Source: Halapricum desulfuricans (lineage in GTDB: Archaea > Halobacteriota > Halobacteria > Halobacteriales > Haloarculaceae). Taken from it: a stretch of DNA of 64,000 nucleotides. The notes under the pieces were generated by a model. The model saw only the letters and a program-made list of their open reading frames with translations, did no database searches and was not told the DNA's origin. The stretch lies in contig NZ_CP064787.1 of the NCBI RefSeq assembly GCF_017094505.1, positions 1-64,000 on the forward strand. The letters run 5' to 3'. Positions 1 through 64,000 of this stretch are shown here, one piece after another. Each line of letters opens with the position of its first letter. Within the stretch, counting starts at the first letter, position 1. A program made the position numbers and the translations under genes.

Positions 1-257
1 GTGACTGCAGTGCCATGACTGGATAGGTAACACTTCCATCTGCAACAGAAGGCGTGTTGCCCGTACTACAGGATACTACTAGTCCTGCTCCTGGTGCGCC
101 TTTGTTTCTAGTCACCAACTGCTTTTATCCTAGGTAGCTAGAAATAATAGGAGTAATACTATTCTTGCTTTCTAGTGCGGGTGTGGTATACTTGTTATAT
201 ACTTAAATCCATCGACTCTAATAACTCTCTTTCTGACCCCCTCCCCGTGTTTCTAGC

Positions 258-280
258 GTTCCAGTCGAAACGAAGGGGTG
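258..280 (+). promoter_or_regulatory. ORB repeat (Orc1/Cdc6 binding site)
   Basis: The core ttccagtcgaaacgaagggg matches the haloarchaeal origin recognition box pattern, with a following run of G residues to about 287. It is the best-conserved ORB in the intergenic region and points towards the AT-rich tract at 341-375. Confidence 0.75.
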
Positions 281-340
281 GGGGGGTTCTGTGTGATACT
301 CTCTCGTTTCAGGTCATCCTCTCACGAACTCGGACAGCCT

Positions 341-375
341 ATTCTATATAACAGCTATCATATAATATAAAATCT
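341..375. other. AT-rich tract, candidate duplex unwinding element
   Basis: About 35 bases made almost entirely of A and T, containing ctatcatataatataaaat. It lies between two inverted ORB-like sites. This is the expected position of an unwinding element; the assignment is inference from position and composition. Confidence 0.55.
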
Positions 376-511
376 CTGTGGGTTTCACTGTCACCTCGTA
401 GCTGTTGTCCCGTGAGCGATCTCAGGTAATCACTCAGGACTGTCCCGTTCCCACCGATGATCGGTCCGCGGACGACGTCGCACCGTAATATTTAATATGC
501 TATCAACCACG

Positions 512-532
512 GGTTCCTTTTGGTTCAACTGG
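512..532 (-). promoter_or_regulatory. Degenerate inverted ORB-like repeat
   Basis: Read on the minus strand it gives tccagttgaaccaaaaggaa, which aligns with the ORB at 258-280 with several mismatches and a weak G-string. It is opposite in orientation to that ORB, as expected for a bipartite origin. Confidence 0.45.
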
Positions 533-610
533 ACGCGGCCTGACTCGGGAAACGGTGGAAATACATCTCTCTACCCTCTTTCCCGCGGAATCTCTCTGCG
601 CGCCGTGTCA

Positions 611-632
611 TTTCCACTTGAAAGGAAGGGGT
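611..632 (+). promoter_or_regulatory. ORB-like repeat overlapping the orc1 leader
   Basis: The sequence ttccacttgaaaggaagggg resembles the ORB core. It ends 7 bases before the preferred orc1 start codon, and its purine-rich ggaagggg could also act as a ribosome binding site. Orc1 binding here could repress its own gene; that is an inference. Confidence 0.55.
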
Positions 633-638
633 CACCGC

Positions 639-2240
639 ATGACAGATCAGGACGACGATACCGATTCAGCGATCGATTTCAGCACGGAAACCGGCGCTGG
701 GAGCGATCTCGCCGACTCGGCACTTGCTTCCGAGCAGGCCGACGCCGGGAGCCGAGACCAGGCCGACAGTCAACCTGATACTGAATCCCCCGGGACGTCG
801 TCGCTGGACGACATCGTGCTCGACGACGTGGAGGACACTGACGACGCCGGCGAAGCGTCGCGCGGTCTGTTCGACGACCTGCTGAGCGGCGAACCGATCT
901 TCGAGAAGAAGGAGGTGCTCCGTCCGTCGTATACGCCCCGCAAACTCCCCCACCGCGAGGACCAGATCAACAATATGGCGACGATTCTCGTCAGCGCGCT
1001 CCGCGGTGACACCCCCTCGAATATCCTGATCTACGGCAAGACGGGAACCGGAAAGACCGCCAGCGCCAAGTTCGTCAGCGAGGAACTCGAGTCGACCTCC
1101 GAGAAGTACTCCGTCGCCTGTGAGGTCGAGTACATCAACTGTGAGGTCACCGACACTCAGTATCGCGTCCTCGCGCAACTCGCGAACAAGTTCATCGAGA
1201 AGAACCGCGACCACATCACTGATCGAATCAACGATCTGGAATCGCTCGCTGAGCGAGCCCGTGAGAGCGAGTCGTCGCTCGCTGACACCGACTTCGAGTC
1301 CGTCGAGGGAATCGAATCCACTCTCGACTCGCTCCGAGAGGAGCGTGAGGGCTTTCAGGAGGTCCCGATGACTGGTTGGCCGACCGACCGCGTCTACAGC
1401 ACGTTCTTTGAGGCAGTCGATTACACTGAACGCGTCGTCGTGATCATGCTCGACGAGATCGACAAACTCGTCGAGAAGAGCGGAGACGACACTCTGTACA
1501 ACCTCTCGCGGATGAATTCCGAACTGGAGAACTCGAAGGTTTCGATTATCGGCATCTCGAACGACCTGAAGTTCACCGACTTTCTCGATCCCCGGGTCAA
1601 GTCCAGCCTCGGCGAGGAAGAGATCGTCTTCCCGCCCTACGACGCCAACCAGCTTCGGGACATCCTGCAGGCGCGCGCCGAGGTCGCGTTCGAGGACGGC
1701 TCGCTTTCCGACGACGTCATCCCGCTGTGTGCGGCCTTCGCGGCACAGGAACACGGCGACGCCCGTCGCGCGCTCGATCTGCTTCGGACTGCCGGCGAGC
1801 TCGCCGAACGGGACAAGACCGACCGCGTCGAGGAAGACCACGTCCGGCAGGCCCAGGAGAAGATCGAACTCGATCGCGTCGTCGAGGTCGTCCGCACCCT
1901 TCCCACCCAGTCGAAGCTCGTCCTATTCGCGATCATCCTGCTCGAAAAGAACGGCGTCCACAACATCAACACCGGCGAAGTCTACAACATCTACAAGAGC
2001 CTCTGCGAGGAGATCGACGCCGACGTACTTACTCAGCGCCGCGTCACCGACCTGATCTCCGAACTCGACATGCTCGGCATCGTCAACGCTGTCGTCGTTT
2101 CGAAGGGCCGATACGGTCGGACGAAGGAAATCTCGCTTTCCGTTCCGATCGACGAGACGGAAGCCGTTCTCCTGAGTGACTCCCGACTGGGCGACATCGA
2201 GGACGTCCAGCCGTTCGTCCAGGCCCGATTCGACCAGTGA
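639..2240 (+). CDS. orc1: Orc1/Cdc6 family replication initiator
   Basis: AAA+ origin-binding and helicase-loading protein of 533 residues. It has an acidic low-complexity N-terminus (about 1-75), Walker A GKTGTGKT at about residues 133-140, Walker B with the sequence LDEID around 271-275, the sensor region after it, and a C-terminal winged helix that binds ORB DNA. The frame is open back to 555, but the first 28 residues of that longer reading look non-coding and cover an ORB. The ATG at 639, just after a purine-rich stretch, is preferred. It converges with the signal peptidase gene, 12 bases away. Its position beside ORB repeats suggests it is the initiator for this origin. Confidence 0.95.
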   Translation: MTDQDDDTDSAIDFSTETGAGSDLADSALASEQADAGSRDQADSQPDTESPGTSSLDDIVLDDVEDTDDAGEASRGLFDDLLSGEPIFEKKEVLRPSYTPRKLPHREDQINNMATILVSALRGDTPSNILIYGKTGTGKTASAKFVSEELESTSEKYSVACEVEYINCEVTDTQYRVLAQLANKFIEKNRDHITDRINDLESLAERARESESSLADTDFESVEGIESTLDSLREEREGFQEVPMTGWPTDRVYSTFFEAVDYTERVVVIMLDEIDKLVEKSGDDTLYNLSRMNSELENSKVSIIGISNDLKFTDFLDPRVKSSLGEEEIVFPPYDANQLRDILQARAEVAFEDGSLSDDVIPLCAAFAAQEHGDARRALDLLRTAGELAERDKTDRVEEDHVRQAQEKIELDRVVEVVRTLPTQSKLVLFAIILLEKNGVHNINTGEVYNIYKSLCEEIDADVLTQRRVTDLISELDMLGIVNAVVVSKGRYGRTKEISLSVPIDETEAVLLSDSRLGDIEDVQPFVQARFDQ

Positions 2241-2252
2241 CTCGGCGCTGTT

Positions 2253-3074
2253 CTACGGCCGATCCCCTGTTGCGTTCGTCGTGTTCCACGTCGCGTTCAA
2301 CGTCGTCCCCGCCGCGCCCGCCTCCGCGCCCAGTCGAATGTTGCCGAGGTACGGCACCGAGTACTCGGCGGTTCCGACGACCCATTCCGGTCTGACCGGT
2401 CCGCTGGCGATTCCGTTCACCTGATCGTAGGCGCTGTTGGCGTCTCCCTTGGTGATGAATCCGGAGTGGGGCGCGGGACAGGCACGGACGTCTGTTTCAC
2501 CGGGCGTCGACCCTTCACAGACTGCGTCCTCGGGAAGGTACTCGGGATTCGCCTTGTCGATCCAGTTTTCGCCTTCCTCGACCCAGAACATCGTCCGGTG
2601 GATGACCGGCGTTCGGCGGTCGCTCCCGTCCGGCTCGTAGACGATCACGTCCCCGTATCCACCGAACTTCTCGTAACCGGTCGACTGTCCTGCTCTCGCC
2701 GTGACGACGCCGCTTTCGTGTGCTCCGTCGCCGGGGAACCGATCGGCTTCCATGACGAATACCAGATCGCCGCGCTCCATTTTCGGCTCCATGCTCCCGC
2801 TCTCGATGGCGACCATCGGCGGCCAGACACCGCTTGCGGTAAACAGCAGCGCGCCGATCAGGACGACGATCCCGACACTGCTGAGCAGGTCGTATAAATA
2901 CAGGACCCAGCTCGGTTCGCTTCCGTCCGGCTTCTCTCCGTGGCGTGCCCCCGGACCTCGATCTGTCGGCTTCGAGTCGGTCGGGTTTTCGCTGGCCGAC
3001 CGGACGGCGTCGCCTGCCTCGGACCGGGGAGTGTCCACAGTATCCGGTCCCGCTTCCGGGCCGTCGTCTTCCAT
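2253..3074 (-). CDS. sec11: Signal peptidase I, Sec11/S26B type
   Basis: Membrane-bound signal peptidase that removes Sec signal peptides at the outer face of the membrane. The 273-residue protein has a charged cytoplasmic N-terminus (about 1-54), one transmembrane segment (about 58-82), and the catalytic serine region ESGSMEPKMERGD with Ser at about 94. A downstream VIHR motif supplies the His of the archaeal Ser-His-Asp system, and an SGFITKGDAN motif follows. The hydrophilic N-terminal extension is long, as in other haloarchaeal enzymes. It is transcribed divergently from the PolD small-subunit gene. Confidence 0.9.
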   Translation of the reverse strand: MEDDGPEAGPDTVDTPRSEAGDAVRSASENPTDSKPTDRGPGARHGEKPDGSEPSWVLYLYDLLSSVGIVVLIGALLFTASGVWPPMVAIESGSMEPKMERGDLVFVMEADRFPGDGAHESGVVTARAGQSTGYEKFGGYGDVIVYEPDGSDRRTPVIHRTMFWVEEGENWIDKANPEYLPEDAVCEGSTPGETDVRACPAPHSGFITKGDANSAYDQVNGIASGPVRPEWVVGTAEYSVPYLGNIRLGAEAGAAGTTLNATWNTTNATGDRP

Positions 3075-3206
3075 CGTCCGTTCAAACCCGACGGACAGCC
3101 ACCAATCTTTCGCTTGGTCGTCGTCTCGTGTCTCTGCGTACCGTGCTCGTCACCTCGCGCCTTCGCCACCGTCACCCTTTTGCTCGGCGGCGCGAATCCT
3201 CGCAGT

Positions 3207-4874
3207 GTGCCTCTCGAGACGCCCGTCCGGATCGTCAGTGAACTCGCGTCCCGCGGCTACAACGCCGAACGCGATGCCGTGACGCTGCTTGCCGACGCGC
3301 CGGACACTGACGCCGCTCTCGATCGGGCGCTCGAAACACTTCCTGACGACGCACTCAAACTGCGATCAGAACACGTCCGGGACGTACTCGAAACGGACGA
3401 CTCGAAACGCTCGCTCGGCGATCGGTCGCTCTCCGATCCGTCCCGATCCGAAGCGACTGCGGCTCCGGACTCTGACGCGGCTGTCGATTCCGGCTCCTCG
3501 TCTGTTCCTGACCGCTCAGACAGTCCGACGACGGACACCCCCTCCGTTTCGACTGGAGAGAAAAAGTCACAAACTTCGGATACTGCTACATCTTCTCCAG
3601 CTGAAACGAAGGGGGAGCGCAGTCCCGGTCCCGGCCGACGGACGACGGGCCGTGACATCGACCCCGACCGGCTTTCGGTCGAGATCGACGGCGACATGAC
3701 CGGTGAATCGACCGGGACGGGCGAGTACAGCGACTTCGTCGCCGTCTTTCGAGACCGATACGAACGCCTCTCGAAACAGCTCCGCGGCCGGGTCAACCAC
3801 CGCCCGACCGACGCGCTGGAATCGCTCCCCGGCAACGAAGAGGCCGCCGTCGTCGGGATGGTCTCGGATATTAGATCGACCGCAAGCGGCCACCGGCTGA
3901 TCGAACTCGAGGACACCAACGGGACCTTTCCGACGCTGGTGATGAAAGACCGGCCGATCGCCGACCTCGTGTCCCAGCTGTTGCTCGACGAGGTGATCGC
4001 CGTCGAGGGGACGCTTGCCGACGACGGTGGGATCCTCTTCGTCGATTCGCTACACTTCCCGGATATTCCCCGCACCCACGAACCTTCGACCGCGGATCGA
4101 CCGGTAAAGGCCGCCCTCATCAGTGACGTCCACGTCGGTAGCCAGGAGTTCAAAGCCGACGCCTGGCATCGCTTCGCCGACTGGCTCCACACCGACGACG
4201 CCGAGGGCGTCGAGTATCTGCTGATCGCCGGCGACATGGTCGAGGGCGTCGGTGTCTATCCCGATCAGGACGAGGAACTGGACGTCATCGACGTCTACGA
4301 CCAGTACGAGCGCTTCTCGGAGTACCTCAAGGAAGTGCCCGGCGACATGGAGATCGTCATGATCCCGGGCAACCACGACGCCGTTCGGCTGGCCGAACCC
4401 CAGCCCGCCTTCGATTCGGAACTCCGCCAGACGATGTCCGCCCACGACGCCCGCTTCACCTCCAACCCCTCGCTGGTCACGATCGAGGGCGTCTCGGTGT
4501 TGATGTATCACGGGGTCAGCCTTGACGAGGTGATCGCCGAACTGCCCGACGAGAAAGCCAGCTACGACGAGCCCCACAAGGCGATGTATCAGCTCCTCAA
4601 GAAGCGCCACGTCGCGCCCCAGTACGGTGGGCACACGCGACTTGCACCCGAAAAGCAAGACTATCTCACTATCGACGAGGTGCCGGACGTCTTCCACGCC
4701 GGCCACGTCCACAAGCTGGGCTATGGCAAGTACCACAACGTGTTGACGATCAACTCGGGCTGCTGGCAGGCTCAGACGGACTTCCAGAAGAGCGTCAACA
4801 TCGACCCCGACGCCGGGTTCGCGCCGATCGTCGATCTGGAGACGCTGGAGCTCACCGTCCGGAGTTTCGGCTAG
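3207..4874 (+). CDS. polB: DNA polymerase II (PolD) small subunit, DP1
   Basis: Small, exonuclease-type subunit of the archaeal replicative polymerase PolD, 555 residues from a GTG start at 3207. That start is chosen because sequence upstream has no family features and overlaps the divergent promoter. Domains: N-terminal helical domain (about 1-65), acidic Ser/Thr-rich linker (about 70-160), OB fold, then a calcineurin-like phosphoesterase with motifs DVHVGSQ (about 307), GDMVEGVG, GNHD, YHG and HAGHVH. The linker-coding DNA carries two inverted ORB repeats (3538-3558 and 3594-3616). Confidence 0.93.
   Translation: MPLETPVRIVSELASRGYNAERDAVTLLADAPDTDAALDRALETLPDDALKLRSEHVRDVLETDDSKRSLGDRSLSDPSRSEATAAPDSDAAVDSGSSSVPDRSDSPTTDTPSVSTGEKKSQTSDTATSSPAETKGERSPGPGRRTTGRDIDPDRLSVEIDGDMTGESTGTGEYSDFVAVFRDRYERLSKQLRGRVNHRPTDALESLPGNEEAAVVGMVSDIRSTASGHRLIELEDTNGTFPTLVMKDRPIADLVSQLLLDEVIAVEGTLADDGGILFVDSLHFPDIPRTHEPSTADRPVKAALISDVHVGSQEFKADAWHRFADWLHTDDAEGVEYLLIAGDMVEGVGVYPDQDEELDVIDVYDQYERFSEYLKEVPGDMEIVMIPGNHDAVRLAEPQPAFDSELRQTMSAHDARFTSNPSLVTIEGVSVLMYHGVSLDEVIAELPDEKASYDEPHKAMYQLLKKRHVAPQYGGHTRLAPEKQDYLTIDEVPDVFHAGHVHKLGYGKYHNVLTINSGCWQAQTDFQKSVNIDPDAGFAPIVDLETLELTVRSFG
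3538..3558 (-). promoter_or_regulatory. ORB repeat inside polB (inverted copy)
   Basis: On the minus strand this reads ctccagtcgaaacggagggg, nearly identical to the ORB at 258-280. It lies in the low-complexity linker codons of the PolD small subunit and faces outward from the copy at 3594-3616. Confidence 0.65.
3594..3616 (+). promoter_or_regulatory. ORB repeat inside polB (direct copy)
   Basis: Reads tctccagctgaaacgaaggg plus further G residues, an ORB core in the orientation of the 258-280 site. It forms an inverted pair with 3538-3558, about 35 bases apart. The G-rich ends point outward, unlike the origin pair. Confidence 0.65.
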
Positions 4875-4996
4875 TTCCCACTCGAAGACGTCTGAAACTA
4901 GATTCTGGCGAGTATTGCCGTCTGTCACTCCTCACGGCGATACCGGACGCGAGGGGATGGTTATACGGGCACGACGCGCCAACGACCGGACGAACG

Positions 4997-6292
4997 ATGA
5001 CTGACGACGACCGCGGATTCGAGACGAACGCCCTGCACGTCGGGCAGGAGGAGCCCGACCCCGCGACGGGCGCACGCGCACCGCCGATCTATCAGACGAC
5101 CAGTTACGTCTTCGAGGACGCCGAAGACGCCGCCCAGCAGTTCGCCCTCGAGAAGCCGGGCCACATCTACTCGCGACTGATGAATCCGACCACTGGACTG
5201 CTCCAGGAGCGACTCGCCGCGCTCGAAGGCGGCGTCGGTGCCGTCGCGACTGCCTCGGGGATGAGTGCACTGAATCTCACGACCTTCCTGCTGGCGGACG
5301 TCGGCGACAACGTCGTCACCGCCTCGGCGCTGTACGGGGGCACCTACACCTACTTCAGCCACACCGCACCGCGCAACGGCGTCGAGGCGCGCTTTGTCGA
5401 CACGCTTGACTACGAGGCCTACGAGGAGGCAATCGACGAGGACACGGCCTACGTCCACCTGGAAACCATCGGCAACCCCGCGCTGGTGACGCCCGACATC
5501 GAGCGCGTCGCCGACATCGCCCACGACCACGGCGTCCCGCTGTTCGTCGACAACACCTTTGCGACGCCGTATCTGTCGAACCCGATCGAACACGGTGCAG
5601 ACCTGGTCTGGGAGTCGACGACCAAGTGGATCCACGGCTCGGGGACGACCGTCGGCGGCGTCGTCGTCGACGGCGGCACCTTCCCCTGGGAGGAGTACGC
5701 CGAGGACTACCCCGAGATCGCCGGCGACAACCCCGCCTATCACGGCGTCAACTTCGCCGATCGGTTCGGCGAGGCGGCGTTCACCTATGCCGCGATCGCC
5801 CGTGGACTGCGCGATCTGGGCAACCAGCAGTCGCCCTTTGACGCCTGGCAGACGATCCAGGGCCTGGAGTCGCTGCCGATGCGGATGGAACGCCACTCCG
5901 AGAACGCCCAGCTCGTTGCCGAGTATCTCGACGACCACGACGAGGTCGCCTGGGTCAACTACCCCGGACTGGAGAGTCACGAAACGCACGACAACGCTTC
6001 CGAGTATCTCGATGGTGGCTACGGCGGCATGATCACGTTTGGACTCGAGGCCGGCTACGAGGCCGCCCGCGAGACCGTCGAGTCGACCGAACTGGCCAGT
6101 CTCCTGGCGAACGTCGGCGACGCCAAGACGCTGGTCATCCACCCGGCCTCGACGACCCACCAGCAACTCACCGCCGAGGAGAAGGCAGCTGCCGGCGTCA
6201 GAGACGATATGGTCCGGCTCTCCGTCGGCGTCGAGGACCCGACAGACATCGTCGACGATCTGGATCAGGCGATCGCGCAAGCGACGCAGTGA
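4997..6292 (+). CDS. metY: O-acetylhomoserine aminocarboxypropyltransferase (MetY)
   Basis: PLP enzyme of the Cys/Met metabolism family that makes homocysteine from O-acetylhomoserine and sulfide in the cytoplasm. At 431 residues it has the length of MetY rather than the roughly 380-400 of cystathionine gamma-synthase. Motifs seen: YSRLMNPT near residues 54-61, the TASGMSA region, and the PLP lysine in STTKWIHG (Lys about 210) followed by GSGTTVGGVVVDGG. No metX lies next to it in this window, so operon context does not help. Cystathionine synthase or lyase activity is the alternative. Confidence 0.88.
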   Translation: MTDDDRGFETNALHVGQEEPDPATGARAPPIYQTTSYVFEDAEDAAQQFALEKPGHIYSRLMNPTTGLLQERLAALEGGVGAVATASGMSALNLTTFLLADVGDNVVTASALYGGTYTYFSHTAPRNGVEARFVDTLDYEAYEEAIDEDTAYVHLETIGNPALVTPDIERVADIAHDHGVPLFVDNTFATPYLSNPIEHGADLVWESTTKWIHGSGTTVGGVVVDGGTFPWEEYAEDYPEIAGDNPAYHGVNFADRFGEAAFTYAAIARGLRDLGNQQSPFDAWQTIQGLESLPMRMERHSENAQLVAEYLDDHDEVAWVNYPGLESHETHDNASEYLDGGYGGMITFGLEAGYEAARETVESTELASLLANVGDAKTLVIHPASTTHQQLTAEEKAAAGVRDDMVRLSVGVEDPTDIVDDLDQAIAQATQ

Positions 6293-6336
6293 GGTTTCGC
6301 TGTTTCGTCCTGGCTGTCGCCCTTCAACAGTCGCGA

Positions 6337-6810
6337 TCAGTCCTCAGCGCCGTCCCGAACGGCAACCGCCATCCCGGTCTCGAAATCCAGCATGTCTCCG
6401 GCCGGTAGTTCTGCGCGGCCGACGGCCAGCAGATCGCCCCCGTGATGAGTCACGAGGACCTCGTCGCCGGGTCGCACGTTCGGATCGACGTCCTGCACGA
6501 ACTTCGCGAAGACGTTCTTGCCGTCGCGAACGAACGGCTCGCTCTCGTCGCCGATGACGACCCGGTAGTCGGGATGCGGGAGCGATTCGTGCAGTCGACG
6601 GCCGCCAGCCAGTCCGAGCGTGAACCGACCTTTCGTGCTGTAGGTCACGAGCCGACCGTCCGGCGCGATGATCTGCCGGGGCCGACCGGACGTCGAACGG
6701 GTAACTTCCAGGTCGGGGTCGTCGAACAGCGCCGCACCGTCCGGCCCGAACTGGTAGGTCACGACCCGCGCCAGCGTGTCGAGATCCATTTCGGAGGCGG
6801 CCTCTGTCAT
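6337..6810 (-). CDS. PUA domain protein
   Basis: A 157-residue protein ending in a PUA-like RNA-binding domain: VRDGKNVFAKFV, DPNVRPGDEVLV, LLAVGRAELPAGDMLDFETGMAVAVR. The N-terminal half resembles the haloarchaeal PUA proteins related to archaeosine tRNA-guanine transglycosylase accessory domains. The ATG at 6810 is preferred to one nine codons upstream because the upstream codons look non-coding. It converges with metY. RNA binding is the likely role; the RNA target cannot be told. Confidence 0.75.
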   Translation of the reverse strand: MTEAASEMDLDTLARVVTYQFGPDGAALFDDPDLEVTRSTSGRPRQIIAPDGRLVTYSTKGRFTLGLAGGRRLHESLPHPDYRVVIGDESEPFVRDGKNVFAKFVQDVDPNVRPGDEVLVTHHGGDLLAVGRAELPAGDMLDFETGMAVAVRDGAED

Positions 6811-6917
6811 AGTTGCTGGTCGGACACGGGCGGGCAAACGCCTTTCGACACCAGGTCGTCCCTGCGGGAATCGCCGCTACGGTGGCGTTTATCTGTCGAC
6901 TGCCCGAAGCGGGGCGT

Positions 6918-7094
6918 ATGGCAACGGACACCCGAAAACTCGCTGTCGGCGGTGGCCTGCTTTCCGTCTCCAGTGTCGTGATCATCGCGCTGGGCGTGGC
7001 CGACCTCCCGGTCGTCGTCGGGGCCGTCGCCGCGCTCGGCCTGGCGGCGGGTGCGCTGCTGGTCGGCACGTCCGAGGGCGGTCGCCCGGTCTGA
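6918..7094 (+). CDS. Small two-helix membrane protein
   Basis: A 58-residue protein with two hydrophobic helices (about 8-26 and 29-48), starting MATDTRKLAVGGG. The ATG at 6918 fits codon bias; the frame is open upstream but without coding character. No function can be assigned. Its stop codon touches the left end of the palindromic element at 7094-7168. Confidence 0.6.
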   Translation: MATDTRKLAVGGGLLSVSSVVIIALGVADLPVVVGAVAALGLAAGALLVGTSEGGRPV

Positions 7095-7168
7095 TAGCGT
7101 ACCGATTTACCGGCATGACCGCACTACTTCGTGCGGTCGACCCGAAGCGCACTCACAGTAATCACTAT
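7094..7168. repeat. Palindromic MITE-like element, family 1 (decayed copy)
   Basis: Aligned end to end with the intact copy at 14569-14649. It shares gtaccgatttaccgg and a perfect central hairpin, gaccgcac/gtgcggtc with loop tacttc at 7117-7138. The right end cagtaatcactat matches the terminal repeat, while the left end has lost about 8 bases. The first base overlaps the stop codon of the preceding gene. Confidence 0.65.
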
Positions 7169-7183
7169 GAGGGCCGAGACAGC

Positions 7184-7687
7184 CTAGAGCAAAAACCGGT
7201 CGGGATCGGACCCGAGATCGATGAAGCCGTCAGCCGCCGCGATGAGATCTTCGGCCGTCGATTCTTCGAACGCGATCACGTCGACTCTGACGCCCTCGTG
7301 CTGGAGATGTCTGCAGAGCCTCGTGAAGTCGCCGTCGCCGGTACACAGCGCGATCGCGTCGACGTGCTCGGCCAGCGAGACGGCGTCGAGACTCATTCCG
7401 ACGTCCCAGTCGGCTTTCTTCGAGCCGTCGCCGAAGGTCCGAATTTCCTTGATCCGCGTCTCGAAGCCGATGTCGACCAGCGCGTCGAAAAACGACTCCT
7501 CCTCGGGGGCGTTGGCCTTGATGACGTAGGCAATCGCCCGCGTGAGCGATCGGCCGTCGACCGCGGCGTCGAGCAACTCCGCGTAGTCGATGTTGCGCTC
7601 GTGGAGGCTTCTGGCGGTGTGATAGAGGTTCTGTGAATCCGCGAGGACCGCGACCCGCTGTGTCCCGTGGGTCTCGCTTCTGGTCAT
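7184..7687 (-). CDS. NYN domain protein (LabA/PIN-like)
   Basis: A 167-residue protein of the NYN/PIN-like nuclease superfamily. Conserved acidic motifs are LADSQNLYHTARS near the start, ADWDVGMSLDA in the middle, and CTGDGDFTRLCRHL, which fit a metal-dependent RNase fold. The ATG at 7687 starts just before the nuclease core; 25 codons of open frame upstream lack coding character. It is probably an RNA-processing enzyme, with substrate unknown. Confidence 0.8.
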   Translation of the reverse strand: MTRSETHGTQRVAVLADSQNLYHTARSLHERNIDYAELLDAAVDGRSLTRAIAYVIKANAPEEESFFDALVDIGFETRIKEIRTFGDGSKKADWDVGMSLDAVSLAEHVDAIALCTGDGDFTRLCRHLQHEGVRVDVIAFEESTAEDLIAAADGFIDLGSDPDRFLL

Positions 7688-7874
7688 CGGGTAGCGTTCC
7701 TCGGCCCTCCCTGAAAGCGCTTGTGACTCATCCACGTGAACTGCGTTGCCGTGATCGTACACGTACGGCTGTCGCAGCGGAGCAACAAATATATCATGAT
7801 ATGTATATAAAAATGCACTTAACTCTAAGATACCCCTTCAGCCCGAAAATGAGGGTATCATGGGCTGAGAATCC

Positions 7875-7940
7875 ATAACTACTGTCGTTGTAGTGAATAT
7901 AGCGACGATATCCGAACTACAACAACGACGATAGTTAAGA
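7875..7940. promoter_or_regulatory. Imperfect inverted repeat upstream of trmB-like gene
   Basis: The arms aactactgtcgttgtagt and actacaacaacgacgatagt face each other around an AT-rich centre containing gaatatagcg. It lies just upstream of a TATA-like tcttatacg (about 7952) and of the 33-residue ORF and regulator gene. It could be an operator for that regulator. Confidence 0.4.
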
Positions 7941-7984
7941 AAATTGATAAGTCTTATACGTGGTCGGGGCCAACATAGAATCGC

Positions 7985-8086
7985 ATGATAGCTCAAAAGA
8001 CAACCGCCGCTGACGACGAACAGTCCACCGCGAACAACGCCCCGTCCATCGAAGTGTGGCTGATGGCGGTCACCACCGGCGTGTGA
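7985..8086 (+). CDS. Possible 33-residue leaderless peptide
   Basis: Short ORF MIAQKTTAADDEQSTANNAP followed by SIEVWLMAVTTGV and a TGA stop. A TATA-like tcttatac lies about 28 bases upstream, matching leaderless haloarchaeal transcription. The hydrophilic N-terminus and hydrophobic C-terminal 12 residues are unusual for chance. No homologue is recognised. It could be a small regulatory protein or leader peptide upstream of the TrmB-type regulator, 40 bases away. Confidence 0.45.
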   Translation: MIAQKTTAADDEQSTANNAPSIEVWLMAVTTGV

Positions 8087-8125
8087 CGACCAAACTGTTT
8101 TGCTGACGGACGTTTTCGGCCCTGT

Positions 8126-9196
8126 ATGGACAGCGAGCGACTGGTTTCGGTCCTCCAGACCGGCGGACTCTCGCGCTATCAGGCCCAGGCGTACGTCGCG
8201 CTGCTCGAACTCGGGACCGCCTCGGCCGGCGACTTGGCGGACGCCAGCGGCGTTCCCCAGCCCCGGATATACGACGTCTTGCGGGACCTCGAGGCCGACG
8301 GGTACGTCGAGACGTACGAGGGCGAGACCCTTCAGGCTCGGGTCCACGATCCGGGGGCGCTCGTCTCGGATCTGAGCACCCGGATCGCCCAGTTCCAGTC
8401 GGCCACCGACGAGATCGAACACCGCTGGACGGAGCCTGAACCGACCGGCCAGGAGGCGGCGATCGTCGCGCAGTTCGAGACGGTGCTCACGCGAACGATC
8501 GAGTTCATCGAGGACGCCAACAACTACGTCCAGCTGTCGGTCACGCCGGGGCAGATCGAACAGCTCGAGCCGACGCTGCGAGCGGCCCACGAGGACGGCA
8601 TCTACGTCCAGCTCGCGATCCACTCGTTCGGCGAGGACGAGTTGCCCGACGAGGAATACCTCGCCGGAATCTGTACCGAGGCACGCGTCCGTGAGCGACC
8701 GGCGGCGTTTCTGGCGCTGATCGACCAGCAGCAGGTCGGGTATGCGCTCCACGTCGATTCCCCCAGCGAGTACGGCATGCTCATCGACGATCGGGGTCTC
8801 GCCTACGTCTTCTCGTGGTTCTTCTCGACGATGCTGTGGGAGCTGTGGGACACCCACTACGACGGTCGCTCGAGCGACCCTCCGATACGCTACTTCGAGA
8901 TCAGGCGAGCGATCCCCGAGATCGAGGCGCTGCTTGAGGCGGGCGCGACCGTCCGCGTCCGGATTACTGGTCAGTGGGTCGACAGCCGCCGTCCATGCCA
9001 GCTCGTCGGCACTGTCACTGACGTCTCCTACGAGGGGGAGCACCTCGACGAGGGGCCGATCACCCTCAGGGACCTCGTCGGCCGGGCCAGCCTCGTCGTC
9101 GATACCGACGGCGGCACGTTCTCCGTCGGTGGCATCGGCACGCATCTGGAGGACGTCGAGACCGACCAGATCGTCGTCGAGGAGATCGAACCCTAG
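8126..9196 (+). CDS. TrmB family transcriptional regulator
   Basis: A 356-residue sugar-sensing regulator. The N-terminal winged helix-turn-helix (about 8-75) contains LSRYQAQAYVALLELGTASAGDLADASGVPQPRIYDVLRDL-type sequence. A short linker helix follows, then a TrmB sugar-binding C-terminal region (about 105-350). In haloarchaea such proteins control sugar and gluconeogenic genes. The stop codon overlaps that of the convergent aminopeptidase-like gene in a ctag. An alpha-glucan phosphorylase lies 1.7 kb away and is a possible target, though I saw no shared operator. Confidence 0.9.
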   Translation: MDSERLVSVLQTGGLSRYQAQAYVALLELGTASAGDLADASGVPQPRIYDVLRDLEADGYVETYEGETLQARVHDPGALVSDLSTRIAQFQSATDEIEHRWTEPEPTGQEAAIVAQFETVLTRTIEFIEDANNYVQLSVTPGQIEQLEPTLRAAHEDGIYVQLAIHSFGEDELPDEEYLAGICTEARVRERPAAFLALIDQQQVGYALHVDSPSEYGMLIDDRGLAYVFSWFFSTMLWELWDTHYDGRSSDPPIRYFEIRRAIPEIEALLEAGATVRVRITGQWVDSRRPCQLVGTVTDVSYEGEHLDEGPITLRDLVGRASLVVDTDGGTFSVGGIGTHLEDVETDQIVVEEIEP

Positions 9197-10143
9197 GGGG
9201 CCGGCAGCGACACTTCCTCGCCGTCGGCGTAGACCGTCGGTTCCCGGACGATCCCGTCGAGATGCAGCGGCGCTTCGGTGTCGCCGCCGATTGAGGCGTC
9301 GTCGCCGATCGCGAAGTGGACCGTCCCGCCCGCCTTCTCGTCGAGCAGGACCGACCCGACCAGCTGTTCGATGGCGACGTTCGTCCCGATCCCCAGCTCG
9401 GCGAGGTTGTAGGCCGCGTCGCCGACTTTCTCGGCCCCTTCCTCGACCTGCTCGCGGATCGCGTCGTCCTCGATGGCGGTGACTTGTCCGTCCTCGACAT
9501 CGAAGGCGACCGTCTGCCCCTCCGAAAGCAGTCCGTGGGGGCGCATCGTCCCGTCGACGACGACCCGGCCGTCCGCGGTCTCGGGGCTGACGAACACCTC
9601 GCCGGCGGGCAGGTTCGAGAACGAACCCGGCTCGTGGACGATCCCGGTGTCCTCCTGCCACTCCCGGTCGCCGGGCTCGAGCGTGATGTCCGTCCCCGAC
9701 GGCGCGGTTACCCGGATCTCCGCCGCGTTTCCGACCGCTGCGAGGACGCGATTGCAGTGTTCTCGGATCGACTCATAGTCGGCGTCGAGCCCGCGCGTGA
9801 ACACGTCTTCGGTGATTCCCGGCAGCGTCGCCGCACGCGCGCCGCCGTCGGTGGCCGCCGAGCGCGCCCGGGTGTGGCTGAGGCTCTTCGTCGTCGGCGC
9901 GAGCAGCACGTCCGGTTCGCGCATGGCCGCCGCGACCGTCGCCGGGGGCTCCTCGCCGTGCTGGTCGCCCGGCGGATACCGGACGATCGTCGCGTCGTCG
10001 GTGATCTCGCTCGCGACGTCGTACAGCGCTTTGCCGATCTCCCAGCGCCTGTCGTCGGTAATGATCGCACAGGACTCGCCCGATTGCAGCCCCATGCACT
10101 GGTTCAGCGCCGTCTCGGCCGCGACGCGCAAGTCGTCAGTCAT
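9193..10143 (-). CDS. Aminopeptidase T-like (M29-related) protein
   Basis: A 316-residue protein resembling the haloarchaeal leucyl aminopeptidase (aminopeptidase T) family. Visible blocks are NLPAGEVFVSPE, DGTMRPHG, NLAELGIGTN and an HFAIGDD segment, the C-terminal acidic and His residues expected to bind metal. The N-terminal domain has IITDDRRWEIGKALYDVA. The ATG at 10143 starts MTDDLRVAAETAL; the upstream reading is not coding-like. Substrate is not known, and some relatives hydrolyse pyridine rings rather than peptides. Confidence 0.75.
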   Translation of the reverse strand: MTDDLRVAAETALNQCMGLQSGESCAIITDDRRWEIGKALYDVASEITDDATIVRYPPGDQHGEEPPATVAAAMREPDVLLAPTTKSLSHTRARSAATDGGARAATLPGITEDVFTRGLDADYESIREHCNRVLAAVGNAAEIRVTAPSGTDITLEPGDREWQEDTGIVHEPGSFSNLPAGEVFVSPETADGRVVVDGTMRPHGLLSEGQTVAFDVEDGQVTAIEDDAIREQVEEGAEKVGDAAYNLAELGIGTNVAIEQLVGSVLLDEKAGGTVHFAIGDDASIGGDTEAPLHLDGIVREPTVYADGEEVSLPAP

Positions 10144-10247
10144 GCACTGGTCTGCGGGCGGGACGGGGTTAGGCGTTTCTCTTACTGTGCGTCCGTTCCG
10201 ACTCGACCGTGCGACAGCGTGGTCATACTGGCAACTCGGTACAACGG

Positions 10248-10739
10248 TCACTCGAGGTCGTGGAACTCGACGTCGCCGGTCTCGGTGTCGAGGACGACCG
10301 CTGCCGGCGCTCCGGGCGCGTCGGGGATCGGGATCCCGCCCGGATTGAGATGGACCGTCTCCCCGCGTCTTTCGTGGACCCGTTCGTGGGTGTGACCCCG
10401 GCAGACGTAGTCGTAGTTGCCGCTCTCGAGCAAGGCGTCGACGATCGGCTCGCTCGTGCCGTGATAGACGGCGAACTCCGCCCCGTCAAGCGTAAGTTCT
10501 CCGAACTCTCGAAAGTAGGTGCCGAACCCTTCGACAGCGTTCTCGAGCCCCCACTCGCCGTCGTTGTTCCCTCGCACGGCGTAGAACTCGAAGTCCGACT
10601 CGAAGGCCGACGCCGAGAACGGGGCGACGATGTCGCCGCAGTGGATCACCGCGTCGACGCCCTCTCGCTTGAACGTATCGACCGCCTGCTCGACGATGCT
10701 CCCGTTGTCGTGGGTATCCGAGACGATTCCGATCTCCAT
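10248..10739 (-). CDS. YfcE/MJ0936-type metallophosphodiesterase
   Basis: A 163-residue calcineurin-like phosphoesterase with all metal motifs: GIVSDTHDN near residues 4-12, HCGDIV, GNND, YHGTSEP and CRGHTHER. This compact form normally cleaves phosphodiesters with Mn or Ni. The physiological substrate is unknown. It runs on the same strand as the aminopeptidase-like gene, about 100 bases upstream of it. Confidence 0.88.
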   Translation of the reverse strand: MEIGIVSDTHDNGSIVEQAVDTFKREGVDAVIHCGDIVAPFSASAFESDFEFYAVRGNNDGEWGLENAVEGFGTYFREFGELTLDGAEFAVYHGTSEPIVDALLESGNYDYVCRGHTHERVHERRGETVHLNPGGIPIPDAPGAPAAVVLDTETGDVEFHDLE

Positions 10740-10878
10740 GCCGGGGCGGTTTGATCCCCAGCAGCAAAAAGACGCGTTTCGCTCTCGGGGGTAGTGCTCT
10801 CACACGTATTTTGCGACGAGACCGACTGAGGATCGACTCTGTGAACTATAACGCTGTATGAAGTGTTGGATCGGGCAT

Positions 10879-10902
10879 CGGAGGGGCTAAACGACCCCTC
10901 CG
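10879..10902. promoter_or_regulatory. Inverted repeat just upstream of glucan phosphorylase
   Basis: Perfect 8-base arms cggagggg/cccctccg separated by ctaaacga, ending 13 bases before the start codon. It would form a hairpin in a 5' leader or act as a dimeric repressor site. No experimental support. Confidence 0.35.
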
Positions 10903-10915
10903 TGAACGTCAGCGT

Positions 10916-12616
10916 ATGACGACGCTGCAACCCGACGGGACGATCGCGTACTTCAGCATGGAGTACGGGCTGGAGAACGGCATGAACACCTACAACGGCG
11001 GGCTCGGCATTCTCGCGGGCGACGTGGTCCGCGGTTTCGCCGATCTGGACGTCGACGCGGTCGGGCTCACACTGCTCAACGACCGCGGGCTGGGACACCA
11101 GTACATCGACGAGTACGGCACCCAGCACATCGAGCCGGCACCGTGGCCGGTCGAGGAGTTCTGTGAGCCGCTCGATGCGACTGTCGAGATGACGATCGGC
11201 GACGAAACGGTCACGATCGGTGCCTGGCGCTACGACGTCGTGTCCGAACACGGCGGGACCGTTCCGGTCATCATGCTGGATACTGACCGCGAGGAGAACC
11301 CCCACTGGATCCGGGAACTGACACACCGCGTCTACGCCCCCGGAAAGGACGACCGCTTCAAACTCGCCGTCTATCTCGTCCTGGGTATCGGCGGCGTCCG
11401 CATGCTCGACGAGCTGGGCTACGACGTCTCGACGTACCACATGAACGAAGGCCACGCGAGCTTCCTCACGCTGGAGTTGCTCGCCCGCAACGATCTGGAC
11501 GCCGACGCGGTCCGCGAGCAGTGCGTGTTCACGACCCACACGCCCGTCGCGGCCGCCCACGACGAGTACCCCATCGAGATGCTCGACGAGCTGCTCGATG
11601 ACGACCTGATTTCGATGTACACTGTCCGCCAGTACAGTCCGCGCGGCAAGATCCACACGACGCGGCTCGCTCTCAACCTCTCGCGGTACGTCAACGGGGT
11701 CGCCAAGCGCCATCAGGAAGTCTCCCGGGAGATGTTCCCCGAACACGCCGAGAATATCGACGCCATCACCAACGGCGCACACGTCCCGACGTGGGTCGGC
11801 GACGAGATGGCCGAGGTCTTCGACGAGCACATGCGCAACTGGCGGCGCTTCCCGACGAAGCTCCAGCACGCCACGCTCATCGACGATCAGCCCCTCTGGG
11901 AGGCCCATCAGGCCCAGAAGCGCGATCTCATCGACTACGTCGAGGACCGACAGGGCGTCGAACTCGACGAGGACGTGCTGACGCTCGGGTTCGCCCGCCG
12001 CGCAGTGCCCTACAAGCGCGCACCGCTGCTGTTCGAGGACGTCGATCGCCTGCGCGAGGTCATCGCCCGCTCGGGCGACGTGCAGATCGTCTACGCCGGC
12101 AAGGCCTTCCCCGGGGACCCGCGCGGCCGGGAGATCATCGAGCAGATCTACGCCTACGCCGACGAACTCGAAGACGAAATCACGATCACGTATCTCGAGA
12201 ACTACGACATGGAGATGGGGCTGACGCTCACCTCCGGAGTCGACGTCTGGCTGAACAACCCCCGGCGACCGCGAGAGGCCTCGGGCACCTCGGGCATGAA
12301 GGCCGCGTTCAACGGCGTCCCGCAGTTCTCGACCATCGACGGCTGGTGGGTCGAGGGCCACATCGAGGGCGAGACCGGCTGGTCGATCGGTCCCGAACCT
12401 CACAGCCTGCGCGAGGAGCGCATGACCGACGCCAAGGAGACGCTCGTCGACTCGACTGCGCTCTATGACAAACTCGAAAACGACGTGTTGCCGACTTACT
12501 ACGACGACCGCGAGAAGTGGATCGACATCATGCGAAACGCAATCGCGTTCAACGGCTCGCGCTACCACGCCCGCCGGATGATGGAGGAGTATCTGGCTGA
12601 CGCCTACGACGCCTGA
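10916..12616 (+). CDS. glgP: Alpha-glucan phosphorylase (GT35)
   Basis: A 566-residue archaeal-type glycogen or maltodextrin phosphorylase that releases glucose-1-phosphate from alpha-1,4-glucans using PLP. N-terminal AYFSMEYGLENGMNTYNGGLG and VYAPGKDDRFKLAVYLVLGIGG mark the archaeal/bacterial short form. TTHTPVAAAHDEYP is the substrate region, and the PLP lysine is in SGTSGMKAAFNG (Lys about 462). It is shorter than the roughly 800-residue bacterial GlgP, as usual for this subgroup. The nearby TrmB-type regulator suggests sugar control. Confidence 0.92.
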   Translation: MTTLQPDGTIAYFSMEYGLENGMNTYNGGLGILAGDVVRGFADLDVDAVGLTLLNDRGLGHQYIDEYGTQHIEPAPWPVEEFCEPLDATVEMTIGDETVTIGAWRYDVVSEHGGTVPVIMLDTDREENPHWIRELTHRVYAPGKDDRFKLAVYLVLGIGGVRMLDELGYDVSTYHMNEGHASFLTLELLARNDLDADAVREQCVFTTHTPVAAAHDEYPIEMLDELLDDDLISMYTVRQYSPRGKIHTTRLALNLSRYVNGVAKRHQEVSREMFPEHAENIDAITNGAHVPTWVGDEMAEVFDEHMRNWRRFPTKLQHATLIDDQPLWEAHQAQKRDLIDYVEDRQGVELDEDVLTLGFARRAVPYKRAPLLFEDVDRLREVIARSGDVQIVYAGKAFPGDPRGREIIEQIYAYADELEDEITITYLENYDMEMGLTLTSGVDVWLNNPRRPREASGTSGMKAAFNGVPQFSTIDGWWVEGHIEGETGWSIGPEPHSLREERMTDAKETLVDSTALYDKLENDVLPTYYDDREKWIDIMRNAIAFNGSRYHARRMMEEYLADAYDA

Positions 12617-12664
12617 TCTCGATTCAGTCCCGTCGGTTTCATACCCGGCCCGTTCGTCGCGTCG

Positions 12665-12994
12665 TCACCCGGTGTAGGTGCGAATGCGATCGATACGTCC
12701 GTCGTCGAACCGCAACACGTCGACGAACGCCGTGATCTGCTCCCCATCAGCGGCAAGCAGTCGCCCCTCCACGGCCAGCCCCCCATCGCTCTCGTAGATC
12801 GCGTCGATCGGGTGGGCCGTGTCGGTCCGGGGCCGCTCGTCTCGCATGAACGTGACGAACCGGCCGCGCCCTTCGAGCGCCATGTCGGGCCGGCGATGGA
12901 CGAACGACTCAGCCAGCACCGATCGCAACGTCTCGTAGTCGTGGTCGTCCAGCGACTGATAGTACGCCCGGGCCGTCCCGACACGGTCGTCCAT
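12665..12994 (-). CDS. NTF2-like (SnoaL) protein
   Basis: A 109-residue single-domain protein with an NTF2-like cone fold pattern: ARAYYQSLDDHDYETLRSVLAESFVHRRPD, then FVTFMRDERP, and a C-terminal sheet ITAFVDVLRFDDGRIDRIRTY. Members can be isomerases, hydrolases or ligand-binding proteins, so no reaction can be given. The ATG at 12994 is chosen over one eight codons upstream. Confidence 0.75.
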   Translation of the reverse strand: MDDRVGTARAYYQSLDDHDYETLRSVLAESFVHRRPDMALEGRGRFVTFMRDERPRTDTAHPIDAIYESDGGLAVEGRLLAADGEQITAFVDVLRFDDGRIDRIRTYTG

Positions 12995-13066
12995 ACTGGT
13001 GGTGGGACCCCGAGCCACTAGAAGCCGTCGCCGTCAGCGCCCGAAACGCTCCGTCCGCGAAGCTCA

Positions 13067-14329
13067 CTACTCGTCGTCTTCGAGCTCGGCGGCGATCTCG
13101 GCGACTTCCTCGTCGGTGACGTCCGAACTGCCTTCGCCGTCCGAATCGTCGGCTTCGTCCGACTGCCCCGCGTCCGGGTCGGCTCGTTCCTCCTCCGGAC
13201 CGACATCGCCGACCGCCTCGGCGATCTGGTCCGCCGCGGCCCCGTCGGCCTCACCCATCTCGACGCCCTTTCCACCGTACTCGCGGGCCCGGCGCTGGGC
13301 GTCGGTCTCCAGGCCCCGCGTTTCGACCGTCTCGTCCCCGTCGTCGATCTCGACTTCCTCGACCTCGAGGTCGATCCCGCCCGCGGGTTCGTCGCCACCC
13401 GCCTGCTCGCGGATCTCGTCCATGACCGACGTCTCCTCGTCCGGTTCGAGGGCGATCTCGCCGTCGTCGGTGATGTCGTCGGGATCGATCGGCTCGTCGA
13501 GTTCCCGCGCAGTCTCCAGCGGCGCTTGCGCGTCCTCCCGGTAGGCTTCGCCCTCCTGTCCGTTGCCGCTCGAGAACGCGTCGGCGGCGGCCGCGAGCCA
13601 GTCGGCCGCCTGCCACAGCGCGTTCGACTTGCTCCGGGCGCGGTCGAAGGGCTCGTCGAGCACCGCGGTCTCGCTGAACCGATAGGCGGTGTCGAACTCC
13701 TCGGCGGCTTCCTCGAACTCCTCGCGGGCCCGCTCGAAGTCGCTCCTGGCGAGCATCCACTCGCGGTCGCCAAAGGCGTTCATCGCGCTGGTGAACGCGC
13801 GCCGCCCCTCGACGTAGTGGGCGTGGCCGACGCGATACCGCGAGAGCGCCGTCGAGTCGCCCCCGATGGCCTCGATCGTCACGCGGATCGGTTCGACCTC
13901 CGGGAGTTCGTAGGGATCGCTGGTCGCCCAGCGATACTGTACCCGGCCGTTCAGGTCAATCACGAACACGGCCCGCTGGACCAGCTGTCCCTCCTCGCGG
14001 TCGTCGACGACGCCGTAGCGCTCGGCGACCGCCCGGCGCGTGTCGCTCAACAGCGGGACTTTCAGGTCATAGCGCTCGGCGAAGGCCCGGTGGCTGTAGA
14101 CGCTGTCCGGCGACACCGCCAGTATCGTCACGTCCTTCTGCATCGTGAACACGTCGAGCTCGCCGACGTCTGAACCCTGCTCGTCACAGGCCGGGTTGAA
14201 ATCCGCCGGATAGAACACGAGCACGATCACGTCCTCGCCCAGCAATTCCGAGAGGCCCCGGCTGTCGAGGTCCCCATCCACGACTGCCGGCAACTCGAAC
14301 GACGGTGCCTGTTCCCCCAGTGTGACCAT
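13067..14329 (-). CDS. Peroxiredoxin with acidic haloarchaeal C-terminal domain
   Basis: A 420-residue protein. Residues 1-155 form an AhpC/TSA peroxiredoxin: MVTLGEQAPSFELP, FYPADFNPACDEQGS with peroxidatic Cys about 48, then AVSPDSVYSHRAFAERY, VVDDREEGQLVQRAVFVIDLNG. No clear resolving Cys is seen in this domain. Residues about 165-300 are helical (FTSAMNAFGDREWMLARSDFERAREEF), and the C-terminal 100 residues are very acidic. It probably reduces peroxides in the cytoplasm. The function of the added domain is unknown; the same fusion occurs in other haloarchaea as far as I recall. Confidence 0.85.
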   Translation of the reverse strand: MVTLGEQAPSFELPAVVDGDLDSRGLSELLGEDVIVLVFYPADFNPACDEQGSDVGELDVFTMQKDVTILAVSPDSVYSHRAFAERYDLKVPLLSDTRRAVAERYGVVDDREEGQLVQRAVFVIDLNGRVQYRWATSDPYELPEVEPIRVTIEAIGGDSTALSRYRVGHAHYVEGRRAFTSAMNAFGDREWMLARSDFERAREEFEEAAEEFDTAYRFSETAVLDEPFDRARSKSNALWQAADWLAAAADAFSSGNGQEGEAYREDAQAPLETARELDEPIDPDDITDDGEIALEPDEETSVMDEIREQAGGDEPAGGIDLEVEEVEIDDGDETVETRGLETDAQRRAREYGGKGVEMGEADGAAADQIAEAVGDVGPEEERADPDAGQSDEADDSDGEGSSDVTDEEVAEIAAELEDDE

Positions 14330-14568
14330 ATTCACGAGAAACTGACGTATCAAGTTAAGACTGCCGGGCGTTCTCTCGGAGGGTAACTACCCGTATTCCG
14401 TGGATCGGACCGGAGACGAGACCAGTCGCAGGCCCGCCTACCACCGGAACGACTCGTGGACGTCGAGCCCCTTCGATTCGAGGACCGGGCCGTCGACGTC
14501 GGTGGTCCCGCCCTTGCGCTCGATCACTTCCTCGCAGGGGACGCCGCTGTGTTCGTCGCCGCGGACCG

Positions 14569-14649
14569 ATAGTGAGTACTGTACCGATTTACCGGTACGA
14601 CCGCACTACTTCGTGCGGTCGACCCGGAGAGACGTACAGTACTCACTAT
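14569..14649. repeat. Palindromic MITE-like element, family 1 (intact copy)
   Basis: An 81-base element with perfect 16-base terminal inverted repeats, atagtgagtactgtac and gtacagtactcactat. A central perfect hairpin, gaccgcac/gtgcggtc, lies at 14599-14620. It interrupts the 3' part of the deaminase gene, between codons for SLAS and RGDEH, so it is an insertion rather than a native intergenic structure. Related copies are at 7094-7168 and 21198-21262. It has no coding capacity. Confidence 0.8.
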
Positions 14650-14683
14650 GACGCCAGCGACGCCCCGGAGACGCTGTGAAGTA

Positions 14684-15185
14684 CCTCGGGGACAAGCCCC
14701 GAGGCTTCCCTGTTTAGGGCCGCATCGCACCGGCAAGGGAATGTAATTCCCCTCGACCTTCCCAGATGGGTCGGCTGGAATTAACACTCGAACACGCCGA
14801 TGTGTCCGTGAGGGCCTGGGCCTCCACCAGCCCACGACAACTCCCGTCTCACGCCCAATGGACGGTCTTGAGAGGAGTCGCATTTCCAAACTACCGAACG
14901 GCCAGCAAAGGAATTGAGGTGTTCAATTCCATATTTTGAGGGTTGTTCTCTGGCCGTTACAGCTCTATTTGTCGTCAAGGGTATTAAATATCGCCTTACC
15001 GGGGTGAAAGTGAAAGTGAGCGTACGGCCTTCACCCTCGGGGTCAAGTGGTTCGAGAGACTTCGTCTCTCGTCATCTGCTCACGGCGCTTGCGCCGTTCG
15101 CAGGTTCGTGGGACTTCGTCCCACGCCCATCACGGAAATCTTCGATTTCCGTACGACCCCGAGGCACTCGGCCTGCTCCGCCTGT
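14684..15185 (-). mobile_element. IS200/IS605-like non-autonomous element or remnant
   Basis: About 500 bases inserted in the deaminase gene. The right end has a perfect hairpin cctcgggg/ccccgagg at 14684-14704. The left end (15158-15185, minus strand) carries aggccgagtgcctcgggg-type sequence, which also occurs at 45650-45677. Subterminal hairpins at both ends are typical of IS200/IS605 family ends recognised by a Y1 transposase. Inside there are only degenerate short frames, for example 14978-14781 on the minus strand, and no intact TnpA or TnpB. The family call is inference. Confidence 0.6.
15035..15164. other. Cloverleaf-like cluster of five perfect stems
   Basis: An outer 10-base stem cctcggggtc (15035-15044)/gaccccgagg (15155-15164) encloses four consecutive perfect hairpins. 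These are cgagagac/gtctctcg (15053-15071), acggcgc/gcgccgt (15082-15097), gtgggac/gtcccac (15108-15124) and acggaaatc/gatttccgt (15132-15152). Three have the loop ttc. It lies at the left end of the inserted element. It could be a transposase-recognised DNA structure or a structured RNA. Confidence 0.75.
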
Positions 15186-15499
15186 AGAGACCCGGTCGAT
15201 CCCGGCGTAGTGGATCGCCGTCGCACACATCTCGCACGACTCGGTACTGGTGTAGATCGTGCAGTCCGCCAGCGCCTCGGCGTCGAGTTCGCGGGCCGCC
15301 CACCGAGCGAGCTCGAGCTCCGGATGGGCCGTGATATCATCGTCGGTCATCGTGGTGTTCGTCGATCGCCTGACCACCGTCCCGTCGACGACGAGCAGCG
15401 ATCCGAACGGGGTGTTGCCGTCCGACACCGCCTCGCGTGCCAGTTCGATCGCCTCCTCGACGTATCGTTCGTCTTCGATCGTAGGGGTCGTTCGACTCG

Positions 15500-16525
15500 C
15501 TAGTCGTCCTCGGACCGGCGCAGTTTGCGGCCCGCGCGGAGTCCACTGCGGAGCGCGGCCCGCGTCCGACCGATACCCTCGACCCAGTCGCCGGCAAGTG
15601 CCAGGTCGTCTTCCAGCGTCGCCTCGCGCAGCGACTCGTCGGGGCCGTGGGTCGGGATGGCGTCGCCCCACCGCTGGTACTCCCACCAGACCGGCTCGCT
15701 GAGGCGGTCGTCCTCGAGCAGTTCGACGACCCGCTTTGTCGCCGCTTCCGAGGCGGCCGCGGGCGACGTCTGGGGGTGTGTGACGGCCCAGCTGGGGCCG
15801 AACTGAACGATGAGGACGCCTCGCCCGTCGGGGACGTGCCCGGGCTTGTGGCCCTCGTTGGACACCCAGGCGATGTCGTAGACGTCCTCCTCGCTGACGA
15901 GGCCGAAGAAGTCCGTCTCGATCTCGAATGGATAGCCCAGCGCGACGGTGTCCATCGTCCGGTAGGGGATGTCCTCGACGGCCCGGACGAGGTCGTCTCT
16001 GACCGGGTTGTCCCACACGGCAGTCTCGAACAGCACCGACGCCGACGCGCCGGGAACGGCCAGCACGACCGCGTCGAACGCGCGCTCGCCCTCGTCTGTG
16101 GTGACCAGCCAGTCGTCCTCGCGCCGTTCGAGGCGGGTCACGCCGACGCCGACCTGCAGATCGGCCCCGCTGTTCTCGAACAGCGCCCGCACGATGCCGT
16201 CGAGCCCGTCGGGAGTCGTCCAGCGCGTGTTCTGTGGCACTTCCCCCGACCGGATCTCGCCGCCGGCGGTGAACTGCTCGACCGGCGACTCGATCTCGAC
16301 GGCCACGTCGCCGGCGGCGTCCTCGATCACGGCTTCCAGGTCGCTGTCGCCCAGCTCGAGGTAGTTCGCGCCGAAGTCGAACACACAGCCCTCCCGACGA
16401 CGGCTCGCCATCCGGCCGCCGACGGTGTCCATCTCGTAGACAGTCACGTCCGCGTCGTCTAAGGCGTAGGCCGCTCCGGCCCCGGCGATGCCCCCGCCGA
16501 CGATGCAGATCTCTTCGTCTGTCAT
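15500..16525 (-). CDS. FAD-dependent oxidoreductase, renalase/amine oxidase-like
   Basis: A 341-residue flavoprotein. N-terminal Rossmann motif [16 protein letters not shown] (about 7-22), then VGGRMASRR and a C-terminal FAD motif [22 protein letters not shown]. The central [21 protein letters not shown] block is typical of the renalase-like NAD(P)/FAD group. Substrate unknown. It is followed directly by the broken deaminase gene, whose reading overlaps its stop; the two may once have been cotranscribed. Confidence 0.85.
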
Positions 16526-16623
16526 GCTCTCGCTTCGGCCAGCACGACCAAAAACCCCACGTAGGGTCGGATGCGGGCGCGCCGATCCAGCAGCGTCGGT
16601 GCCGGAACGATCTCCGAACCACT

Positions 16624-17145
16624 ATGAACGCCGGGACCGTACCTTCTGGCGTGGAGTTACACGTCCGCTACGAGGGCGACGACGACCCCGACAAGTGCAG
16701 CGCCCGCAGGCTCGCCCGCTTCGACCTCGCGGAGTTGCACCGCTCGACGCGGGCGACGCCGCCGGGGATCGTCCTCAATCCCTTCGCCGAGCGGGCGCTG
16801 TCGCCAGCCGACGCCGACCACGACCGGCTGGTCGCGCTCGACTGTTCCTGGGAGACCGCCCAGCGCGAGGCGTTCGATCTCGACGGCGTCCACCGGGCGC
16901 TCCCGTTTCTCGTCGCCGCTAACCCCATCAACTACGGGACGCCGTTCCGGCTCAACACCGTCGAGGCCTTCGCCGGTGCGCTGGCGATCCTCGGCGAGCG
17001 CGAGCACGCCGAACGCATCCTCTCGAAGTTCTCCTGGGGACATACCTTCCTCGAACTCAACGAGGAACCGCTTCGTCGATACAGCGAGTGTGACGACTCG
17101 ACGGACGTGCTCGCCGTGCAAGACGACTACCTCGCCGAGGAGTGA
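16624..17145 (+). CDS. tsr3: 16S rRNA aminocarboxypropyltransferase Tsr3
   Basis: A 173-residue SPOUT-like enzyme that transfers the aminocarboxypropyl group of SAM to a small-subunit rRNA pseudouridine. Family signatures are [60 protein letters not shown], and [18 protein letters not shown]. Its 3' end overlaps the convergent asparaginase gene by 19 bases. Confidence 0.9.
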
Positions 17146-18401
17146 CGAACGAGTCGAAACGGGCCGCCGAGGGAAACGCGGCTAGACTGTCGACGGGGCG
17201 CGACGTCGAGCGCGTACTTGCTCTCTCTGGCGGTCTCGCGAATCATCTCCAGGTCGTCGTCGTATCCGGGGTGGTTCTCTGTCATCGTCAGCGCGAGGAT
17301 GACCTGTAGACGGGCCTTCCAGGACGGGAGGTCTTCCATGACGACGATGTCGCCCACCCTGTCGTCGTCGTATCCGGGGTTCATCGGTCCCCAGTGGACC
17401 CGCGTGGACCGCGCGACGGGGATCCCGGCGTCGAGGGCGTCCCCCGTGGGCCCGGAGACGTCGGGGGCGGTGCCGCCCCACCAGCCGGTCGCCTGGATCA
17501 CGATCGCGTCGACGTCGTATTCCCCGGCAGCCGCCTGCTCGGTCACGTACGCCTCCGCGCCGGCACCCGTCGCGACGATCGGGACGACCATCTCGGGGGC
17601 TGCGTCGAGGTCGTAGTTCGAGAGGTTCGCGGTGTAGCTGCCGGGCTCCCGGTAGAGCATGAGTTCGTTGTCGGTGAAGGCGCCGATCGGGCCGGCCGGT
17701 CCCGAGTCGAACGTCTCGAGTTTGGTCGTGTGGGTCTTGGTCACGTCGCGAGCCGCGTGGATCTGCTCGTTGAGGACGACGTAGACGCCGCTCGGCTCGT
17801 CGGACAGGTGGAACTCGCTGCGAGTGCACATCCGGACGGCGGAGAGGAGGTTCCGCGGGCCGTCGGCGCTGACTGAGTCTCCCGCTCGCATTGCGCCCAC
17901 GAACGCCACCGGAATGTCCAGATCCAGCACGAGGTCGTTGAAGAACGCGTCCTCCTCGATCGCGTCGGTCCCGTGCGTGACGATGACGCCGTCGACGCCG
18001 TCGACCTCGGCTCGCATCGCCGCCTTGGCGACGTTGGCGTAATCCTCGACCAGCAGGCTCGAAGACCCCTTGTTCGCGACTGACTCGTAGGAGATGTCGA
18101 CGAACTCCTCCAGAATGGGCACGGCGCCGACGATCTGCTCGGCCCCCTCGGAACGTGCGTATCCGCCGTCTTCTGCTGCCTCTTCCGTGCTCGCGATCGT
18201 TCCGCCCGTCGCGATGACGCGCACTTCCGGCCGCTCGCTCGCGTCCGGAAGCAGCGACCTGTCGAGCGTCGGCTCGGGCTCGCCGACTCCGGTTCCGCCC
18301 AGGAGCGCTCCGCCACCGACCGCGCCAGTCAGCTTCAGGAATTCACGCCGGTTGGGTATGAGACTTCCAGTTTTACTGCTACTATCTGTATTTTCGTCCA
18401 T
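17127..18401 (-). CDS. ansB: Secreted type II L-asparaginase (Tat signal)
   Basis: A 424-residue enzyme hydrolysing asparagine to aspartate and ammonia, probably outside the cell. The Tat signal is [21 protein letters not shown] (about residues 17-37). The catalytic blocks are [10 protein letters not shown] near residue 62, the TheThr-Lys region [36 protein letters not shown], and ESDxx-like C-terminal segments. The ATG at 18401 is preferred because it places the twin-arginine motif close to the N-terminus. The last 30 residues look variable. Confidence 0.9.
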
Positions 18402-18736
18402 AGATATACCGTTTTTATCCGCAATCGTACTCGATGGCAGTCGGATATTAACTGTTTCCCGCAAGGAGGAATAAGGTATACTAGGGGCATGCTACGGCTC
18501 GATACCCGAGATCGATCACGATCGCGCACGGGGGACTGGCAGGGGAATATCGTTCCGAACGGCCATCACTGGCCGTCGCGCTTCCGGGCGATGCTCGCCA
18601 GAAGCCGAATAGTCGACAGTCTTGCCGCTTCCAAAAAGAGATTTTAATAGATACGTAAATTTCTTTCGGGAGTTCTCGATGATCGGGAGAGCAACGCCGG
18701 TTTATCGTTTCGAGGGTCTGAGGCGTAGGAAAACGG
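18402..18736. promoter_or_regulatory. Divergent promoter region between asparaginase and cydA
   Basis: 335 gene-free bases. A TATA-like ttttaatagatacg at about 18641-18655 fits the cydA promoter with a leader of some 55 bases. Near the asparaginase start, AT-rich gataaaaacggtatatc on the minus strand could be its promoter. No repeats were seen. Confidence 0.5.
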
Positions 18737-20203
18737 ATGTCTGTACTTGTTCAATCACTCGTCGGCGGAGGGATCGTCCTGCCGATGCTCGACGGGCCGT
18801 TGCAGCTGTCGCCCGAGATCGCGAGCCGGGCGCAGTTCGGGTGGACGATCAGCGTCCACATCCTCTTTGCGGCCCTGTCGATCGGCCTTGCACCGTTTAT
18901 TATCTACTTCACCTGGAAGAGCGTCCGGACCGACGACGAACGGTTCGAACGCCTCCGGTCGTTCTGGATCAAGGTGTTCGCCGCCGGGTTCGTCATGGGG
19001 ACGGTCACCGGGATCCCGATGAGCTTCCAGTTCGGGACGAACTTCCCGCAGTTCTCCTCGGTCGCCGGCGAGATGATCGGCGGCCCGCTGGCCTTCGAGG
19101 CGAAGATGGCCTTCTTCCTCGAGGCCGTCTTCCTCGGAGTGTTGCTGTTCGGCCGCGAGCGAGTCAGCGACCGGACCTATATCCTCTCGTCGGTGCTGGT
19201 CGGGTTCGGGGCCTGGCTCTCGGGCTTCTGGATTCTGGTCGTCAACTCCTGGATGCAGACGCCCCAGGGTTACGAGATGGTGATGCGAAACGGCATGGAG
19301 GTCGCGAAACTGACCGACCCCATTGCGGCGTTTTTCAACCCGCGAATGAGCTGGATGTACGTCCACATGATCAACGCGTCGGTGATCTCGGTCGCGCTGC
19401 TGGTCGCCGGCGTTTCCGCGTACATCGTCTGGAAGAAACGCGACTCCCAGGCCTGGAACACCGCGCTGAAGTTCGCCGTGTTGCTCCTGCTGGTCTCGGC
19501 ACCGCTGCAGGCGATCCACGGCGACGCCTACGGTCGCCACGTCGAGGACACCCAGCCACAGAAGTTCGCGGCAATGGAGGCCCACTACGAGACCGGAACG
19601 GCTGACCTCCATCTGTTCGCGATCCCGAAGAGCCCCGACGCGCTGACCGATCCCCGGGCGGAAAACCTCTTCACGATCAGCCTGCCGAGGGTCGGCTCGT
19701 TCCTCGCGAGCGGGGGTGATTTCGACGCCGAAGTGCTCGGGCTGAACGAGTACGAGGAGAACCCGCCGGTCGCGCTCGTGTTCTGGTCGTTCCGGATCAT
19801 GGTCGGGCTCGGGTTCCTGTTCATCGGGCTTGCCCTGTGGGGTGGCTACCTCATGTACCGGGGCCGGCTGTCGGATAGTACCCGCTACCTGAAGGCGATG
19901 ATCATGGCGTCGCCGTTCGGATACGCCGCCCTGCTCACCGGATGGTACGTCACCGAGATCGGCCGCCAGCCGTGGGTCATTCAGGACGAACTCACGACCA
20001 ACGAGGCCGTCTCCTCGACGCTGTCAGGCGGGGAGGCAACGTTCACGCTTGTCGCGTTCCTCGCTATTTACGTGGCGCTGGTTCTGGTCGCCCTGTATAT
20101 CCTGCGGTGGCTCATCCAGGACGAGCTCCGGGAGCTGGGCGTGAAAGAATCCTCCGGAGATCGGTGGTACGGTCCGCTCCCGGGGGTGAGCGACGATGAC
20201 TGA
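18737..20203 (+). CDS. cydA: Cytochrome bd-type quinol oxidase subunit I
   Basis: A 488-residue integral membrane haem subunit that oxidises quinol and reduces oxygen. Landmarks are RAQFGWTISVHILFAALSIG with the conserved His about 41, GIPMSFQFGTNFPQFS, EAKMAFFLEAVFLGVLLFG, and later SFRIMVGLGFLF and GWYVTEIGRQPW, matching the Q-loop and C-terminal helices of the short-loop type. About nine transmembrane helices. The next gene starts 8 bases before its end, so the two subunits are translationally coupled. Whether bd or the related cyanide-insensitive CIO type is used cannot be told. Confidence 0.93.
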   Translation: MSVLVQSLVGGGIVLPMLDGPLQLSPEIASRAQFGWTISVHILFAALSIGLAPFIIYFTWKSVRTDDERFERLRSFWIKVFAAGFVMGTVTGIPMSFQFGTNFPQFSSVAGEMIGGPLAFEAKMAFFLEAVFLGVLLFGRERVSDRTYILSSVLVGFGAWLSGFWILVVNSWMQTPQGYEMVMRNGMEVAKLTDPIAAFFNPRMSWMYVHMINASVISVALLVAGVSAYIVWKKRDSQAWNTALKFAVLLLLVSAPLQAIHGDAYGRHVEDTQPQKFAAMEAHYETGTADLHLFAIPKSPDALTDPRAENLFTISLPRVGSFLASGGDFDAEVLGLNEYEENPPVALVFWSFRIMVGLGFLFIGLALWGGYLMYRGRLSDSTRYLKAMIMASPFGYAALLTGWYVTEIGRQPWVIQDELTTNEAVSSTLSGGEATFTLVAFLAIYVALVLVALYILRWLIQDELRELGVKESSGDRWYGPLPGVSDDD

Positions 20204-21197
20204 ACTGCTGTTGCCCGTCGACTCGTATCTCGTCGACTCGCTGCCGGAGATCTGGTTCGGCCTGGTCATGTTCGCGCTGACGATGTACATCGTCCTCGAC
20301 GGGTTCGACTTCGGGATCGGGATGCTGTACGCGACCCGGGACAACGACCACGACCGGGAGACGCTGCTTTCGGCGTTCGGCCCGGTCTGGGACGCAAACG
20401 AGGTGTGGGTGATCGCCTTCGGGACGATGACGCTCGCGGCGTTCCCCGACGTCTACTCCCGGCTGCTGGCCGATCACTACCTGCTCGCGCTCGGGTTCGT
20501 GCTGGCGCTGCTGTTCCGGGGGCTCGGGCCCGAACTCCGCGAACAACGCGACGACGAGCGCTGGAAGCGCTACTCAGATTACTCGTTTATCGGCGGGAGC
20601 CTCTTCGCGCCGCTTCTGTTCGGGATGATCGCCGGCCGATGGGTGTTCGACGCGGCGACGCTGTCGCTGCCGACGCTTTTGACCGGGATCGGTCTGGTCG
20701 CGGTCTCGGTCGTCACCGGCGCGGCGTTTCTGGCGGCGAAAACCGGGCCCGCGCTGGCCGGCGAGATGCGCGATTACGGCATCATCGCGACGCTTGCGTA
20801 TCTGGGCGGCGTCGTCGCCCTGCTGGCGGTCGTCGTCGTCACTGACGCCGGCGGCCACGCCGGGACGGTCCTCTCGATCCCCGGCGCGGCGATCGTCGTC
20901 CTCTCTGCCGCGGCCGGACTCGGCGGGATCGTGCTGGCCGGTCGCGGCGAGTATCGCGCCTGGCTGGCCACCGCGTTAGCGCTGCCGGTCCTGTTGAGTC
21001 TTCTCGTCGCGCTGCTGCTGTACCCGACGATTTACCCGCCGACTGGCCTGACTGTCCAGCAAGCGGTCGTCTCGCCGCTCGCGCTGAATCTCACGACCGT
21101 CCTCGGCGTCCCCGTTCTGTTCGTGGTCCTGTGGTACTTCAAGTTCCTCTACGGCGTGTTCAGCGGCCCCCTCGAGGGCGACGGTTACGGAGCCTGA
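20196..21197 (+). CDS. cydB: Cytochrome bd-type quinol oxidase subunit II
   Basis: A 333-residue membrane subunit. The N-terminal block LPEIWFGLVMFALTMYIVLDGFDFGIGML and the WDANEVWVIAFGTMTLAAFPDVYS segment are diagnostic. Eight or so hydrophobic helices follow. It overlaps cydA by 8 bases. No cydC/cydD assembly genes are seen nearby, as is usual in haloarchaea. The stop codon is followed directly by a family 1 palindromic element. Confidence 0.92.
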   Translation: MTELLLPVDSYLVDSLPEIWFGLVMFALTMYIVLDGFDFGIGMLYATRDNDHDRETLLSAFGPVWDANEVWVIAFGTMTLAAFPDVYSRLLADHYLLALGFVLALLFRGLGPELREQRDDERWKRYSDYSFIGGSLFAPLLFGMIAGRWVFDAATLSLPTLLTGIGLVAVSVVTGAAFLAAKTGPALAGEMRDYGIIATLAYLGGVVALLAVVVVTDAGGHAGTVLSIPGAAIVVLSAAAGLGGIVLAGRGEYRAWLATALALPVLLSLLVALLLYPTIYPPTGLTVQQAVVSPLALNLTTVLGVPVLFVVLWYFKFLYGVFSGPLEGDGYGA

Positions 21198-21262
21198 CCT
21201 GTACTGGTTTATCGATCCGACTGTACTACTTGATACGGAACGGGTGACAGTATTCCCTATCA
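21198..21262. repeat. Palindromic MITE-like element, family 1 (degenerate copy)
   Basis: Starts right after the cydB stop. It aligns with the copy at 14569-14649 through ctgtactggtttatcgatcc, a weakened central hairpin and gacagtattccctat at the right end. Less certain than the other two copies. Confidence 0.45.
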
Positions 21263-21376
21263 GATGCCGTCCGACGGGTCGACATTTCCGCAGACGACCC
21301 AGTCGTTCCGGAACAGCGCTGTCTGTTGTGACAAGACGGTACAGTTTAGTCGTCGCACCGAAAACGTCGAACCGAC

Positions 21377-21451
21377 GGGCCCTTAGCTTAGTCTGGTTAA
21401 AGCGATCGGCTCATAACCGATTGAGCGCTGGTTCAAATCCGGCAGGGCCCA
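21377..21451 (+). tRNA. tRNA with CAU anticodon (Met or Ile2)
   Basis: 75 bases with acceptor arms gggccct/agggccc, D-arm, anticodon stem atcgg/ccgat with loop ctcataa giving CAU, and T-arm ctgg-ttcaaat-ccgg. No CCA is encoded. The gggccc acceptor resembles haloarchaeal tRNA-Ile2, in which C34 is modified to agmatidine to read AUA; elongator Met is the alternative. It does not look like the initiator. Confidence 0.88.
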
Positions 21452-21544
21452 TCCACGGAAACATTTTTCCGGAGTCCACCGCCCGAAACCGTCGCGGAAG
21501 CGAACCGAGTGGTTTAAACCAAAACACGAACAATGCCCATATGC

Positions 21545-21619
21545 GGGCGCTTAGCTCAGTCTGGACAGAGTGCTTGGCTTCGGACCAAGTTGTCGGGGGT
21601 TCAAATCCTCCAGCGCCCA
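21545..21619 (+). tRNA. tRNA-Arg (UCG anticodon)
   Basis: 75 bases. Acceptor arms gggcgct/agcgccc, anticodon stem cttgg/ccaag with loop cttcgga giving TCG (Arg, CGA codons), and T-arm gggggttcaaatcctcc. Its 3' terminal sequence cctccagcgccca and the bases after it recur at 31264 and 32213. This marks it as the integration target of the island that begins here. Confidence 0.93.
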
Positions 21620-21845
21620 TAGCCGAGATCCTTCCCGAAATCGCGGCCCACAGCCCCTAATTCGGGCGTTTCGCGTTCTACTGTTGAGATGTGTTTGCTT
21701 TCGTTCGATGGGCGACCGGGCGAGTGGTGGCCACGGGAGCTCGCATCCATCCACACTGGTCCCAACAGAGAAGATTAATCGCTGATAGACACTACTGCTT
21801 CATATTCTGTCAAGAACGCCGTGCAAGATATAGAGGGTGTATACA
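21607..21845 (+). repeat. Long island repeat L, copy 1, att site at tRNA-Arg
   Basis: From the tRNA 3' end outward. It contains ttcccgaaatc, attcgggcgtttcgcgttct, tgagatgtgtttgctttcgt, gtggtggccacgggag, cacactggtcccaacagaga and gatagacactactgcttcat. The right half of the L repeat follows the tRNA directly; other copies carry an unrelated left half in place of the tRNA. This is what recombination at a tRNA attachment site produces. Confidence 0.75.
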
Positions 21846-21908
21846 GCACAGCGATACTGTCCGAGAACTCGGGTCACCAGCAAGAGTGCGATGATGCCGC
21901 ACGGACAG

Positions 21909-23831
21909 TCAGTTCACGCTCTTCGACAGCTCAGCCCCCGTCTTGAACTTCACTTCATCCGACGCACTTGCAGCGTTTACCAAGTGTAACACCGGCGCAT
22001 CCATCGCCACGTGCGTCAGGGCCACCCGACCACCACCGCCCCCTCCAGACCGGGACCGAAGAAAGTCACTCACCATAGGGTCCTCAGGGTCAAACGAGTC
22101 CGCCGAAAACACTCCCGCTTTGACCAACTCATCGACTGTTCCTGAGTCCATTCTCGCCCCCCGACGAGCACGCTCACTCAGCCCTGCTCGTGCCACGAAG
22201 TCACTGAGCCCATCTCCATCAGCAGAGTAATCGAAGCAGCACTCGATACCAACCACCTGCGCAGCCCCGGCCATCGACAACACCGTCGTCGAACTCTCGT
22301 ACAACGCAGCATCATCGATAATCCACCCACCAGAGTAGATGAGCTGCCCGTCGCTTCGCCCTCGACCCACGTACATGAGGGCTGGAACCGGCTCCGGACA
22401 ACCCGGTGGCTGAACCATCACCTGCGCTACCGTCAAGTCGACAATCCGACCCTGAGCGTCCATTGTCGCCGGTGGACCACCTGCTCGCTTCCCCCACGCA
22501 TCCAACCCCTCCGGCTCGAACGGCTCACCCTCAACCGGACACACCACAACAGACGTACCAGCCTCAGCAGACGGTGGAGAGTTCATCACAACAATGTGAC
22601 CGTCAGCAGCGCGCTCAGCCACGAGCCCACCGCCCGTCGCCACAGGCCCCGTCATCTCCGCGACGAAGTGGGGCGTTTCCCCGCACACCGCACCAGGGGA
22701 CACAGTGGAGTCGTCATCGTCACAATCACCACTCTCATCCGGACCACTCGAACCGTACTGATTTTTCCCCCACGCGTACACATTCCCCTCGCCATCAGAC
22801 CGGCCCGTCAGGTAGGAAAAGAGCCGCTCCGGCGTCACCGCGTCCTCGATACTGCCGTTCCCACCCGGAACCTCAGCATCAGGCAAACACACAGCGAACC
22901 GCTCCGCAACAACAGGCTTCTGTTCAAGATACCTGAAAAGCTCCGCCTGCTCTCCCGGATTGAACAGCCCTGATGAGTCAAACTCAACTGGTGGAAGCAA
23001 GTAATCCCCGACGAGGATATCGTTCTCGTCACCACCACCGTCAAGACCGAACGCCTCCCACTCGCCGTCCCGAGCGTACTCTTGCGCTCGGACAACGTCT
23101 GCCTCCCTATCTGTGACGTTCGCTAATGCCGCGACGCAGGACTCGTCTGAACACCGCTCCAGCACTGCCCGCATCTCGGCCAGCACTGCTTCCATGTCAC
23201 TCAACGACTCAGTAATCTCTTTCTCCGTTTCCGGGTTCCGCCCTGTCCGGGCACTCCGCTTCGAAATTGCTGTCGCAGCCGCAGTCGTCGCCTCTTCGAG
23301 CTGCGCGTCAAGCCGCGAGACGCGCCGGAACGTTTCGTCGTCTTCGTCCATATCGTCGTCGATGATATCGCTGGGTCCCGCGATACTCCGATTACTCCGG
23401 GGCGAGTTGTAGTCCTCACCGCGAACGTCGTCGTCAACGCCATCGGAATCCGAATCCTCATCAGCCGCCCGCGCCTGCTGCTTGTTGCTCCGTGACGAAT
23501 TGTAGTCCTGAGCCATCACCGCCGACGACGTAACCCACCCCTCCAACTCAACTCGCCCAGCAAGCGTCGGAGTCAACCGAGCCACGTGCGGTTTCCCACG
23601 GAGTTCGTCTTCGAACGTGAGCGTGACTTCCGTGTCGTCGTCATTCCAATCCATCCCAGCGAACACTGCCGCAGGCGACGACCCTGTGTTCGTTACAGTT
23701 GACGCAACTTGGCCCAGACAGCCACTTAGCGCGCCGATTGCGATGGTGCCGCTTGCTGTGAGTAACGCCCGTCTGCTTGTGATAGCATGTCGTATGCTAT
23801 CTGCGTGACTATCACGCCGTCGTGAATTCAT
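21909..23831 (-). CDS. Large Tat-exported lipoprotein of unknown function
   Basis: A 640-residue acidic protein. The N-terminus SRRALLTASGTIAIGALSGC is a Tat signal ending in a lipobox with Cys about 38. The region 105-150 holds a degenerate duplication, QDYNSSRSN and EDYNSPRSN, separated by an acidic stretch. A helical part (about 165-245) precedes a Cys-containing domain with YAWGKNQYGSSG and IYSGGWIIDDAALYESSTTV. I do not recognise the family. Ten or more cysteines suggest disulfides outside the cell. It is the first gene of the island and lies 62 bases from an 80-bp repeat copy. Confidence 0.75.
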   Translation of the reverse strand: MNSRRRDSHADSIRHAITSRRALLTASGTIAIGALSGCLGQVASTVTNTGSSPAAVFAGMDWNDDDTEVTLTFEDELRGKPHVARLTPTLAGRVELEGWVTSSAVMAQDYNSSRSNKQQARAADEDSDSDGVDDDVRGEDYNSPRSNRSIAGPSDIIDDDMDEDDETFRRVSRLDAQLEEATTAAATAISKRSARTGRNPETEKEITESLSDMEAVLAEMRAVLERCSDESCVAALANVTDREADVVRAQEYARDGEWEAFGLDGGGDENDILVGDYLLPPVEFDSSGLFNPGEQAELFRYLEQKPVVAERFAVCLPDAEVPGGNGSIEDAVTPERLFSYLTGRSDGEGNVYAWGKNQYGSSGPDESGDCDDDDSTVSPGAVCGETPHFVAEMTGPVATGGGLVAERAADGHIVVMNSPPSAEAGTSVVVCPVEGEPFEPEGLDAWGKRAGGPPATMDAQGRIVDLTVAQVMVQPPGCPEPVPALMYVGRGRSDGQLIYSGGWIIDDAALYESSTTVLSMAGAAQVVGIECCFDYSADGDGLSDFVARAGLSERARRGARMDSGTVDELVKAGVFSADSFDPEDPMVSDFLRSRSGGGGGGRVALTHVAMDAPVLHLVNAASASDEVKFKTGAELSKSVN

Positions 23832-23892
23832 AATCGAACAGTATAGGTGATAGGTCAGTATAAACCTTCTTCTACTTATGAATTAGCGTGCG

Positions 23893-23976
23893 GTAGATTC
23901 GCGCACTCCATCTTGCACGGGTGTATTGACCTATACAGTCTCTGTCAGAATTGCTGTGACCGATACAGTGGGTCAG
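23893..23976 (+). repeat. 80-bp island repeat S, copy 1
   Basis: Contains cgcgcactccatcttgcacg, then gtattgacctatacagtctc and tgtcagaattgctgtgaccg atacag. Five full copies and one half copy occur in the island, mostly just 5' of cargo genes. The second half has short inverted arms ctctgt/acagag in the best copies. This copy lies upstream of the 640-residue lipoprotein gene. Confidence 0.8.
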
Positions 23977-24045
23977 CGACCGCCGAACTCACGTTGACAG
24001 TGAAACGGTTTCTTGGTCAGACGGCCAGAGGGCGTTCGGTGAGAC

Positions 24046-24372
24046 TCATAGCACCCGTAGCCTGTAGCCTTCAGCGGCAGTTTCGTCGGTGACCCGGCCG
24101 GCCTCAAGCGCAGCGTCAAGGACTTCGGTAACGAACTCTTTAGGTACCTCCACGCCGATGAAATCGGTCCCCTCGCGCCCTGTTGTCAGTCGTGCCATCG
24201 TTCGCTTCGTGCCGTCGTCGTTGTAGATACTCCCGATGCGGTCGCCGTCTCTGATAAATCGTAGCGTCACGTCAGTCGGCTCGATCGAGTCGAAGTTCAC
24301 CTCGAACACTCGGTCGTCGCTGTCAAGTCGAGCGAGCATACTTCCGTTATGTTCGGCCACAGTCGTCTCCAT
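24046..24372 (-). CDS. Hypothetical protein, 108 residues
   Basis: Starts METTVAEHNGSMLARLDSDD. The segment VFEVNFDSIEPTDVTLRFIRDGDRIGSIYNDDG predicts beta strands, and the C-terminal helix is TEVLDAALEAGRVTDETA. The ATG at 24372 is preferred to one 12 codons upstream. No family recognised, no signal peptide. It lies between two repeat copies in the island. Confidence 0.6.
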   Translation of the reverse strand: METTVAEHNGSMLARLDSDDRVFEVNFDSIEPTDVTLRFIRDGDRIGSIYNDDGTKRTMARLTTGREGTDFIGVEVPKEFVTEVLDAALEAGRVTDETAAEGYRLRVL

Positions 24373-24550
24373 ACCGCTCTTACGTGTCCGAAGTACATAA
24401 AATATCACTTAGAATGATAGGTTTGTCTGTCCGGAGTGGTTACTCTGTGTATCGGCGGTGATCGGACAGGGTCTCTCGTTCTATATGCTGGTCGCTGTGG
24501 ATCGACTCACGTCCCGTAGTCACCCACTGGTCGTGCCACAGACGCGCTAT

Positions 24551-24662
24551 GTCTCTTTCACCGTAGCCGAAAATAGTATAACAATTTATAAATCACTGTT
24601 TCTGAAGTGCCGGAATTCGGATGCCTCACGTCTGGAACGGCGATTCGTTCGATACGAAATCC
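24551..24662 (+). repeat. Long island repeat L, copy 2 (left half only)
   Basis: Holds tctctttcaccgtagccg, cactgtttctgaagtgccgg, aattcggatgcctcacgtct and gattcgttcgata. It then departs from the family at the ttcgttcga motif. It lies in the 332-base gap upstream of the PEGA/PKD gene; the remaining gap is AT-rich, with a TATA-like attttaatatctag at about 24710. Confidence 0.65.
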
Positions 24663-24740
24663 GCAACAGCGAGATTCCTGAAAAACACCACTAAAACGCC
24701 TCTACGATAATTTTAATATCTAGTAAATCGTGAATTCATC

Positions 24741-27053
24741 ATGTTTCCACGGAGTACTCCAGCGAATTCCGCGCGCTCGACGAGCCAGCGGATCGATCGA
24801 CGCGGCGTTATGTCTCTACTGCTTTCGTTGCTCATCACCTCAAGTGTGATCGCCGTCTCACTCGGAGTCGGTCCGGGTATCGTCGTGGCAGCCGACCGGA
24901 ACGGGGGGATCGACAACGTGAGTGTCTACGAACGGATCGACGAGGACGGGGACGGCTACGCATCGACGATTGTCCTCCGCGTAGAGGCAGACACCCATTT
25001 CAAAGAGTACCTGGGCGTTGGAAAGGGGAACCCACTCATTTCGATCCGGGCGAGGCTAGCAGGCGAGAATCAACAGTACGGACTCGTCGCTCACCGCGTG
25101 TTGAACCACGAACGTAGCAACAACGGGGTCTACTACTTCGAGATCAGTGCGGCACAGTTCCACCAGCACGCGAACAGTCGGACTGCCACCGAGGGTGGAA
25201 CGTTCGAGATCGATCGGATCAGCGTTCTCTTGCAGGATTACGAAAAATTAAACCCTATCAAGGTTGCTCTCAACAATCCAGATAGTTTTCGTGTCATTGG
25301 AGACACCTCCGACGACAGGTTTGTCCTTCGAATGAATTCGAGAAACGCCGGATTAGAGCTCCCCGTGACCGACGAGACCGATGTGCTGCGCGTCGAATCG
25401 AACGTCCAGGAGGCGGAGGTCTACCTCGACGGACAGTGGGTTGGATGGATTGTCGGCGGGTCGCCGCTCGCTGTCTCCGTGCCCGTAGACGATTACGAGC
25501 GGAACGGCCTCCGCACTATCAGGGTCGTAGCCCCCGGCTACGACAGCAACTCGGTCCAGGTCAGCGTTCGCCCGCCGACCGTTGTTTCCGTGCCACTGAC
25601 CCGGACGACGAAACCGATCACGGTCACCTCGACCCCGAAAGACGCCTCCGTGTCAGTCAACGGCGTGCGGGTCGGGACGACGCCGTACTTTGGACAGTAT
25701 GCTGCCGGGAGTAGCTACCGCGTCAGCGTCTACGCCGACGGTTACCTCCGCCAGGATTTCGAGAACGTCCGTCCCGGGACGACGCTTCACGCTGAACTTC
25801 CGACGATTGGCGAGATCGATATCGACGACGGCGAAACGACCAGCATCGACTTCGGCACTAACTGGTGGCACACGCCGATCGGAGACTTCAGCGGGAGCCT
25901 GCAGGACGCGACCACCATCGAGACCGACGTCGTGAACGGTGAGGTCACCGGCGGAACGGTCACGACGGACGTGCAGAACGTGGACACGACGACGCTGGTT
26001 GTCGGGACTGAGGCGTTCGACTTTAGCGAAAACATCGAGTCGGTCCTGCCGGCGTTGAACCTCCCCTCGGCGACCAGCGCCGCATTCGTTGCGTCCCCGG
26101 ACAGACCAGTTGTGCGAACGCCACTCCAATTCGACGCCGGCCGGTCGTACTCGTTGTTAGGTAACGTGACCGACTACGCGTGGGACTTCGGGGACGGGAC
26201 GACTGCGATCGGTCGAACACCGGGCCACACCTACCAGACAGCAGGCGTGTACCAAGTGTCTCTGACAATCACCGACGAGGCCGGCGGCACGGCCACCGCA
26301 ACCAGGTCGGTGACCGTCCAAGACGAGCCACCGACCGCGCGACTCTCGTGGGGTCCCTACCAGCCGACGAGCGGCCAGATTGTCAGTTTCGATGCCTCGG
26401 GTAGCACCGATCCAGAAGACGAGATTTCTCGCTATGAGTGGGACCTCGGCGATGGTCGAACCGCCGGCGGACAGCAAGTCAGCCACGCCTACAGCGTGCC
26501 GGGGCAGTACGTGATATCGCTCACCGTCGTCGACGTGACCGGGAACGAGGACACCCTCACCCGAACGGTGGCCGTCGAAGCGCCGAATCAGGAGCCGAAC
26601 GCACAGTTCACGACGAACGAGCAGACCGTCGTTCGTGGGACGACAGTCGCTTTCGACGGCAGTGCCAGCAGTGATCCGGACGGCACCCTGGTCGCCTACG
26701 AGTGGGACTTCGGCGATGGCGGTATCGCAACCGGCCCGACGGCAACATACACGTTCGATACGGCCGGGACGTTCATCGTCAGTCTCGACGTCCTCGACGA
26801 TCGGGGAGCACGCGTCAGCGACACAGTCAACGTGACCGTCCACAACGAGAGCGTGGAGGCAACGACGACCAGCCAATCACCGGCCACACAAACGCCGACT
26901 ACGACTGACGGAGCACCATCCACGGATACGCCAGCAGCGCCCACGACTGACACAGGGACTGGATTCGGTCCTGGATTCGGGCCGGTCAGCGCACTGCTGG
27001 CTGTGATCGCTGGGATCGCATTACTAGCGAGGCGTCGCGAAATGAGTCGGTGA
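24741..27053 (+). CDS. PEGA/PKD-domain surface protein with PGF-CTERM anchor
   Basis: A 770-residue secreted protein. N-terminal signal helix at about 22-50. Unknown beta-rich domain (about 55-200). Two PEGA-type modules (EAEVYLDGQWVG about 227, and TPKDASVSVNGVRVGTTPY about 305). Three PKD domains (YAWDFGDGTT, YEWDLGDGRT, YEWDFGDGGI) between about 455 and 700. A Thr/Pro-rich stalk and a C-terminal TGFGPGFGP plus helix plus Arg tail follow. The last is the PGF-CTERM signal cut by archaeosortase A, after which the protein is lipid-anchored. Probably cell-surface binding or adhesion. Confidence 0.85.
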   Translation: MFPRSTPANSARSTSQRIDRRGVMSLLLSLLITSSVIAVSLGVGPGIVVAADRNGGIDNVSVYERIDEDGDGYASTIVLRVEADTHFKEYLGVGKGNPLISIRARLAGENQQYGLVAHRVLNHERSNNGVYYFEISAAQFHQHANSRTATEGGTFEIDRISVLLQDYEKLNPIKVALNNPDSFRVIGDTSDDRFVLRMNSRNAGLELPVTDETDVLRVESNVQEAEVYLDGQWVGWIVGGSPLAVSVPVDDYERNGLRTIRVVAPGYDSNSVQVSVRPPTVVSVPLTRTTKPITVTSTPKDASVSVNGVRVGTTPYFGQYAAGSSYRVSVYADGYLRQDFENVRPGTTLHAELPTIGEIDIDDGETTSIDFGTNWWHTPIGDFSGSLQDATTIETDVVNGEVTGGTVTTDVQNVDTTTLVVGTEAFDFSENIESVLPALNLPSATSAAFVASPDRPVVRTPLQFDAGRSYSLLGNVTDYAWDFGDGTTAIGRTPGHTYQTAGVYQVSLTITDEAGGTATATRSVTVQDEPPTARLSWGPYQPTSGQIVSFDASGSTDPEDEISRYEWDLGDGRTAGGQQVSHAYSVPGQYVISLTVVDVTGNEDTLTRTVAVEAPNQEPNAQFTTNEQTVVRGTTVAFDGSASSDPDGTLVAYEWDFGDGGIATGPTATYTFDTAGTFIVSLDVLDDRGARVSDTVNVTVHNESVEATTTSQSPATQTPTTTDGAPSTDTPAAPTTDTGTGFGPGFGPVSALLAVIAGIALLARRREMSR

Positions 27054-27339
27054 AGAACGGCGGTCCACCTTCATCGCACCCGACAAAAGACAGATCCGAG
27101 ACAGGGATCCAAATTGCTGTATGCGACAACTCGACGAGACTGATTGAGCGATTCTCCGGTTGCTGCTCGAAGACGCCCGCAGACCTACAGAGGCGGTCGA
27201 CCTCTCGGCACCCGCTGTTTCGGACCGTGTGGATTCCACTTGGGGGACTGCGCGGCAACTGTGTCTGAAGCGGTAATCAATCAATCACCTAATTTGTCTC
27301 ATTAGATATAACTAAGGCGGAGTAGCGCATCGTCAGCCT

Positions 27340-28167
27340 ATGGAACCGCATACCAAAGACGAGCGTCCAGATACGGACAGGACGTACCGGCGGCGGTCCT
27401 ACCTTGCCGCGCTGAGCGCAGCGGCTGCCGGCGCACTGGCCGGTTGTTCTGTGTCGCTCGACTTGGGGGGCGAGTCTGAGGACGGCCGAGCTCCGTCGAC
27501 TTCTCGCCCGATGTCGACACCTCGTCCAACGGCGACGCCCGAGCCGACATCTCGTCCAACGGCGACGCCCGAGCCGACAACTACGCCGTCGGATCTCGAA
27601 CCGATCCTGGTCGAACCGGAGCCTCGAACAGTCATATTACAGCCAGTTGATGATGGACCTGCTCGTTATCGAGTACACAACTTCAGACTGTACGTCGTCA
27701 GCGCTAACGACGGGGCGTTCAACGGACCCAATACGGAGGAGTTGTTCGGTGATATCTTCGTCAGAGGGTACGACGGTCGAGACGGGTCACGTGTCCTGGC
27801 GGAAGGATTCGATTACAGGAGTGGGCTCGTGTTCACTCTGAACGAAGCCGAAGCCCGCGAACTCGCCGAGGGAGAGTACGCGACGCAACTCGACTTGGAC
27901 GTGGTAGTCTCGTTCCCCGAGAAACGCTCGCTTGAGGGGGACAGCAGCTACATCGAAGTCGGTGTGGACCTTTTCGAGCGCGACCCCATATCGAACGACT
28001 TGTTCGGACTGGTGTCGGAAGGTTCGTACCGGCGGTGGTCGCTCTCAGAGGACCCTACAGACTCGCAACGAACCGACCGAAACGGCGAAGCACAATTCCA
28101 GATCGAAATGACCGAAGACGGCTCGGTTGTCCGACTGAGCTTCGACGTGACTCCGTTGGACTCTTGA
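27340..28167 (+). CDS. Tat lipoprotein with Thr/Pro-rich tandem repeat
   Basis: A 275-residue protein. YRRRSYLAALSAAAAGALAGC is a Tat lipoprotein signal with Cys about 36. Residues 55-85 are a tandem repeat of SRPTATPEPT, caused by an exact direct DNA duplication around 27530-27580. The mature domain (about 100-275) is acidic and beta-rich, with RVHNFRLYVVSANDGAFNGPN near its start. Family not recognised. Confidence 0.75.
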   Translation: MEPHTKDERPDTDRTYRRRSYLAALSAAAAGALAGCSVSLDLGGESEDGRAPSTSRPMSTPRPTATPEPTSRPTATPEPTTTPSDLEPILVEPEPRTVILQPVDDGPARYRVHNFRLYVVSANDGAFNGPNTEELFGDIFVRGYDGRDGSRVLAEGFDYRSGLVFTLNEAEARELAEGEYATQLDLDVVVSFPEKRSLEGDSSYIEVGVDLFERDPISNDLFGLVSEGSYRRWSLSEDPTDSQRTDRNGEAQFQIEMTEDGSVVRLSFDVTPLDS

Positions 28168-28488
28168 GACTTGTCCAGGGCAATACTGCAGAATTATCGT
28201 TGTGACGGACGCCGCTGGGCTGATGCCGTGAGGTTTCGCCGTGCGCGTGCTCCTGCTGTACCACTGTACAGACGGACAATAATCCGTATGAGTGCACGTC
28301 GGCAACGCTAACGGTCTACACCTCTGGTAACTCCCTGAGTAGCCCGATGCGATAGCGGAAATTATTAGTCATATGATATTAGTTAATACACCACCCGCGA
28401 ATAGAGTTTCAATGTACGGGGACATTCAGAGGCAGTCGCGGCATTGTGCGGAAGTGCGTGACGACAGGAGAGTCGAGAGGGCGAAGCG
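28168..28488. other. Gene-free stretch with AT-rich promoter-like tract
   Basis: 321 bases. The only visible feature is an AT-rich tract around 28357-28393 containing attattagtcatatgatatta. It could be a distal promoter for the next lipoprotein gene, though it is about 100 bases from the ATG. No repeats or RNA genes seen. Confidence 0.3.
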
Positions 28489-29283
28489 ATGACCGGGGAG
28501 AACCGATCTATTCGTCGCCGTCGTGTTCTGGCAGCACTTGCTGGGGCGGGGGCGACTGCTGGACTTGCCGGTTGCTCTGATTCCAGTGGTGAGGGGCCGA
28601 GTGGTGACGATCCTTCGGAAGGTGCTACCACCTCAAATCGCGACGCCTCCGGAGGAGACACTTCAGGGGATGACCATAGTAGTGAGACAGGTCCCGGTGC
28701 CGGCGAAGAGATCAACGGTATCTCCTGTAGCGAGTTCGGGTCTTCCGTGCTCCAGTCGTACGGCACCGGTGACACTCCGCTGGTATTCGGCTTTGACTAT
28801 CCGGATACTTGGTCGGAGAGCGGTTCGAGTCCTAGCCGGCGCAGCGACCGGTATGCGGTCATCGTTCGTAGTGAGATCATCGACAATAGGTACTAGACGT
28901 TCCTCACAGTTGGTCAGTGGCTCAAGCCCATTGCGCCGGAGGAGTTAGAGCAAGAGGTCTCAGCGGAGGTCGAATCACGCAGTGGAAGCGAGGAGTTCGA
29001 AGTAACCAGAACACTCCAGTACGCGGGAGAAACGATAGACGTCTACAGCACGCCCGAGTATCCGGAGGGGCTGACCAGTATCTTCTGGCTCCCCTACGAG
29101 ACCGCGGACGGTCTACGATACTTCCAGACCATACTCAGGTTCGGCTACAGCAACAGCTTCATCGCGAGGGTGGAAGGCAGCGACGTGGAGATATATTGCG
29201 AGTCGCTGTTCGATGACCTGGCCGACCAGATATTCCCGACCATCGAGCCGAACCCGGCGACGACCATCGCGTCCGAGTTGTAG
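28489..29283 (+). pseudogene. Lipoprotein paralogue interrupted by an in-frame amber codon
   Basis: The frame opens with the Tat lipoprotein signal RRRRVLAALAGAGATAGLAGC. It continues through FGFDYPDTWSE and stops at TAG 28894-28896 (codon 136). The same frame stays open after the TAG with clear family sequence, including TIDVYSTPEYPEGLTSIFWL, and ends FPTIEPNPATTIASEL at 29283. The two convergent neighbours at 29322-30119 and 30125-30901 are full-length homologues without the stop. A single base change explains it. Read-through of UAG is possible but unsupported. Confidence 0.85.
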
Positions 29284-29321
29284 CCCCGTCGGCGGCTGTT
29301 CGACGACGAAGGCTGGCCCGA

Positions 29322-30119
29322 TCAGGCGGTTTTGATCGTCGTCTCAGGATTCGGTCGAAGGCTGTTCCGAACCGTCTCCGTCGCCGTCCGTATGCGTTCG
29401 TTGCACGCGTCCCGCCCCTCGTCTTCGAGGCCGTAGACGTCGGAGTACGTCACGATGCTCGTCCGGTAATACTCGCGGCTGCCGCCCGACCCGTAGGGGA
29501 GGAAAAGCACGTATGCCGGTGGATAGTTCGACGGAGGAACGTCGGGGAATCCGAGTACTTCGAGCGTCTCGCCGTCGAACGTCTGCTCGTCGACGACGGC
29601 AAGCGGGTCAGTCTCGCGGGTCGTGAGTTTGTCTTTCTCGGCTTCGACCTCGCTCGCCGATAACGGGGCCGAGGACTGGCCGATCCTGACGGTGGCCGTT
29701 CTGGCGTAGCCGTCGACAGTGACGTCCGGGCTCATTATCTGCTGGAAGCGCCCGTTCTGTCCCGGTATCGGGTCCCCGACAGTCCACGTCTCGGGGTAGT
29801 CGAACGCGAAGACGTACGGCGTTCCCGAGACGTCGTAGGCGGTCGGACTCCCAGCCAGGGGAGTACAGACCGAGTCCGGCCCGTCCGGCGCCGTCGTTTC
29901 GTCGTCGGCCGTTTGGGTGGGGGACTGCGTGGTTGTGCTGTCACTCGTCTGTCCGGCACTGTCCGGCGTCGCCGTCGGTGTTGGGTCGCCGCCATCTTGA
30001 TCTGTATCGCCTCCGTTAGCGGGTGTGTCACTCCCAGAACACCCTGCCAAAACGGTCGCGACTCCAGCTGTCCCGAGGAGGACTCGTCGCCGCGTCAGCG
30101 TCGTGTCTCTGTTGGACAT
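29322..30119 (-). CDS. Tat lipoprotein, PNPxTTI family, paralogue 2
   Basis: A 265-residue protein. Signal TRRRVLLGTAGVATVLAGC, then a Thr/Asp-rich linker (about 30-80). The mature domain has CTPLAGSPTAYDVSGTPYVF, FDYPETWTVGDP, and the terminal RNSLRPNPETTI. It shares domain layout and motifs with the genes on both sides. Domain family not recognised; the FDYPxxW motif resembles the start of PsbP-like or lipoprotein folds in other archaea. It starts 5 bases after the end of the upstream paralogue, so the two form an operon. Confidence 0.8.
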   Translation of the reverse strand: MSNRDTTLTRRRVLLGTAGVATVLAGCSGSDTPANGGDTDQDGGDPTPTATPDSAGQTSDSTTTQSPTQTADDETTAPDGPDSVCTPLAGSPTAYDVSGTPYVFAFDYPETWTVGDPIPGQNGRFQQIMSPDVTVDGYARTATVRIGQSSAPLSASEVEAEKDKLTTRETDPLAVVDEQTFDGETLEVLGFPDVPPSNYPPAYVLFLPYGSGGSREYYRTSIVTYSDVYGLEDEGRDACNERIRTATETVRNSLRPNPETTIKTA

Positions 30120-30124
30120 CTGGG

Positions 30125-30901
30125 TCAGGCCTCCCCGATGGTCGTATCCGGGTTCGGCCGCAGGCTCTCACGCACCGTCTCAGCGGCCGTGTGCACCGGG
30201 TCGTCACACAGTGTCACGCTCTGGTTGTCCTCGTTCAGCCGGAGGATGCTGGTCAGCGTGTTTATCGTCAGCGAGTAGTACTGACGTCGGTCGGCAGGCC
30301 CGTGAGGTAGCCACATCTGATAGAACGACGGATCGGTGTCCGAGATCCCGACGACTTGGATCGTTTCTCTATCGAACTCCTGTTCGCTGACCACCTCGAA
30401 GCGAGCGTACTGGCCTTCGGTTCCCGCAGCGATCTCCGAATCAACTTCGCTTGCGGAGAGTGGGTCAGCAGACTGAATGACCTGGATGCTGGCGCTCTCC
30501 CGCTCACCGTCGACAGTGACGACCGGGCTGGTGATACCCTGTGTTCTTCCCCTGGACCCCACGATCGGCTCGGTTAACTCCCAGCTGTCGATGTAATCGA
30601 ACGAAAAGACGAACGTCGTGTCGCTGCCATCGTATGGGACCGGATCACCTGCAAGCCGGCTACAGTCCGGATCGGGATTGCTTCCGGGCGTCGAATCGTT
30701 CCCTCCCCCAGACGTTTTGTCGGTCTCCTGGATTGCGTTCGGGACGGTCGTCGACTCGCTATCGGTCGGGCCCCCGGAGCTGCCACTGTCAGCTGGATTA
30801 CCGCCGTCCGTCGTCTCGCTACCGGCGCACCCGGCGAAGGCAGCCGCGGCCACAGTCGCACCAGTCACGAACCGCCGTCGAGATATGAATGTTCGAGGCA
30901 T
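30125..30901 (-). CDS. Tat lipoprotein, PNPxTTI family, paralogue 3
   Basis: A 258-residue protein. Signal SRRRFVTGATVAAAAFAGC, a Ser/Thr/Gly-rich linker, then CSRLAGDPVPYDGSDTTFVF, FDYIDSWELTEPIVGSRG, and the C-terminal VRESLRPNPDTTI. It is the first gene of the two-gene minus-strand operon. Role unknown; three related copies side by side point to local duplication. Confidence 0.8.
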   Translation of the reverse strand: MPRTFISRRRFVTGATVAAAAFAGCAGSETTDGGNPADSGSSGGPTDSESTTVPNAIQETDKTSGGGNDSTPGSNPDPDCSRLAGDPVPYDGSDTTFVFSFDYIDSWELTEPIVGSRGRTQGITSPVVTVDGERESASIQVIQSADPLSASEVDSEIAAGTEGQYARFEVVSEQEFDRETIQVVGISDTDPSFYQMWLPHGPADRRQYYSLTINTLTSILRLNEDNQSVTLCDDPVHTAAETVRESLRPNPDTTIGEA

Positions 30902-31013
30902 GTATAACTAATACTGTCCACATACGTATACTTATCGCCAAATGTCCGGTTTTGGTGGGTATTATCCAGAAAATATTGCCTACTATTGTGTAAACGTATA
31001 GTGAAATCGTTCA

Positions 31014-31190
31014 AATTCACGATTCCCTCGTCATCACACCAGCGGATGAAATGGCTCAGCTGTGAGCGATAGGAATAGCTAGTAGCTGGTGTGACGCCAT
31101 TTTCGCGGTCAGCGATGTACAAGTCGAGTGCGCGTTCAACTTCGACGGGTTCGAGACCCAGTGGTCGTTCCCACGCGAACCACCGTTGGA
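31014..31190 (-). pseudogene. Integrase N-terminal fragment
   Basis: The minus-strand frame reads WERPLGLEPVEVERALDLYI, then ADRENGVTPATSYSYRSQLS and HFIRWCDDEGIVNLNDFT before losing similarity. This is the SAM-like core-binding N-terminal domain of haloarchaeal tyrosine recombinases. There is no start codon after the upstream stop and no catalytic domain. It lies 70 bases from a copy of the tRNA-derived att repeat, as expected for a decayed integrative element. Confidence 0.65.
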
Positions 31191-31202
31191 AGCCCTATTT
31201 GC

Positions 31203-31443
31203 AGCCCTCGAATTCGGATGTCTCACGCCTGGAAAAGTGATTCGTTCGACAGTCGGACAAGCGCCTCCAGCGCCCATAGCCGATATTCTTCCCGAAATCA
31301 CGGCTCAGAGCGTCTGATTCGGGCGTTTCGCGTTCTACTGTTGAGATGTGTGTGCTTTCGTTCGATGCGCGACCGGGCGAGTGGTGGCCACGGGAGCTCG
31401 CATCCAGCCACACTGGTCCCAACAGAGAAAATCAATCGCTGAT
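31203..31443 (+). repeat. Long island repeat L, copy 3, with tRNA-Arg 3' end
   Basis: The left half has aattcggatgtctcacgcct and gattcgttcgacagtcgg. Then comes cctccagcgcccatagccga (31264-31283), identical to the 3' end of the tRNA-Arg gene and its flank. The right half follows as in copy 1. It bounds the toxin-antitoxin module on one side. Confidence 0.8.
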
Positions 31444-31447
31444 TGAG

Positions 31448-31864
31448 TTAGCGCGTGTCGAACGAGTTGATAACCTCAATCGTCGAGTACGTCTCAACCA
31501 GATCCTGTTCGTCAAAGTCTGAGTCGTCACTCCAGATGGCCGCATCGCAGGCAATCGCACACGCCAGATAGAGCACATCATCCGGATCAGTGTCACCAAT
31601 TGCTTCATCCGCGCTCTCGATGGCCGGATAGAACTCACTGGCTGGGACAACGTCGATGTATTGGAACAGAAGCTCGATGAACTGTGTCACCCGGTCCGGT
31701 TTCATTCCCGACTTCTCGACGATCAGATCCTCGTAGTTCTCGATTTCGTCGTGAACGAATGCGGGTGTCAAGAGGTCGGAGTCGAGCGTGACGATGAGCT
31801 CCCGCGTTTTCGAATCAGCGATAAGTGCAGAGATGACGACGTTGGCGTCGATGACCAGCTTCAT
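31448..31864 (-). CDS. PIN-domain toxin, VapC-like
   Basis: A 138-residue PIN-fold RNase. The first acidic residue is in MKLVIDANVVISAL (Asp 6), a Glu lies in AFVHDEIENYEDL, and the C-terminal acidic cluster is DTDPDDVLYLACAIACDAAI followed by WSDDSDF. It lies 8 bases downstream of a small ribbon-helix-helix-type antitoxin gene. It probably cleaves RNA when the antitoxin is degraded; the target is unknown. Confidence 0.82.
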   Translation of the reverse strand: MKLVIDANVVISALIADSKTRELIVTLDSDLLTPAFVHDEIENYEDLIVEKSGMKPDRVTQFIELLFQYIDVVPASEFYPAIESADEAIGDTDPDDVLYLACAIACDAAIWSDDSDFDEQDLVETYSTIEVINSFDTR

Positions 31865-31872
31865 TCGTCGTG

Positions 31873-32103
31873 TTACGCCGATTTCTCGTCAACGCGCTTG
31901 CGTCCGCTCTCGTTGATTTTGGTAACGATGTCCTGTACATCACTCTCGGTGAGTTCGCTCTCGCTGGTGAGTTCGTTCATCACTTCGAGTGTCTCGACCT
32001 TCTCTTGGATGGCCTGCCGAGTGACCTCACTCCAGTTGATCTCCGGGTGGTTCTCCATACGCTCTTTCAGGTCGTCATCCACGTTGACCGTAATAGTCGG
32101 CAT
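31873..32103 (-). CDS. VapB-like antitoxin
   Basis: A 76-residue protein. MPTITVNVDDDLKERMENHP and INWSEVTRQAIQEKVETLEV fit a ribbon-helix-helix DNA-binding domain, and the acidic C-terminal half would wrap the toxin. The ATG at 32103 is preferred to one two codons upstream. Order and spacing are those of a type II toxin-antitoxin operon that represses itself. Confidence 0.8.
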   Translation of the reverse strand: MPTITVNVDDDLKERMENHPEINWSEVTRQAIQEKVETLEVMNELTSESELTESDVQDIVTKINESGRKRVDEKSA

Positions 32104-32149
32104 ACACAAAACTACGTGAACACAGAATACTGTGTCTTTCGGTGTATCT

Positions 32150-32470
32150 CATATCGCCAATTTTGGCCGCCTCACGCTTGGAAAGGGAATTCGTTCGACA
32201 GCCGGACAAGCGCCTCCAGCGCCCATCGCTGCGATTCGTGCCGAAATCACGGCTCACAGCCCCTGATTCGGGCGTTTCGCGTTCTGCTGTTGAGATGTGT
32301 TTGCTTTCGTTCGATGCGCGACTGGGCGAGTGGTGGCCACGGGAGTTCACGTCCATCCACACTGGTCCCAACAGAGAAGATTAATCGCTGATAGACACTA
32401 CTGCTTCATATTCTGTCAGAATCCGCGTGCAAGACTTAGAGCGTGTAGTCAGCATAGCGCTGTGCTTCTT
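32150..32470 (+). repeat. Long island repeat L, copy 4, with tRNA-Arg 3' end
   Basis: Left half with cctcacgcttggaaaggg and attcgttcgacagccggaca, then cctccagcgccca at 32213-32225, matching the tRNA 3' end. The right half extends through gatagacactactgcttcat. It is in direct orientation with copy 3, and the two bracket the toxin-antitoxin genes. Confidence 0.8.
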
Positions 32471-32648
32471 TTCACCACCCCGATGCTGAACCAACTGCTC
32501 ACTAAACATACACACTGAGCACAGACGGGGTATCCAGTTTTCCGCTCAGAGCGTAACACCCGCAGTGTCTTAACCTGGCCGACTCCCGTCAGAACCGCTT
32601 GCAGGATATCGCGAACAGGTCAGCAGTTCGGCGGAGGCGCCCCTACTC

Positions 32649-32749
32649 ATAGGGATTATCGTAGCCGGTCGGAGGAATCCTCACCTCCGACCAGGCGACA
32701 GGAATCGATTTCACCAGCGAAATCTATGGATTTCTACGATAAACCCTAT
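32649..32749. repeat. Palindromic MITE-like element, family 3
   Basis: A 101-base element with 16-base terminal inverted repeats, atagggattatcgtag and ctacgataaaccctat (one mismatch). Internal stems are ggtcggagg/cctccgacc (32667-32692) and gatttc/gaaatc. The last eight codons and the TAG stop of the adjacent lipoprotein lie inside it. The preceding 32471-32648 shows nothing recognisable. Confidence 0.65.
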
Positions 32750-33221
32750 CAGTGTCGGTACTCGGTGGCCACGATTCACAGGGTGGCGTGAAACTGGTGA
32801 CCGACGCATCGATTTCGATTTTCAGTCTAACCGAAGTACAGGCACTCTCAGTTTCGGATGAGACCGCGTGTGCGTTCCACGATGGGTTCGCATCGACTCT
32901 CGTGTACACAGTCCAGTTGCCGGTCCCGTCAGTCCACGCGGAGTTGTTGAGAACGGCGAGGTCGATACTGAGATCTGTCTCGTTCGAAGTGGACGAGACT
33001 CCATCCAACACGACCGACGTTCCGTACACAGGCGCGGAGTCGCGCTCAACGAGAACGTGGACCCTGTGAGTGGTGTTATCGGCGTTCTCGACAGTGATCT
33101 GTCCCAGTTCCGTGTTGTTGGCATCGCTCCCGCCGGGCATTGCTGAGCATCCAGCAATCAGGATCATCGAACAGGCCAAGACGGTTACGCCTGTTTGTCG
33201 CTTGTCGAAAAGGAGGGCCAT
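32724..33221 (-). CDS. Small lipoprotein, 3' end altered by insertion
   Basis: A 165-residue protein. N-terminal hydrophobic signal with lipobox ACSMILIAGC (Cys about 25), then a beta-rich domain with QITVENADNTTHRVHVLVER, resembling the small haloarchaeal lipoproteins with a single immunoglobulin-like fold. The final residues DRVYRRNP and the stop codon are encoded by the palindromic element at 32649-32749. The natural C-terminus has therefore been replaced. Confidence 0.7.
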   Translation of the reverse strand: MALLFDKRQTGVTVLACSMILIAGCSAMPGGSDANNTELGQITVENADNTTHRVHVLVERDSAPVYGTSVVLDGVSSTSNETDLSIDLAVLNNSAWTDGTGNWTVYTRVDANPSWNAHAVSSETESACTSVRLKIEIDASVTSFTPPCESWPPSTDTDRVYRRNP

Positions 33222-33373
33222 ACTGGAGTCATTTCAATGAGATATAATAAAAGTTTCGTGTTTTCAGGGACACATTCGAAGGGCTCGACAAGGAGTTCAG
33301 GATGCTCCTCTGAATTCGTGCTGTGTGTCTTTTTTGACGGTGTAGATGCCGTCTGAAGCTAGTAGGCCCCTGT

Positions 33374-33460
33374 AGTCAATTCGCGCACTCCATCTTGCAC
33401 GGGCGTATTGACCTTTCCAGTCCCTGTCAGAAATGAGGTAACCGACTCAGAGGATCAATG
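33374..33460 (+). repeat. 80-bp island repeat S, copy 2
   Basis: Contains tcgcgcactccatcttgcac, gggcgtattgacctttccag and tccctgtcagaaatgaggta. It lies upstream of the minus-strand lipoprotein and downstream of nothing coding. The rest of 33222-33548 is AT-rich, with no other feature seen. Confidence 0.8.
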
Positions 33461-33548
33461 CAGCATGGGGTTTCGAGATAGCAAAATGGACTAACGTCGG
33501 AATATATAGAGATTCTGCTAACGATGCCGTCGATATATCCGGCATCCC

Positions 33549-34291
33549 GGCACTGTCTAGTTGAGCACCTCCTCAGCTGGCGTCGAGCCATCTAGTGCTT
33601 GGTTCGGACGATGTCGGTTGTAGTAGTGTCTGAAGCGTCTGAGCCAGCGTTTCGCGCTCGATTGACTGCCGCGCCAAAACGAATGAAAGCGGTCGATTCG
33701 CATGGTCACAGTCTGGAACCACTTTTCGATGTGGTTCCGGTCGTGGTAATCGAGGTGACCGCTCAGGTCGTGTCGAGAGAGGGCAGTCAGATAGCCGCCA
33801 GCATCGACGAGAAACTCTGTGTCGGCAACGTCGTGTTTCTCGGTGAGGCGATGCAGGAACGCCGCCGCGGGGTCAGTCCCGCGGCGGCTGAACACGTCAA
33901 CTTCAAGCAGGAGTTTTGATCCGGTGTCGATCGCGGCGTAGAGCCACTTCTTTTCGCCATCGACCTCGATCTGTTTCTCATCGACCGCGACCCGCGACGG
34001 CGCTGCCGTCGGCGGGTCGCTCTGTGTCTCAGCAAGCGTCTCTTTCCAATACCAGATCGCTTGGTGACAGCGATCGACACCCAACCAGTCTAAGACAGCC
34101 TCGACTTCACGCAATGACAGCCCCATTGAGTGAAGTCGAACCGCGAAACACCGGACGGGTGTCGGCGTGCGTTCGTTCTCCCAAGCGTCTTGATCCTGCA
34201 CATCTAAGCGTTCTCTGAGGAGGTCTGCGAGTTCCATGGTCAGTTCTCGCTACGACCTCCTCGCTTCTCAATCCCTCAACTAGACAGTGCC
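33549..34291 (-). mobile_element. IS6-family insertion sequence (ISH14/ISH15-like)
   Basis: A 743-base element with perfect 16-base terminal inverted repeats, ggcactgtctagttga at 33549-33564 and its complement at 34276-34291. One transposase gene nearly fills it. The flanking octamers ggcatccc and ggcgctgt differ, so the expected 8-bp target duplication is absent. That suggests a deletion or recombination between copies. Right next to it is only the second half of an S repeat, as if the first half had been lost. Confidence 0.88.
33557..34237 (-). CDS. IS6-family transposase
   Basis: A 226-residue DDE transposase. The N-terminal helix-turn-helix has RLHSMGLSLREVEAVLDWLG. The catalytic Asp residues are in SRVAVDEKQIEV and EFLVDAGGYL, and the Glu in RNHIEKWFQTV. 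The C-terminus is NRHRPNQALDGSTPAEEVLN. Full length for haloarchaeal IS6 elements and apparently intact. Confidence 0.93.
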   Translation of the reverse strand: MELADLLRERLDVQDQDAWENERTPTPVRCFAVRLHSMGLSLREVEAVLDWLGVDRCHQAIWYWKETLAETQSDPPTAAPSRVAVDEKQIEVDGEKKWLYAAIDTGSKLLLEVDVFSRRGTDPAAAFLHRLTEKHDVADTEFLVDAGGYLTALSRHDLSGHLDYHDRNHIEKWFQTVTMRIDRFHSFWRGSQSSAKRWLRRFRHYYNRHRPNQALDGSTPAEEVLN

Positions 34292-34296
34292 GGCGC

Positions 34297-34347
34297 TGTC
34301 GATTTCTCTATTCCCTGTCAGCATCACTGTGACCGATTCAGAGGACG
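34297..34347 (+). repeat. 80-bp island repeat S, half copy
   Basis: Only the second half is present: tctctattccctgtcagcat, then cactgtgaccgattcagagg. It is nearly identical to the same part of copy 6 at 37574-37655. The left half is missing where the IS6 element ends. Confidence 0.7.
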
Positions 34348-34469
34348 GATTCATCAGCAACTTGATTGCCAACTACGTAGGCATCGAAGTTCCTATGGAC
34401 TCTTTCACGCCCCATGGTTGTTCGATTCATTAATACTTAGGTGACTGGCGCTCGTAGCTTCGATAGTAT

Positions 34470-34691
34470 ATGGATGCCGATGACCTGCAGGCCATGCTCG
34501 AACAGAACGGCGAACTGATGCTCGCAGTTGCACATTTCCCTCAACCGATCGAACTCCATCTCCACGACACAGAGATCGGCGAAGAAACTGTACGTCTGGA
34601 ACTGACTGATGGGGTCTTGGAGTTCGATATCGACAAAGTAGCCGGTGCGTGGCAGCACACTCACTCGCTGGCCGATCTCGGCCTCGAATAA
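34470..34691 (+). CDS. Hypothetical acidic protein, 73 residues
   Basis: Starts MDADDLQAMLEQNGELMLAV and ends HTHSLADLGLE. The middle LHLHDTEIGEETVRLELTDG predicts beta strands. AT-rich taatacttag at 34431 could be its promoter. Strongly acidic composition supports real coding over the overlapping minus-strand frame. Not recognised; it lies between two S repeat copies. Confidence 0.55.
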   Translation: MDADDLQAMLEQNGELMLAVAHFPQPIELHLHDTEIGEETVRLELTDGVLEFDIDKVAGAWQHTHSLADLGLE

Positions 34692-34763
34692 CGCCACTAG
34701 ATGCGCTTCGATACGTTGTCACTTTTGGAAAATCGATTTTGCTCTTCTAAGTAAGGCCCTCTT

Positions 34764-34845
34764 GATACAGACGCGCCCTCCATCTTGCATAGGCGCTATT
34801 GACTTGCCCTGTCTCTGTCAGTAACGGCGTGACCAACTCAGGGCG
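34764..34845 (+). repeat. 80-bp island repeat S, copy 4
   Basis: Contains acgcgccctccatcttgcat, ggcgctattgacttgccctg and tctctgtcagtaacggcgtg. It ends 59 bases before the nuclease gene, with the copy at 36938-37020 on the other side of the module. Confidence 0.8.
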
Positions 34846-34879
34846 TTAGTGGTTCATCACATCTAACTAACGTACAGGG

Positions 34880-34888
34880 CTTAGTTTA
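34880..34888 (+). promoter_or_regulatory. TATA-like box of the nuclease module
   Basis: The sequence tagtttatt lies about 20-25 bases before the ATG at 34905. This matches leaderless transcription and helps choose that start. Confidence 0.4.
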
Positions 34889-34904
34889 TTGTTGATCGCA
34901 TGTA

Positions 34905-36218
34905 ATGTGTGATGCGTGTTGGTCAATGGTTGATCCCAGTCAGTGGGCAGCGATAGATGACTTGTGGGCGGCCTACATCGAAAGCGATACAGAAGCCGTA
35001 GGTAGTGCGGACGTCCGGTCACTGCATCGAGACTGGGGCACGGAACTGTGGCACGATCTCGACAGCTGGTGGGAAAGCTCTGTCCACACACTGTCGGCGA
35101 CGTTGTCGACGGGACGGACACTTCACCAGATAGGGGGACATACTGAATGGAAAGACATGGGTCCGTGGTGGGACAGCTATCTGGATACGCTGCCAGCGAC
35201 AATGAATACGTCGATGGTACCTAAACTGGTGGAGATATGGGGCGCTGATACATGGGAAGTAGTGGACCCGTGGTGGGAGAAATATGTCGACACCCCATCG
35301 TCGGGTTTGACATCATCGGCAGTACGCAAGCTGGACGACAGCTGGGGAACCGGTGAGTGGTCGGAGATGGATCTGTGGTGGGAAGCCTACGCTGTCAGTC
35401 AGCGAGAACAGGTCTCAGATCTCCGTGACTGTATGGAGCGGCTGAATGACGAGTGGGAGCGCAGTCCCTCGCGGTTTGATCGTGATCCACTGACGACTGA
35501 TTGGACCAGCGAGCGACGATCATCTGGCCCGCTGCGAATCACCCACGAGGAAGACTGGTCACATTGGTTTGCCCACTTGGTTCGAGCGTCGTCGGGTGCA
35601 TTCACAGGCCGCCTGTTTGGTGACGATTTCGAGATACCGCCCCAGGAAGTCAGACGGGAAGTCCGATTCCACAATCCGGACGGGCCGAATCGTCGAATCG
35701 ATATCCTCGTTGACTACGAAAGCATAGGACTCTCGATTGAGGTTAAGCGAAATGACACAAGATACGAAAAAACACCCGAAACGGCAGGCCTGATCGATAA
35801 TCAAAAGAACGGCGAGTGGACACACTTGCTGTTGCTCCCACGCCACAAATCGTCGCGATTGCGATGGCACTTCGGAGATCGACTGGTCGAACCGCAAGAC
35901 AGCGCTACCACCATTGTCAGCACGGACTATCCAGATGTCCGCGTACTCTACTGGGAGACTGTCAGTCGAATACTCCGTGAGACTCTGCTTGCTGGTGAAG
36001 AGCATGACCCACACTGGGAGAGCAGTGCGTACCTCTTCGTGTCCCACATTGAGCAGCACATCAGTTCCTTTGAGTCAGTTTCGCCGGATTGGGACCCATC
36101 CATGGCCGGAGAAGAGACAGCCGGAACGCCATCTCTCACAGCACTACAGCGACTGACCACAGCAGACCTCAGCGAGCAACTCACACACTTCAAGCAGACA
36201 CTGGAGACCCAACAATGA
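34905..36218 (+). CDS. Trp-rich repeat protein with C-terminal PD-(D/E)XK nuclease domain
   Basis: A 437-residue protein. Residues about 14-175 hold five tandem repeats of about 35 residues. The core is W-x-x-hydrophobic-D-x-W-W-E-x-Y, seen as WHDLDSWWESS, WKDMGPWWDSY, WEVVDPWWEKY and WSEMDLWWEAY. After a charged linker comes a restriction-like nuclease core with Asp 266 in RIDILVDY and Glu 279/Lys 281 in LSIEVKRND (D-x12-E-V-K). There follow a QKNGEWTHLLLLPRH block and a helical tail. The start overlaps nothing; the stop overlaps the next gene in ATGA. I do not recognise the architecture. It may be a DNA-targeting defence effector. Confidence 0.8.
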   Translation: MCDACWSMVDPSQWAAIDDLWAAYIESDTEAVGSADVRSLHRDWGTELWHDLDSWWESSVHTLSATLSTGRTLHQIGGHTEWKDMGPWWDSYLDTLPATMNTSMVPKLVEIWGADTWEVVDPWWEKYVDTPSSGLTSSAVRKLDDSWGTGEWSEMDLWWEAYAVSQREQVSDLRDCMERLNDEWERSPSRFDRDPLTTDWTSERRSSGPLRITHEEDWSHWFAHLVRASSGAFTGRLFGDDFEIPPQEVRREVRFHNPDGPNRRIDILVDYESIGLSIEVKRNDTRYEKTPETAGLIDNQKNGEWTHLLLLPRHKSSRLRWHFGDRLVEPQDSATTIVSTDYPDVRVLYWETVSRILRETLLAGEEHDPHWESSAYLFVSHIEQHISSFESVSPDWDPSMAGEETAGTPSLTALQRLTTADLSEQLTHFKQTLETQQ

Positions 36219-36778
36219 ATGACGCATTTGTCACAACTGCGATTAAGAAGGACCGATATCTCAAAGCAACGCGGTTGGTTGATCAGTTTGAGTCCGAAAT
36301 AATCCGCGAACTGAAAAACACGTGCAAGAGGATCATCGAGGACAATGACAAACTGTTCCCAGACGACCCATCACTGAGTACTAAGAAATTCGACAACAGT
36401 AGTTCGTTGCGAACTCTCCGGGTAAAGCTGCCACTCAACCGTGTCGTATCCCACGAGGAAGACAGTGACACTGTTACATTCTATATGGCAATTGAGTGGA
36501 CCGAGCCAGAAGATCGAGGTGAAGACTCCCCCACAGATTCGGCACTTTGTGTCGCACATTATAAACTGTTGCCAACTCCACGAGAGGATTTCGAGTCAGT
36601 CAAAGCCCAGACGAACGAGGCAGGCGACTGGAATATCCGCTTTGGCGATGACATCCATGACTCTGACCGTGGTGTATGCTACATTCCAATCACGGATGCC
36701 ACCGAGATGGACGACGCCTTGTCTGAATTGCGCAAGCACGTTTCGACATACGGCCATGAGTACGGAGTTCCTATGTAA
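36215..36778 (+). CDS. Partner protein of the repeat nuclease, unknown family
   Basis: A 187-residue protein starting MNDAFVTTAIKKDRYLKATR at an ATG that overlaps the nuclease stop, so translation is coupled. The N-terminal 50 residues are helical (LVDQFESEIIRELKNTCKRI). The rest is mixed alpha/beta with FYMAIEWTEPED and NIRFGDDIHDSDRGVCYIPI, ending in a helix ALSELRKHVSTYG. Visibly lower GC than its neighbours. It could be an immunity, regulatory or sensor subunit; nothing in it identifies an enzyme. Confidence 0.8.
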   Translation: MNDAFVTTAIKKDRYLKATRLVDQFESEIIRELKNTCKRIIEDNDKLFPDDPSLSTKKFDNSSSLRTLRVKLPLNRVVSHEEDSDTVTFYMAIEWTEPEDRGEDSPTDSALCVAHYKLLPTPREDFESVKAQTNEAGDWNIRFGDDIHDSDRGVCYIPITDATEMDDALSELRKHVSTYGHEYGVPM

Positions 36779-36937
36779 ATTTATTGGTATATAGTTTAGT
36801 TCCTCAAAGAAGAATTTGTGATATAGCACTCACTTTTCTTGGATTCCGACGCATACTCACACTCGAAAATCACCAAACTTGAGTTTTGCTCAACACTCAA
36901 TTGATGATGGTCATACTCTCAGGGATTATAGTCGTCT

Positions 36938-37020
36938 GACCGATACGCGCCCTCCATCTTGCACGGGCGTATTGACCTATCCGTCTCTGTCAGAACTGCT
37001 GTGACCGATACAGAGGATGA
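36938..37020 (+). repeat. 80-bp island repeat S, copy 5
   Basis: Contains gatacgcgccctccatcttg, cacgggcgtattgacctatc and gtctctgtcagaactgctgtg-like sequence, and ends cagagga. It closes the nuclease module and lies 76 bases before the next lipoprotein gene. The gap 36779-36937 is AT-rich without other features. Confidence 0.82.
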
Positions 37021-37095
37021 GTCCGATCAACGGATCGGCACCAGAGTATCGAAGTGGCAAAAGACACTTTTCTACCCGTTTGTATAGGCCGGTAT

Positions 37096-37524
37096 ATGCG
37101 CAGAAGACGCTATCTCGGGACGATCGGTGCCGTTCTCGGGAGCGTGTCTTCTGCAGGCTGTATGGGTCTCGCCCCGCTCGGGCCTGAAAACGAGAGTCCA
37201 GAGTATCCGGGCGGAACACTGGTCGTCGAGAACACGGATCAGGCGGCTGTAGACGTATCAGTGACTGCCAGCCCTGAGGAATACGATGCCTCGCTCGATA
37301 CAACCGTTGGCGACGGAGTGACACTCGTCTGGCGTGAATTCGTCACCGCTGAGAGAGGCGATGTCGTCACTCTAGCGGCCCAAATCAGGGAAGAGGGAGC
37401 CCCGATCGAATTCCAGTTTCTTCCCGCCGGCGGTGACGGCGATTCCCCACCGGAAGTGGCTCGCCTCACAGTCAAGAATGCTGTCGAAGCGAGTGCGACC
37501 TGGACCGCAACAAAAGGAAATTAG
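37096..37524 (+). CDS. Small Tat-type lipoprotein
   Basis: A 142-residue protein. MRRRRYLGTIGAVLGSVSSA is followed by the lipobox Cys 22 in SAGCMG. The mature part is a single beta domain with GTLVVENTDQAAVDVSVTAS, similar in style to the lipoprotein at 32724. The ATG at 37096 places the arginines at the N-terminus; 14 further codons upstream are not coding-like. Function unknown. Confidence 0.72.
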   Translation: MRRRRYLGTIGAVLGSVSSAGCMGLAPLGPENESPEYPGGTLVVENTDQAAVDVSVTASPEEYDASLDTTVGDGVTLVWREFVTAERGDVVTLAAQIREEGAPIEFQFLPAGGDGDSPPEVARLTVKNAVEASATWTATKGN

Positions 37525-37573
37525 GCATATTTCTGTCGGTAAGGGGCTGGGTGCCTGGCACGACCAAGCAGGC

Positions 37574-37655
37574 GAGATACGCGCACTCCATCTTGCACGG
37601 GCGCTATCTATCTCTCTATTCCCTGTCAGCATCACTGTGACCGATTCAGAGCCTG
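37574..37655 (+). repeat. 80-bp island repeat S, copy 6
   Basis: Contains gatacgcgcactccatcttg, cacgggcgctatctatctct and ctattccctgtcagcatcac. No gene follows within 490 bases on this strand. From 37656 to 37880 only AT-rich sequence is seen. Confidence 0.8.
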
Positions 37656-37881
37656 TATCCATTATTCGATGGTCTACCGCATTATCGAGAGACGGAATAG
37701 GATCTCCACAAGAAAGAGAGCAAAACTCTTCTCAATAGTGATATGTATTGATCTATCTAGACCAGGGGAGTCTGGTGGTTAGTAAGAGTGTTTTTTCATC
37801 GAGGGATTTCTATCGCTCTTGGGCACCCCTCGGTTTCACCTGGGACGGCAGCTGTTGATGGAATACTATACTAGCGCTCTA

Positions 37882-38060
37882 TCTCTTTCACTGTCGCCGC
37901 AAACGGAATTTCAATTGACAAATCGCTGTTTCTGCGCTGCCGGAATTCAGACGTTTCACGCCCCGAAAAGGGATTCGTTCGATGGGCGACCGGCCGAGTG
38001 GCGGCCACGGGAGTTCGCGTCTATCCACACTAGTCCCAACAGAGAACAGCAATCGTCGAT
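37882..38060 (+). repeat. Long island repeat L, copy 5, internally deleted
   Basis: The left half runs to gggattcgttcgat, then jumps directly into gggcgaccggccgagtgg of the right half. The roughly 130 bases between the two ttcgttcga motifs of the full repeat are missing, including the tRNA-like att core. This is a deletion between short direct repeats. Confidence 0.7.
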
Positions 38061-38149
38061 TGAAGCTCTTCGTGGCGACTGTCGAGTCAGTCGGGCAGTT
38101 GAGGCAGAAGCGACAAGAGACGACGGAGAGACAAGTCGAAGGGTACGAG

Positions 38150-38290
38150 TTACTCGTTTTCGAGCGCGTCGTAGATGTCTCGGTTCGACTCTCGATCGGC
38201 TGTTGCGATACGCCGAACTAACTCTCCACGGATGTCCTCCATCACTTCGTCGAGCGGAGAAGCGGACTCTGTCCCTTCTTCAGTGGCCAT
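38150..38290 (-). CDS. 46-residue protein downstream of Doc toxin, candidate antitoxin
   Basis: Reads MATEEGTESASPLDEVMEDI then RGELVRRIATADRESNRDIY and DALENE, stop at 38150. Strongly acidic and helical. It follows the Doc-type toxin gene by 25 bases on the same strand, so the pair is probably one transcript. Usual Phd antitoxins precede the toxin and are longer. A short helix that inserts into the Fic active site is plausible, but no inhibitory S/T-xxx-E/D-G-N motif is seen. Confidence 0.6.
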   Translation of the reverse strand: MATEEGTESASPLDEVMEDIRGELVRRIATADRESNRDIYDALENE

Positions 38291-38315
38291 ATCTGAGTAG
38301 ATGTCCTGAGCGCGG

Positions 38316-38804
38316 TTAATCGTTCGGGTCCGACAGATCGCCGTGCAACTGTTCTAGTCCGTACTGAATGAGGTCCTCGCGCCAGTCTTCGATTTCGCCT
38401 ATCAGGTCCAGTTCTTCTGTATGAGACCGGAGATACTCGATAGTCCTTTCCTCATCGACGGTCGTCTCGTCGGTACCGAGTCGTTTCAAAACTCCTCTGA
38501 TTTCGTCGTCGTACTCGAACCGATACCCATTGAGGAAATAGAACACGGCCGCAGTGTTGAGCGCGGTACGTTTGTTCGCATCGACGAAAGGGTGGTTCGC
38601 AACGAGGAGCCGAAGAAGATGAAATGCCTTTTCGTGAATCGTCTCCGGTGCCGCATCGAAGCTTCCTTCTTTGATATAGTCCAGCGCGAATTCGATATCC
38701 CCGCGGTTCGCCACGCCGGGATGAGTATTGGGATACTCCGAAACGATGTCGTCGTGGATGGTGAGAACGTCTGCAACTGACGGATACCACAACGAGTCTG
38801 CCAT
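38316..38804 (-). CDS. doc: Doc/Fic family toxin
   Basis: A 162-residue Fic-fold protein of the death-on-curing type. The Fic motif is NHPFVDANKRTALN (His about 71, Asn and Arg following), preceded by the helix EKAFHLLRLLVA. N-terminal PSVADVLTIHDDIVSEY is also family-typical. Doc proteins phosphorylate EF-Tu and halt translation; here the elongation factor target is inferred. The full-length motif suggests an active enzyme. Confidence 0.85.
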   Translation of the reverse strand: MADSLWYPSVADVLTIHDDIVSEYPNTHPGVANRGDIEFALDYIKEGSFDAAPETIHEKAFHLLRLLVANHPFVDANKRTALNTAAVFYFLNGYRFEYDDEIRGVLKRLGTDETTVDEERTIEYLRSHTEELDLIGEIEDWREDLIQYGLEQLHGDLSDPND

Positions 38805-38917
38805 ACAACGTATTATCGATACCGGTCCGGTGTAGTCTTTGCTATGAACGACACAGAAACCACGCCGATCCCGATTTTCGGACTGACGAACGCGACTCCC
38901 GTATGCCAGAACGATTG

Positions 38918-39115
38918 AGCTTCGACGCTCGAATCATAGCTTCCGGCACCCATCGCCGATATCCTTCCCGAAATCACGGCTCACAGCCTCTGATTCGCCG
39001 TTTCGCGTTCTACTGTTGAGGTGTGCGTGCTTTCGTTCGATGTGCGACCGGACGAGTGGTGGCCACGGGAGTTCGCGTCCAACCGAAGAGGTGGCAATTC
39101 AGAAAATCAATCGCC
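38918..39115 (+). repeat. Long island repeat L, copy 6
   Basis: A decayed left part, then ttcccgaaatcacggctcac, gttctactgttgaggtgtgc, tttcgttcgatgtgcgacc and gtggtggccacgggagttcg. The tRNA-like core is degenerate (ggcacccatcgccga). It fills the gap between doc and the enolase-like gene. Confidence 0.7.
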
Positions 39116-39132
39116 GGTCGACGGATTCGTCC

Positions 39133-40182
39133 TTACCCCCATGACAGGCCCACGGTTGTTTCCGGCGGGGAGAGCGGGCTCGCCGGCAGCTCACCGCTCG
39201 GATCGGGGTCGTTGTAGGCTTTCGGAGCCACGTCGTTCGGCGCGTCGGGATAGAACAGCGAGGCAAGCGCGTGGATGTGTTCGCGTCCGACGTCGAGTTC
39301 GAACTGTCCGCCGCCGAACAGCTGAATCTCCCGGTTGCGGCAGTAGTCGATGGTGTCGAAAAGCGACTGTATCGAACCGAATCGGGATGGCTTGATGTTG
39401 AGCCACTCCGGCTCCCAGGGGAGGTCTTCGACGGTTTCGATGCCTCGAATCGGGTAGTCCCAGGTCACGCGTGCTTCGTGCCCCTCGAAGAGGGGTCGCG
39501 TCTCCTCGTTCAGTTCTGGGTCTTCGATGAGTGCTTCGGGAAAGCCCTCGATGACTCGCTCGTACAGTTCCGGGTCGGCAGGCTGATCGACCGTCGTCCC
39601 GTGGTACTGTCCTTTGAGGTCGAGTGTTCGGACAGCGTCGGTTGCCGCGAGGCGCTCGATGACGTCTATCGTCCACTCCGATGTCGGATCGAGTTTGAAC
39701 TCCAACTCGGGGTTCCGGTCGAGCCAGTCGAGCACTCGGTCTCCGGTCGGCGGTTCCTCTAGACGCGTACTCACGACGAATCGAACTGGATCGTACGTTC
39801 GGCCGAGACGGTCGGCGAGGTCCGTGTCGGCCTGCTTCAATGCGAGATCGAGCGCGGCGCTCTCGAAGGCCCACTGTCGATAATTGCGGAAGATCGACTG
39901 GTTCGGTTCGGTGCCGTGGAACAAATCGATCTCAGATACCTGACTCGAGAACTCGTCGAGGGTGTATTCGCCCGTGACAGGGAACTCCTCTGCAGAAGTG
40001 TGTAGAGCTTCGTGTGCGTCGTTGTCGTATGTGACGTCCTCGCCACGCCCGGTTTCGCCGTCGCCGTGTAACGAGACGGTGGTCGTCGCTCGGGTGAAAC
40101 CGCTCGACGTGTCCCGCTCGCGCCACTCGAGGTCGTAGGCCTCTATTTCGAGTTCGAGGCCGGAGACGTGATCGTACAACAT
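39133..40182 (-). CDS. Enolase-superfamily protein
   Basis: A 349-residue protein with an enolase-like capping domain and TIM barrel. Barrel motifs: TLDLKGQYHGTTVD (Lys, end of a strand), EALIEDPEL (Glu), VTWDYPI (Asp), WLNIKPSRFGSI (Lys) and FGGGQFELDVGREHIHALAS (Gly/Glu). This pattern fits the muconate-lactonising/mandelate racemase subgroups. The ligand set is recognisable, though the substrate (acid-sugar dehydration, racemisation or similar) cannot be told. It may belong to the resident genome rather than the island. Confidence 0.78.
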   Translation of the reverse strand: MLYDHVSGLELEIEAYDLEWRERDTSSGFTRATTTVSLHGDGETGRGEDVTYDNDAHEALHTSAEEFPVTGEYTLDEFSSQVSEIDLFHGTEPNQSIFRNYRQWAFESAALDLALKQADTDLADRLGRTYDPVRFVVSTRLEEPPTGDRVLDWLDRNPELEFKLDPTSEWTIDVIERLAATDAVRTLDLKGQYHGTTVDQPADPELYERVIEGFPEALIEDPELNEETRPLFEGHEARVTWDYPIRGIETVEDLPWEPEWLNIKPSRFGSIQSLFDTIDYCRNREIQLFGGGQFELDVGREHIHALASLFYPDAPNDVAPKAYNDPDPSGELPASPLSPPETTVGLSWG

Positions 40183-40321
40183 CGTGAGCCCTCCTTCGTC
40201 CCGACGGCACTAATAACTGAGAGAGACAGCCGTCGAACCTGATGACTGTGAGCGTAGCCCGCGGCGACTTCGAGACGCCGTCGAGGTCGCTGCCCCCTCT
40301 TAGAGCAAGGCTACGGGCAGG

Positions 40322-40500
40322 CTAGGGAACCTTGATGTAGTGAGTTCTCGGACGGACGCGGGGTGCCGTCTCGACGACGCCGAGGGTATCTCCGTCAACC
40401 CGGCGGTGCATCGACTTCTCGCACGCGATGAACTGGACGTCTCCGTCCGATAGCTCGGCGATTTCATCGGCGTAGCCGGAGTCTGAGCGACCCAGTATCT
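40322..40500 (-). pseudogene. C-terminal fragment of a DsrE-like protein
   Basis: The minus frame reads DSGYADEIAELSDGDVQFIA, CEKSMHRRVDGDTLGVVETA and ends HYIKVP. The Cys-containing strand, followed by a helix and a VETAP segment, resembles the C-terminal half of haloarchaeal DsrE/DsrF-like proteins. No N-terminal half or start codon is present. The rest of 40183-40553 shows nothing else. Confidence 0.4.
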
Positions 40501-40553
40501 CGCGTGAAAATCAGCCCCTCAATACTATACCCCACATTCCCCGTAGCTGGCAT

Positions 40554-41402
40554 ATGGTTGAGACGACAGGGATCTCGGTGCTTCACGTCGACGATGATCC
40601 CGCCTTCGCGGATCTGACGGCTGATATGCTCCCGGAACAAGCGGGCGAGCTTACCGTCCAGACGGCCACGAGTGCCAGCGAGGGGCTTGGTCTTCTCGCC
40701 ACGACTGATTTCGACTGTATCGTGAGCGACTACCAGATGCCCGGACAGAACGGCATTGAGTTCCTCGAAACGGTACGCGAGGAGTACCCCGACCTGCCGT
40801 TCATTCTGTATACCGGAAGAGGGAATGAAGAAGTCGCAAGCGACGCGATATCTGCCGGCGTCACAGACTATATGCAAAAAGCGTCCGGGACGAGCCAGTA
40901 TACCGTCCTCGCCAACCGAATTCGCAACGCTGTCGGGAAACATCGTCAACAGGAACGTGCCCGGGCGACCCGTGACCGGTTGCGACAGATTATCGATATG
41001 CTTCCACAGCTCGTCTTCGCGAAAAACGAGGCCGGCGAATATCTGCTAGCGAACGAGGCGACCGCCAACGCCTACGGAACCACCGTTGGCGACCTCGAGG
41101 GAGCCACAGATGCTGACTTCGCAAACTCCCAAGAGGAAGTCGAGCAGTTCCGCGCCGACGATCAGGCCGTCATCGAATCCGGCGAACCCAGACATATACC
41201 TGAGGAGTCACTGACGACCGCAGACGGTGACACACGGCTTCTGGAGACGACAAAGATTCCCTACGACCCGGTGGAGACGGACGACGACGCCGTACTCGGC
41301 GTCTCACGGGACATTACCGAGCGCAAGGAGCAAAAAAAAAAAAAAATATGCTCCAGCGGTACCAATATGCGTATGAATCGGCCCTCAGCGCAATCGCAAT
41401 AG
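40554..41402 (+). CDS. Response-regulator receiver plus PAS, 5' part of a split sensor kinase
   Basis: 282 residues in this frame. The receiver domain (about 5-125) has VLHVDDDPAFADL, phosphoacceptor Asp 59 in CIVSDYQMPG, Thr in LYTGRG, and Lys in YMQKAS. A PAS domain (about 140-260) ends GVSRDITERKEQ. The frame then runs into four AAA codons and 15 meaningless residues. Domain order, receiver then PAS repeats, is standard for haloarchaeal receiver-PAS-kinase proteins, and the next ORF supplies the missing part. A -1 shift, or one extra A, in the A15 tract at 41332-41346 would join them into about 1110 residues. Confidence 0.85.
   Translation: MVETTGISVLHVDDDPAFADLTADMLPEQAGELTVQTATSASEGLGLLATTDFDCIVSDYQMPGQNGIEFLETVREEYPDLPFILYTGRGNEEVASDAISAGVTDYMQKASGTSQYTVLANRIRNAVGKHRQQERARATRDRLRQIIDMLPQLVFAKNEAGEYLLANEATANAYGTTVGDLEGATDADFANSQEEVEQFRADDQAVIESGEPRHIPEESLTTADGDTRLLETTKIPYDPVETDDDAVLGVSRDITERKEQKKKKICSSGTNMRMNRPSAQSQ
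41332..41346 (+). repeat. A15 homopolymer at the kinase frameshift
   Basis: Fifteen consecutive A residues, preceded by gagc and followed by tatg. It is by far the longest homopolymer I see in the window. The upstream frame would need one more A, or a -1 slip, to enter the downstream kinase frame. Confidence 0.9.
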
Positions 41403-43885
41403 CGGATCTTGATGGCGAATTGACGGACGTGAACCCTACGTTCCTCGATATGTGGGGATACGACGACGAGGACGATGTGATCGGACGCTCAGCGATAGAC
41501 ATGTGGAAGGATCCTGAGCAAGCAAAGGCTGTGCTGGAGACGGTCAAGCAACGGGGACGGTGGGAAGGCGAACTCGAAGCTGTCCGGGCGGACGGGTCAA
41601 CGTTTTACGCCAGAGGGGCGGCAAGTCACCTCACAGACAGCGACGGCAACTCGGTCGGAGTGATGTCGTCCTTTTTCGACATTACCGAACGCAAAGAACG
41701 GGAGCGCGAAATTCAGAAACTCACAGAGCGACTTGACCTCGCTGTCGGGGGTGCCAATCTGGGCATTTGGGACTGGGACATGACTGCAGACGAGGTGGAG
41801 TTCAACGAGCAGTGGGCCGGAATGCTCGGCTACTCTCTCGACGAGATCGAGCCGTGTCTTGAGGCATGGGAAACACGCGTCCATCCTAGGGATATCGATG
41901 GGGTCAAAGCAGCACTCAGGGCCCACTTAGCGGGGGAAACCGACCACTACGAAACCGAACACCGAATGGAGACTGCTACCGGCGAGTGGAAATGGGTCCG
42001 AGACATCGGGAAAGTCGTCGAACGGGGCGAAGACGGCGAGCCGGTTCGGGCCGTCGGCATCCACCTCGATATCGACGACCGCAAGGCGTACGAACAACAG
42101 CTGAAAGAAGAGCGGGACATGTTCACGCAGGGTCCCGCAGTCGTCTTCAAGTGGCGAGAGGCGGAGGGATGGCCGGTCGAGTACGTCTCCGAGAACGTCG
42201 AAGACGTGCTCGGGTACACGGCCGACACGTTCCAGTCGGGAGCGATAGGCTACGCGGACGTCATCCACGACCGGGACCGCGAGCGGGTGTTCGAGGAAGC
42301 CGCCGAACACAGCGACGGGGAGACCGACCAGTTCAGTCACGACCCGTACCGGACTGTCACTCCCGACGGAACCGTTCGATGGGTACTCGATCACACGAAA
42401 AACATCCGCCAGGACGGCGAAATCACCCATCGGCTGGGATATCTCGTCGATATCACCGAGCGCAAAGAACGGGAACAGGAGCTTCGTCGGACGAACACCG
42501 TCCTCCGCACGATCGTCGAAAGTCTTCCGATGGACGTGCTTGTCGAGGACGCCGAACGGGATATACTCATGGCGAATAACTTGCTGGGGGAGACGCTCGG
42601 CATACCGATCGCCGGTGATGAACTCATCGGGCGTGACTGCGCCACGGCGGCTGAAGAACTCAGGGATCTGTTCGCAGATCCCGAGGGATTTATCGAGGGG
42701 ATCACCGAACGGGTCGAACGACGAGAACCGGTTCAAAATGAGGAACTACCCCTCGCCGACGGTCGTGTGCTCGAACGCGATTACGTGCCGTACACCTTGC
42801 CTGAGGGCGAGGCGCACTTGTGGCTATATCGCGACGTAACGGAACGCAAGCAGCGCGAGCGGGAACTCGAACGGACTAGCCAGTTCCTGAGAGGGACACA
42901 GGAGGTCGCACACGTCGGTGGGTGGGAGTTTGACCTGCAGTCTGAGACGTTGCGGTGGTCCGATGAAGTGTATCGCATTCACGGCGTGCCACTGGACGCC
43001 GACGTGACATTTGAAGACGCTATCAAATTCTATCATCCAGACGATAACGGTACGATCCGAGAAGCTTTGGACCGTCTCATGACGGAGGGCGACCCGTACG
43101 ACCTGGAGTTGCGGATTGTCACAGCAGACGGCGACGTACGCTGGGTGCGCACGCTCGGAGAACCGATATATGAAGCTGAAGCGATCGTCGCCGTCCATGG
43201 AACGTTTCAGGACATCACCGAGCGGAAACAGAGAGAACAGGAGATTCAGCGACAGAATAGCCGCCTCAGCGAGTTTGCCAGCGTCGTCTCCCACGACCTC
43301 CGCAATCCACTCACTGTCGCCAAGGCGCGGGCAACGCTGCTGGAAGATCGGTGTGACGGCGCACCCCAGATACACCTCGACGCGATCGTGACTGCGCTAG
43401 ATCGGATGGAGAGTATCATTGCGGACACGCTCACACTCGCTCGGCAGGGAAACACCGTTGGAGAGATGGCTCCCGTTCCGATCACGAGCCTGGTTGAGCA
43501 GTGCTGGGACGGAGTCGAGACAACTGGAGCGACCCTGGACGTTGCGGACGAATTCACGATCCGCGGAGACCGTGAGCGACTCCGACACGTCTTCGAAAAC
43601 CTGTTCCGCAATGCAGTCGAACACGGCGGTGATGACGTGACGGTCCGCGTCGGACGCGCTGGCGAGGACCGGTTCTACGTTGAAGACGACGGCCCGGGAA
43701 TCCCAGTGGATGACCGCGAAACGGTCTTCCAAGCAGGTCATACGTCGGCAACTGAGGGGACGGGCTTCGGGCTCACGATCGTCAAGCGGATCGCAGAGGC
43801 ACACGGCTGGGAGGTGAGTATTACGGACGGCCGAGACGGCGGCGGTCGATTCGAGTTCGACGGTGTCGAAGTGGGCAGCGAGTAG
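41348..43885 (+). CDS. Multi-PAS histidine kinase, 3' part of the split sensor
   Basis: 845 residues. Five PAS domains in tandem, each closed by a DITERK-type motif (about 1-120, 121-243, 244-372, 373-500, 501-630). Then HisKA with ASVVSHDLRNPLTVAKARAT (His about 649), the N-box LFRNAVEHG, G1 VEDDGPGIP and G2 GTGFGLTIVKRIAEAHGW. No transmembrane segment is evident, so it is a cytoplasmic sensor. The first PAS begins MLQRYQYAYESALSAIAIAD, which in related proteins follows directly on the preceding PAS. The ATG at 41348 may allow separate translation. Confidence 0.88.
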   Translation: MLQRYQYAYESALSAIAIADLDGELTDVNPTFLDMWGYDDEDDVIGRSAIDMWKDPEQAKAVLETVKQRGRWEGELEAVRADGSTFYARGAASHLTDSDGNSVGVMSSFFDITERKEREREIQKLTERLDLAVGGANLGIWDWDMTADEVEFNEQWAGMLGYSLDEIEPCLEAWETRVHPRDIDGVKAALRAHLAGETDHYETEHRMETATGEWKWVRDIGKVVERGEDGEPVRAVGIHLDIDDRKAYEQQLKEERDMFTQGPAVVFKWREAEGWPVEYVSENVEDVLGYTADTFQSGAIGYADVIHDRDRERVFEEAAEHSDGETDQFSHDPYRTVTPDGTVRWVLDHTKNIRQDGEITHRLGYLVDITERKEREQELRRTNTVLRTIVESLPMDVLVEDAERDILMANNLLGETLGIPIAGDELIGRDCATAAEELRDLFADPEGFIEGITERVERREPVQNEELPLADGRVLERDYVPYTLPEGEAHLWLYRDVTERKQRERELERTSQFLRGTQEVAHVGGWEFDLQSETLRWSDEVYRIHGVPLDADVTFEDAIKFYHPDDNGTIREALDRLMTEGDPYDLELRIVTADGDVRWVRTLGEPIYEAEAIVAVHGTFQDITERKQREQEIQRQNSRLSEFASVVSHDLRNPLTVAKARATLLEDRCDGAPQIHLDAIVTALDRMESIIADTLTLARQGNTVGEMAPVPITSLVEQCWDGVETTGATLDVADEFTIRGDRERLRHVFENLFRNAVEHGGDDVTVRVGRAGEDRFYVEDDGPGIPVDDRETVFQAGHTSATEGTGFGLTIVKRIAEAHGWEVSITDGRDGGGRFEFDGVEVGSE

Positions 43886-43948
43886 ATCCCGCGTACCAAC
43901 TTCTCCCGAGTCGCACAGTCGTCTCGGAACACACTGCGCTCGCACCGT

Positions 43949-44240
43949 GTCTCATTTACCGTAACCGCAACAGTACGCCGATTGATAACCCGTCATTTCC
44001 GAGCTGCCGGAATTCGAAACGCCTCGCGCCTACAAAGTCGATTCGGTCGACGGTCGGACGAGCATCTCCGGTGCCTACTGTCGAACTTTCCACCGAAATC
44101 ACGGCTGATCCTCTCTGGATTCGGCGTTTCGTGTTCTGCCGCTTGAGTGTGTGCCTTCGCTCAATGCGCGCCGGGCGAGCGGTGGCTGGGCGAGTTCGCA
44201 TCCATCCACGCTGGTTCCAACAGGGAAAACCAATCGCTTC
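43949..44240 (+). repeat. Long island repeat L, copy 7 (diverged)
   Basis: Left half tctcatttaccgtaaccg and gctgccggaattcgaaacgc, core degenerate (atctccggtgcctactg), right half gaaatcacggctgatc, cgggcgagcggtgg, atccatccacgctggttcca. It is the last L copy and probably marks the right side of the island. Confidence 0.65.
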
Positions 44241-44317
44241 TCGAGTCTGCGTGTGCCGAACGCCCCGGTCACAGTACCTGTTGAGTACCGGTAGCTCAGC
44301 TCTCGTCGGCCACGGCC

Positions 44318-44397
44318 ATACTGGTAGCTGTCGGTTCGTAACGAGGTCCGGCACGACGGCGTGTCAGATCATTTTGAAGTGGTATAGCCACCAGTAT
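44318..44397. repeat. Palindromic MITE-like element, family 2, copy C
   Basis: An 80-base element. Terminal repeats atactggtagct and agccaccagtat (one mismatch), with a central stem around ccggcacgacggcgtgtcag. It matches the two units at 62236-62395. The stop codon of the sugar dehydrogenase gene, on the minus strand, is read from its right terminal repeat. Confidence 0.75.
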
Positions 44398-45593
44398 CAC
44401 TCATCGGGCGCAATGCGATATATCGGCGCGTTGTCGGCATCAACCGCTGCGTAGAGGTGGCCCGAGACCGGTGAAACTGCCACGTCGCGAATGCGATGAT
44501 CGCGGTCGGCAAGTAGCGGATTTACCTCTGTCACTTCGCGACCGTCAACCGTGAAGTGCGCGAGGTATCGTTTCGCCAGGCCGGCGATGAACAGGTCGCC
44601 ACGCCAGTCGGGGAACGCGTCCCCGTCGTAGAAGGCGGCCCCGCTCGGCGGGAACCCGCCGCTCCCGCAGTCCCACCCGTAGACGGGTGCAACTACGTCT
44701 TCACGCTCCTCGTGCGGGACGCCGACCGGGTCGTCGGTGCCGTATCTACATGAGTTGTCGGCGACGGGCCAGCCGTAGTTCCCTCCCTCTTCGAGAATAT
44801 TGATCTCGTCACCGTCGCGTTCTCCGAACTCCGTCTCCCAGACTGCACCGGTTTCAGGATGTACCGCGAGTCCCTGCGGATTTCGGTTTCCGAAGGTGAA
44901 GACTGCACCCGAAGCGCCCGGATCGTCGACGAACGGATTCGAATCAGGGATCGACCCGTCGTCGTGGAGTCGCAGCACCGAACCGAGGTCGTTGTCACGC
45001 AGTTGTGCGACGTGGTTCGGACCGAAGTTCTTGAACTGCCGGTCGCCGACGCTGACGTACAGGTACCCTTCGGTATCAAAGACCGCCCGTGAGCCGTAGT
45101 GGCCGTCCGACGCGACGAACGGGCGGGCAGTGTAGATCGGCTCGAAGTCATCGATCTGCTCCCGGTCGCGCCCCAGTCGTCCGCGACCGACTCGTGCGGT
45201 CGAACCGTTCTCATCCCCAACGGAGTAAGTGAGATAGACGAATTGGTTCGAGTCGAACTCAGGGTGTAGCGTCACGTCCAGCAGCCCGCCTTGGCCGCGT
45301 GCATAGACCGCTGGGGTCCCTGCCAGTGCGGTTCGGTCGCCGGTTTTCGGGTCCGTCAGCAGGAGCCGCCCTGTCTGTTCGGTCACCAGCAGACCCGACT
45401 CGTCGGGGAGGAAAGCGAGTCCCCAGGGGTTTGACATACCAGTCAGCGCCTCGGTAACCTCGATACCGGTGGCCGAGGCATCCGAGGGGGTGGCTTCGGA
45501 CTCCTCTTCGAAAACGCTGGTACAGCCCGCGACCGAGCCAGAGAGCGCCACTGCTGCGAGCAGCCGGCGGCGAGACATGTTTACATTAACCAT
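44397..45593 (-). CDS. PQQ-dependent sugar dehydrogenase, Tat lipoprotein
   Basis: A 398-residue beta-propeller enzyme of the soluble glucose/aldose dehydrogenase (GSDH) family. The Tat lipoprotein signal is SRRRLLAAVALSGSVAGC (Cys about 23). Propeller and active-site blocks include LTGMSNPWGLAFLPD, YARGQGGLLDVTLHP, DGHYGSRAVFDTEGYLYVSV, TFGNRNPQGLAVHP and EFGERDGDEINILEEGGNYG. It oxidises aldoses outside the cell if PQQ is available. A second ATG five codons in is also possible. The TGA stop lies in a palindromic element, so the C-terminus may be slightly altered. Confidence 0.88.
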   Translation of the reverse strand: MVNVNMSRRRLLAAVALSGSVAGCTSVFEEESEATPSDASATGIEVTEALTGMSNPWGLAFLPDESGLLVTEQTGRLLLTDPKTGDRTALAGTPAVYARGQGGLLDVTLHPEFDSNQFVYLTYSVGDENGSTARVGRGRLGRDREQIDDFEPIYTARPFVASDGHYGSRAVFDTEGYLYVSVGDRQFKNFGPNHVAQLRDNDLGSVLRLHDDGSIPDSNPFVDDPGASGAVFTFGNRNPQGLAVHPETGAVWETEFGERDGDEINILEEGGNYGWPVADNSCRYGTDDPVGVPHEEREDVVAPVYGWDCGSGGFPPSGAAFYDGDAFPDWRGDLFIAGLAKRYLAHFTVDGREVTEVNPLLADRDHRIRDVAVSPVSGHLYAAVDADNAPIYRIAPDE

Positions 45594-45649
45594 GTGTAGT
45601 CATCGCACTACGCATATTTGACTTCTCCCCGCGCTGAGGCGCTACTTGT

Positions 45650-45705
45650 CTACAGGCGGGCAGGCCGAGTGCCTCGGAGCTCGACCCCGAGGCGGTTCAC
45701 GTCTG
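45650..45705. mobile_element. IS200/IS605-type end remnant
   Basis: ctacaggcgggcaggccg and agtgcctcgg match the end of the element at 14684-15185. A stem gcctcgg/ccgaggc lies at about 45671-45693, followed by cggttcacgtctgag. This is a left-end-type fragment without a transposase, in the gap between the sugar dehydrogenase and MATE genes. Confidence 0.5.
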
Positions 45706-45814
45706 AGTACGTGCGCAGCGACCACGTCACTCGTCGGCGAGCAGTCCGCGCGATCGATCTCGGAGACGCCCGTCTGGAGGACGACGCTTTCGTCCTGGAG
45801 AAGGGATGCAGTGG

Positions 45815-47329
45815 TCAGTCTGTCCCGACTGCGTCGCTCCCTCCGGGCGAGGGTTCGCCGTCGTCCGGACTTGCCTGCTCGATGACGGCCTCCTTCCAGG
45901 TCCCGCGGGTGAACCACAGCGTGGCGACGGTCCCGCCGATGATGTCACCGGCGGCGAACCCGATCCATATGCCCAGCACGCCGAGGAAGCCGGGGTTGAC
46001 AGCGAGCAGATACACCAGCGGGACGCGGCCGAGCCACAGCGCGATGACCGACAGGACCATCGCCGTCCGGGTGTTGCCCGCGCCGCGGAACGCCCCGAGC
46101 ATGACCTGGAAGACGCCCATGAAGCCGAACTCGACGGCCCTGACCTGAAGGTACGTCGCCGCGAACGCGAGCGTGATCGCCGCATTCTCGGTGCCCGTTC
46201 CGAGGAACACGCCGACGATTGGCTCGGGGAAGACGAAGGCCACGACTGCCGCGATCAGGAGGACCGCGACGGCAGTCTTCGCAGCGATCCACGTGGCCCG
46301 CTCGGCCCGGTCCGGCTTCTCGGCTCCCAGGTTCTGCCCGACCATGGTGTTGGTCGCCCGCCCCAGTCCCAGCGACGGGAGGAAGACAACCGTCCCGATC
46401 CGATTTGTGAGGCTGTAGGCGGCCACGACCATCGGCGAGAACATCGACACCATCGCAGTCATCGTGAGCTGGCCGAGTGCGGCCGCCGACTGTTCGGCCG
46501 TCGTCGGCAGTCCCAGGTCGACGATCTTCCGAATGACCTCCACGTCCGGACGCAGGTGGTGGACCCGGACGTCGGGGCCGTACCCGCCGAAAAACAGCAG
46601 GCCGATGCCGACGACCGCTGCCAGCCCCCGAGAGGAGACCGTCGCGAGCGCGGCCCCGCCGATGCCGAGTCCGCCAAAGCCCGTCATGTCCGTGAGTGTC
46701 GCCCCAATCGCGTTCAGGCCCGGCAGCGCAAACAGCGGATTGCCGGCGAACCCGAAGATGAGGATCGGGTCGATAACAACGTTGAGCACGACGCTGCCGG
46801 CCATGACGTACATCGGCGTCTTCGTGTCGCCGTACCCGCGCATGACTGTCGAGAAGACGAAGAAGGCAAACAGGAACGGCAAGCCCAGATAGAAAATCTC
46901 CATGTAGTCGTTGGCCAGCGGGATGATCTGTTCGGTCGTCGCCGCGCCCGAGGGCAACAGCGCGAGCAACTGATCGGAGAGCAGAAATCCGAGGACTCCC
47001 AGAACTGCGGCCATCCCGATGACGAAGGTCAGCTGGTTGCCGGCGACCTTCCCCGCCGAGCCCTCGCTGTCTGCACCCGTGTACTGGGCCACCAGGATCG
47101 CACCCGCGGCGTTGAACCCGCCGGCGACCGAAATGAAAAGGAACACCAGCGGCCACGCGATGCCCAATGCGCCGACCGCGTCGGTTGAGTAGTGCCCCAG
47201 CCAGATCGTATCAGTCACGTTGTAGGCGACGTTCAACAGCTGAAAGACCACCAGTGGCCACGCGATGTCGAGCATCGGGCGGAACAGTCTCCCCTCCGTC
47301 ACGTTCGTCTGTGGCCCAGACTCGTCCAC
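45815..47329 (-). CDS. MATE family multidrug/cation antiporter
   Basis: A 504-residue membrane transporter with about 12 helices in two homologous halves. Family blocks: MLDIAWPLVVFQLLNVAYNV near the start, FNAAGAILVAQYTGA, YGDTKTPMYVMAGSVVLNVV, and the second-half match GLGRATNTMVGQNLGAEKPD with GAFRGAGNTRTAMVLSV. It exports organic cations or drugs driven by Na+ or H+. Substrate unknown. Confidence 0.92.
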   Translation of the reverse strand: MDESGPQTNVTEGRLFRPMLDIAWPLVVFQLLNVAYNVTDTIWLGHYSTDAVGALGIAWPLVFLFISVAGGFNAAGAILVAQYTGADSEGSAGKVAGNQLTFVIGMAAVLGVLGFLLSDQLLALLPSGAATTEQIIPLANDYMEIFYLGLPFLFAFFVFSTVMRGYGDTKTPMYVMAGSVVLNVVIDPILIFGFAGNPLFALPGLNAIGATLTDMTGFGGLGIGGAALATVSSRGLAAVVGIGLLFFGGYGPDVRVHHLRPDVEVIRKIVDLGLPTTAEQSAAALGQLTMTAMVSMFSPMVVAAYSLTNRIGTVVFLPSLGLGRATNTMVGQNLGAEKPDRAERATWIAAKTAVAVLLIAAVVAFVFPEPIVGVFLGTGTENAAITLAFAATYLQVRAVEFGFMGVFQVMLGAFRGAGNTRTAMVLSVIALWLGRVPLVYLLAVNPGFLGVLGIWIGFAAGDIIGGTVATLWFTRGTWKEAVIEQASPDDGEPSPGGSDAVGTD

Positions 47330-47379
47330 GACGAGATATATCAGCCGGTGGTGTTTATATCCCCTTCGAAACGCGCGGG

Positions 47380-47690
47380 GGCGAGCAATTCGCGGGCAGG
47401 CGCCGTCTCGCTCAATCGGCGACCCCGATCAGTACGTCTCCTCGAGGTGTCTCGTCGAGCGGTGCTTTCGGAGGGAACTTCGATCAGTCCGTCGTGGGTG
47501 CCGAAGGCGACGGCCCGCGTCTCGTCGGGACGGAAGAAAATGTCAACGCAAAACCCCTCTGAAAGAGGTCCGGGGTCGCGTTCGACGAACAGCGCCGCCG
47601 CCGGCGTGACCGGACGACGGCACTGAGCCTCTGTTTGAGTGTTGCCGTGGCCGTCTCGTTCACGTTGCGTCGATGGCAGAGGTCGCTATC
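47380..47690 (-). other. Possible decayed coding fragment
   Basis: In the 515-base gap upstream of the TnpB element, one minus-strand frame is open without a start codon. It contains FCVDIFFRPDETRAVAFGTH followed by DGLIEVPSE, which looks protein-like. No family is recognised. The rest of 47330-47845 holds only the left flank of the TnpB element. Confidence 0.25.
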
Positions 47691-47845
47691 GAGCCGTGCA
47701 TTCCGCGCTCTGTGGAGTGGGGTGAACTCCCGATACTCGATGGGTGACGTAACAGTTACAAAATTCGGCAGTAAACAGCAGTAGTCAGCAGCAAATCGAG
47801 AAGCTACCCCAAACGTTTAAATGTATATTTAATCTACATTGGGGT

Positions 47846-47983
47846 ATGGCCGAGTTCACATTCCAAGGCGAGGAAGCAATCACGAAGGATGTAACCAAAA
47901 CAGGAACGGGCGCACACGTCTTCGTTCCGAAAGAATGGCTTGGTGAAGAAGTCGCCGTCATCCGACTATCCCAAGACGACTGA
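47846..47983 (+). CDS. DUF2080-type transposase-associated protein
   Basis: A 45-residue protein MAEFTFQGEEAITKDVTKTG, TGAHVFVPKEWLGEEVAVIR, LSQDD. It resembles the DUF2080 family that accompanies haloarchaeal tnpB genes and looks like an AbrB-like or antitoxin-type swapped hairpin. It ends 10 bases before the tnpB start, so the two are cotranscribed. It may regulate the element. Confidence 0.8.
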   Translation: MAEFTFQGEEAITKDVTKTGTGAHVFVPKEWLGEEVAVIRLSQDD

Positions 47984-47993
47984 TACTACATAC

Positions 47994-49721
47994 ATGTCCT
48001 CTACACACCTCTCCCTCCCACTCCGCTTGCCAGCCGAGGAGCGAGAGCGATACAACCGACTCGCCACGCTCACCACGCAGACAGCAAACACGCTTATCGA
48101 GCAGTACTGGACGCCAGACCATCTCACCGAGATTACTGAATCCTCGTATCAAGCGTGGAAATACTTTGACGAACACGAAGCGTTTGACGAGTTCAACATC
48201 TACCTCCCTTCCAGATACAAACGCTGCCTGTTGCAGAAAGTCGGTGAAACCCTGCGAAGCCACGCCGACAAACGAGACGCTTTTCAGACTATCAAGCCGC
48301 TCCTCCCAAACCACAAGATTCGACGCATCCATACCCGACGAATCAAGGAACGACTCTGGGACTCCGACGAATACCTCTCCTCTGGGTACGTTGACCTCCT
48401 CATCGACCAGTTGAACGCCTACTACGACGTTCACGGCACGTATCCAGATACGTACTTCGACTTCCAAGACTGCCCTGAATACTCCTCTGGCGTGTTACCG
48501 TATTCAGCAGATGACGGGCCAACTAGCGGACAGGCAGTCAAATATAGCTACGACGAATCCACGCAACAACTCACTGTCGAACTCAAAACCCCTGATACAC
48601 TTGAAGCCGACACGTGGGGTGACTGGACATGGACAGAATACACCTTAGATGGCTACGACGCCTTTCACGAACTCGTCGACAACGGCAGTCTCTCCGCTCC
48701 ATCATTCCAACCTAACACGTCGAAGAGAGGAGATGACTACTACGAGTTATCCTTCCCTGTCGAAGTCGAACAGAGAGACACTCCTGACGATGTTGAAACC
48801 GTATTGGCGATTGATGGTGGTCTTCGCAAAGACGCTACGGCTGTCGTCGTGGACAGTGATGGCGAACAACTCTCAACGCCATACTTTATTCAAAACACCG
48901 AACGGGAGCGAATGCGGGACCTGAATCGGGAACGCAGTCAACTCAACTCGAAACTCGCTCATCTACGCCGACAGGGACGCGACCATACAGACCACTTTAA
49001 ACACGTGCAATCGGAGTACGAGCGAGTGAACAACAAGCTTCGGCACAAGCGCGAGCAACTTGTCCACGACGTATCCAACCAAATCCTCGCACTCGCCGTA
49101 GTGTACGACGTGGACGCTATCGTCCATGAAGACCTGCGGTCACTCTCACCACCACGGGGTGACGGACAGCTCTCATGGGAACTGTCATCATGGGCACGTC
49201 GAGAGATTATCGAGAGCATCAAATACCGCGCCGATATTGCGGGTATTCACGTTGAGAGAGTGTATGCAGGAAACACGAGTCGGTCGTGTCCTCGCTGTGG
49301 CTCGACAGGACATACAACGAAATCGCCTGACCACGACTACGAGGTCTGGCACGGCGGTCACTTCCGTTGCGACAACTCGCGGTGTGGCTTTCAGGCTGAC
49401 CGTGACTACGTTGGCGCTGTCAACGTGGCCCGCGTGTTTTACGCGGAGTCGGACTCGCTAGACTCTGGTTTCACGTCTTCCTATACGGGAGACTCTGAAA
49501 TCGAGGTAGCTGGCCGTTCCGCTGGCTCGCGTCCCACGTTCGGCAACGCCCCCGTCGCATATACTGGACAGTCGGGAGTGACTGCTGGTGGTGGGTCGGC
49601 GTTTATCGCGCCCGCTGTCACTCCGACAGGGACGAAAAACAATGGCAGCAAAAGTTCTGTGTCAAGCCCAGCGACACACAGTTACTCTCGCTTCGTGCGA
49701 GATGCTGCTGTTTGCTGCTGA
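47994..49721 (+). CDS. tnpB: TnpB RNA-guided nuclease, IS1341 type
   Basis: A 575-residue protein, longer than the usual 370-430. The RuvC acidic triad is intact: Asp about 274 in VLAIDGGLRKDA, Glu about 379 in IVHEDLRSL, and Asp about 469 in FQADRDYVGAVNVA. The zinc-binding block CPRCGSTGH and CDNSRCGF lies between the last two. The N-terminal 270 residues form the wedge/REC part. Beyond about 480 the sequence is Ser/Gly/Thr-rich, probably because the 3' end also encodes the guide (omega) RNA. The ATG at 47994 is preferred to the earlier frame opening, which overlaps the small gene. Confidence 0.9.
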   Translation: MSSTHLSLPLRLPAEERERYNRLATLTTQTANTLIEQYWTPDHLTEITESSYQAWKYFDEHEAFDEFNIYLPSRYKRCLLQKVGETLRSHADKRDAFQTIKPLLPNHKIRRIHTRRIKERLWDSDEYLSSGYVDLLIDQLNAYYDVHGTYPDTYFDFQDCPEYSSGVLPYSADDGPTSGQAVKYSYDESTQQLTVELKTPDTLEADTWGDWTWTEYTLDGYDAFHELVDNGSLSAPSFQPNTSKRGDDYYELSFPVEVEQRDTPDDVETVLAIDGGLRKDATAVVVDSDGEQLSTPYFIQNTERERMRDLNRERSQLNSKLAHLRRQGRDHTDHFKHVQSEYERVNNKLRHKREQLVHDVSNQILALAVVYDVDAIVHEDLRSLSPPRGDGQLSWELSSWARREIIESIKYRADIAGIHVERVYAGNTSRSCPRCGSTGHTTKSPDHDYEVWHGGHFRCDNSRCGFQADRDYVGAVNVARVFYAESDSLDSGFTSSYTGDSEIEVAGRSAGSRPTFGNAPVAYTGQSGVTAGGGSAFIAPAVTPTGTKNNGSKSSVSSPATHSYSRFVRDAAVCC

Positions 49722-49781
49722 AAATTGGAACGGTAGCCGAACATCGTAGTCACTGGCAGCAGCCGGCTGGCAGCGTCGATG

Positions 49782-50168
49782 TCACGCGTTCAGTCGGTCG
49801 TGACAGTCCTCGAAGAAACCGGGGACCGAGATTTCCGCGCCCTCGGCGAGCTTGATAACCACGCCCGTCTCCTCGGTGAGATAGAGGTGGACGGCCATCG
49901 CCTTCTCGTGTTTGACCAGCAACGCTTCGGCGTCACCCAGGTGGAAGTAGACGTCCTCGACGTGATCACGGCTCAACACCGCCATCGAGCGGTGAATGAT
50001 CGTCTCGAGTTCCATCCCGGAGAGTTCGGTCTTGAGGTCCTCGCGAATGTATTTCACTTTGTAGGAGAACGTCCGGTGGTTGAACGAGGCGACCCATCGG
50101 AGGTCACCCTCGAAGCTCGTCTCCAGCCACTCGACCAGTGCGTCGTAGTTCGATGCGCCCATACCCAT
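49782..50168 (-). CDS. Conserved haloarchaeal protein, 128 residues
   Basis: Starts MGMGASNYDALVEWLETSFE and has RWVASFNHRTFSYKVKYIRE, IIHRSMAVLSRDHVEDVYFH and VIKLAEGAEISVPGFFEDC. The family pattern (about 130 residues, WxxSFN and IHRS motifs) is common in haloarchaea with no known function. No signal peptide. It lies 36 bases after the end of the Mrp operon on the same strand and could be read with it. Confidence 0.75.
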   Translation of the reverse strand: MGMGASNYDALVEWLETSFEGDLRWVASFNHRTFSYKVKYIREDLKTELSGMELETIIHRSMAVLSRDHVEDVYFHLGDAEALLVKHEKAMAVHLYLTEETGVVIKLAEGAEISVPGFFEDCHDRLNA

Positions 50169-50204
50169 ATAACGCCGCCGTCAGCTAAAAAGCTGGAGGG
50201 TCAG

Positions 50205-51860
50205 TCAACTCAACAGGAACACGATAACCAGCGCGGTGACGAGCGTCAACAGCAGGACGCTCTGCCCGATCGACGCGGGTCGACCCACGTCGACTCTGGT
50301 CGTCCGGTGGATCACGACTCCGGCCGAACGGCGGCTCCAATCGAGCGCGTCTGCGACGGCTGTGGTCGCCCGGACGACGCCGTCCCGGAGTACTGCACCC
50401 GCCGGATGATAGACCCTGTCGAGGTCCGGCACGGCCGTGACCCGCTTAAGCGGGCGACGCAGGCCGGCGAACGCGACCAGCCCGACCGCGGCGACCCCCA
50501 GCGCCTTCTCGAACTGCGAGGCGGCGAAGACCTTGGCGGCGTCCCCGCCGGCCGGGAGCAGATCCAGCAGGCGGTCCGGGGCGAGACCGAACCCGACGAC
50601 GACGACGGCGATGGAACTCATCGCGACGACCTGGGCGGGCGTCGCGCGGCCGGGATCGCGGCCGTACGGGTCGGCCCTGGCGAACGCGTAGTAGGCGATC
50701 TTGGCGAAGGAGATGACGGTGCCGACACCGCCGAGGAGGAGCGTCCACCACAGCGCGTCCAACCCGGCCGCGTCGACGCTGTCGACGACCATTCCCTTGC
50801 TGACAAAGCCCGAGAAGCCCGGGATCCCCGAGATCGCCAGGGCGGCCACCGCGAACGCCGCTGCGGTCGCCGGCATCGCCCGGCCGAGGCCGCCGAGTTT
50901 CTTGAGGTTCTCGGTGCCGGTCTCAATGAGGACGACGCCGGCGACCATGAACAGCAGCGTCTTGTAGAGGACGTTGTTCGCCAGGTGGGCCATCGCGCCC
51001 CCGTAGCCCAGCCCGGAGGCGACGCCGACGCCCGCGACCATGTAGCCGACCTGCGAGACGATATGATACGACAGCAGCCGCCGCAGATCTGTCTGGAGGA
51101 TGGCCATGGTCACGCCGAACAGCAGCATCGCGCCGCCGGCGTACGCAAGCGGGACGTTCCGGTCGGGGACGACGCGGACGAGAGTGTAGACGCCGACCTT
51201 CGTCGTGAGGCCACAGAGGACGACCGACGCGGTGACGCTGGGCCGGGGGTAGGTGTCGACGATCCAGACGTGGGCGCCGAGCATGCCGACGTTGACGAGC
51301 ACGCCCGCCGCCGCCAGAAGGCGGGGGAGTCCGGTCGCGATTCCCTCAGCGTAGACGAAGGATCCGGTCGCGGCGTAGTGGGAAACGACGCCCGCGATGA
51401 GCAACGCGCCGCCGATCTGGTGGTAGACCGCGTAGCGATAGCCCGCCCGGCCCGCCGTCGAGCGCCAGACGAGGACGGTCGCGGCGACGGCCATCAGCTC
51501 CCAGCAGACGACCAGCGTCAGCCAGTCGCCGGCGAAGACGGCCCCGAGACTGGCCCCCGCATACGCCAGTGCGATCGCCGTCTCCCGGCGGTCGGCACCG
51601 CTCCCGTAGGCGTAGACGGTGTTCGCGGCGGCGATAAACGCGAGCGCTCCACCGACGACGCGGGTGAATCCGTCGACTGCGACCGGGCGAGCCGGGAAGC
51701 CGAACAGCGTCGCGTCGGTGGCGGCCCCCAGCGGCGTCGTCAGTGCGACGACGAGCGCTCCCAGTGCAGCCAGGACGCCGACGACGTGACCGGTCCGTCG
51801 GGGGACGACAGCCGCGACGGCGGCCGCAACGAGCAGGAGGAGCGCGGGCGGGACGATCAT
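50205..51860 (-). CDS. Mrp antiporter subunit, MrpA/MrpD-like (third copy)
   Basis: A 551-residue membrane protein of the NuoL/M/N family. About 14 helices, with VYHQIGGALLIAGVVSHYAA, the Lys-containing VVLCGLTTKVGVYTLVR, and LLSYHIVSQVGYMVAGVGVA. A C-terminal extension carries one more helix. Last gene of the Mrp operon; overlaps the preceding gene by 4 bases (ATGA). Together with the two upstream relatives it forms the proton/sodium-pumping modules. Confidence 0.85.
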   Translation of the reverse strand: MIVPPALLLLVAAAVAAVVPRRTGHVVGVLAALGALVVALTTPLGAATDATLFGFPARPVAVDGFTRVVGGALAFIAAANTVYAYGSGADRRETAIALAYAGASLGAVFAGDWLTLVVCWELMAVAATVLVWRSTAGRAGYRYAVYHQIGGALLIAGVVSHYAATGSFVYAEGIATGLPRLLAAAGVLVNVGMLGAHVWIVDTYPRPSVTASVVLCGLTTKVGVYTLVRVVPDRNVPLAYAGGAMLLFGVTMAILQTDLRRLLSYHIVSQVGYMVAGVGVASGLGYGGAMAHLANNVLYKTLLFMVAGVVLIETGTENLKKLGGLGRAMPATAAAFAVAALAISGIPGFSGFVSKGMVVDSVDAAGLDALWWTLLLGGVGTVISFAKIAYYAFARADPYGRDPGRATPAQVVAMSSIAVVVVGFGLAPDRLLDLLPAGGDAAKVFAASQFEKALGVAAVGLVAFAGLRRPLKRVTAVPDLDRVYHPAGAVLRDGVVRATTAVADALDWSRRSAGVVIHRTTRVDVGRPASIGQSVLLLTLVTALVIVFLLS

Positions 51861-53452
51861 CCGAACACCTCCGCGACGGCCTCGGCGGCGAGGTCGAACA
51901 GCGGGAGCCGATCCGGAACGATCCCCAGCACGATCGCGCCGAGCGCGACGGCGACCACCGGAGCGAGCAGTGCCGGCGCGCTCTCGCGCCAGATCCGCGA
52001 CGGGGCCTCCCAGGCTCGCGCGCCTGCGGGACCGGACCGAGACGACCGCGCGGTCGACGTCGACGGTTCGCCGTCAGGCGCGCCGCCGTCCGCCGCGGTG
52101 CGTCCGGCCTTGTCACGCGCCGGCCCCGAAGCGAGCGGGTCACCCCGGAAGAACGCGGCCCGGATCATCGGCCAGAACAGCAGCAGTTTCAGCACGCCGG
52201 CAGCAAGCAGCGCGGCCGCGAAGACGAGTGCGTCGGCGCGAAAACTCCCGATCAGGAGGTGCCACTTGCTGACGAACCCGGCGACCAGCGGGAAGCCCGC
52301 CAGTCCGGCAGCGGTGACGGCGAAGGCGGCCATCGCGACCGGGTGCCTGCGGCCGATCCCGTCCATGTCGTCGACGTCCGTGACGCCGCTCTCGACGTAC
52401 AGCAGGCCGGCGACGAAAAAGAGGGTGATCTTCATGAAGGCGTGGGCAGGGATGTGCAACAGCGCGCCGAAGGTGGCCGTCCGTTCGACCAGACCGAACC
52501 CGAGCGCGATGTAGGCCAGCTGGCTCACCGTCGAGTACGCCAGCGCGCGCTTGATCCGCGTCTGCCTGAGCGCGACCACGCCGGCGTACAGCATCGTCAC
52601 CGCCGCGAGCGTCGACAGCGGCAGACTCAGCCCCAGATCCGCCACCGTCTCCGGGCCGTAGACGTGGGTGACCACCCGGCCCAGCCCGAACGCGCCGCTC
52701 TTGACGACCGCGACGGCGTGCAGCAGGCCGGAGACGGGCGTCGGTGCGACCATCGCGGCCGGGAGCCAGGTGTGCAGCGGCACGAGTGCCGCCTTGACGC
52801 CGAACCCGGCGACCAGGAGACCGAACGCCGCCCGTGCGAGCAGCGGGTCGGCAGCGAGGCCGCCGACGCCGCCCGGGACGAACGCGAGCGTGCCCGCGGC
52901 GACGTACACCAGCGACAGGCCCGCAAGCACCGCGACGCCGCCGCCCAGCGTGTAGAGGAGGTACGTCCGGCCGGCCGCTCGCGCCTCGTCGCTCTCGCTG
53001 TGGACGACCAGCGGGTAGGTCGCGACGGTCAGCAGCTCGTAGCAGACGAACAGCGTCAGGAGGTTCGCGGCCAGGGCGACGCCCATCGTCGCCGCGATCG
53101 AGGCTGCGAACGCGGCGAAGTACCGCCCCTGGGAAGCCTCGTCGTGGCCGCGCATGTATCCGACGCTGTAGACTGAGGTTACGAGCCACAGCGTCGCCGC
53201 CAGCAGCGCGAACATCGCCCCCATCGGGTCGGCCCGCAGCGACAGTTCGACGCCGGCGACGTAGGTCCCGGCGACGGCGTCCGGGCGAGCGCCTGCGAGG
53301 ACGACGCTCGCGAGCCACCCGGCGGCCCCGAGCGTCGCCAGCGCCGCGGCGAACGTCCAGGCCTCCCGGACGTTCGGGCGGTCCCGGAAGTACAGAATCG
53401 GCGGGACCGCGGCGGCGGGCGCGACCACCACCGCAACCGGCAGGAGACTCAC
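51857..53452 (-). CDS. mrpD: Mrp antiporter subunit, MrpD-like (second copy)
   Basis: A 531-residue NuoL/M/N-type membrane subunit starting at a GTG that overlaps the previous stop. Motifs: LFVCYELLTVATYPLVVHSE, the Lys helix FGVKAALVPLHTWLPAAMVA, TPVSGLLHAVAVVKSGAFGL, and RALAYSTVSQLAYIALGFGL. The hydrophilic insert near residues 440-475 is typical of haloarchaeal copies. Confidence 0.88.
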   Translation of the reverse strand: MSLLPVAVVVAPAAAVPPILYFRDRPNVREAWTFAAALATLGAAGWLASVVLAGARPDAVAGTYVAGVELSLRADPMGAMFALLAATLWLVTSVYSVGYMRGHDEASQGRYFAAFAASIAATMGVALAANLLTLFVCYELLTVATYPLVVHSESDEARAAGRTYLLYTLGGGVAVLAGLSLVYVAAGTLAFVPGGVGGLAADPLLARAAFGLLVAGFGVKAALVPLHTWLPAAMVAPTPVSGLLHAVAVVKSGAFGLGRVVTHVYGPETVADLGLSLPLSTLAAVTMLYAGVVALRQTRIKRALAYSTVSQLAYIALGFGLVERTATFGALLHIPAHAFMKITLFFVAGLLYVESGVTDVDDMDGIGRRHPVAMAAFAVTAAGLAGFPLVAGFVSKWHLLIGSFRADALVFAAALLAAGVLKLLLFWPMIRAAFFRGDPLASGPARDKAGRTAADGGAPDGEPSTSTARSSRSGPAGARAWEAPSRIWRESAPALLAPVVAVALGAIVLGIVPDRLPLFDLAAEAVAEVFG

Positions 53453-54912
53453 GGGATCACCCCCATTGCGAGGCCGGCATCCAGCCCGCCTAGTACCGGC
53501 GCGAGCCACTCTTCGATGAGGGGGCCAACGCCGCCCAGCGCGAGCGTCGCGAGCACGGCGACGGCGACGGCGGCGTACATCCCGGGCGAGGCCACCCCGA
53601 CGGACTCGGCGTGGGTTCCGCCCTCCCCGACGTACATCCGCTCGAGGACTCGGCCGAGATAGACAAGCCCGAACAGCGTGCTCGCCAGCACGAGCGCGGC
53701 GGCGGTCCACGAACCGGCCTCGATCGCGCCCAGCGCGACGTAGAACTTCCCGGCGAAGCCGACGGTCGGCGGGATGCCGATCAGCCCGAGCGCGAGGACG
53801 GCGAAGCCGGCCGAGACGTACGGGGAGCGACGGGCCAGTCCGGCGTACTCCTCGACGGTCCGGATATCGTGGGTGGTCGTGACGATACCGACGACGAGGA
53901 AACTCCCACCTTTCATGACGCCGTGGCCGATCAGGTGGACGACGCTACCGGCGATGGCGGTCGGCGTGGCGACGACGAACCCGACGACGACGATGCCGAA
54001 CTGCGCGAGCGAGGAGTACGCGAGCAGGCGGGCGACCGACTCGGCGCGGTACGCCAGCAGACTCCCGGCGACGATGCTGGCGGCGGCCAGCCCCAAGAGC
54101 GCGGCGTCGACGACGGCCCCGGCGACGCCGGGGAACACCGCGAGCAGGAGCCGCCCGAGAGCGTAGGCCGCGACCGTCGAGGCCAGCGCAGCAAGCAGCG
54201 CCGCGACGCCCGGCGGCGCGGTCTCGTAAGCGTCCGGTTTCCAGGTGTGCAGCGGGAACAGCGCCACTTTCACCGACAGTCCGAGCACCATCAGTCCGAG
54301 CACAGCGAGCGCGAGGGGGTCGCTGGCGGCCGGCAGCGCGACCCGGAGCGCGGCCATGTCCAGCGTCCCGGTCGCCACGTAGGCGTAGCCGACCCCGAAG
54401 AGGTACAGCGACGCGCCGACGGTGCCCACGAGGAGGTATTTCAGCGCCGCCAGCGCGGCCGCGCCGCGGTCCGCCTGGGCGACCATGGCGTAAGAGGCCA
54501 GCCCGCTGATCTCCAGGAAGACGTAGAGGTTGAACACGTCGGCGGTAATGCAGACCCCGGTCAGCCCGCCGACTAGCAGCAGATAGAGGCTGTAGAACGC
54601 CCCCGAACGCGGACCGCCCCGGCGCGTGTACGCGAGTACGACCAGGGCGGCGACCGCGATCAGGACGACGAACGGCGCGGAGAGCGCGTCGACCAGCAGC
54701 CCGATGCCGAACGGCGCGGGGATCCCGGCGACCTGCGTCCGGACGGGGCCGTCTGCGAGCGCCGCCGCGGCGACCCACACGGCGAGGGCACTTTGGACAA
54801 GCAGGACGGACAGCGCGAGGGGCCATCCGGTCCGCGGGCGCAGCCGCGACGCCACCGCCGGGAGGGCGCTCCCGGCCAGCGGTACCGCGACGAGTAGCGC
54901 CGGGTCGATCAC
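53449..54912 (-). CDS. mrpD: Mrp antiporter subunit D (first copy)
   Basis: A 487-residue membrane subunit. FNLYVFLEISGLASYAMVAQ contains the conserved Glu, and VALFPLHTWKPDAYETAPPG the pumping Lys region. LLAYSSLAQFGIVVVGFVVA and LIGHGVMKGGSFLVVGIV follow. The start overlaps the mrpC stop by 4 bases. Confidence 0.9.
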   Translation of the reverse strand: MIDPALLVAVPLAGSALPAVASRLRPRTGWPLALSVLLVQSALAVWVAAAALADGPVRTQVAGIPAPFGIGLLVDALSAPFVVLIAVAALVVLAYTRRGGPRSGAFYSLYLLLVGGLTGVCITADVFNLYVFLEISGLASYAMVAQADRGAAALAALKYLLVGTVGASLYLFGVGYAYVATGTLDMAALRVALPAASDPLALAVLGLMVLGLSVKVALFPLHTWKPDAYETAPPGVAALLAALASTVAAYALGRLLLAVFPGVAGAVVDAALLGLAAASIVAGSLLAYRAESVARLLAYSSLAQFGIVVVGFVVATPTAIAGSVVHLIGHGVMKGGSFLVVGIVTTTHDIRTVEEYAGLARRSPYVSAGFAVLALGLIGIPPTVGFAGKFYVALGAIEAGSWTAAALVLASTLFGLVYLGRVLERMYVGEGGTHAESVGVASPGMYAAVAVAVLATLALGGVGPLIEEWLAPVLGGLDAGLAMGVIP

Positions 54913-55259
54913 TCTCGACCCTCCTCGATGGCCGCCCTGACGGCGTCTTCCCTGAGCGTGCCGTACTCGGCGTGGATCCTGACCAGCAGCGCCAGCGCCA
55001 CCGCGGTCACCGAGACGCCGACGACGATGGCCGTCAGGATGAGCACCTGTGGCAACGGGTTCGCGTACGGCCCCGGCTCCGCGACGTTGGGCGCGCGCCC
55101 GCCCTCCCGGGCCGCCGCGGTCACGAAGAACAGGAAGATACCGGTCTGAAAGACGTTCAGCCCCAGCACCTTCTTGACGAGGTGCTCGTCGTCGACGAGG
55201 ACGACCATCCCGATCCCGACCAGGGCGATGGCCGCGAGGTACGGCAGTCGCTCAAGCAT
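54909..55259 (-). CDS. mrpC: Mrp antiporter subunit C
   Basis: A 116-residue NuoK-like protein with three helices. KKVLGLNVFQTGIFLFFVTA and PLPQVLILTAIVVGVSVTAV are the NuoK signature (GLxxxQ and LPQALxLTAIVVG). Overlaps mrpB by 8 bases. Confidence 0.92.
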   Translation of the reverse strand: MLERLPYLAAIALVGIGMVVLVDDEHLVKKVLGLNVFQTGIFLFFVTAAAREGGRAPNVAEPGPYANPLPQVLILTAIVVGVSVTAVALALLVRIHAEYGTLREDAVRAAIEEGRE

Positions 55260-55668
55260 CGTCGGCCCTCGCGAGTTCGAAGAAGAGTCCGGTCACGACG
55301 CTGGCGACGGTGACGCCGATGGCGACCTCGATCGCCTCGACGGGGTAGACCGGCGAGACGCCGAAGGCCGTGGTGTCCAGAAACGGCCGACCCACCACGA
55401 GGGCGGCCACGGCGACGGCGGCGAACGACAGCAGCCCGAGCGCGGCGAAAGCGACGATGCGGACGCCGGGAAGGGTCGCCTCGGTCTGGGAGACGCCGAA
55501 GGCGAACGAGAAGAGGACGGCGACGCTGGCGACGATGACGCCGCCCTGGAACCCGCCGCCGACCGACTTCGTGCCGTGCAACAGCGTGAACAGCCCGAAC
55601 GTGAGGATGAAGGGCACGACCGCCCGGACCGTGTGAGTGACGACGGGGCTCTCGCGGTAGGGTTTCAC
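55252..55668 (-). CDS. mrpB: Mrp antiporter subunit B
   Basis: A 138-residue membrane protein of the MnhB family. The block VVPFILTFGLFTLLHGTKSV then GGGFQGGVIVA is diagnostic (HGhxxPGGGFQGG). Four helices. It overlaps the upstream DUF4040 gene by 4 bases. Confidence 0.92.
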   Translation of the reverse strand: MKPYRESPVVTHTVRAVVPFILTFGLFTLLHGTKSVGGGFQGGVIVASVAVLFSFAFGVSQTEATLPGVRIVAFAALGLLSFAAVAVAALVVGRPFLDTTAFGVSPVYPVEAIEVAIGVTVASVVTGLFFELARADDA

Positions 55669-56192
55669 GCGTCACCCCTCCCGCGGACGACCAGCACGGC
55701 AGCGATAGCGGTGAAGACGACCGCGATCTCCCCGAAGGTGTCGAACCCCCGGAAGACGACAAGCACTGCCGTCACGGCGTTGTCGATCCCGTAGGTGCCC
55801 GTCTCCTGGAGGTAGTACGCGGCCGCACCGTCGAACGCGGGCGCGTCGGGGTCGCCGACCGCCGGGAGCGACGGGACCGTCGCGACCAGCGCCGCAGTCA
55901 GCGCCCCGGCCGCGATCACGGCGGTGGGCGAGACCGCCAGCGAGAACGACCGCCCGCCGACGGGGCGGGTGGTCCGAGAGAGCACGGCGACGAACAGCGC
56001 GGTGACCACGCCGGCGCCGACCGCGGCTTCGGTCAGCGCGACGTCGGGGGCGTCGAAGACGACCCACAGCACTGCCAGCCCGAGGCTGTAGGCCGCGAAC
56101 GCGACAGTCGCGACGAGGATATCGCGGGCGAGCGCGGTCACGACGGCGACCGCGACGACCAGCGCGAGCAGCGCGGCGACGAGCGGCGTCAC
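55665..56192 (-). CDS. DUF4040/MrpA C-terminal-like subunit
   Basis: A 175-residue membrane protein from a GTG start overlapping the mrpG stop. It corresponds to the C-terminal part of bacterial MrpA: VFDAPDVALTEAAVGAGVVT is the DUF4040 motif, and DTFGEIAVVFTAIAAVLVV matches the MbhE-like end. In bacteria this piece is fused to MrpA; here it is a separate gene, as in archaeal Mrp clusters and membrane hydrogenases. Confidence 0.85.
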   Translation of the reverse strand: MTPLVAALLALVVAVAVVTALARDILVATVAFAAYSLGLAVLWVVFDAPDVALTEAAVGAGVVTALFVAVLSRTTRPVGGRSFSLAVSPTAVIAAGALTAALVATVPSLPAVGDPDAPAFDGAAAYYLQETGTYGIDNAVTAVLVVFRGFDTFGEIAVVFTAIAAVLVVRGRGDA

Positions 56193-56503
56193 TCTCCGTC
56201 CCCCCGGGTCCAGGGTTCGATGCCCTGCTCGTGGGCCGACCGGACGATGGCGTGGGTGGCGGTGGGACTCGTCACGAGGACGAACACCGCGAGCAGCCCG
56301 AGTTTCAGGGTCGGCTGGCCCGCCCCGAAGACGGCGGCCGCGCCGGCCAGCGCGAGCAGCGCCCCCAGCGTCTCGCTCTTTGAGGTGGCGTGGGCCCGGC
56401 TGTACAGGTCGGGCAACCGGACGAGCCCGACGAGGGCGACGACTGTGAACGCCAGTCCGCCGGCGACGAGCGCGGCGGCGACCGCAGTGGCGGGAGCGAC
56501 CAT
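56189..56503 (-). CDS. mrpG: Mrp antiporter subunit G
   Basis: A 104-residue MnhG/PhaG protein with three helices. VGLVRLPDLYSRAHATSKSE TLG-type sequence is the family signature, followed by VFVLVTSPTATHAIVRSAHE. It lies 28 bases after mrpF and overlaps the DUF4040 gene. Confidence 0.92.
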   Translation of the reverse strand: MVAPATAVAAALVAGGLAFTVVALVGLVRLPDLYSRAHATSKSETLGALLALAGAAAVFGAGQPTLKLGLLAVFVLVTSPTATHAIVRSAHEQGIEPWTRGDGE

Positions 56504-56531
56504 CAGCGGTCACCTCTTCGAAGGAGTGCCA

Positions 56532-56798
56532 TCAGAGGACACCTCCGCGCTCGACGAGGAACTTCGCGAGCCCGACCGACAGCACGAAGTTCAGCAGGGC
56601 GTAGACCAGCGCCACGTCGAGGACGCCGGGCGCGTCGAGGCCGGCCGCGACCAGCGCGAGGACGACGACGGTGATCGTCCCGACCGCGTTGACGGCGACG
56701 ACGCGATCCTGGACGGTCGGGCCGGCGACCACGCGGTACAGCGTCCCGATCCCCACGAGGACGAACCCGGCTGCCCCGAGCAGGAGCCACTCGCTCAC
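56532..56798 (-). CDS. mrpF: Mrp antiporter subunit F
   Basis: An 88-residue MnhF/PhaF protein. YRVVAGPTVQDRVVAVNAVG is the signature and LVYALLNFVLSVGLAKFL forms the last helix. Start overlaps the mrpE stop by 4 bases. Confidence 0.92.
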   Translation of the reverse strand: MSEWLLLGAAGFVLVGIGTLYRVVAGPTVQDRVVAVNAVGTITVVVLALVAAGLDAPGVLDVALVYALLNFVLSVGLAKFLVERGGVL

Positions 56799-57658
56799 GA
56801 CGCTCCCCCCTCGAAGACGAACCTGACGGCTCGCTCAAGCGGCCCGCCGGCCAGTCCCTCGCGGCTCTCGGCGGTCAGCGAGTGGACGAGTAGTCTCTCC
56901 TCGTCGGCGTCGACGGTGAGCGTCCCCGGGGTCAGGGTGATGGCGTTTGCCAGCACCGCCCGGCCGAAGCGGTCCTCGACGTCCGGCTGGAAGGCGACGG
57001 TCTCGGGATCGATCGGAAGCGACGGGCTGAGGATCACCGCCGCGATGGCGACGTTGGCGCGGACGATCTCGTAGAGCAGGTACGGGAGAAACAGCGTCGC
57101 TCGCGCGATCCGGGGGAGGGTCCGCCCGACTGTCGGCTCGGTGTCGAAGACGACGGGCGCGAGGATCGCGGCGACGACGCCGGCGGCCACAGCACCGGTC
57201 ACGAGGTCGAACGGGTCGAATGGATCTCCAAGAAGCAGGTAGAACGCGTACGAGACGAGGTAGGTGCCGACGAACCGTCGACCCGTCGTACGGTGGCGGA
57301 GCCGGGGATGGCGCGTCTCGCGGTCGGCGGGGACGCGCTCGACCGGCGTCGCTACGGCTTCTCGGACGGCGTCGGGTTCGATCGTCCCGGGATCGACGAG
57401 AACGTGCTCGGCGTCGCCGGACCGGTCCCGGATCGCTGTCAGGACGTCCGCCGTGCCGACGACCCGGACGGTCACCTCCGGAGGGACGTCGAGCCCCCCG
57501 AGTCGCCGCTCGGCGGTTTCGATCTCGCCGGCATCGACGAAGACGATGATCTCTACCGGGGTGGCGAAGTCGACGACCGCGTCGCGGGCTTCCGCGAGCG
57601 CGTACCGGAGCGTCGGCTCGGCGCCGCCGGCGACGAGGAGTCGAGATGTGTCGGCCAT
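56795..57658 (-). CDS. mrpE: Mrp antiporter subunit E with N-terminal soluble domain
   Basis: A 287-residue protein. The C-terminal half (about 130-287) is MnhE: FLPYLLYEIVRANVAIAAVI, PETVAFQPDVEDRFGRAVLA, NAITLTPGTLTVDADEERLL. The first 110 residues (LLVAGGAEPTLRYALAEARD, EIIVFVDAGEIETAERRLGG) look like a UspA-type alpha/beta domain, perhaps regulatory. First gene of the operon; the ATG at 57658 is preferred. The Mrp complex exports Na+ against H+, important in salt-rich habitats. Confidence 0.88.
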   Translation of the reverse strand: MADTSRLLVAGGAEPTLRYALAEARDAVVDFATPVEIIVFVDAGEIETAERRLGGLDVPPEVTVRVVGTADVLTAIRDRSGDAEHVLVDPGTIEPDAVREAVATPVERVPADRETRHPRLRHRTTGRRFVGTYLVSYAFYLLLGDPFDPFDLVTGAVAAGVVAAILAPVVFDTEPTVGRTLPRIARATLFLPYLLYEIVRANVAIAAVILSPSLPIDPETVAFQPDVEDRFGRAVLANAITLTPGTLTVDADEERLLVHSLTAESREGLAGGPLERAVRFVFEGGAS

Positions 57659-57730
57659 GGAACCTCTGTACGACCCGGCAAACTTATACTCTCTCCCGGG
57701 ACCAACCGCGGCCACCAGTAGCCGTGTCCA

Positions 57731-57742
57731 CATTTATATACG
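57731..57742 (+). promoter_or_regulatory. TATA box of the 57763 gene
   Basis: catttatatacg lies 21-32 bases before the ATG, the spacing of a leaderless haloarchaeal promoter. The divergent mrpE promoter must lie in the same 104-base gap. Confidence 0.6.
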
Positions 57743-57762
57743 AACACGCGGCGAGTAGCCGT

Positions 57763-58137
57763 ATGGTCTCGATCGAGTCGGACGCCAGCAGGCGCGACGG
57801 CGTGACCCTCGTTTCGGTTCGAGTGTCGAACACTCGGCGAACGCCCCAGCGAGTCACCCTCCGGAGCACGCTCGAGGGGCCGATCTGGCCGCCGCGGACC
57901 GGCGTCGTCGATACGCCGGATTGGGACGACGACACCTGGACAGGGACGATCCTGCCGGGACGAACACGCGGCGTCGGTTTCGCGAGTCCAGTGACGCTCC
58001 CCGACGTTCCGGGGCACAGGCCGGTCGAAGTCACAGCGACACAGCGCGTGAGTCTCGACGAAACCGACCCGGAGGCCGTCGTCGCGAAACTGGGCGGGTG
58101 GGAACCGCCGGCGGAACTGTTCGCCGGGGAGTCATGA
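57763..58137 (+). CDS. Conserved haloarchaeal protein paired with MinD-like ATPase
   Basis: A 124-residue soluble protein. VSVRVSNTRRTPQRVTLRST and GVGFASPVTLPDVPGHRPVE predict an immunoglobulin-like beta sandwich, and the C-terminal KLGGWEPPAELF is conserved in style with other haloarchaeal homologues. The stop overlaps the ATPase start in ATGA, so the two are coupled. Function unknown. Confidence 0.75.
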   Translation: MVSIESDASRRDGVTLVSVRVSNTRRTPQRVTLRSTLEGPIWPPRTGVVDTPDWDDDTWTGTILPGRTRGVGFASPVTLPDVPGHRPVEVTATQRVSLDETDPEAVVAKLGGWEPPAELFAGES

Positions 58138-58862
58138 TTCTGGCCGTGTGTGGCGGCAAGGGCGGCGTCGGGAAGTCGACAGTGTCGCTGAACCTCGCCC
58201 GCGAACTCGACGCCGTCGTCGTCGACGGCGATCTCACGACGCCGGACCTGCCGTGGGGGCGCGGACCGGACCTCCACGACGTGCTCGCCGGGCGCGCGTC
58301 GCCGATCGATGCTGTCGAACGGGTCGGCACTGTCGATGTCCTCCCCTGCGGTCGGACGCTCGCGGGCGCGCGGGCCGCCGATCTGGAGCGGATCACCGAC
58401 GTCGTCGGTCCGCTCGACCGCCGGCACAGCTGGGTGGTTCTGGACTGTCCGGCGGGTCTGGGCGCAGACGTCGGGTATCAACTGTTCAGTGCCGACGCCG
58501 CGGTGCTGGTGACCGCTCCGACGCGGGCGGGACTGGTGAACGCGCTCCGGACGCGCCAGCTCGCCCGGCAACTCGAGACGCCGATCGTCTCGGCCGTCCT
58601 CAACAAGACGACCGGCGACGAGGTGATCCGAGACCGTCTCGAACGGACGATCGGAGCGCCGACCGTTCCCGTCGAACGCGACGCCGACGTCGCTCGCGCT
58701 CAGCGCACGTGGCAGCCAGTGCGCGATACCGCCCCGGACAGCCCGGCCGTCGACGCGTTCGAGACTGTCGCGGAGACGATCACTGACGCAGAACGGGACC
58801 TCAAGGAGCGACGGCGGCGCGGGGCAGCGCGATCGGCCGGGCGTCGTCACCGGCCCCACTGA
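58134..58862 (+). CDS. MinD/ParA-like P-loop ATPase
   Basis: A 242-residue protein with the deviant Walker A CGGKGGVGKST at residues 6-16, a switch I Asp in VVDGDLTTPDLPWG, and Walker B in WVVLDCPAGLG. TAPTRAGLVNALRTRQLARQ and AVLNKTTGDEVI are MinD-like. No amphipathic membrane-targeting C-terminus is obvious; the end is Arg-rich. It may position a surface structure or partition DNA, and the small partner gene upstream is probably its cofactor. Overlaps convergent carB by 16 bases. Confidence 0.85.
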   Translation: MILAVCGGKGGVGKSTVSLNLARELDAVVVDGDLTTPDLPWGRGPDLHDVLAGRASPIDAVERVGTVDVLPCGRTLAGARAADLERITDVVGPLDRRHSWVVLDCPAGLGADVGYQLFSADAAVLVTAPTRAGLVNALRTRQLARQLETPIVSAVLNKTTGDEVIRDRLERTIGAPTVPVERDADVARAQRTWQPVRDTAPDSPAVDAFETVAETITDAERDLKERRRRGAARSAGRRHRPH

Positions 58863-61800
58863 CGCTGGTCGGTGGGGCGGTCGCCGATCGCCTGGACGTT
58901 CAGCGGTTCGTCGGCGCTGTTTATCGCTTCGAGTCCCGCTTCGGCGCTCTCGATGGTCGAGAAGTAGGTCACGGTCTCCTCGACGCAAGCCTCGAGGATG
59001 TCGCGTTCCCGTGAGAGCACGAGGTCGATCTCGCCGTTTCTGATCGCTTCGACCACGGCGTCGGTGTCCTCGAAGTCATCGAGATCGAGCGTCTCGAAGT
59101 GCTCCTCATAGCCCAGCACCGGCAGATCGACCAGCGCCGTCCCCGAAAGCGGGATCGGCTTGCCGACGGCCGACTGTGCCTTCTGGTAGGCCTTGCCGAA
59201 GCTGCCGGCAGTGCCCATGACTTCGCCGGTCGATTTCATTTCCGGGCCGAGGCGCGGGTCGGATCCGGGCAGGCGGTCGAACGGCAACACGACCTCCTTG
59301 ATCGAGACCTGATCGGGGATCTGCTCCTGGATGTCCAGTTCCTCGAGGGTCGTGCCGGCCATGACCTGCGCGGCGATTTTCGCGATCGGGACGCCAGTGC
59401 TCTTTGAGATGAACGGAACGGTACGGGACGAGCGGGGGTTCGCCTCCAGAACGTAGACCGTCCCGTCACGGACCGCAAGCTGGACGTTCAGCAGCCCGAC
59501 CGTATCCAGCGCGTCCGCGATCTGCTCGGTCACCTCGCGGATGCGAGGCATGACCGCCTTGATCTCCTGACTGCGCGGCGGGATCATGCAGGCGGAGTCG
59601 CCGGAGTGGACGCCGGCGGTCTCGACGTGTTCCATGACGCCGCCGATCAGCACGTCCTCGCCGTCGGCGACGGCGTCGACGTCCAGCTCGACCGCGTCGG
59701 CCAGGAAGTCGTCGACGAGAATCGGTTTGTCCGGGCTGACCCGGACCGCCTCCTCGATGTAGGTCTTGAGGTCCTCGTCGTTGTAGACGACGTCCATCGC
59801 GCGCCCGCCCAGCACGTAAGAGGGACGCACCAGCACGGGATAGCCGATCTCGCGGGCGAGCTCCAGCGCTTCCTCCTCGCTGGTGGCGGAGCCGCCCTCG
59901 GCCTGGGCGATGCCCAGGTCGTCCATCAGGCGGTTGAACCTGTCGCGGTCCTCCGCGAGGTCCATCGCGTCGACGGAGGTGCCCATGATCTCACAGTCCA
60001 GCTCGCGGCGCTCCAGTTCCTGCTCGAGGGGGTGGCCGATGTCGACGGAGGTCTGACCGCCGAACTGGACCATCACACCGTCGGCGTTGGTCGCCTCGAT
60101 GACGTCGGCGACCTCCTCGGCGGTGATCGGCTCGAAGAACAGCCCGTCGGAGGTGTCGTAGTCCGTCGACACGGTTTCAGGATTGTTGTTGACGACGTGG
60201 GCGTCGATGCCCATCTCCCGCAGCGCGCGGACGGCGTGGACCGAACAGTAGTCGAACTCCACGCCCTGGCCGATGCGGATCGGGCCGCCCCCGACCACGA
60301 CGACGCTCTCGACCTCGCGGTCGACCAGCAACTCGTCGCGGTCGATGCCCGAGAGCGGGTCCCGCGTCGAGTAGTAGTACGGCGTCGTCGCCTCGAACTC
60401 TCCCGCGCAGGTGTCGACAAGCTTGAAGTCCCGGTCGGTCGTCTCGGCCTCGACGGTCTCGACGGTGACGGTGTCGGGAATAGCCGATTCTGTAGCGGCC
60501 CCGCCATCGGCAGCCGCCTCAGTCCCCTCGTCACCGTCGTCTACCTCGACGTCCGCGGGCAGCCACGAGCGGTGGGTGTCGTTGAACTCGCCGCCGGCGA
60601 TGGCGGTGATCTCCTGGTCGGTGAAACCGGCCTGCCCGGCGGTGTAGAAGTCGCCCTCGGCGGCGGCCTCGGCGGCCTCGGCGATCTCCTGATAGCGTTC
60701 GAGATACCACTCCTTGATGTCGGTCAGCGCAGCGACTTCCTCGACAGAGTAGCCCCGGTCAAACGCCTCGAAGATCGCGTAGGTGCGGTCGGGCGTCGGC
60801 CGTTCGAGGTACTCCGATTCGAGGGTCTCGTCGTCGACCTCCGTCCAGTCGGCGGCCGGGTCGTACTCGCTTGAGCGCAGCGCCTTCAGCATGCTCTCGG
60901 GGAAGGTGCGACCGATCGCCATCGCCTCGCCGGTCGATTTCATCGCCGGGCCGAGTTCGAACTCGACGTCGCGGAACTTGTCTTTGGGCCAGCGCGGCAC
61001 CTTCGTGACGACGTAGTCGATCGCGGGCTCGAAAGCGGCGGTCGTCTCGCCGGTGATCTCGTTTTCGATCTCGTGGAGGCGCTTGCCCATCGCGACCTTG
61101 GCGGTGACGCGGGCGATCGGGTAGCCGGTCGCCTTCGAGGCCAGCGCGGAGGAACGAGAGACGCGGGGGTTGACCTCGACGACGCGGTACTCGCCGCCGG
61201 GCGTGCCGTCGTCGTGCCAGGCGAACTGAATGTTACACCCGCCCTCGATGCCGAGTTCGCGGATGACCTTCAGCGCGGCGTCGCGCATCTCCTGATGGCC
61301 CTTGTCGGGGATGACCTGGCTGGGGGTGACGACGATCGACTCGCCGGTGTGGATGCCCATCGGGTCGATGTTCTCCATGTTGCAGATGATGATCGTCGAG
61401 TCGTCGGCGTCGCGCATCACCTCGTACTCGAGTTCGACCCAGCCGTCGATGGACTCGGTGATCATCACCTCGTCGTTCCGCGAGAGGCGCAGCCCCTTGC
61501 GGGTGGCCTCCTTGAGTTCGTCCATATCGTCGATGACGCCCGACCCCGCACCGCCCAGCGTGTAGGTCGTACGCATGATGACCGGCAGGCCGCCCACCGA
61601 TTCGACGGCGTCCTCGACCTCGTCCATGCTCCCGATGGTGACCGACTGGGGGACCGGCTCGTTCACCTTGTGCATCCGGTCGCGGAACTGCTCGCGGTCC
61701 TCTGTCGCGTAGATCGTATCGAGCGGCGTGCCCATGACCTCGACGTCGTGCTCCTCGAGGACGCCCTCCTCGGCGAGTTCCGCGGTGACGTTCAGCCCGG

Positions 61801-62077
61801 TCTGGCCGCCCAGCCCGGCGATGACGCCGTCCGGCTGCTCCTTGCGGATGATCTCGGCGATGGGCTCGGTCTCGATCGGCTCCAGATACACCTTGTCGGC
61901 CATCTCCGGATCGGTCATGATCGTCGCCGGGTTCGAGTTGACCAGCACGACCCGCGCGCCCTCCTCCTGGAGTGCGCGACACGCCTGCGCGCCGGAATAG
62001 TCGAACTCCGCGGCCTGTCCGATCTGGATCGGGCCGCTCCCGATCAGCAGGATCGTCGGTCTCTCGTCGTCTGTCAT
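58847..62077 (-). CDS. carB: Carbamoyl-phosphate synthase large subunit
   Basis: A 1076-residue enzyme, full length. It makes carbamoyl phosphate for arginine and pyrimidine synthesis with CarA. Two ATP-grasp halves are visible: SGPIQIGQAAEFDYSGAQAC at the N-terminus and the matching VVGGGPIRIGQGVEFDYCSV near 600. Each is followed by an ATP-binding region (TLGGAGSG, YVLGGRAM). The C-terminal allosteric domain (about 940-1076) ends NAQAIGDRP-like. The frame is open another 110 codons upstream, but that part reads through palindromic repeats, so the ATG at 62077 is used. carA is not in this window. Confidence 0.95.
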   Translation of the reverse strand: MTDDERPTILLIGSGPIQIGQAAEFDYSGAQACRALQEEGARVVLVNSNPATIMTDPEMADKVYLEPIETEPIAEIIRKEQPDGVIAGLGGQTGLNVTAELAEEGVLEEHDVEVMGTPLDTIYATEDREQFRDRMHKVNEPVPQSVTIGSMDEVEDAVESVGGLPVIMRTTYTLGGAGSGVIDDMDELKEATRKGLRLSRNDEVMITESIDGWVELEYEVMRDADDSTIIICNMENIDPMGIHTGESIVVTPSQVIPDKGHQEMRDAALKVIRELGIEGGCNIQFAWHDDGTPGGEYRVVEVNPRVSRSSALASKATGYPIARVTAKVAMGKRLHEIENEITGETTAAFEPAIDYVVTKVPRWPKDKFRDVEFELGPAMKSTGEAMAIGRTFPESMLKALRSSEYDPAADWTEVDDETLESEYLERPTPDRTYAIFEAFDRGYSVEEVAALTDIKEWYLERYQEIAEAAEAAAEGDFYTAGQAGFTDQEITAIAGGEFNDTHRSWLPADVEVDDGDEGTEAAADGGAATESAIPDTVTVETVEAETTDRDFKLVDTCAGEFEATTPYYYSTRDPLSGIDRDELLVDREVESVVVVGGGPIRIGQGVEFDYCSVHAVRALREMGIDAHVVNNNPETVSTDYDTSDGLFFEPITAEEVADVIEATNADGVMVQFGGQTSVDIGHPLEQELERRELDCEIMGTSVDAMDLAEDRDRFNRLMDDLGIAQAEGGSATSEEEALELAREIGYPVLVRPSYVLGGRAMDVVYNDEDLKTYIEEAVRVSPDKPILVDDFLADAVELDVDAVADGEDVLIGGVMEHVETAGVHSGDSACMIPPRSQEIKAVMPRIREVTEQIADALDTVGLLNVQLAVRDGTVYVLEANPRSSRTVPFISKSTGVPIAKIAAQVMAGTTLEELDIQEQIPDQVSIKEVVLPFDRLPGSDPRLGPEMKSTGEVMGTAGSFGKAYQKAQSAVGKPIPLSGTALVDLPVLGYEEHFETLDLDDFEDTDAVVEAIRNGEIDLVLSRERDILEACVEETVTYFSTIESAEAGLEAINSADEPLNVQAIGDRPTDQRQWGR

Positions 62078-62235
62078 TGTCCCACCGGAGTCCGTACATC
62101 GTAATAAGCCCGGCGAAAGATTACGAACCTCGAAACCGATTTTCGGAAATCGTAACGCAGCGATCGTCGTTCGCTTTCGGCTCTCTCTCTCCGCCCGACT
62201 CGCGTGACCTATCGCTGGCAGTCGATTCGGACTCT

Positions 62236-62315
62236 TGCTGGTGGCTATACGTTCGTCAAGATATCTGGCACGACGCCGTGCCAGATCATTTCGAAATGTT
62301 ATAGCCACCAGTATC
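62236..62315. repeat. Palindromic MITE-like element, family 2, copy A
   Basis: An 80-base unit. Arms ctggtggctata (62238-62249) and tatagccaccag (62300-62311), with a perfect central stem tctggcac/gtgccaga. Directly abuts copy B in the same orientation. The left terminal bases are slightly decayed. Confidence 0.8.
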
Positions 62316-62395
62316 ATACTGGTGGCGATACGTTCGTCAAGATATTCGACACCCCGTCGTGCCGAATCGTTGTGAAATGTCATCGCCACCAGTAT
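62316..62395. repeat. Palindromic MITE-like element, family 2, copy B
   Basis: An 80-base unit with perfect 14-base terminal repeats atactggtggcgat and atcgccaccagtat. It shares gatacgttcgtcaagatat with copy A. The tandem pair fills much of the 412-base gap upstream of carB (62078-62489), where no gene is seen. Confidence 0.82.
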
Positions 62396-62454
62396 CACCC
62401 CCTCCAACCGGCGGGACTGTTATCGCCCGGACGGACCCGCGAACGGTGGCTTAC

Positions 62455-62500
62455 AGCGGTAGCGAGGCGAAAGCCCATCGGCTTTAGCCGTGTGGAGGAT
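62455..62500. mobile_element. IS605-type end remnant with hairpin
   Basis: gcgaaagcccatcggcttta followed by gccgtgtggaggatgtta. The stem aaagcc/ggcttt with a short loop and the trailing gtgtggaggatgt resemble right ends of haloarchaeal IS200/IS605 elements. No transposase remains. It lies where the following gene lost its 5' part. Confidence 0.45.
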
Positions 62501-62939
62501 GTTAGTTCACACTACGGGGGGAAGATCTCTCTGGAAAGTCGATCTGAACAGCGATGGGAGTGTCACCGTGGACGGTGGTGTCGTGGTCGTCGACAGTAAC
62601 GTTCGAACGCTGTCGGTCGGGGACAACACGTTCGGCGACATCGCTGCCGACGAAGACGGTGTGCTGTACTTCAGCGTGAACGGCGCGTTCTTCAAGATCG
62701 GCCTCGACGACGCCAGCAACGACGAGATCATCGTGCAATCCAGCGACCGGGACGCCTACGCGGTCCTCAGCCAACTCGCGTTCGACGACACCGACACGCT
62801 CTGGGCGCACGACGCCGGTGACGGCGAGTGGCGGACTGTCGACCTGACGGACGGGAGTCTGAGCGACGCGGTCGCGACAACCAAGACCTACACTGACCTC
62901 GCAACGTGTGGGACGTACGAACTGGACTGTCCGGAATAA
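62490..62939 (+). pseudogene. 5'-truncated beta-propeller-like protein
   Basis: 149 codons from the first available ATG. The part from SLWKVDLNSDGSVTVDGGVV onward has propeller-type repeats (GDIAADEDGVLYFSVNG and QLAFDDTDTLWAHDAGDGEW), ending TYELDCPE. There is no signal peptide, although such proteins are secreted. The first codons are derived from the IS605-type end. It is probably the C-terminal third of a larger secreted protein. Confidence 0.55.
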
Positions 62940-62984
62940 TCGGTCGGGCAGTCGTTTCTATTCGACTTTCGGTTCGACTCGCAT

Positions 62985-63011
62985 ACAACACGGCAAGTAC
63001 GACCGTGTTGT
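62985..63011. terminator. Hairpin between the truncated gene and pcnA
   Basis: Perfect 9-base arms acaacacgg/ccgtgttgt with loop caagtacga, between two convergent genes. A bidirectional terminator or a small palindromic element; no T-run follows. Confidence 0.4.
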
Positions 63012-63052
63012 CTGCTAAGTGGTGTTTAAGCCGACAGCTACAGAGCGTGGAC

Positions 63053-63796
63053 CTAGTCGCTCTGGACTCGCGGGGCGAGCATGTAGGTGACCTGGCCCTG
63101 TCCTTCGGCGATCTCGAAGTGCAGCTTCACGGGGAACTCCTCGCCCAGGTCGACCGTGACCTCGGCGTCTTTCGGGATCGCCTTGTTCATGTCCTTGAGA
63201 TAGTCCAGCGAGAACAGCGAACTGGCCGGCCCCGCCGTGAGATCGATCAGGTCCTCGGCGGTGAGCTCGAGGTGTACGTCGTCGGTGTCGCCCTCCGCGT
63301 CGACGTAGAACAGCTCCTCGGTCTCGTCGACGCCGAGTTCGATGTGATCCGAAACCATGTCCGAAGCCTTGACGGCACGGTCGATGTCCCGGCCTTCGAG
63401 CACGATCTCGGCGGGGAGGTCGAGGTCCGGCAGGTCGGGCTCCTGGCGGATCGAGTCGGGGTTAATCAGCGCGAGCGTGTACTCCAGCCCGTCGATGGCG
63501 ATGTGGAGCTTGCGGGTCTCCTCGTCGAGTTCGAGGTGGATCAGCTGATCGGAATCGGCCATCCCCGCGATGTCTTCGAGTCGCGAGAGGTTGACGCCGA
63601 TGAGCCCGCCGTCGGTCTCGTAGGATTCGAACGCCGCGGCACTCAGCGAGAGGTCGACCATCCCGACGTTGGCGGGATCGACCGCCCGGATCTCCAGCCC
63701 GTCGTCCTCGAGGTGGATCTTGCACTCCTCGACCAGCACGCTGACCGAGTCGAGCGTCGACTGCAGCGTGTCGGCGCTAACGATCGCGTTGAACAT
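63053..63796 (-). CDS. pcn: DNA sliding clamp PCNA
   Basis: A 247-residue replication clamp that forms a homotrimer and tethers PolD, PolB, ligase and FEN1. Two clamp domains. [20 protein letters not shown] at the start, [20 protein letters not shown], the interdomain loop around [14 protein letters not shown], and C-terminal [10 protein letters not shown] are family features. Very acidic, as in other haloarchaeal PCNA. The ATG at 63796 is the family start; 14 further codons upstream are not conserved. Confidence 0.96.
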
Positions 63797-63961
63797 CTTG
63801 ACCCTCGCTACGCCCCCATTCATTAAAAAGTCCCTCATTACACGACCGCTTCTTCCCGCGTCGGGTCGCTCTCCTCGTGCGCCTGTTTCGTACTGACCTG
63901 CTTCGGGCGGTCGGGCCAGCAGATCGGTACAATAATCCGTCTGAAACGTGAGAGGCGAGAC

Positions 63962-64000
63962 ATGAGCACGGACGGACGATTCGACGACGCACTCGCGGTG
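63962..64000 (+). CDS. priL: Start of a divergent gene, probably primase large subunit PriL (partial)
   Basis: 13 codons, [13 protein letters not shown], run off the window end. The product cannot be identified from this alone. The call rests on the common haloarchaeal arrangement of priL divergent from pcnA. The 165-base gap between the two starts shows no repeats. Confidence 0.4.

Follow-up and report, generated by a model that had tools for sequence, protein, structure and literature searches.

PATEs (palindrome-associated transposable elements) and the small mobile repeats that target palindromes (SMR-A) were described in Haloquadratum in 2011 (PMC3119063). The PATEs of Haloquadratum walsbyi have no terminal inverted repeats, carry near-terminal palindromes related to those of IS605, leave no target duplication, and are too short for a transposase, and versions consisting of the termini alone are known; SMR-A elements (HqIRS42/43/55) are ~110 bp long, likewise leave no target duplication, and lie inside the near-terminal palindromes of PATEs (PMC3119063). 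IS200/IS605 elements that encode a Y1 transposase (TnpA) and TnpB, such as ISHp608, ISDra2, and the haloarchaeal IS1341-type elements, insert 3' of a short target without duplicating it and have subterminal hairpins at both ends. At haloarchaeal TnpB genes, the same kind of palindrome forms a hairpin adjacent to the right end (RE), described as the right-end hairpin of omega-RNAs or sotRNAs (PMC12558985).

The locus described here shares features with each of these systems. Within the window (the whole stretch that we analyzed, the first 64,000 nucleotides of contig NZ_CP064787.1 of Halapricum desulfuricans), a 508-bp insert interrupts a minus-strand gene for a nucleoside deaminase (Table 1). 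The limits of the insert read TCTAC/AGGCGGAG at the left end (LE) and ..GTACTTCAC/ at the RE (slash, junction). The orthologous deaminase gene of a relative (L232) is intact, with an empty site that reads GTCGTCTAC/AGCGTCTCC; the window junctions are TCTAC/AGGCGGAG...GTACTTCAC/AGCGTCTCC, which places the insertion 3' of TCTAC with no target duplication. Judged from these junctions, this is the IS200/IS605 pattern, and a second empty site (L251) also shows no duplication. The RE ends in TTCAC, as in IS200/IS605 elements with TnpA and TnpB. The insert is too short for a transposase and contains neither tnpA nor tnpB, which distinguishes it from autonomous IS200/IS605 elements with their Y1 TnpA; it has near-terminal palindromes of the form CCTCGGGG..CCCCGAGG at both LE and RE, related to IS605-type ends, and it qualifies as a PATE as defined in PMC3119063. 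A preliminary description had recognized an IS200/IS605-like insert without a transposase, and that assignment of the element type holds. It had also put the structure discussed below at the left end of the insert; in window coordinates the structure lies at the right end, which is the LE of an element on the minus strand.

The interrupted deaminase gene (15184-15479 and 14440-14675, minus strand) is probably dead, because one base also appears to have been lost just before the insertion site (GGGTCTCTAC versus CGTCGTCTAC in relatives). An 81-bp repeat (14569-14649) breaks up the remnant further. Its terminal inverted repeats are 16 bp long (ATAGTGAGTACTGTAC..), a CTTCG hairpin lies inside it, and there are >20 genomic copies of it, several directly at or after a TGA.

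Table 1. Features of the inserted element and its LE structure (window coordinates)
Feature	Coordinates	Strand	Remark
Non-autonomous IS200/IS605-derived element (PATE), 508 bp	14676..15183	-	LE 15183, RE 14676; boundaries, empty site
Target pentamer TCTAC	15184..15188	-	Directly 5' of LE
LE terminal 19 nt	15165..15183	-	Same 19 nt at the LE of the sole element encoding TnpA
Outer stem, 5' arm (LE near-terminal palindrome)	15035..15044	.	CCTCGGGGTC
Outer stem, 3' arm	15155..15164	.	GACCCCGAGG
109-bp insert in palindrome (A with B nested)	15048..15156	.	Between CAAG and CCCC
Hairpin 1 (h1)	15053..15071	.	Cassette A; 8 bp
Cassette B, 55 nt (h2 + h3)	15075..15129	.	Center of cassette A
Hairpin 2 (h2)	15076..15103	.	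Cassette B; CTGCTCACGGCGCTTGCGCCGTTCGCAG
Hairpin 3 (h3)	15107..15125	.	Cassette B; 8 bp
Hairpin 4 (h4)	15132..15152	.	Cassette A; 9 bp
PATE core, noncoding	14705..15034	-	Homologues in other haloarchaeal genomes
RE near-terminal palindrome	14684..14704	.	No cassette; CCTCGGGGACAAGCCCCGAGG

At the LE, the two arms of a 10-bp outer stem pair around four inner hairpins, three of which (h1, h3, and h4) have the loop TTC, as first described. The original picture of five perfect stems at 15035-15164 stands for the outer stem and the number of inner hairpins and needs adjustment for h2, which is slightly less regular: its core (15082-15097) has ~6 bp and a 4-nt loop, to which a CTGC/GCAG extension is added. 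Folding of 15000-15190 gave z scores of -5.6 (RNA) and -5.4 (DNA), and 0 of 200 shuffled sequences were as stable, in agreement with the earlier view that such regularity exceeds chance. A scan of the structure with Rfam covariance models returned no match at an E value of ≤1; tRNA-like and known-RNA readings were discarded on this basis, the first of these having already been dismissed.

The structure is not the single five-stem unit originally envisaged but a terminal palindrome holding two nested cassettes. Palindromes of three kinds were found: free of cassettes, with cassette A only, and with both A and B. The cassette-free kind reads CCTCGGGG-CTTG(A/T)-CCCCGAGG and includes the RE of the window element itself as well as ends in L086, L101, and L189. 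Cassette A consists of 54 nt with two hairpins (h1 and h4) set seamlessly into the end palindrome; in copies with two inner hairpins, these 54 nt lie between identical bases, and exactly the stretch that we call cassette B is missing. Lengths are quantized, in that terminal-only copies with both ends readable measure 101 to 104 bp (A) or 155 to 157 bp (A and B), fitting ~48 + 54 and ~48 + 109, and the 109-nt insert length recurs in several contexts. From family to family, the inter-hairpin spacers show strong conservation. Cassette A comes in two subtypes with linked differences (G15/C39/T63 versus C15/G39/G63 in columns 15, 39, and 63 of alignment A3); these may reflect a tertiary contact or simply lineage.

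In size (109 bp in the window and in further contexts), in its lack of a target duplication, and in its position inside a PATE palindrome, where cassette-free and cassette-bearing versions differ by the insert, this insert resembles SMR-A, to which it is likened by description. Unlike SMR-A, it consists of a pair of two-hairpin cassettes, one nested in the other, which are also seen one at a time and away from palindromes. SMR-A elements have prominent inverted terminal repeats; those of the window copy, TGGTTCG and CGTACGA, are weak and imperfect, and another subtype has TCGTCCG and CGGACGA. A search of the Haloquadratum plasmid PL47 gave no match on that plasmid. The PATEs of H. walsbyi differ from the window element, whose LE palindrome contains a two-level hairpin insert, and cassette-bearing terminal-only copies (~102 or 157 bp) are here spread over many sites. 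The end hairpin is a five-way junction, unlike the simple hairpins of IS200/IS605 elements, and unlike the omega-RNA hairpin it lies at the LE rather than the guide-proximal end.

The genome has a sole Y1 transposase gene (461518-461877), which sits in a divergent TnpA/TnpB element of ~2.07 kb (G000:459932-462005) with open reading frames for both proteins. The LE terminus of this element, AGGCGGAGCAGGCCGAGTG (19 nt), and its target TCTAC are identical to those of the window element, and each of its two ends carries an outer stem of this kind around two inner hairpins (cassette A). On the strength of these common ends, its TnpA is the natural candidate for mobilizing the window PATE in trans, and recognition of the structure by a Y1 transposase acting in trans, one of two readings offered at the outset, appears to be the better of the two.

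Between its ends, the PATE carries a noncoding core with conserved, partly covarying secondary structure. Homologues in L021 (1300-1608), L101, L102, L136, and L168 belong to different haloarchaeal genera and families; the relative in L136, from a same-genus genome (G069), occupies a different site and is 97.3% identical to the window PATE over 444 bp. Among six sequences, 25 of the 63 predicted pairs showed a double change. The core had no significant similarity to the TnpB proteins of the genome and matched no Rfam family. We infer a promoter from an A+T-rich, TATA-like stretch at ~14980-14990 on the minus strand, and the core is possibly an omega-RNA-like noncoding RNA without its TnpB.

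A covariance model of the outer stem with cassette A found matches in 128 of 145 sampled Halobacteria genomes. Cassette-B-type stretches (50/391) are also present in named haloarchaea of many genera, and in Natrialbaceae (Natrialba and Natronorubrum, for example) B alone occurs at the right ends of TnpB. The LE copies have clearly different flanks, and 19 of 22 lie behind TCTAC, in keeping with the fixed short 5' target of IS200/IS605-type elements, with no clear preference at position -6. A 157-bp terminal-only copy at 2906119 has an empty site in a same-genus genome. Because near-identical cassette-bearing copies occupy many TCTAC sites, it appears that the cassette was already aboard when these ends moved; terminal-only copies could also have arisen by deletion of the core after insertion of a longer element. 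The phage records that we searched contained no match, and a pair of orthologous loci at 45.6 kb, considered as a with/without-cassette comparison, was rejected since the relative holds a different insertion.

In alignment A3 (34 copies), 98.1% of cells are paired, and double-change cells number 91, versus 25.8 in shuffles (0 of 500 shuffles, which are uncorrected for relatedness); the count is far lower when partners are slid, and one-sided intermediates are rare. The preliminary description had made its case depend on further copies and compensatory changes, and it holds on this point because both were found. Mismatched cells comprise 10 G-T and 7 A-C, small counts with no clear G-T excess; frequencies so similar give no hint that selection acts on one RNA strand. 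Most loops belong to one of two reverse-complementary pairs, TTC/GAA and TCC/GGA. The window PATE and the G069 copy differ by 12 mismatches, 6 of which belong to one compensated block swap of ~9 nt at the tip of h1. The equal mismatches and the block changes point to maintenance of the stems at the DNA level. Template switching is reported to homogenize repeat arms and invert the spacers between them (PMC8604942, PMC8794818), and by analogy the h1 block swap matches this signature; covariation here is therefore no proof of RNA function. A blind test of h2 in a pattern scan of named genomes gave 108 of 117 pairs across distinct sequences; scrambling the letters gave 48.7 on average, and dealing 3' arms among stems of equal length gave 103.5; the variation is mainly in length (103.5 versus 108), and h2 was set aside as evidence of covariation.

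We consider it likely that the structure is the end of a Y1 transposon that carries hairpin cassettes, is mobilized in trans as single-stranded DNA, and has its stems kept perfect by template switching. The outer stem would be the near-terminal palindrome that the Y1 transposase binds as a single-stranded hairpin, and the four inner hairpins would be passengers, with A seamless in the palindrome and B between the hairpins of A. The end would be functional with its cassettes aboard, near-identical cassette-bearing copies having been placed behind TCTAC at many sites, and the mobilizer would most likely be the genome's only TnpA, working in trans during replication on single-stranded DNA. Perfect pairing of the stems would be kept up mainly by template switching, in which one of a palindrome's arms, or a related arm, serves as the new template, so that both arms are rewritten together and the loop may flip. 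As a counterpoint to the proposed end function, the PATE has a cassette at its LE and none at its RE, and that the two ends function equally is an assumption.

An alternative is that RNA function keeps the structure, either as the 3' hairpin domain of omega-RNA at TnpB right ends or, in PATEs, as part of a structured noncoding RNA that drives the element, as the preliminary description had also suggested. At several TnpB genes the structure does immediately follow the coding region and precede the TTCAC end, haloarchaeal omega-RNAs have a right-end hairpin (PMC12558985), strong transcription of PATEs is possible (PMC10544981), and pairs in the PATE core covary. We nevertheless regard this alternative as unlikely: the window structure lies at the LE, which on the transcribed strand is upstream of the core's likely promoter, copies reduced to the termini carry the structure at many sites without any RNA core, and the stems show no clear bias of G-U over A-C and swap their arms block-wise. 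At TnpB right ends, a role in omega-RNA may exist alongside the role as a DNA end. It is similarly improbable that the perfect hairpins arise neutrally, as a mutational by-product of template switching, with no selection by DNA-end recognition or RNA; the compensated block-wise changes and reverse-complementary loops bear the reported signature of that process, but palindrome correction alone does not explain the strong conservation of the spacers across families, nor the constant cassette lengths and precise ends. Least probable of all is a role for the inserted hairpins as a device of host or parasite that disrupts the end palindromes of IS605-type elements and thereby inactivates them, an idea put forward for SMR-A of Haloquadratum, where 104 insertions into PATEs or IS605 elements were reported (PMC3119063): the cassette does sit within the near-terminal palindrome, but the TnpA/TnpB element with both reading frames open has cassette A at both ends, and the 2011 proposal fits poorly with how near-identical cassette-bearing copies have spread to many distinct TCTAC sites.

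Relative to the cited literature, PATEs and palindrome-targeting SMR-A were already known from Haloquadratum, and the nested two-hairpin anatomy, the quantized lengths, the class-wide distribution, and the DNA-type covariation are new. The "enigmatic" small mobile repeats of 2011 thereby gain a concrete anatomy of fixed-length, nested two-hairpin cassettes with conserved spacers, present in most sampled haloarchaeal genomes and carried by Y1-transposon ends that apparently work. Two questions are thereby opened to testing: to what extent a Y1 transposase (and an omega-RNA) can accommodate a large insertion at the apex of its recognition hairpin, and by what means short palindromic cassettes that encode nothing and duplicate no target can move. 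The locus is also a natural example of compensated changes in stems for which template switching of DNA may be responsible, and thus a warning for covariation-based discovery of RNAs.

We tentatively raise the possibility, which we hold to be short of probable, that cassettes A, B, and C (~47 to 58 nt) each move on their own and rank with the smallest mobile units known. They would enter transposon-end palindromes, omega-RNA regions, and each other seamlessly, through a single-strand-based process that leaves no target duplication. In a TnpB gene at 546 kb, the 3' region is split by clean insertions of a 47-nt cassette-A-like unit and a 57-nt cassette C, while the paralogue at 609 kb, nearly identical in other respects, has no such interruption. 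For cassettes outside IS605 ends, general insertion at hairpin apices was considered and found unsupported, and their flanks pair no better than mismatched flanks. Cassette C, with two hairpins (TCCCCAGAAATC..GGTGTGCGAACGA..TCGT.AACG), was seen in TnpB omega-RNA regions and other places (L069, L070/L119, L147). A and B together also occur in unrelated hairpin-rich contexts, among them long intergenic islands (L145, L153, L154, L172, L206, L216, L221, and L230), several of which start with AGAAAGCCCCG.. or end with ..GGGGCTTTCT. In L148 and L151, cassette-A-like units apparently lie within the stem-loop of hairpin 1 of another cassette, forming hairpins inside hairpins.
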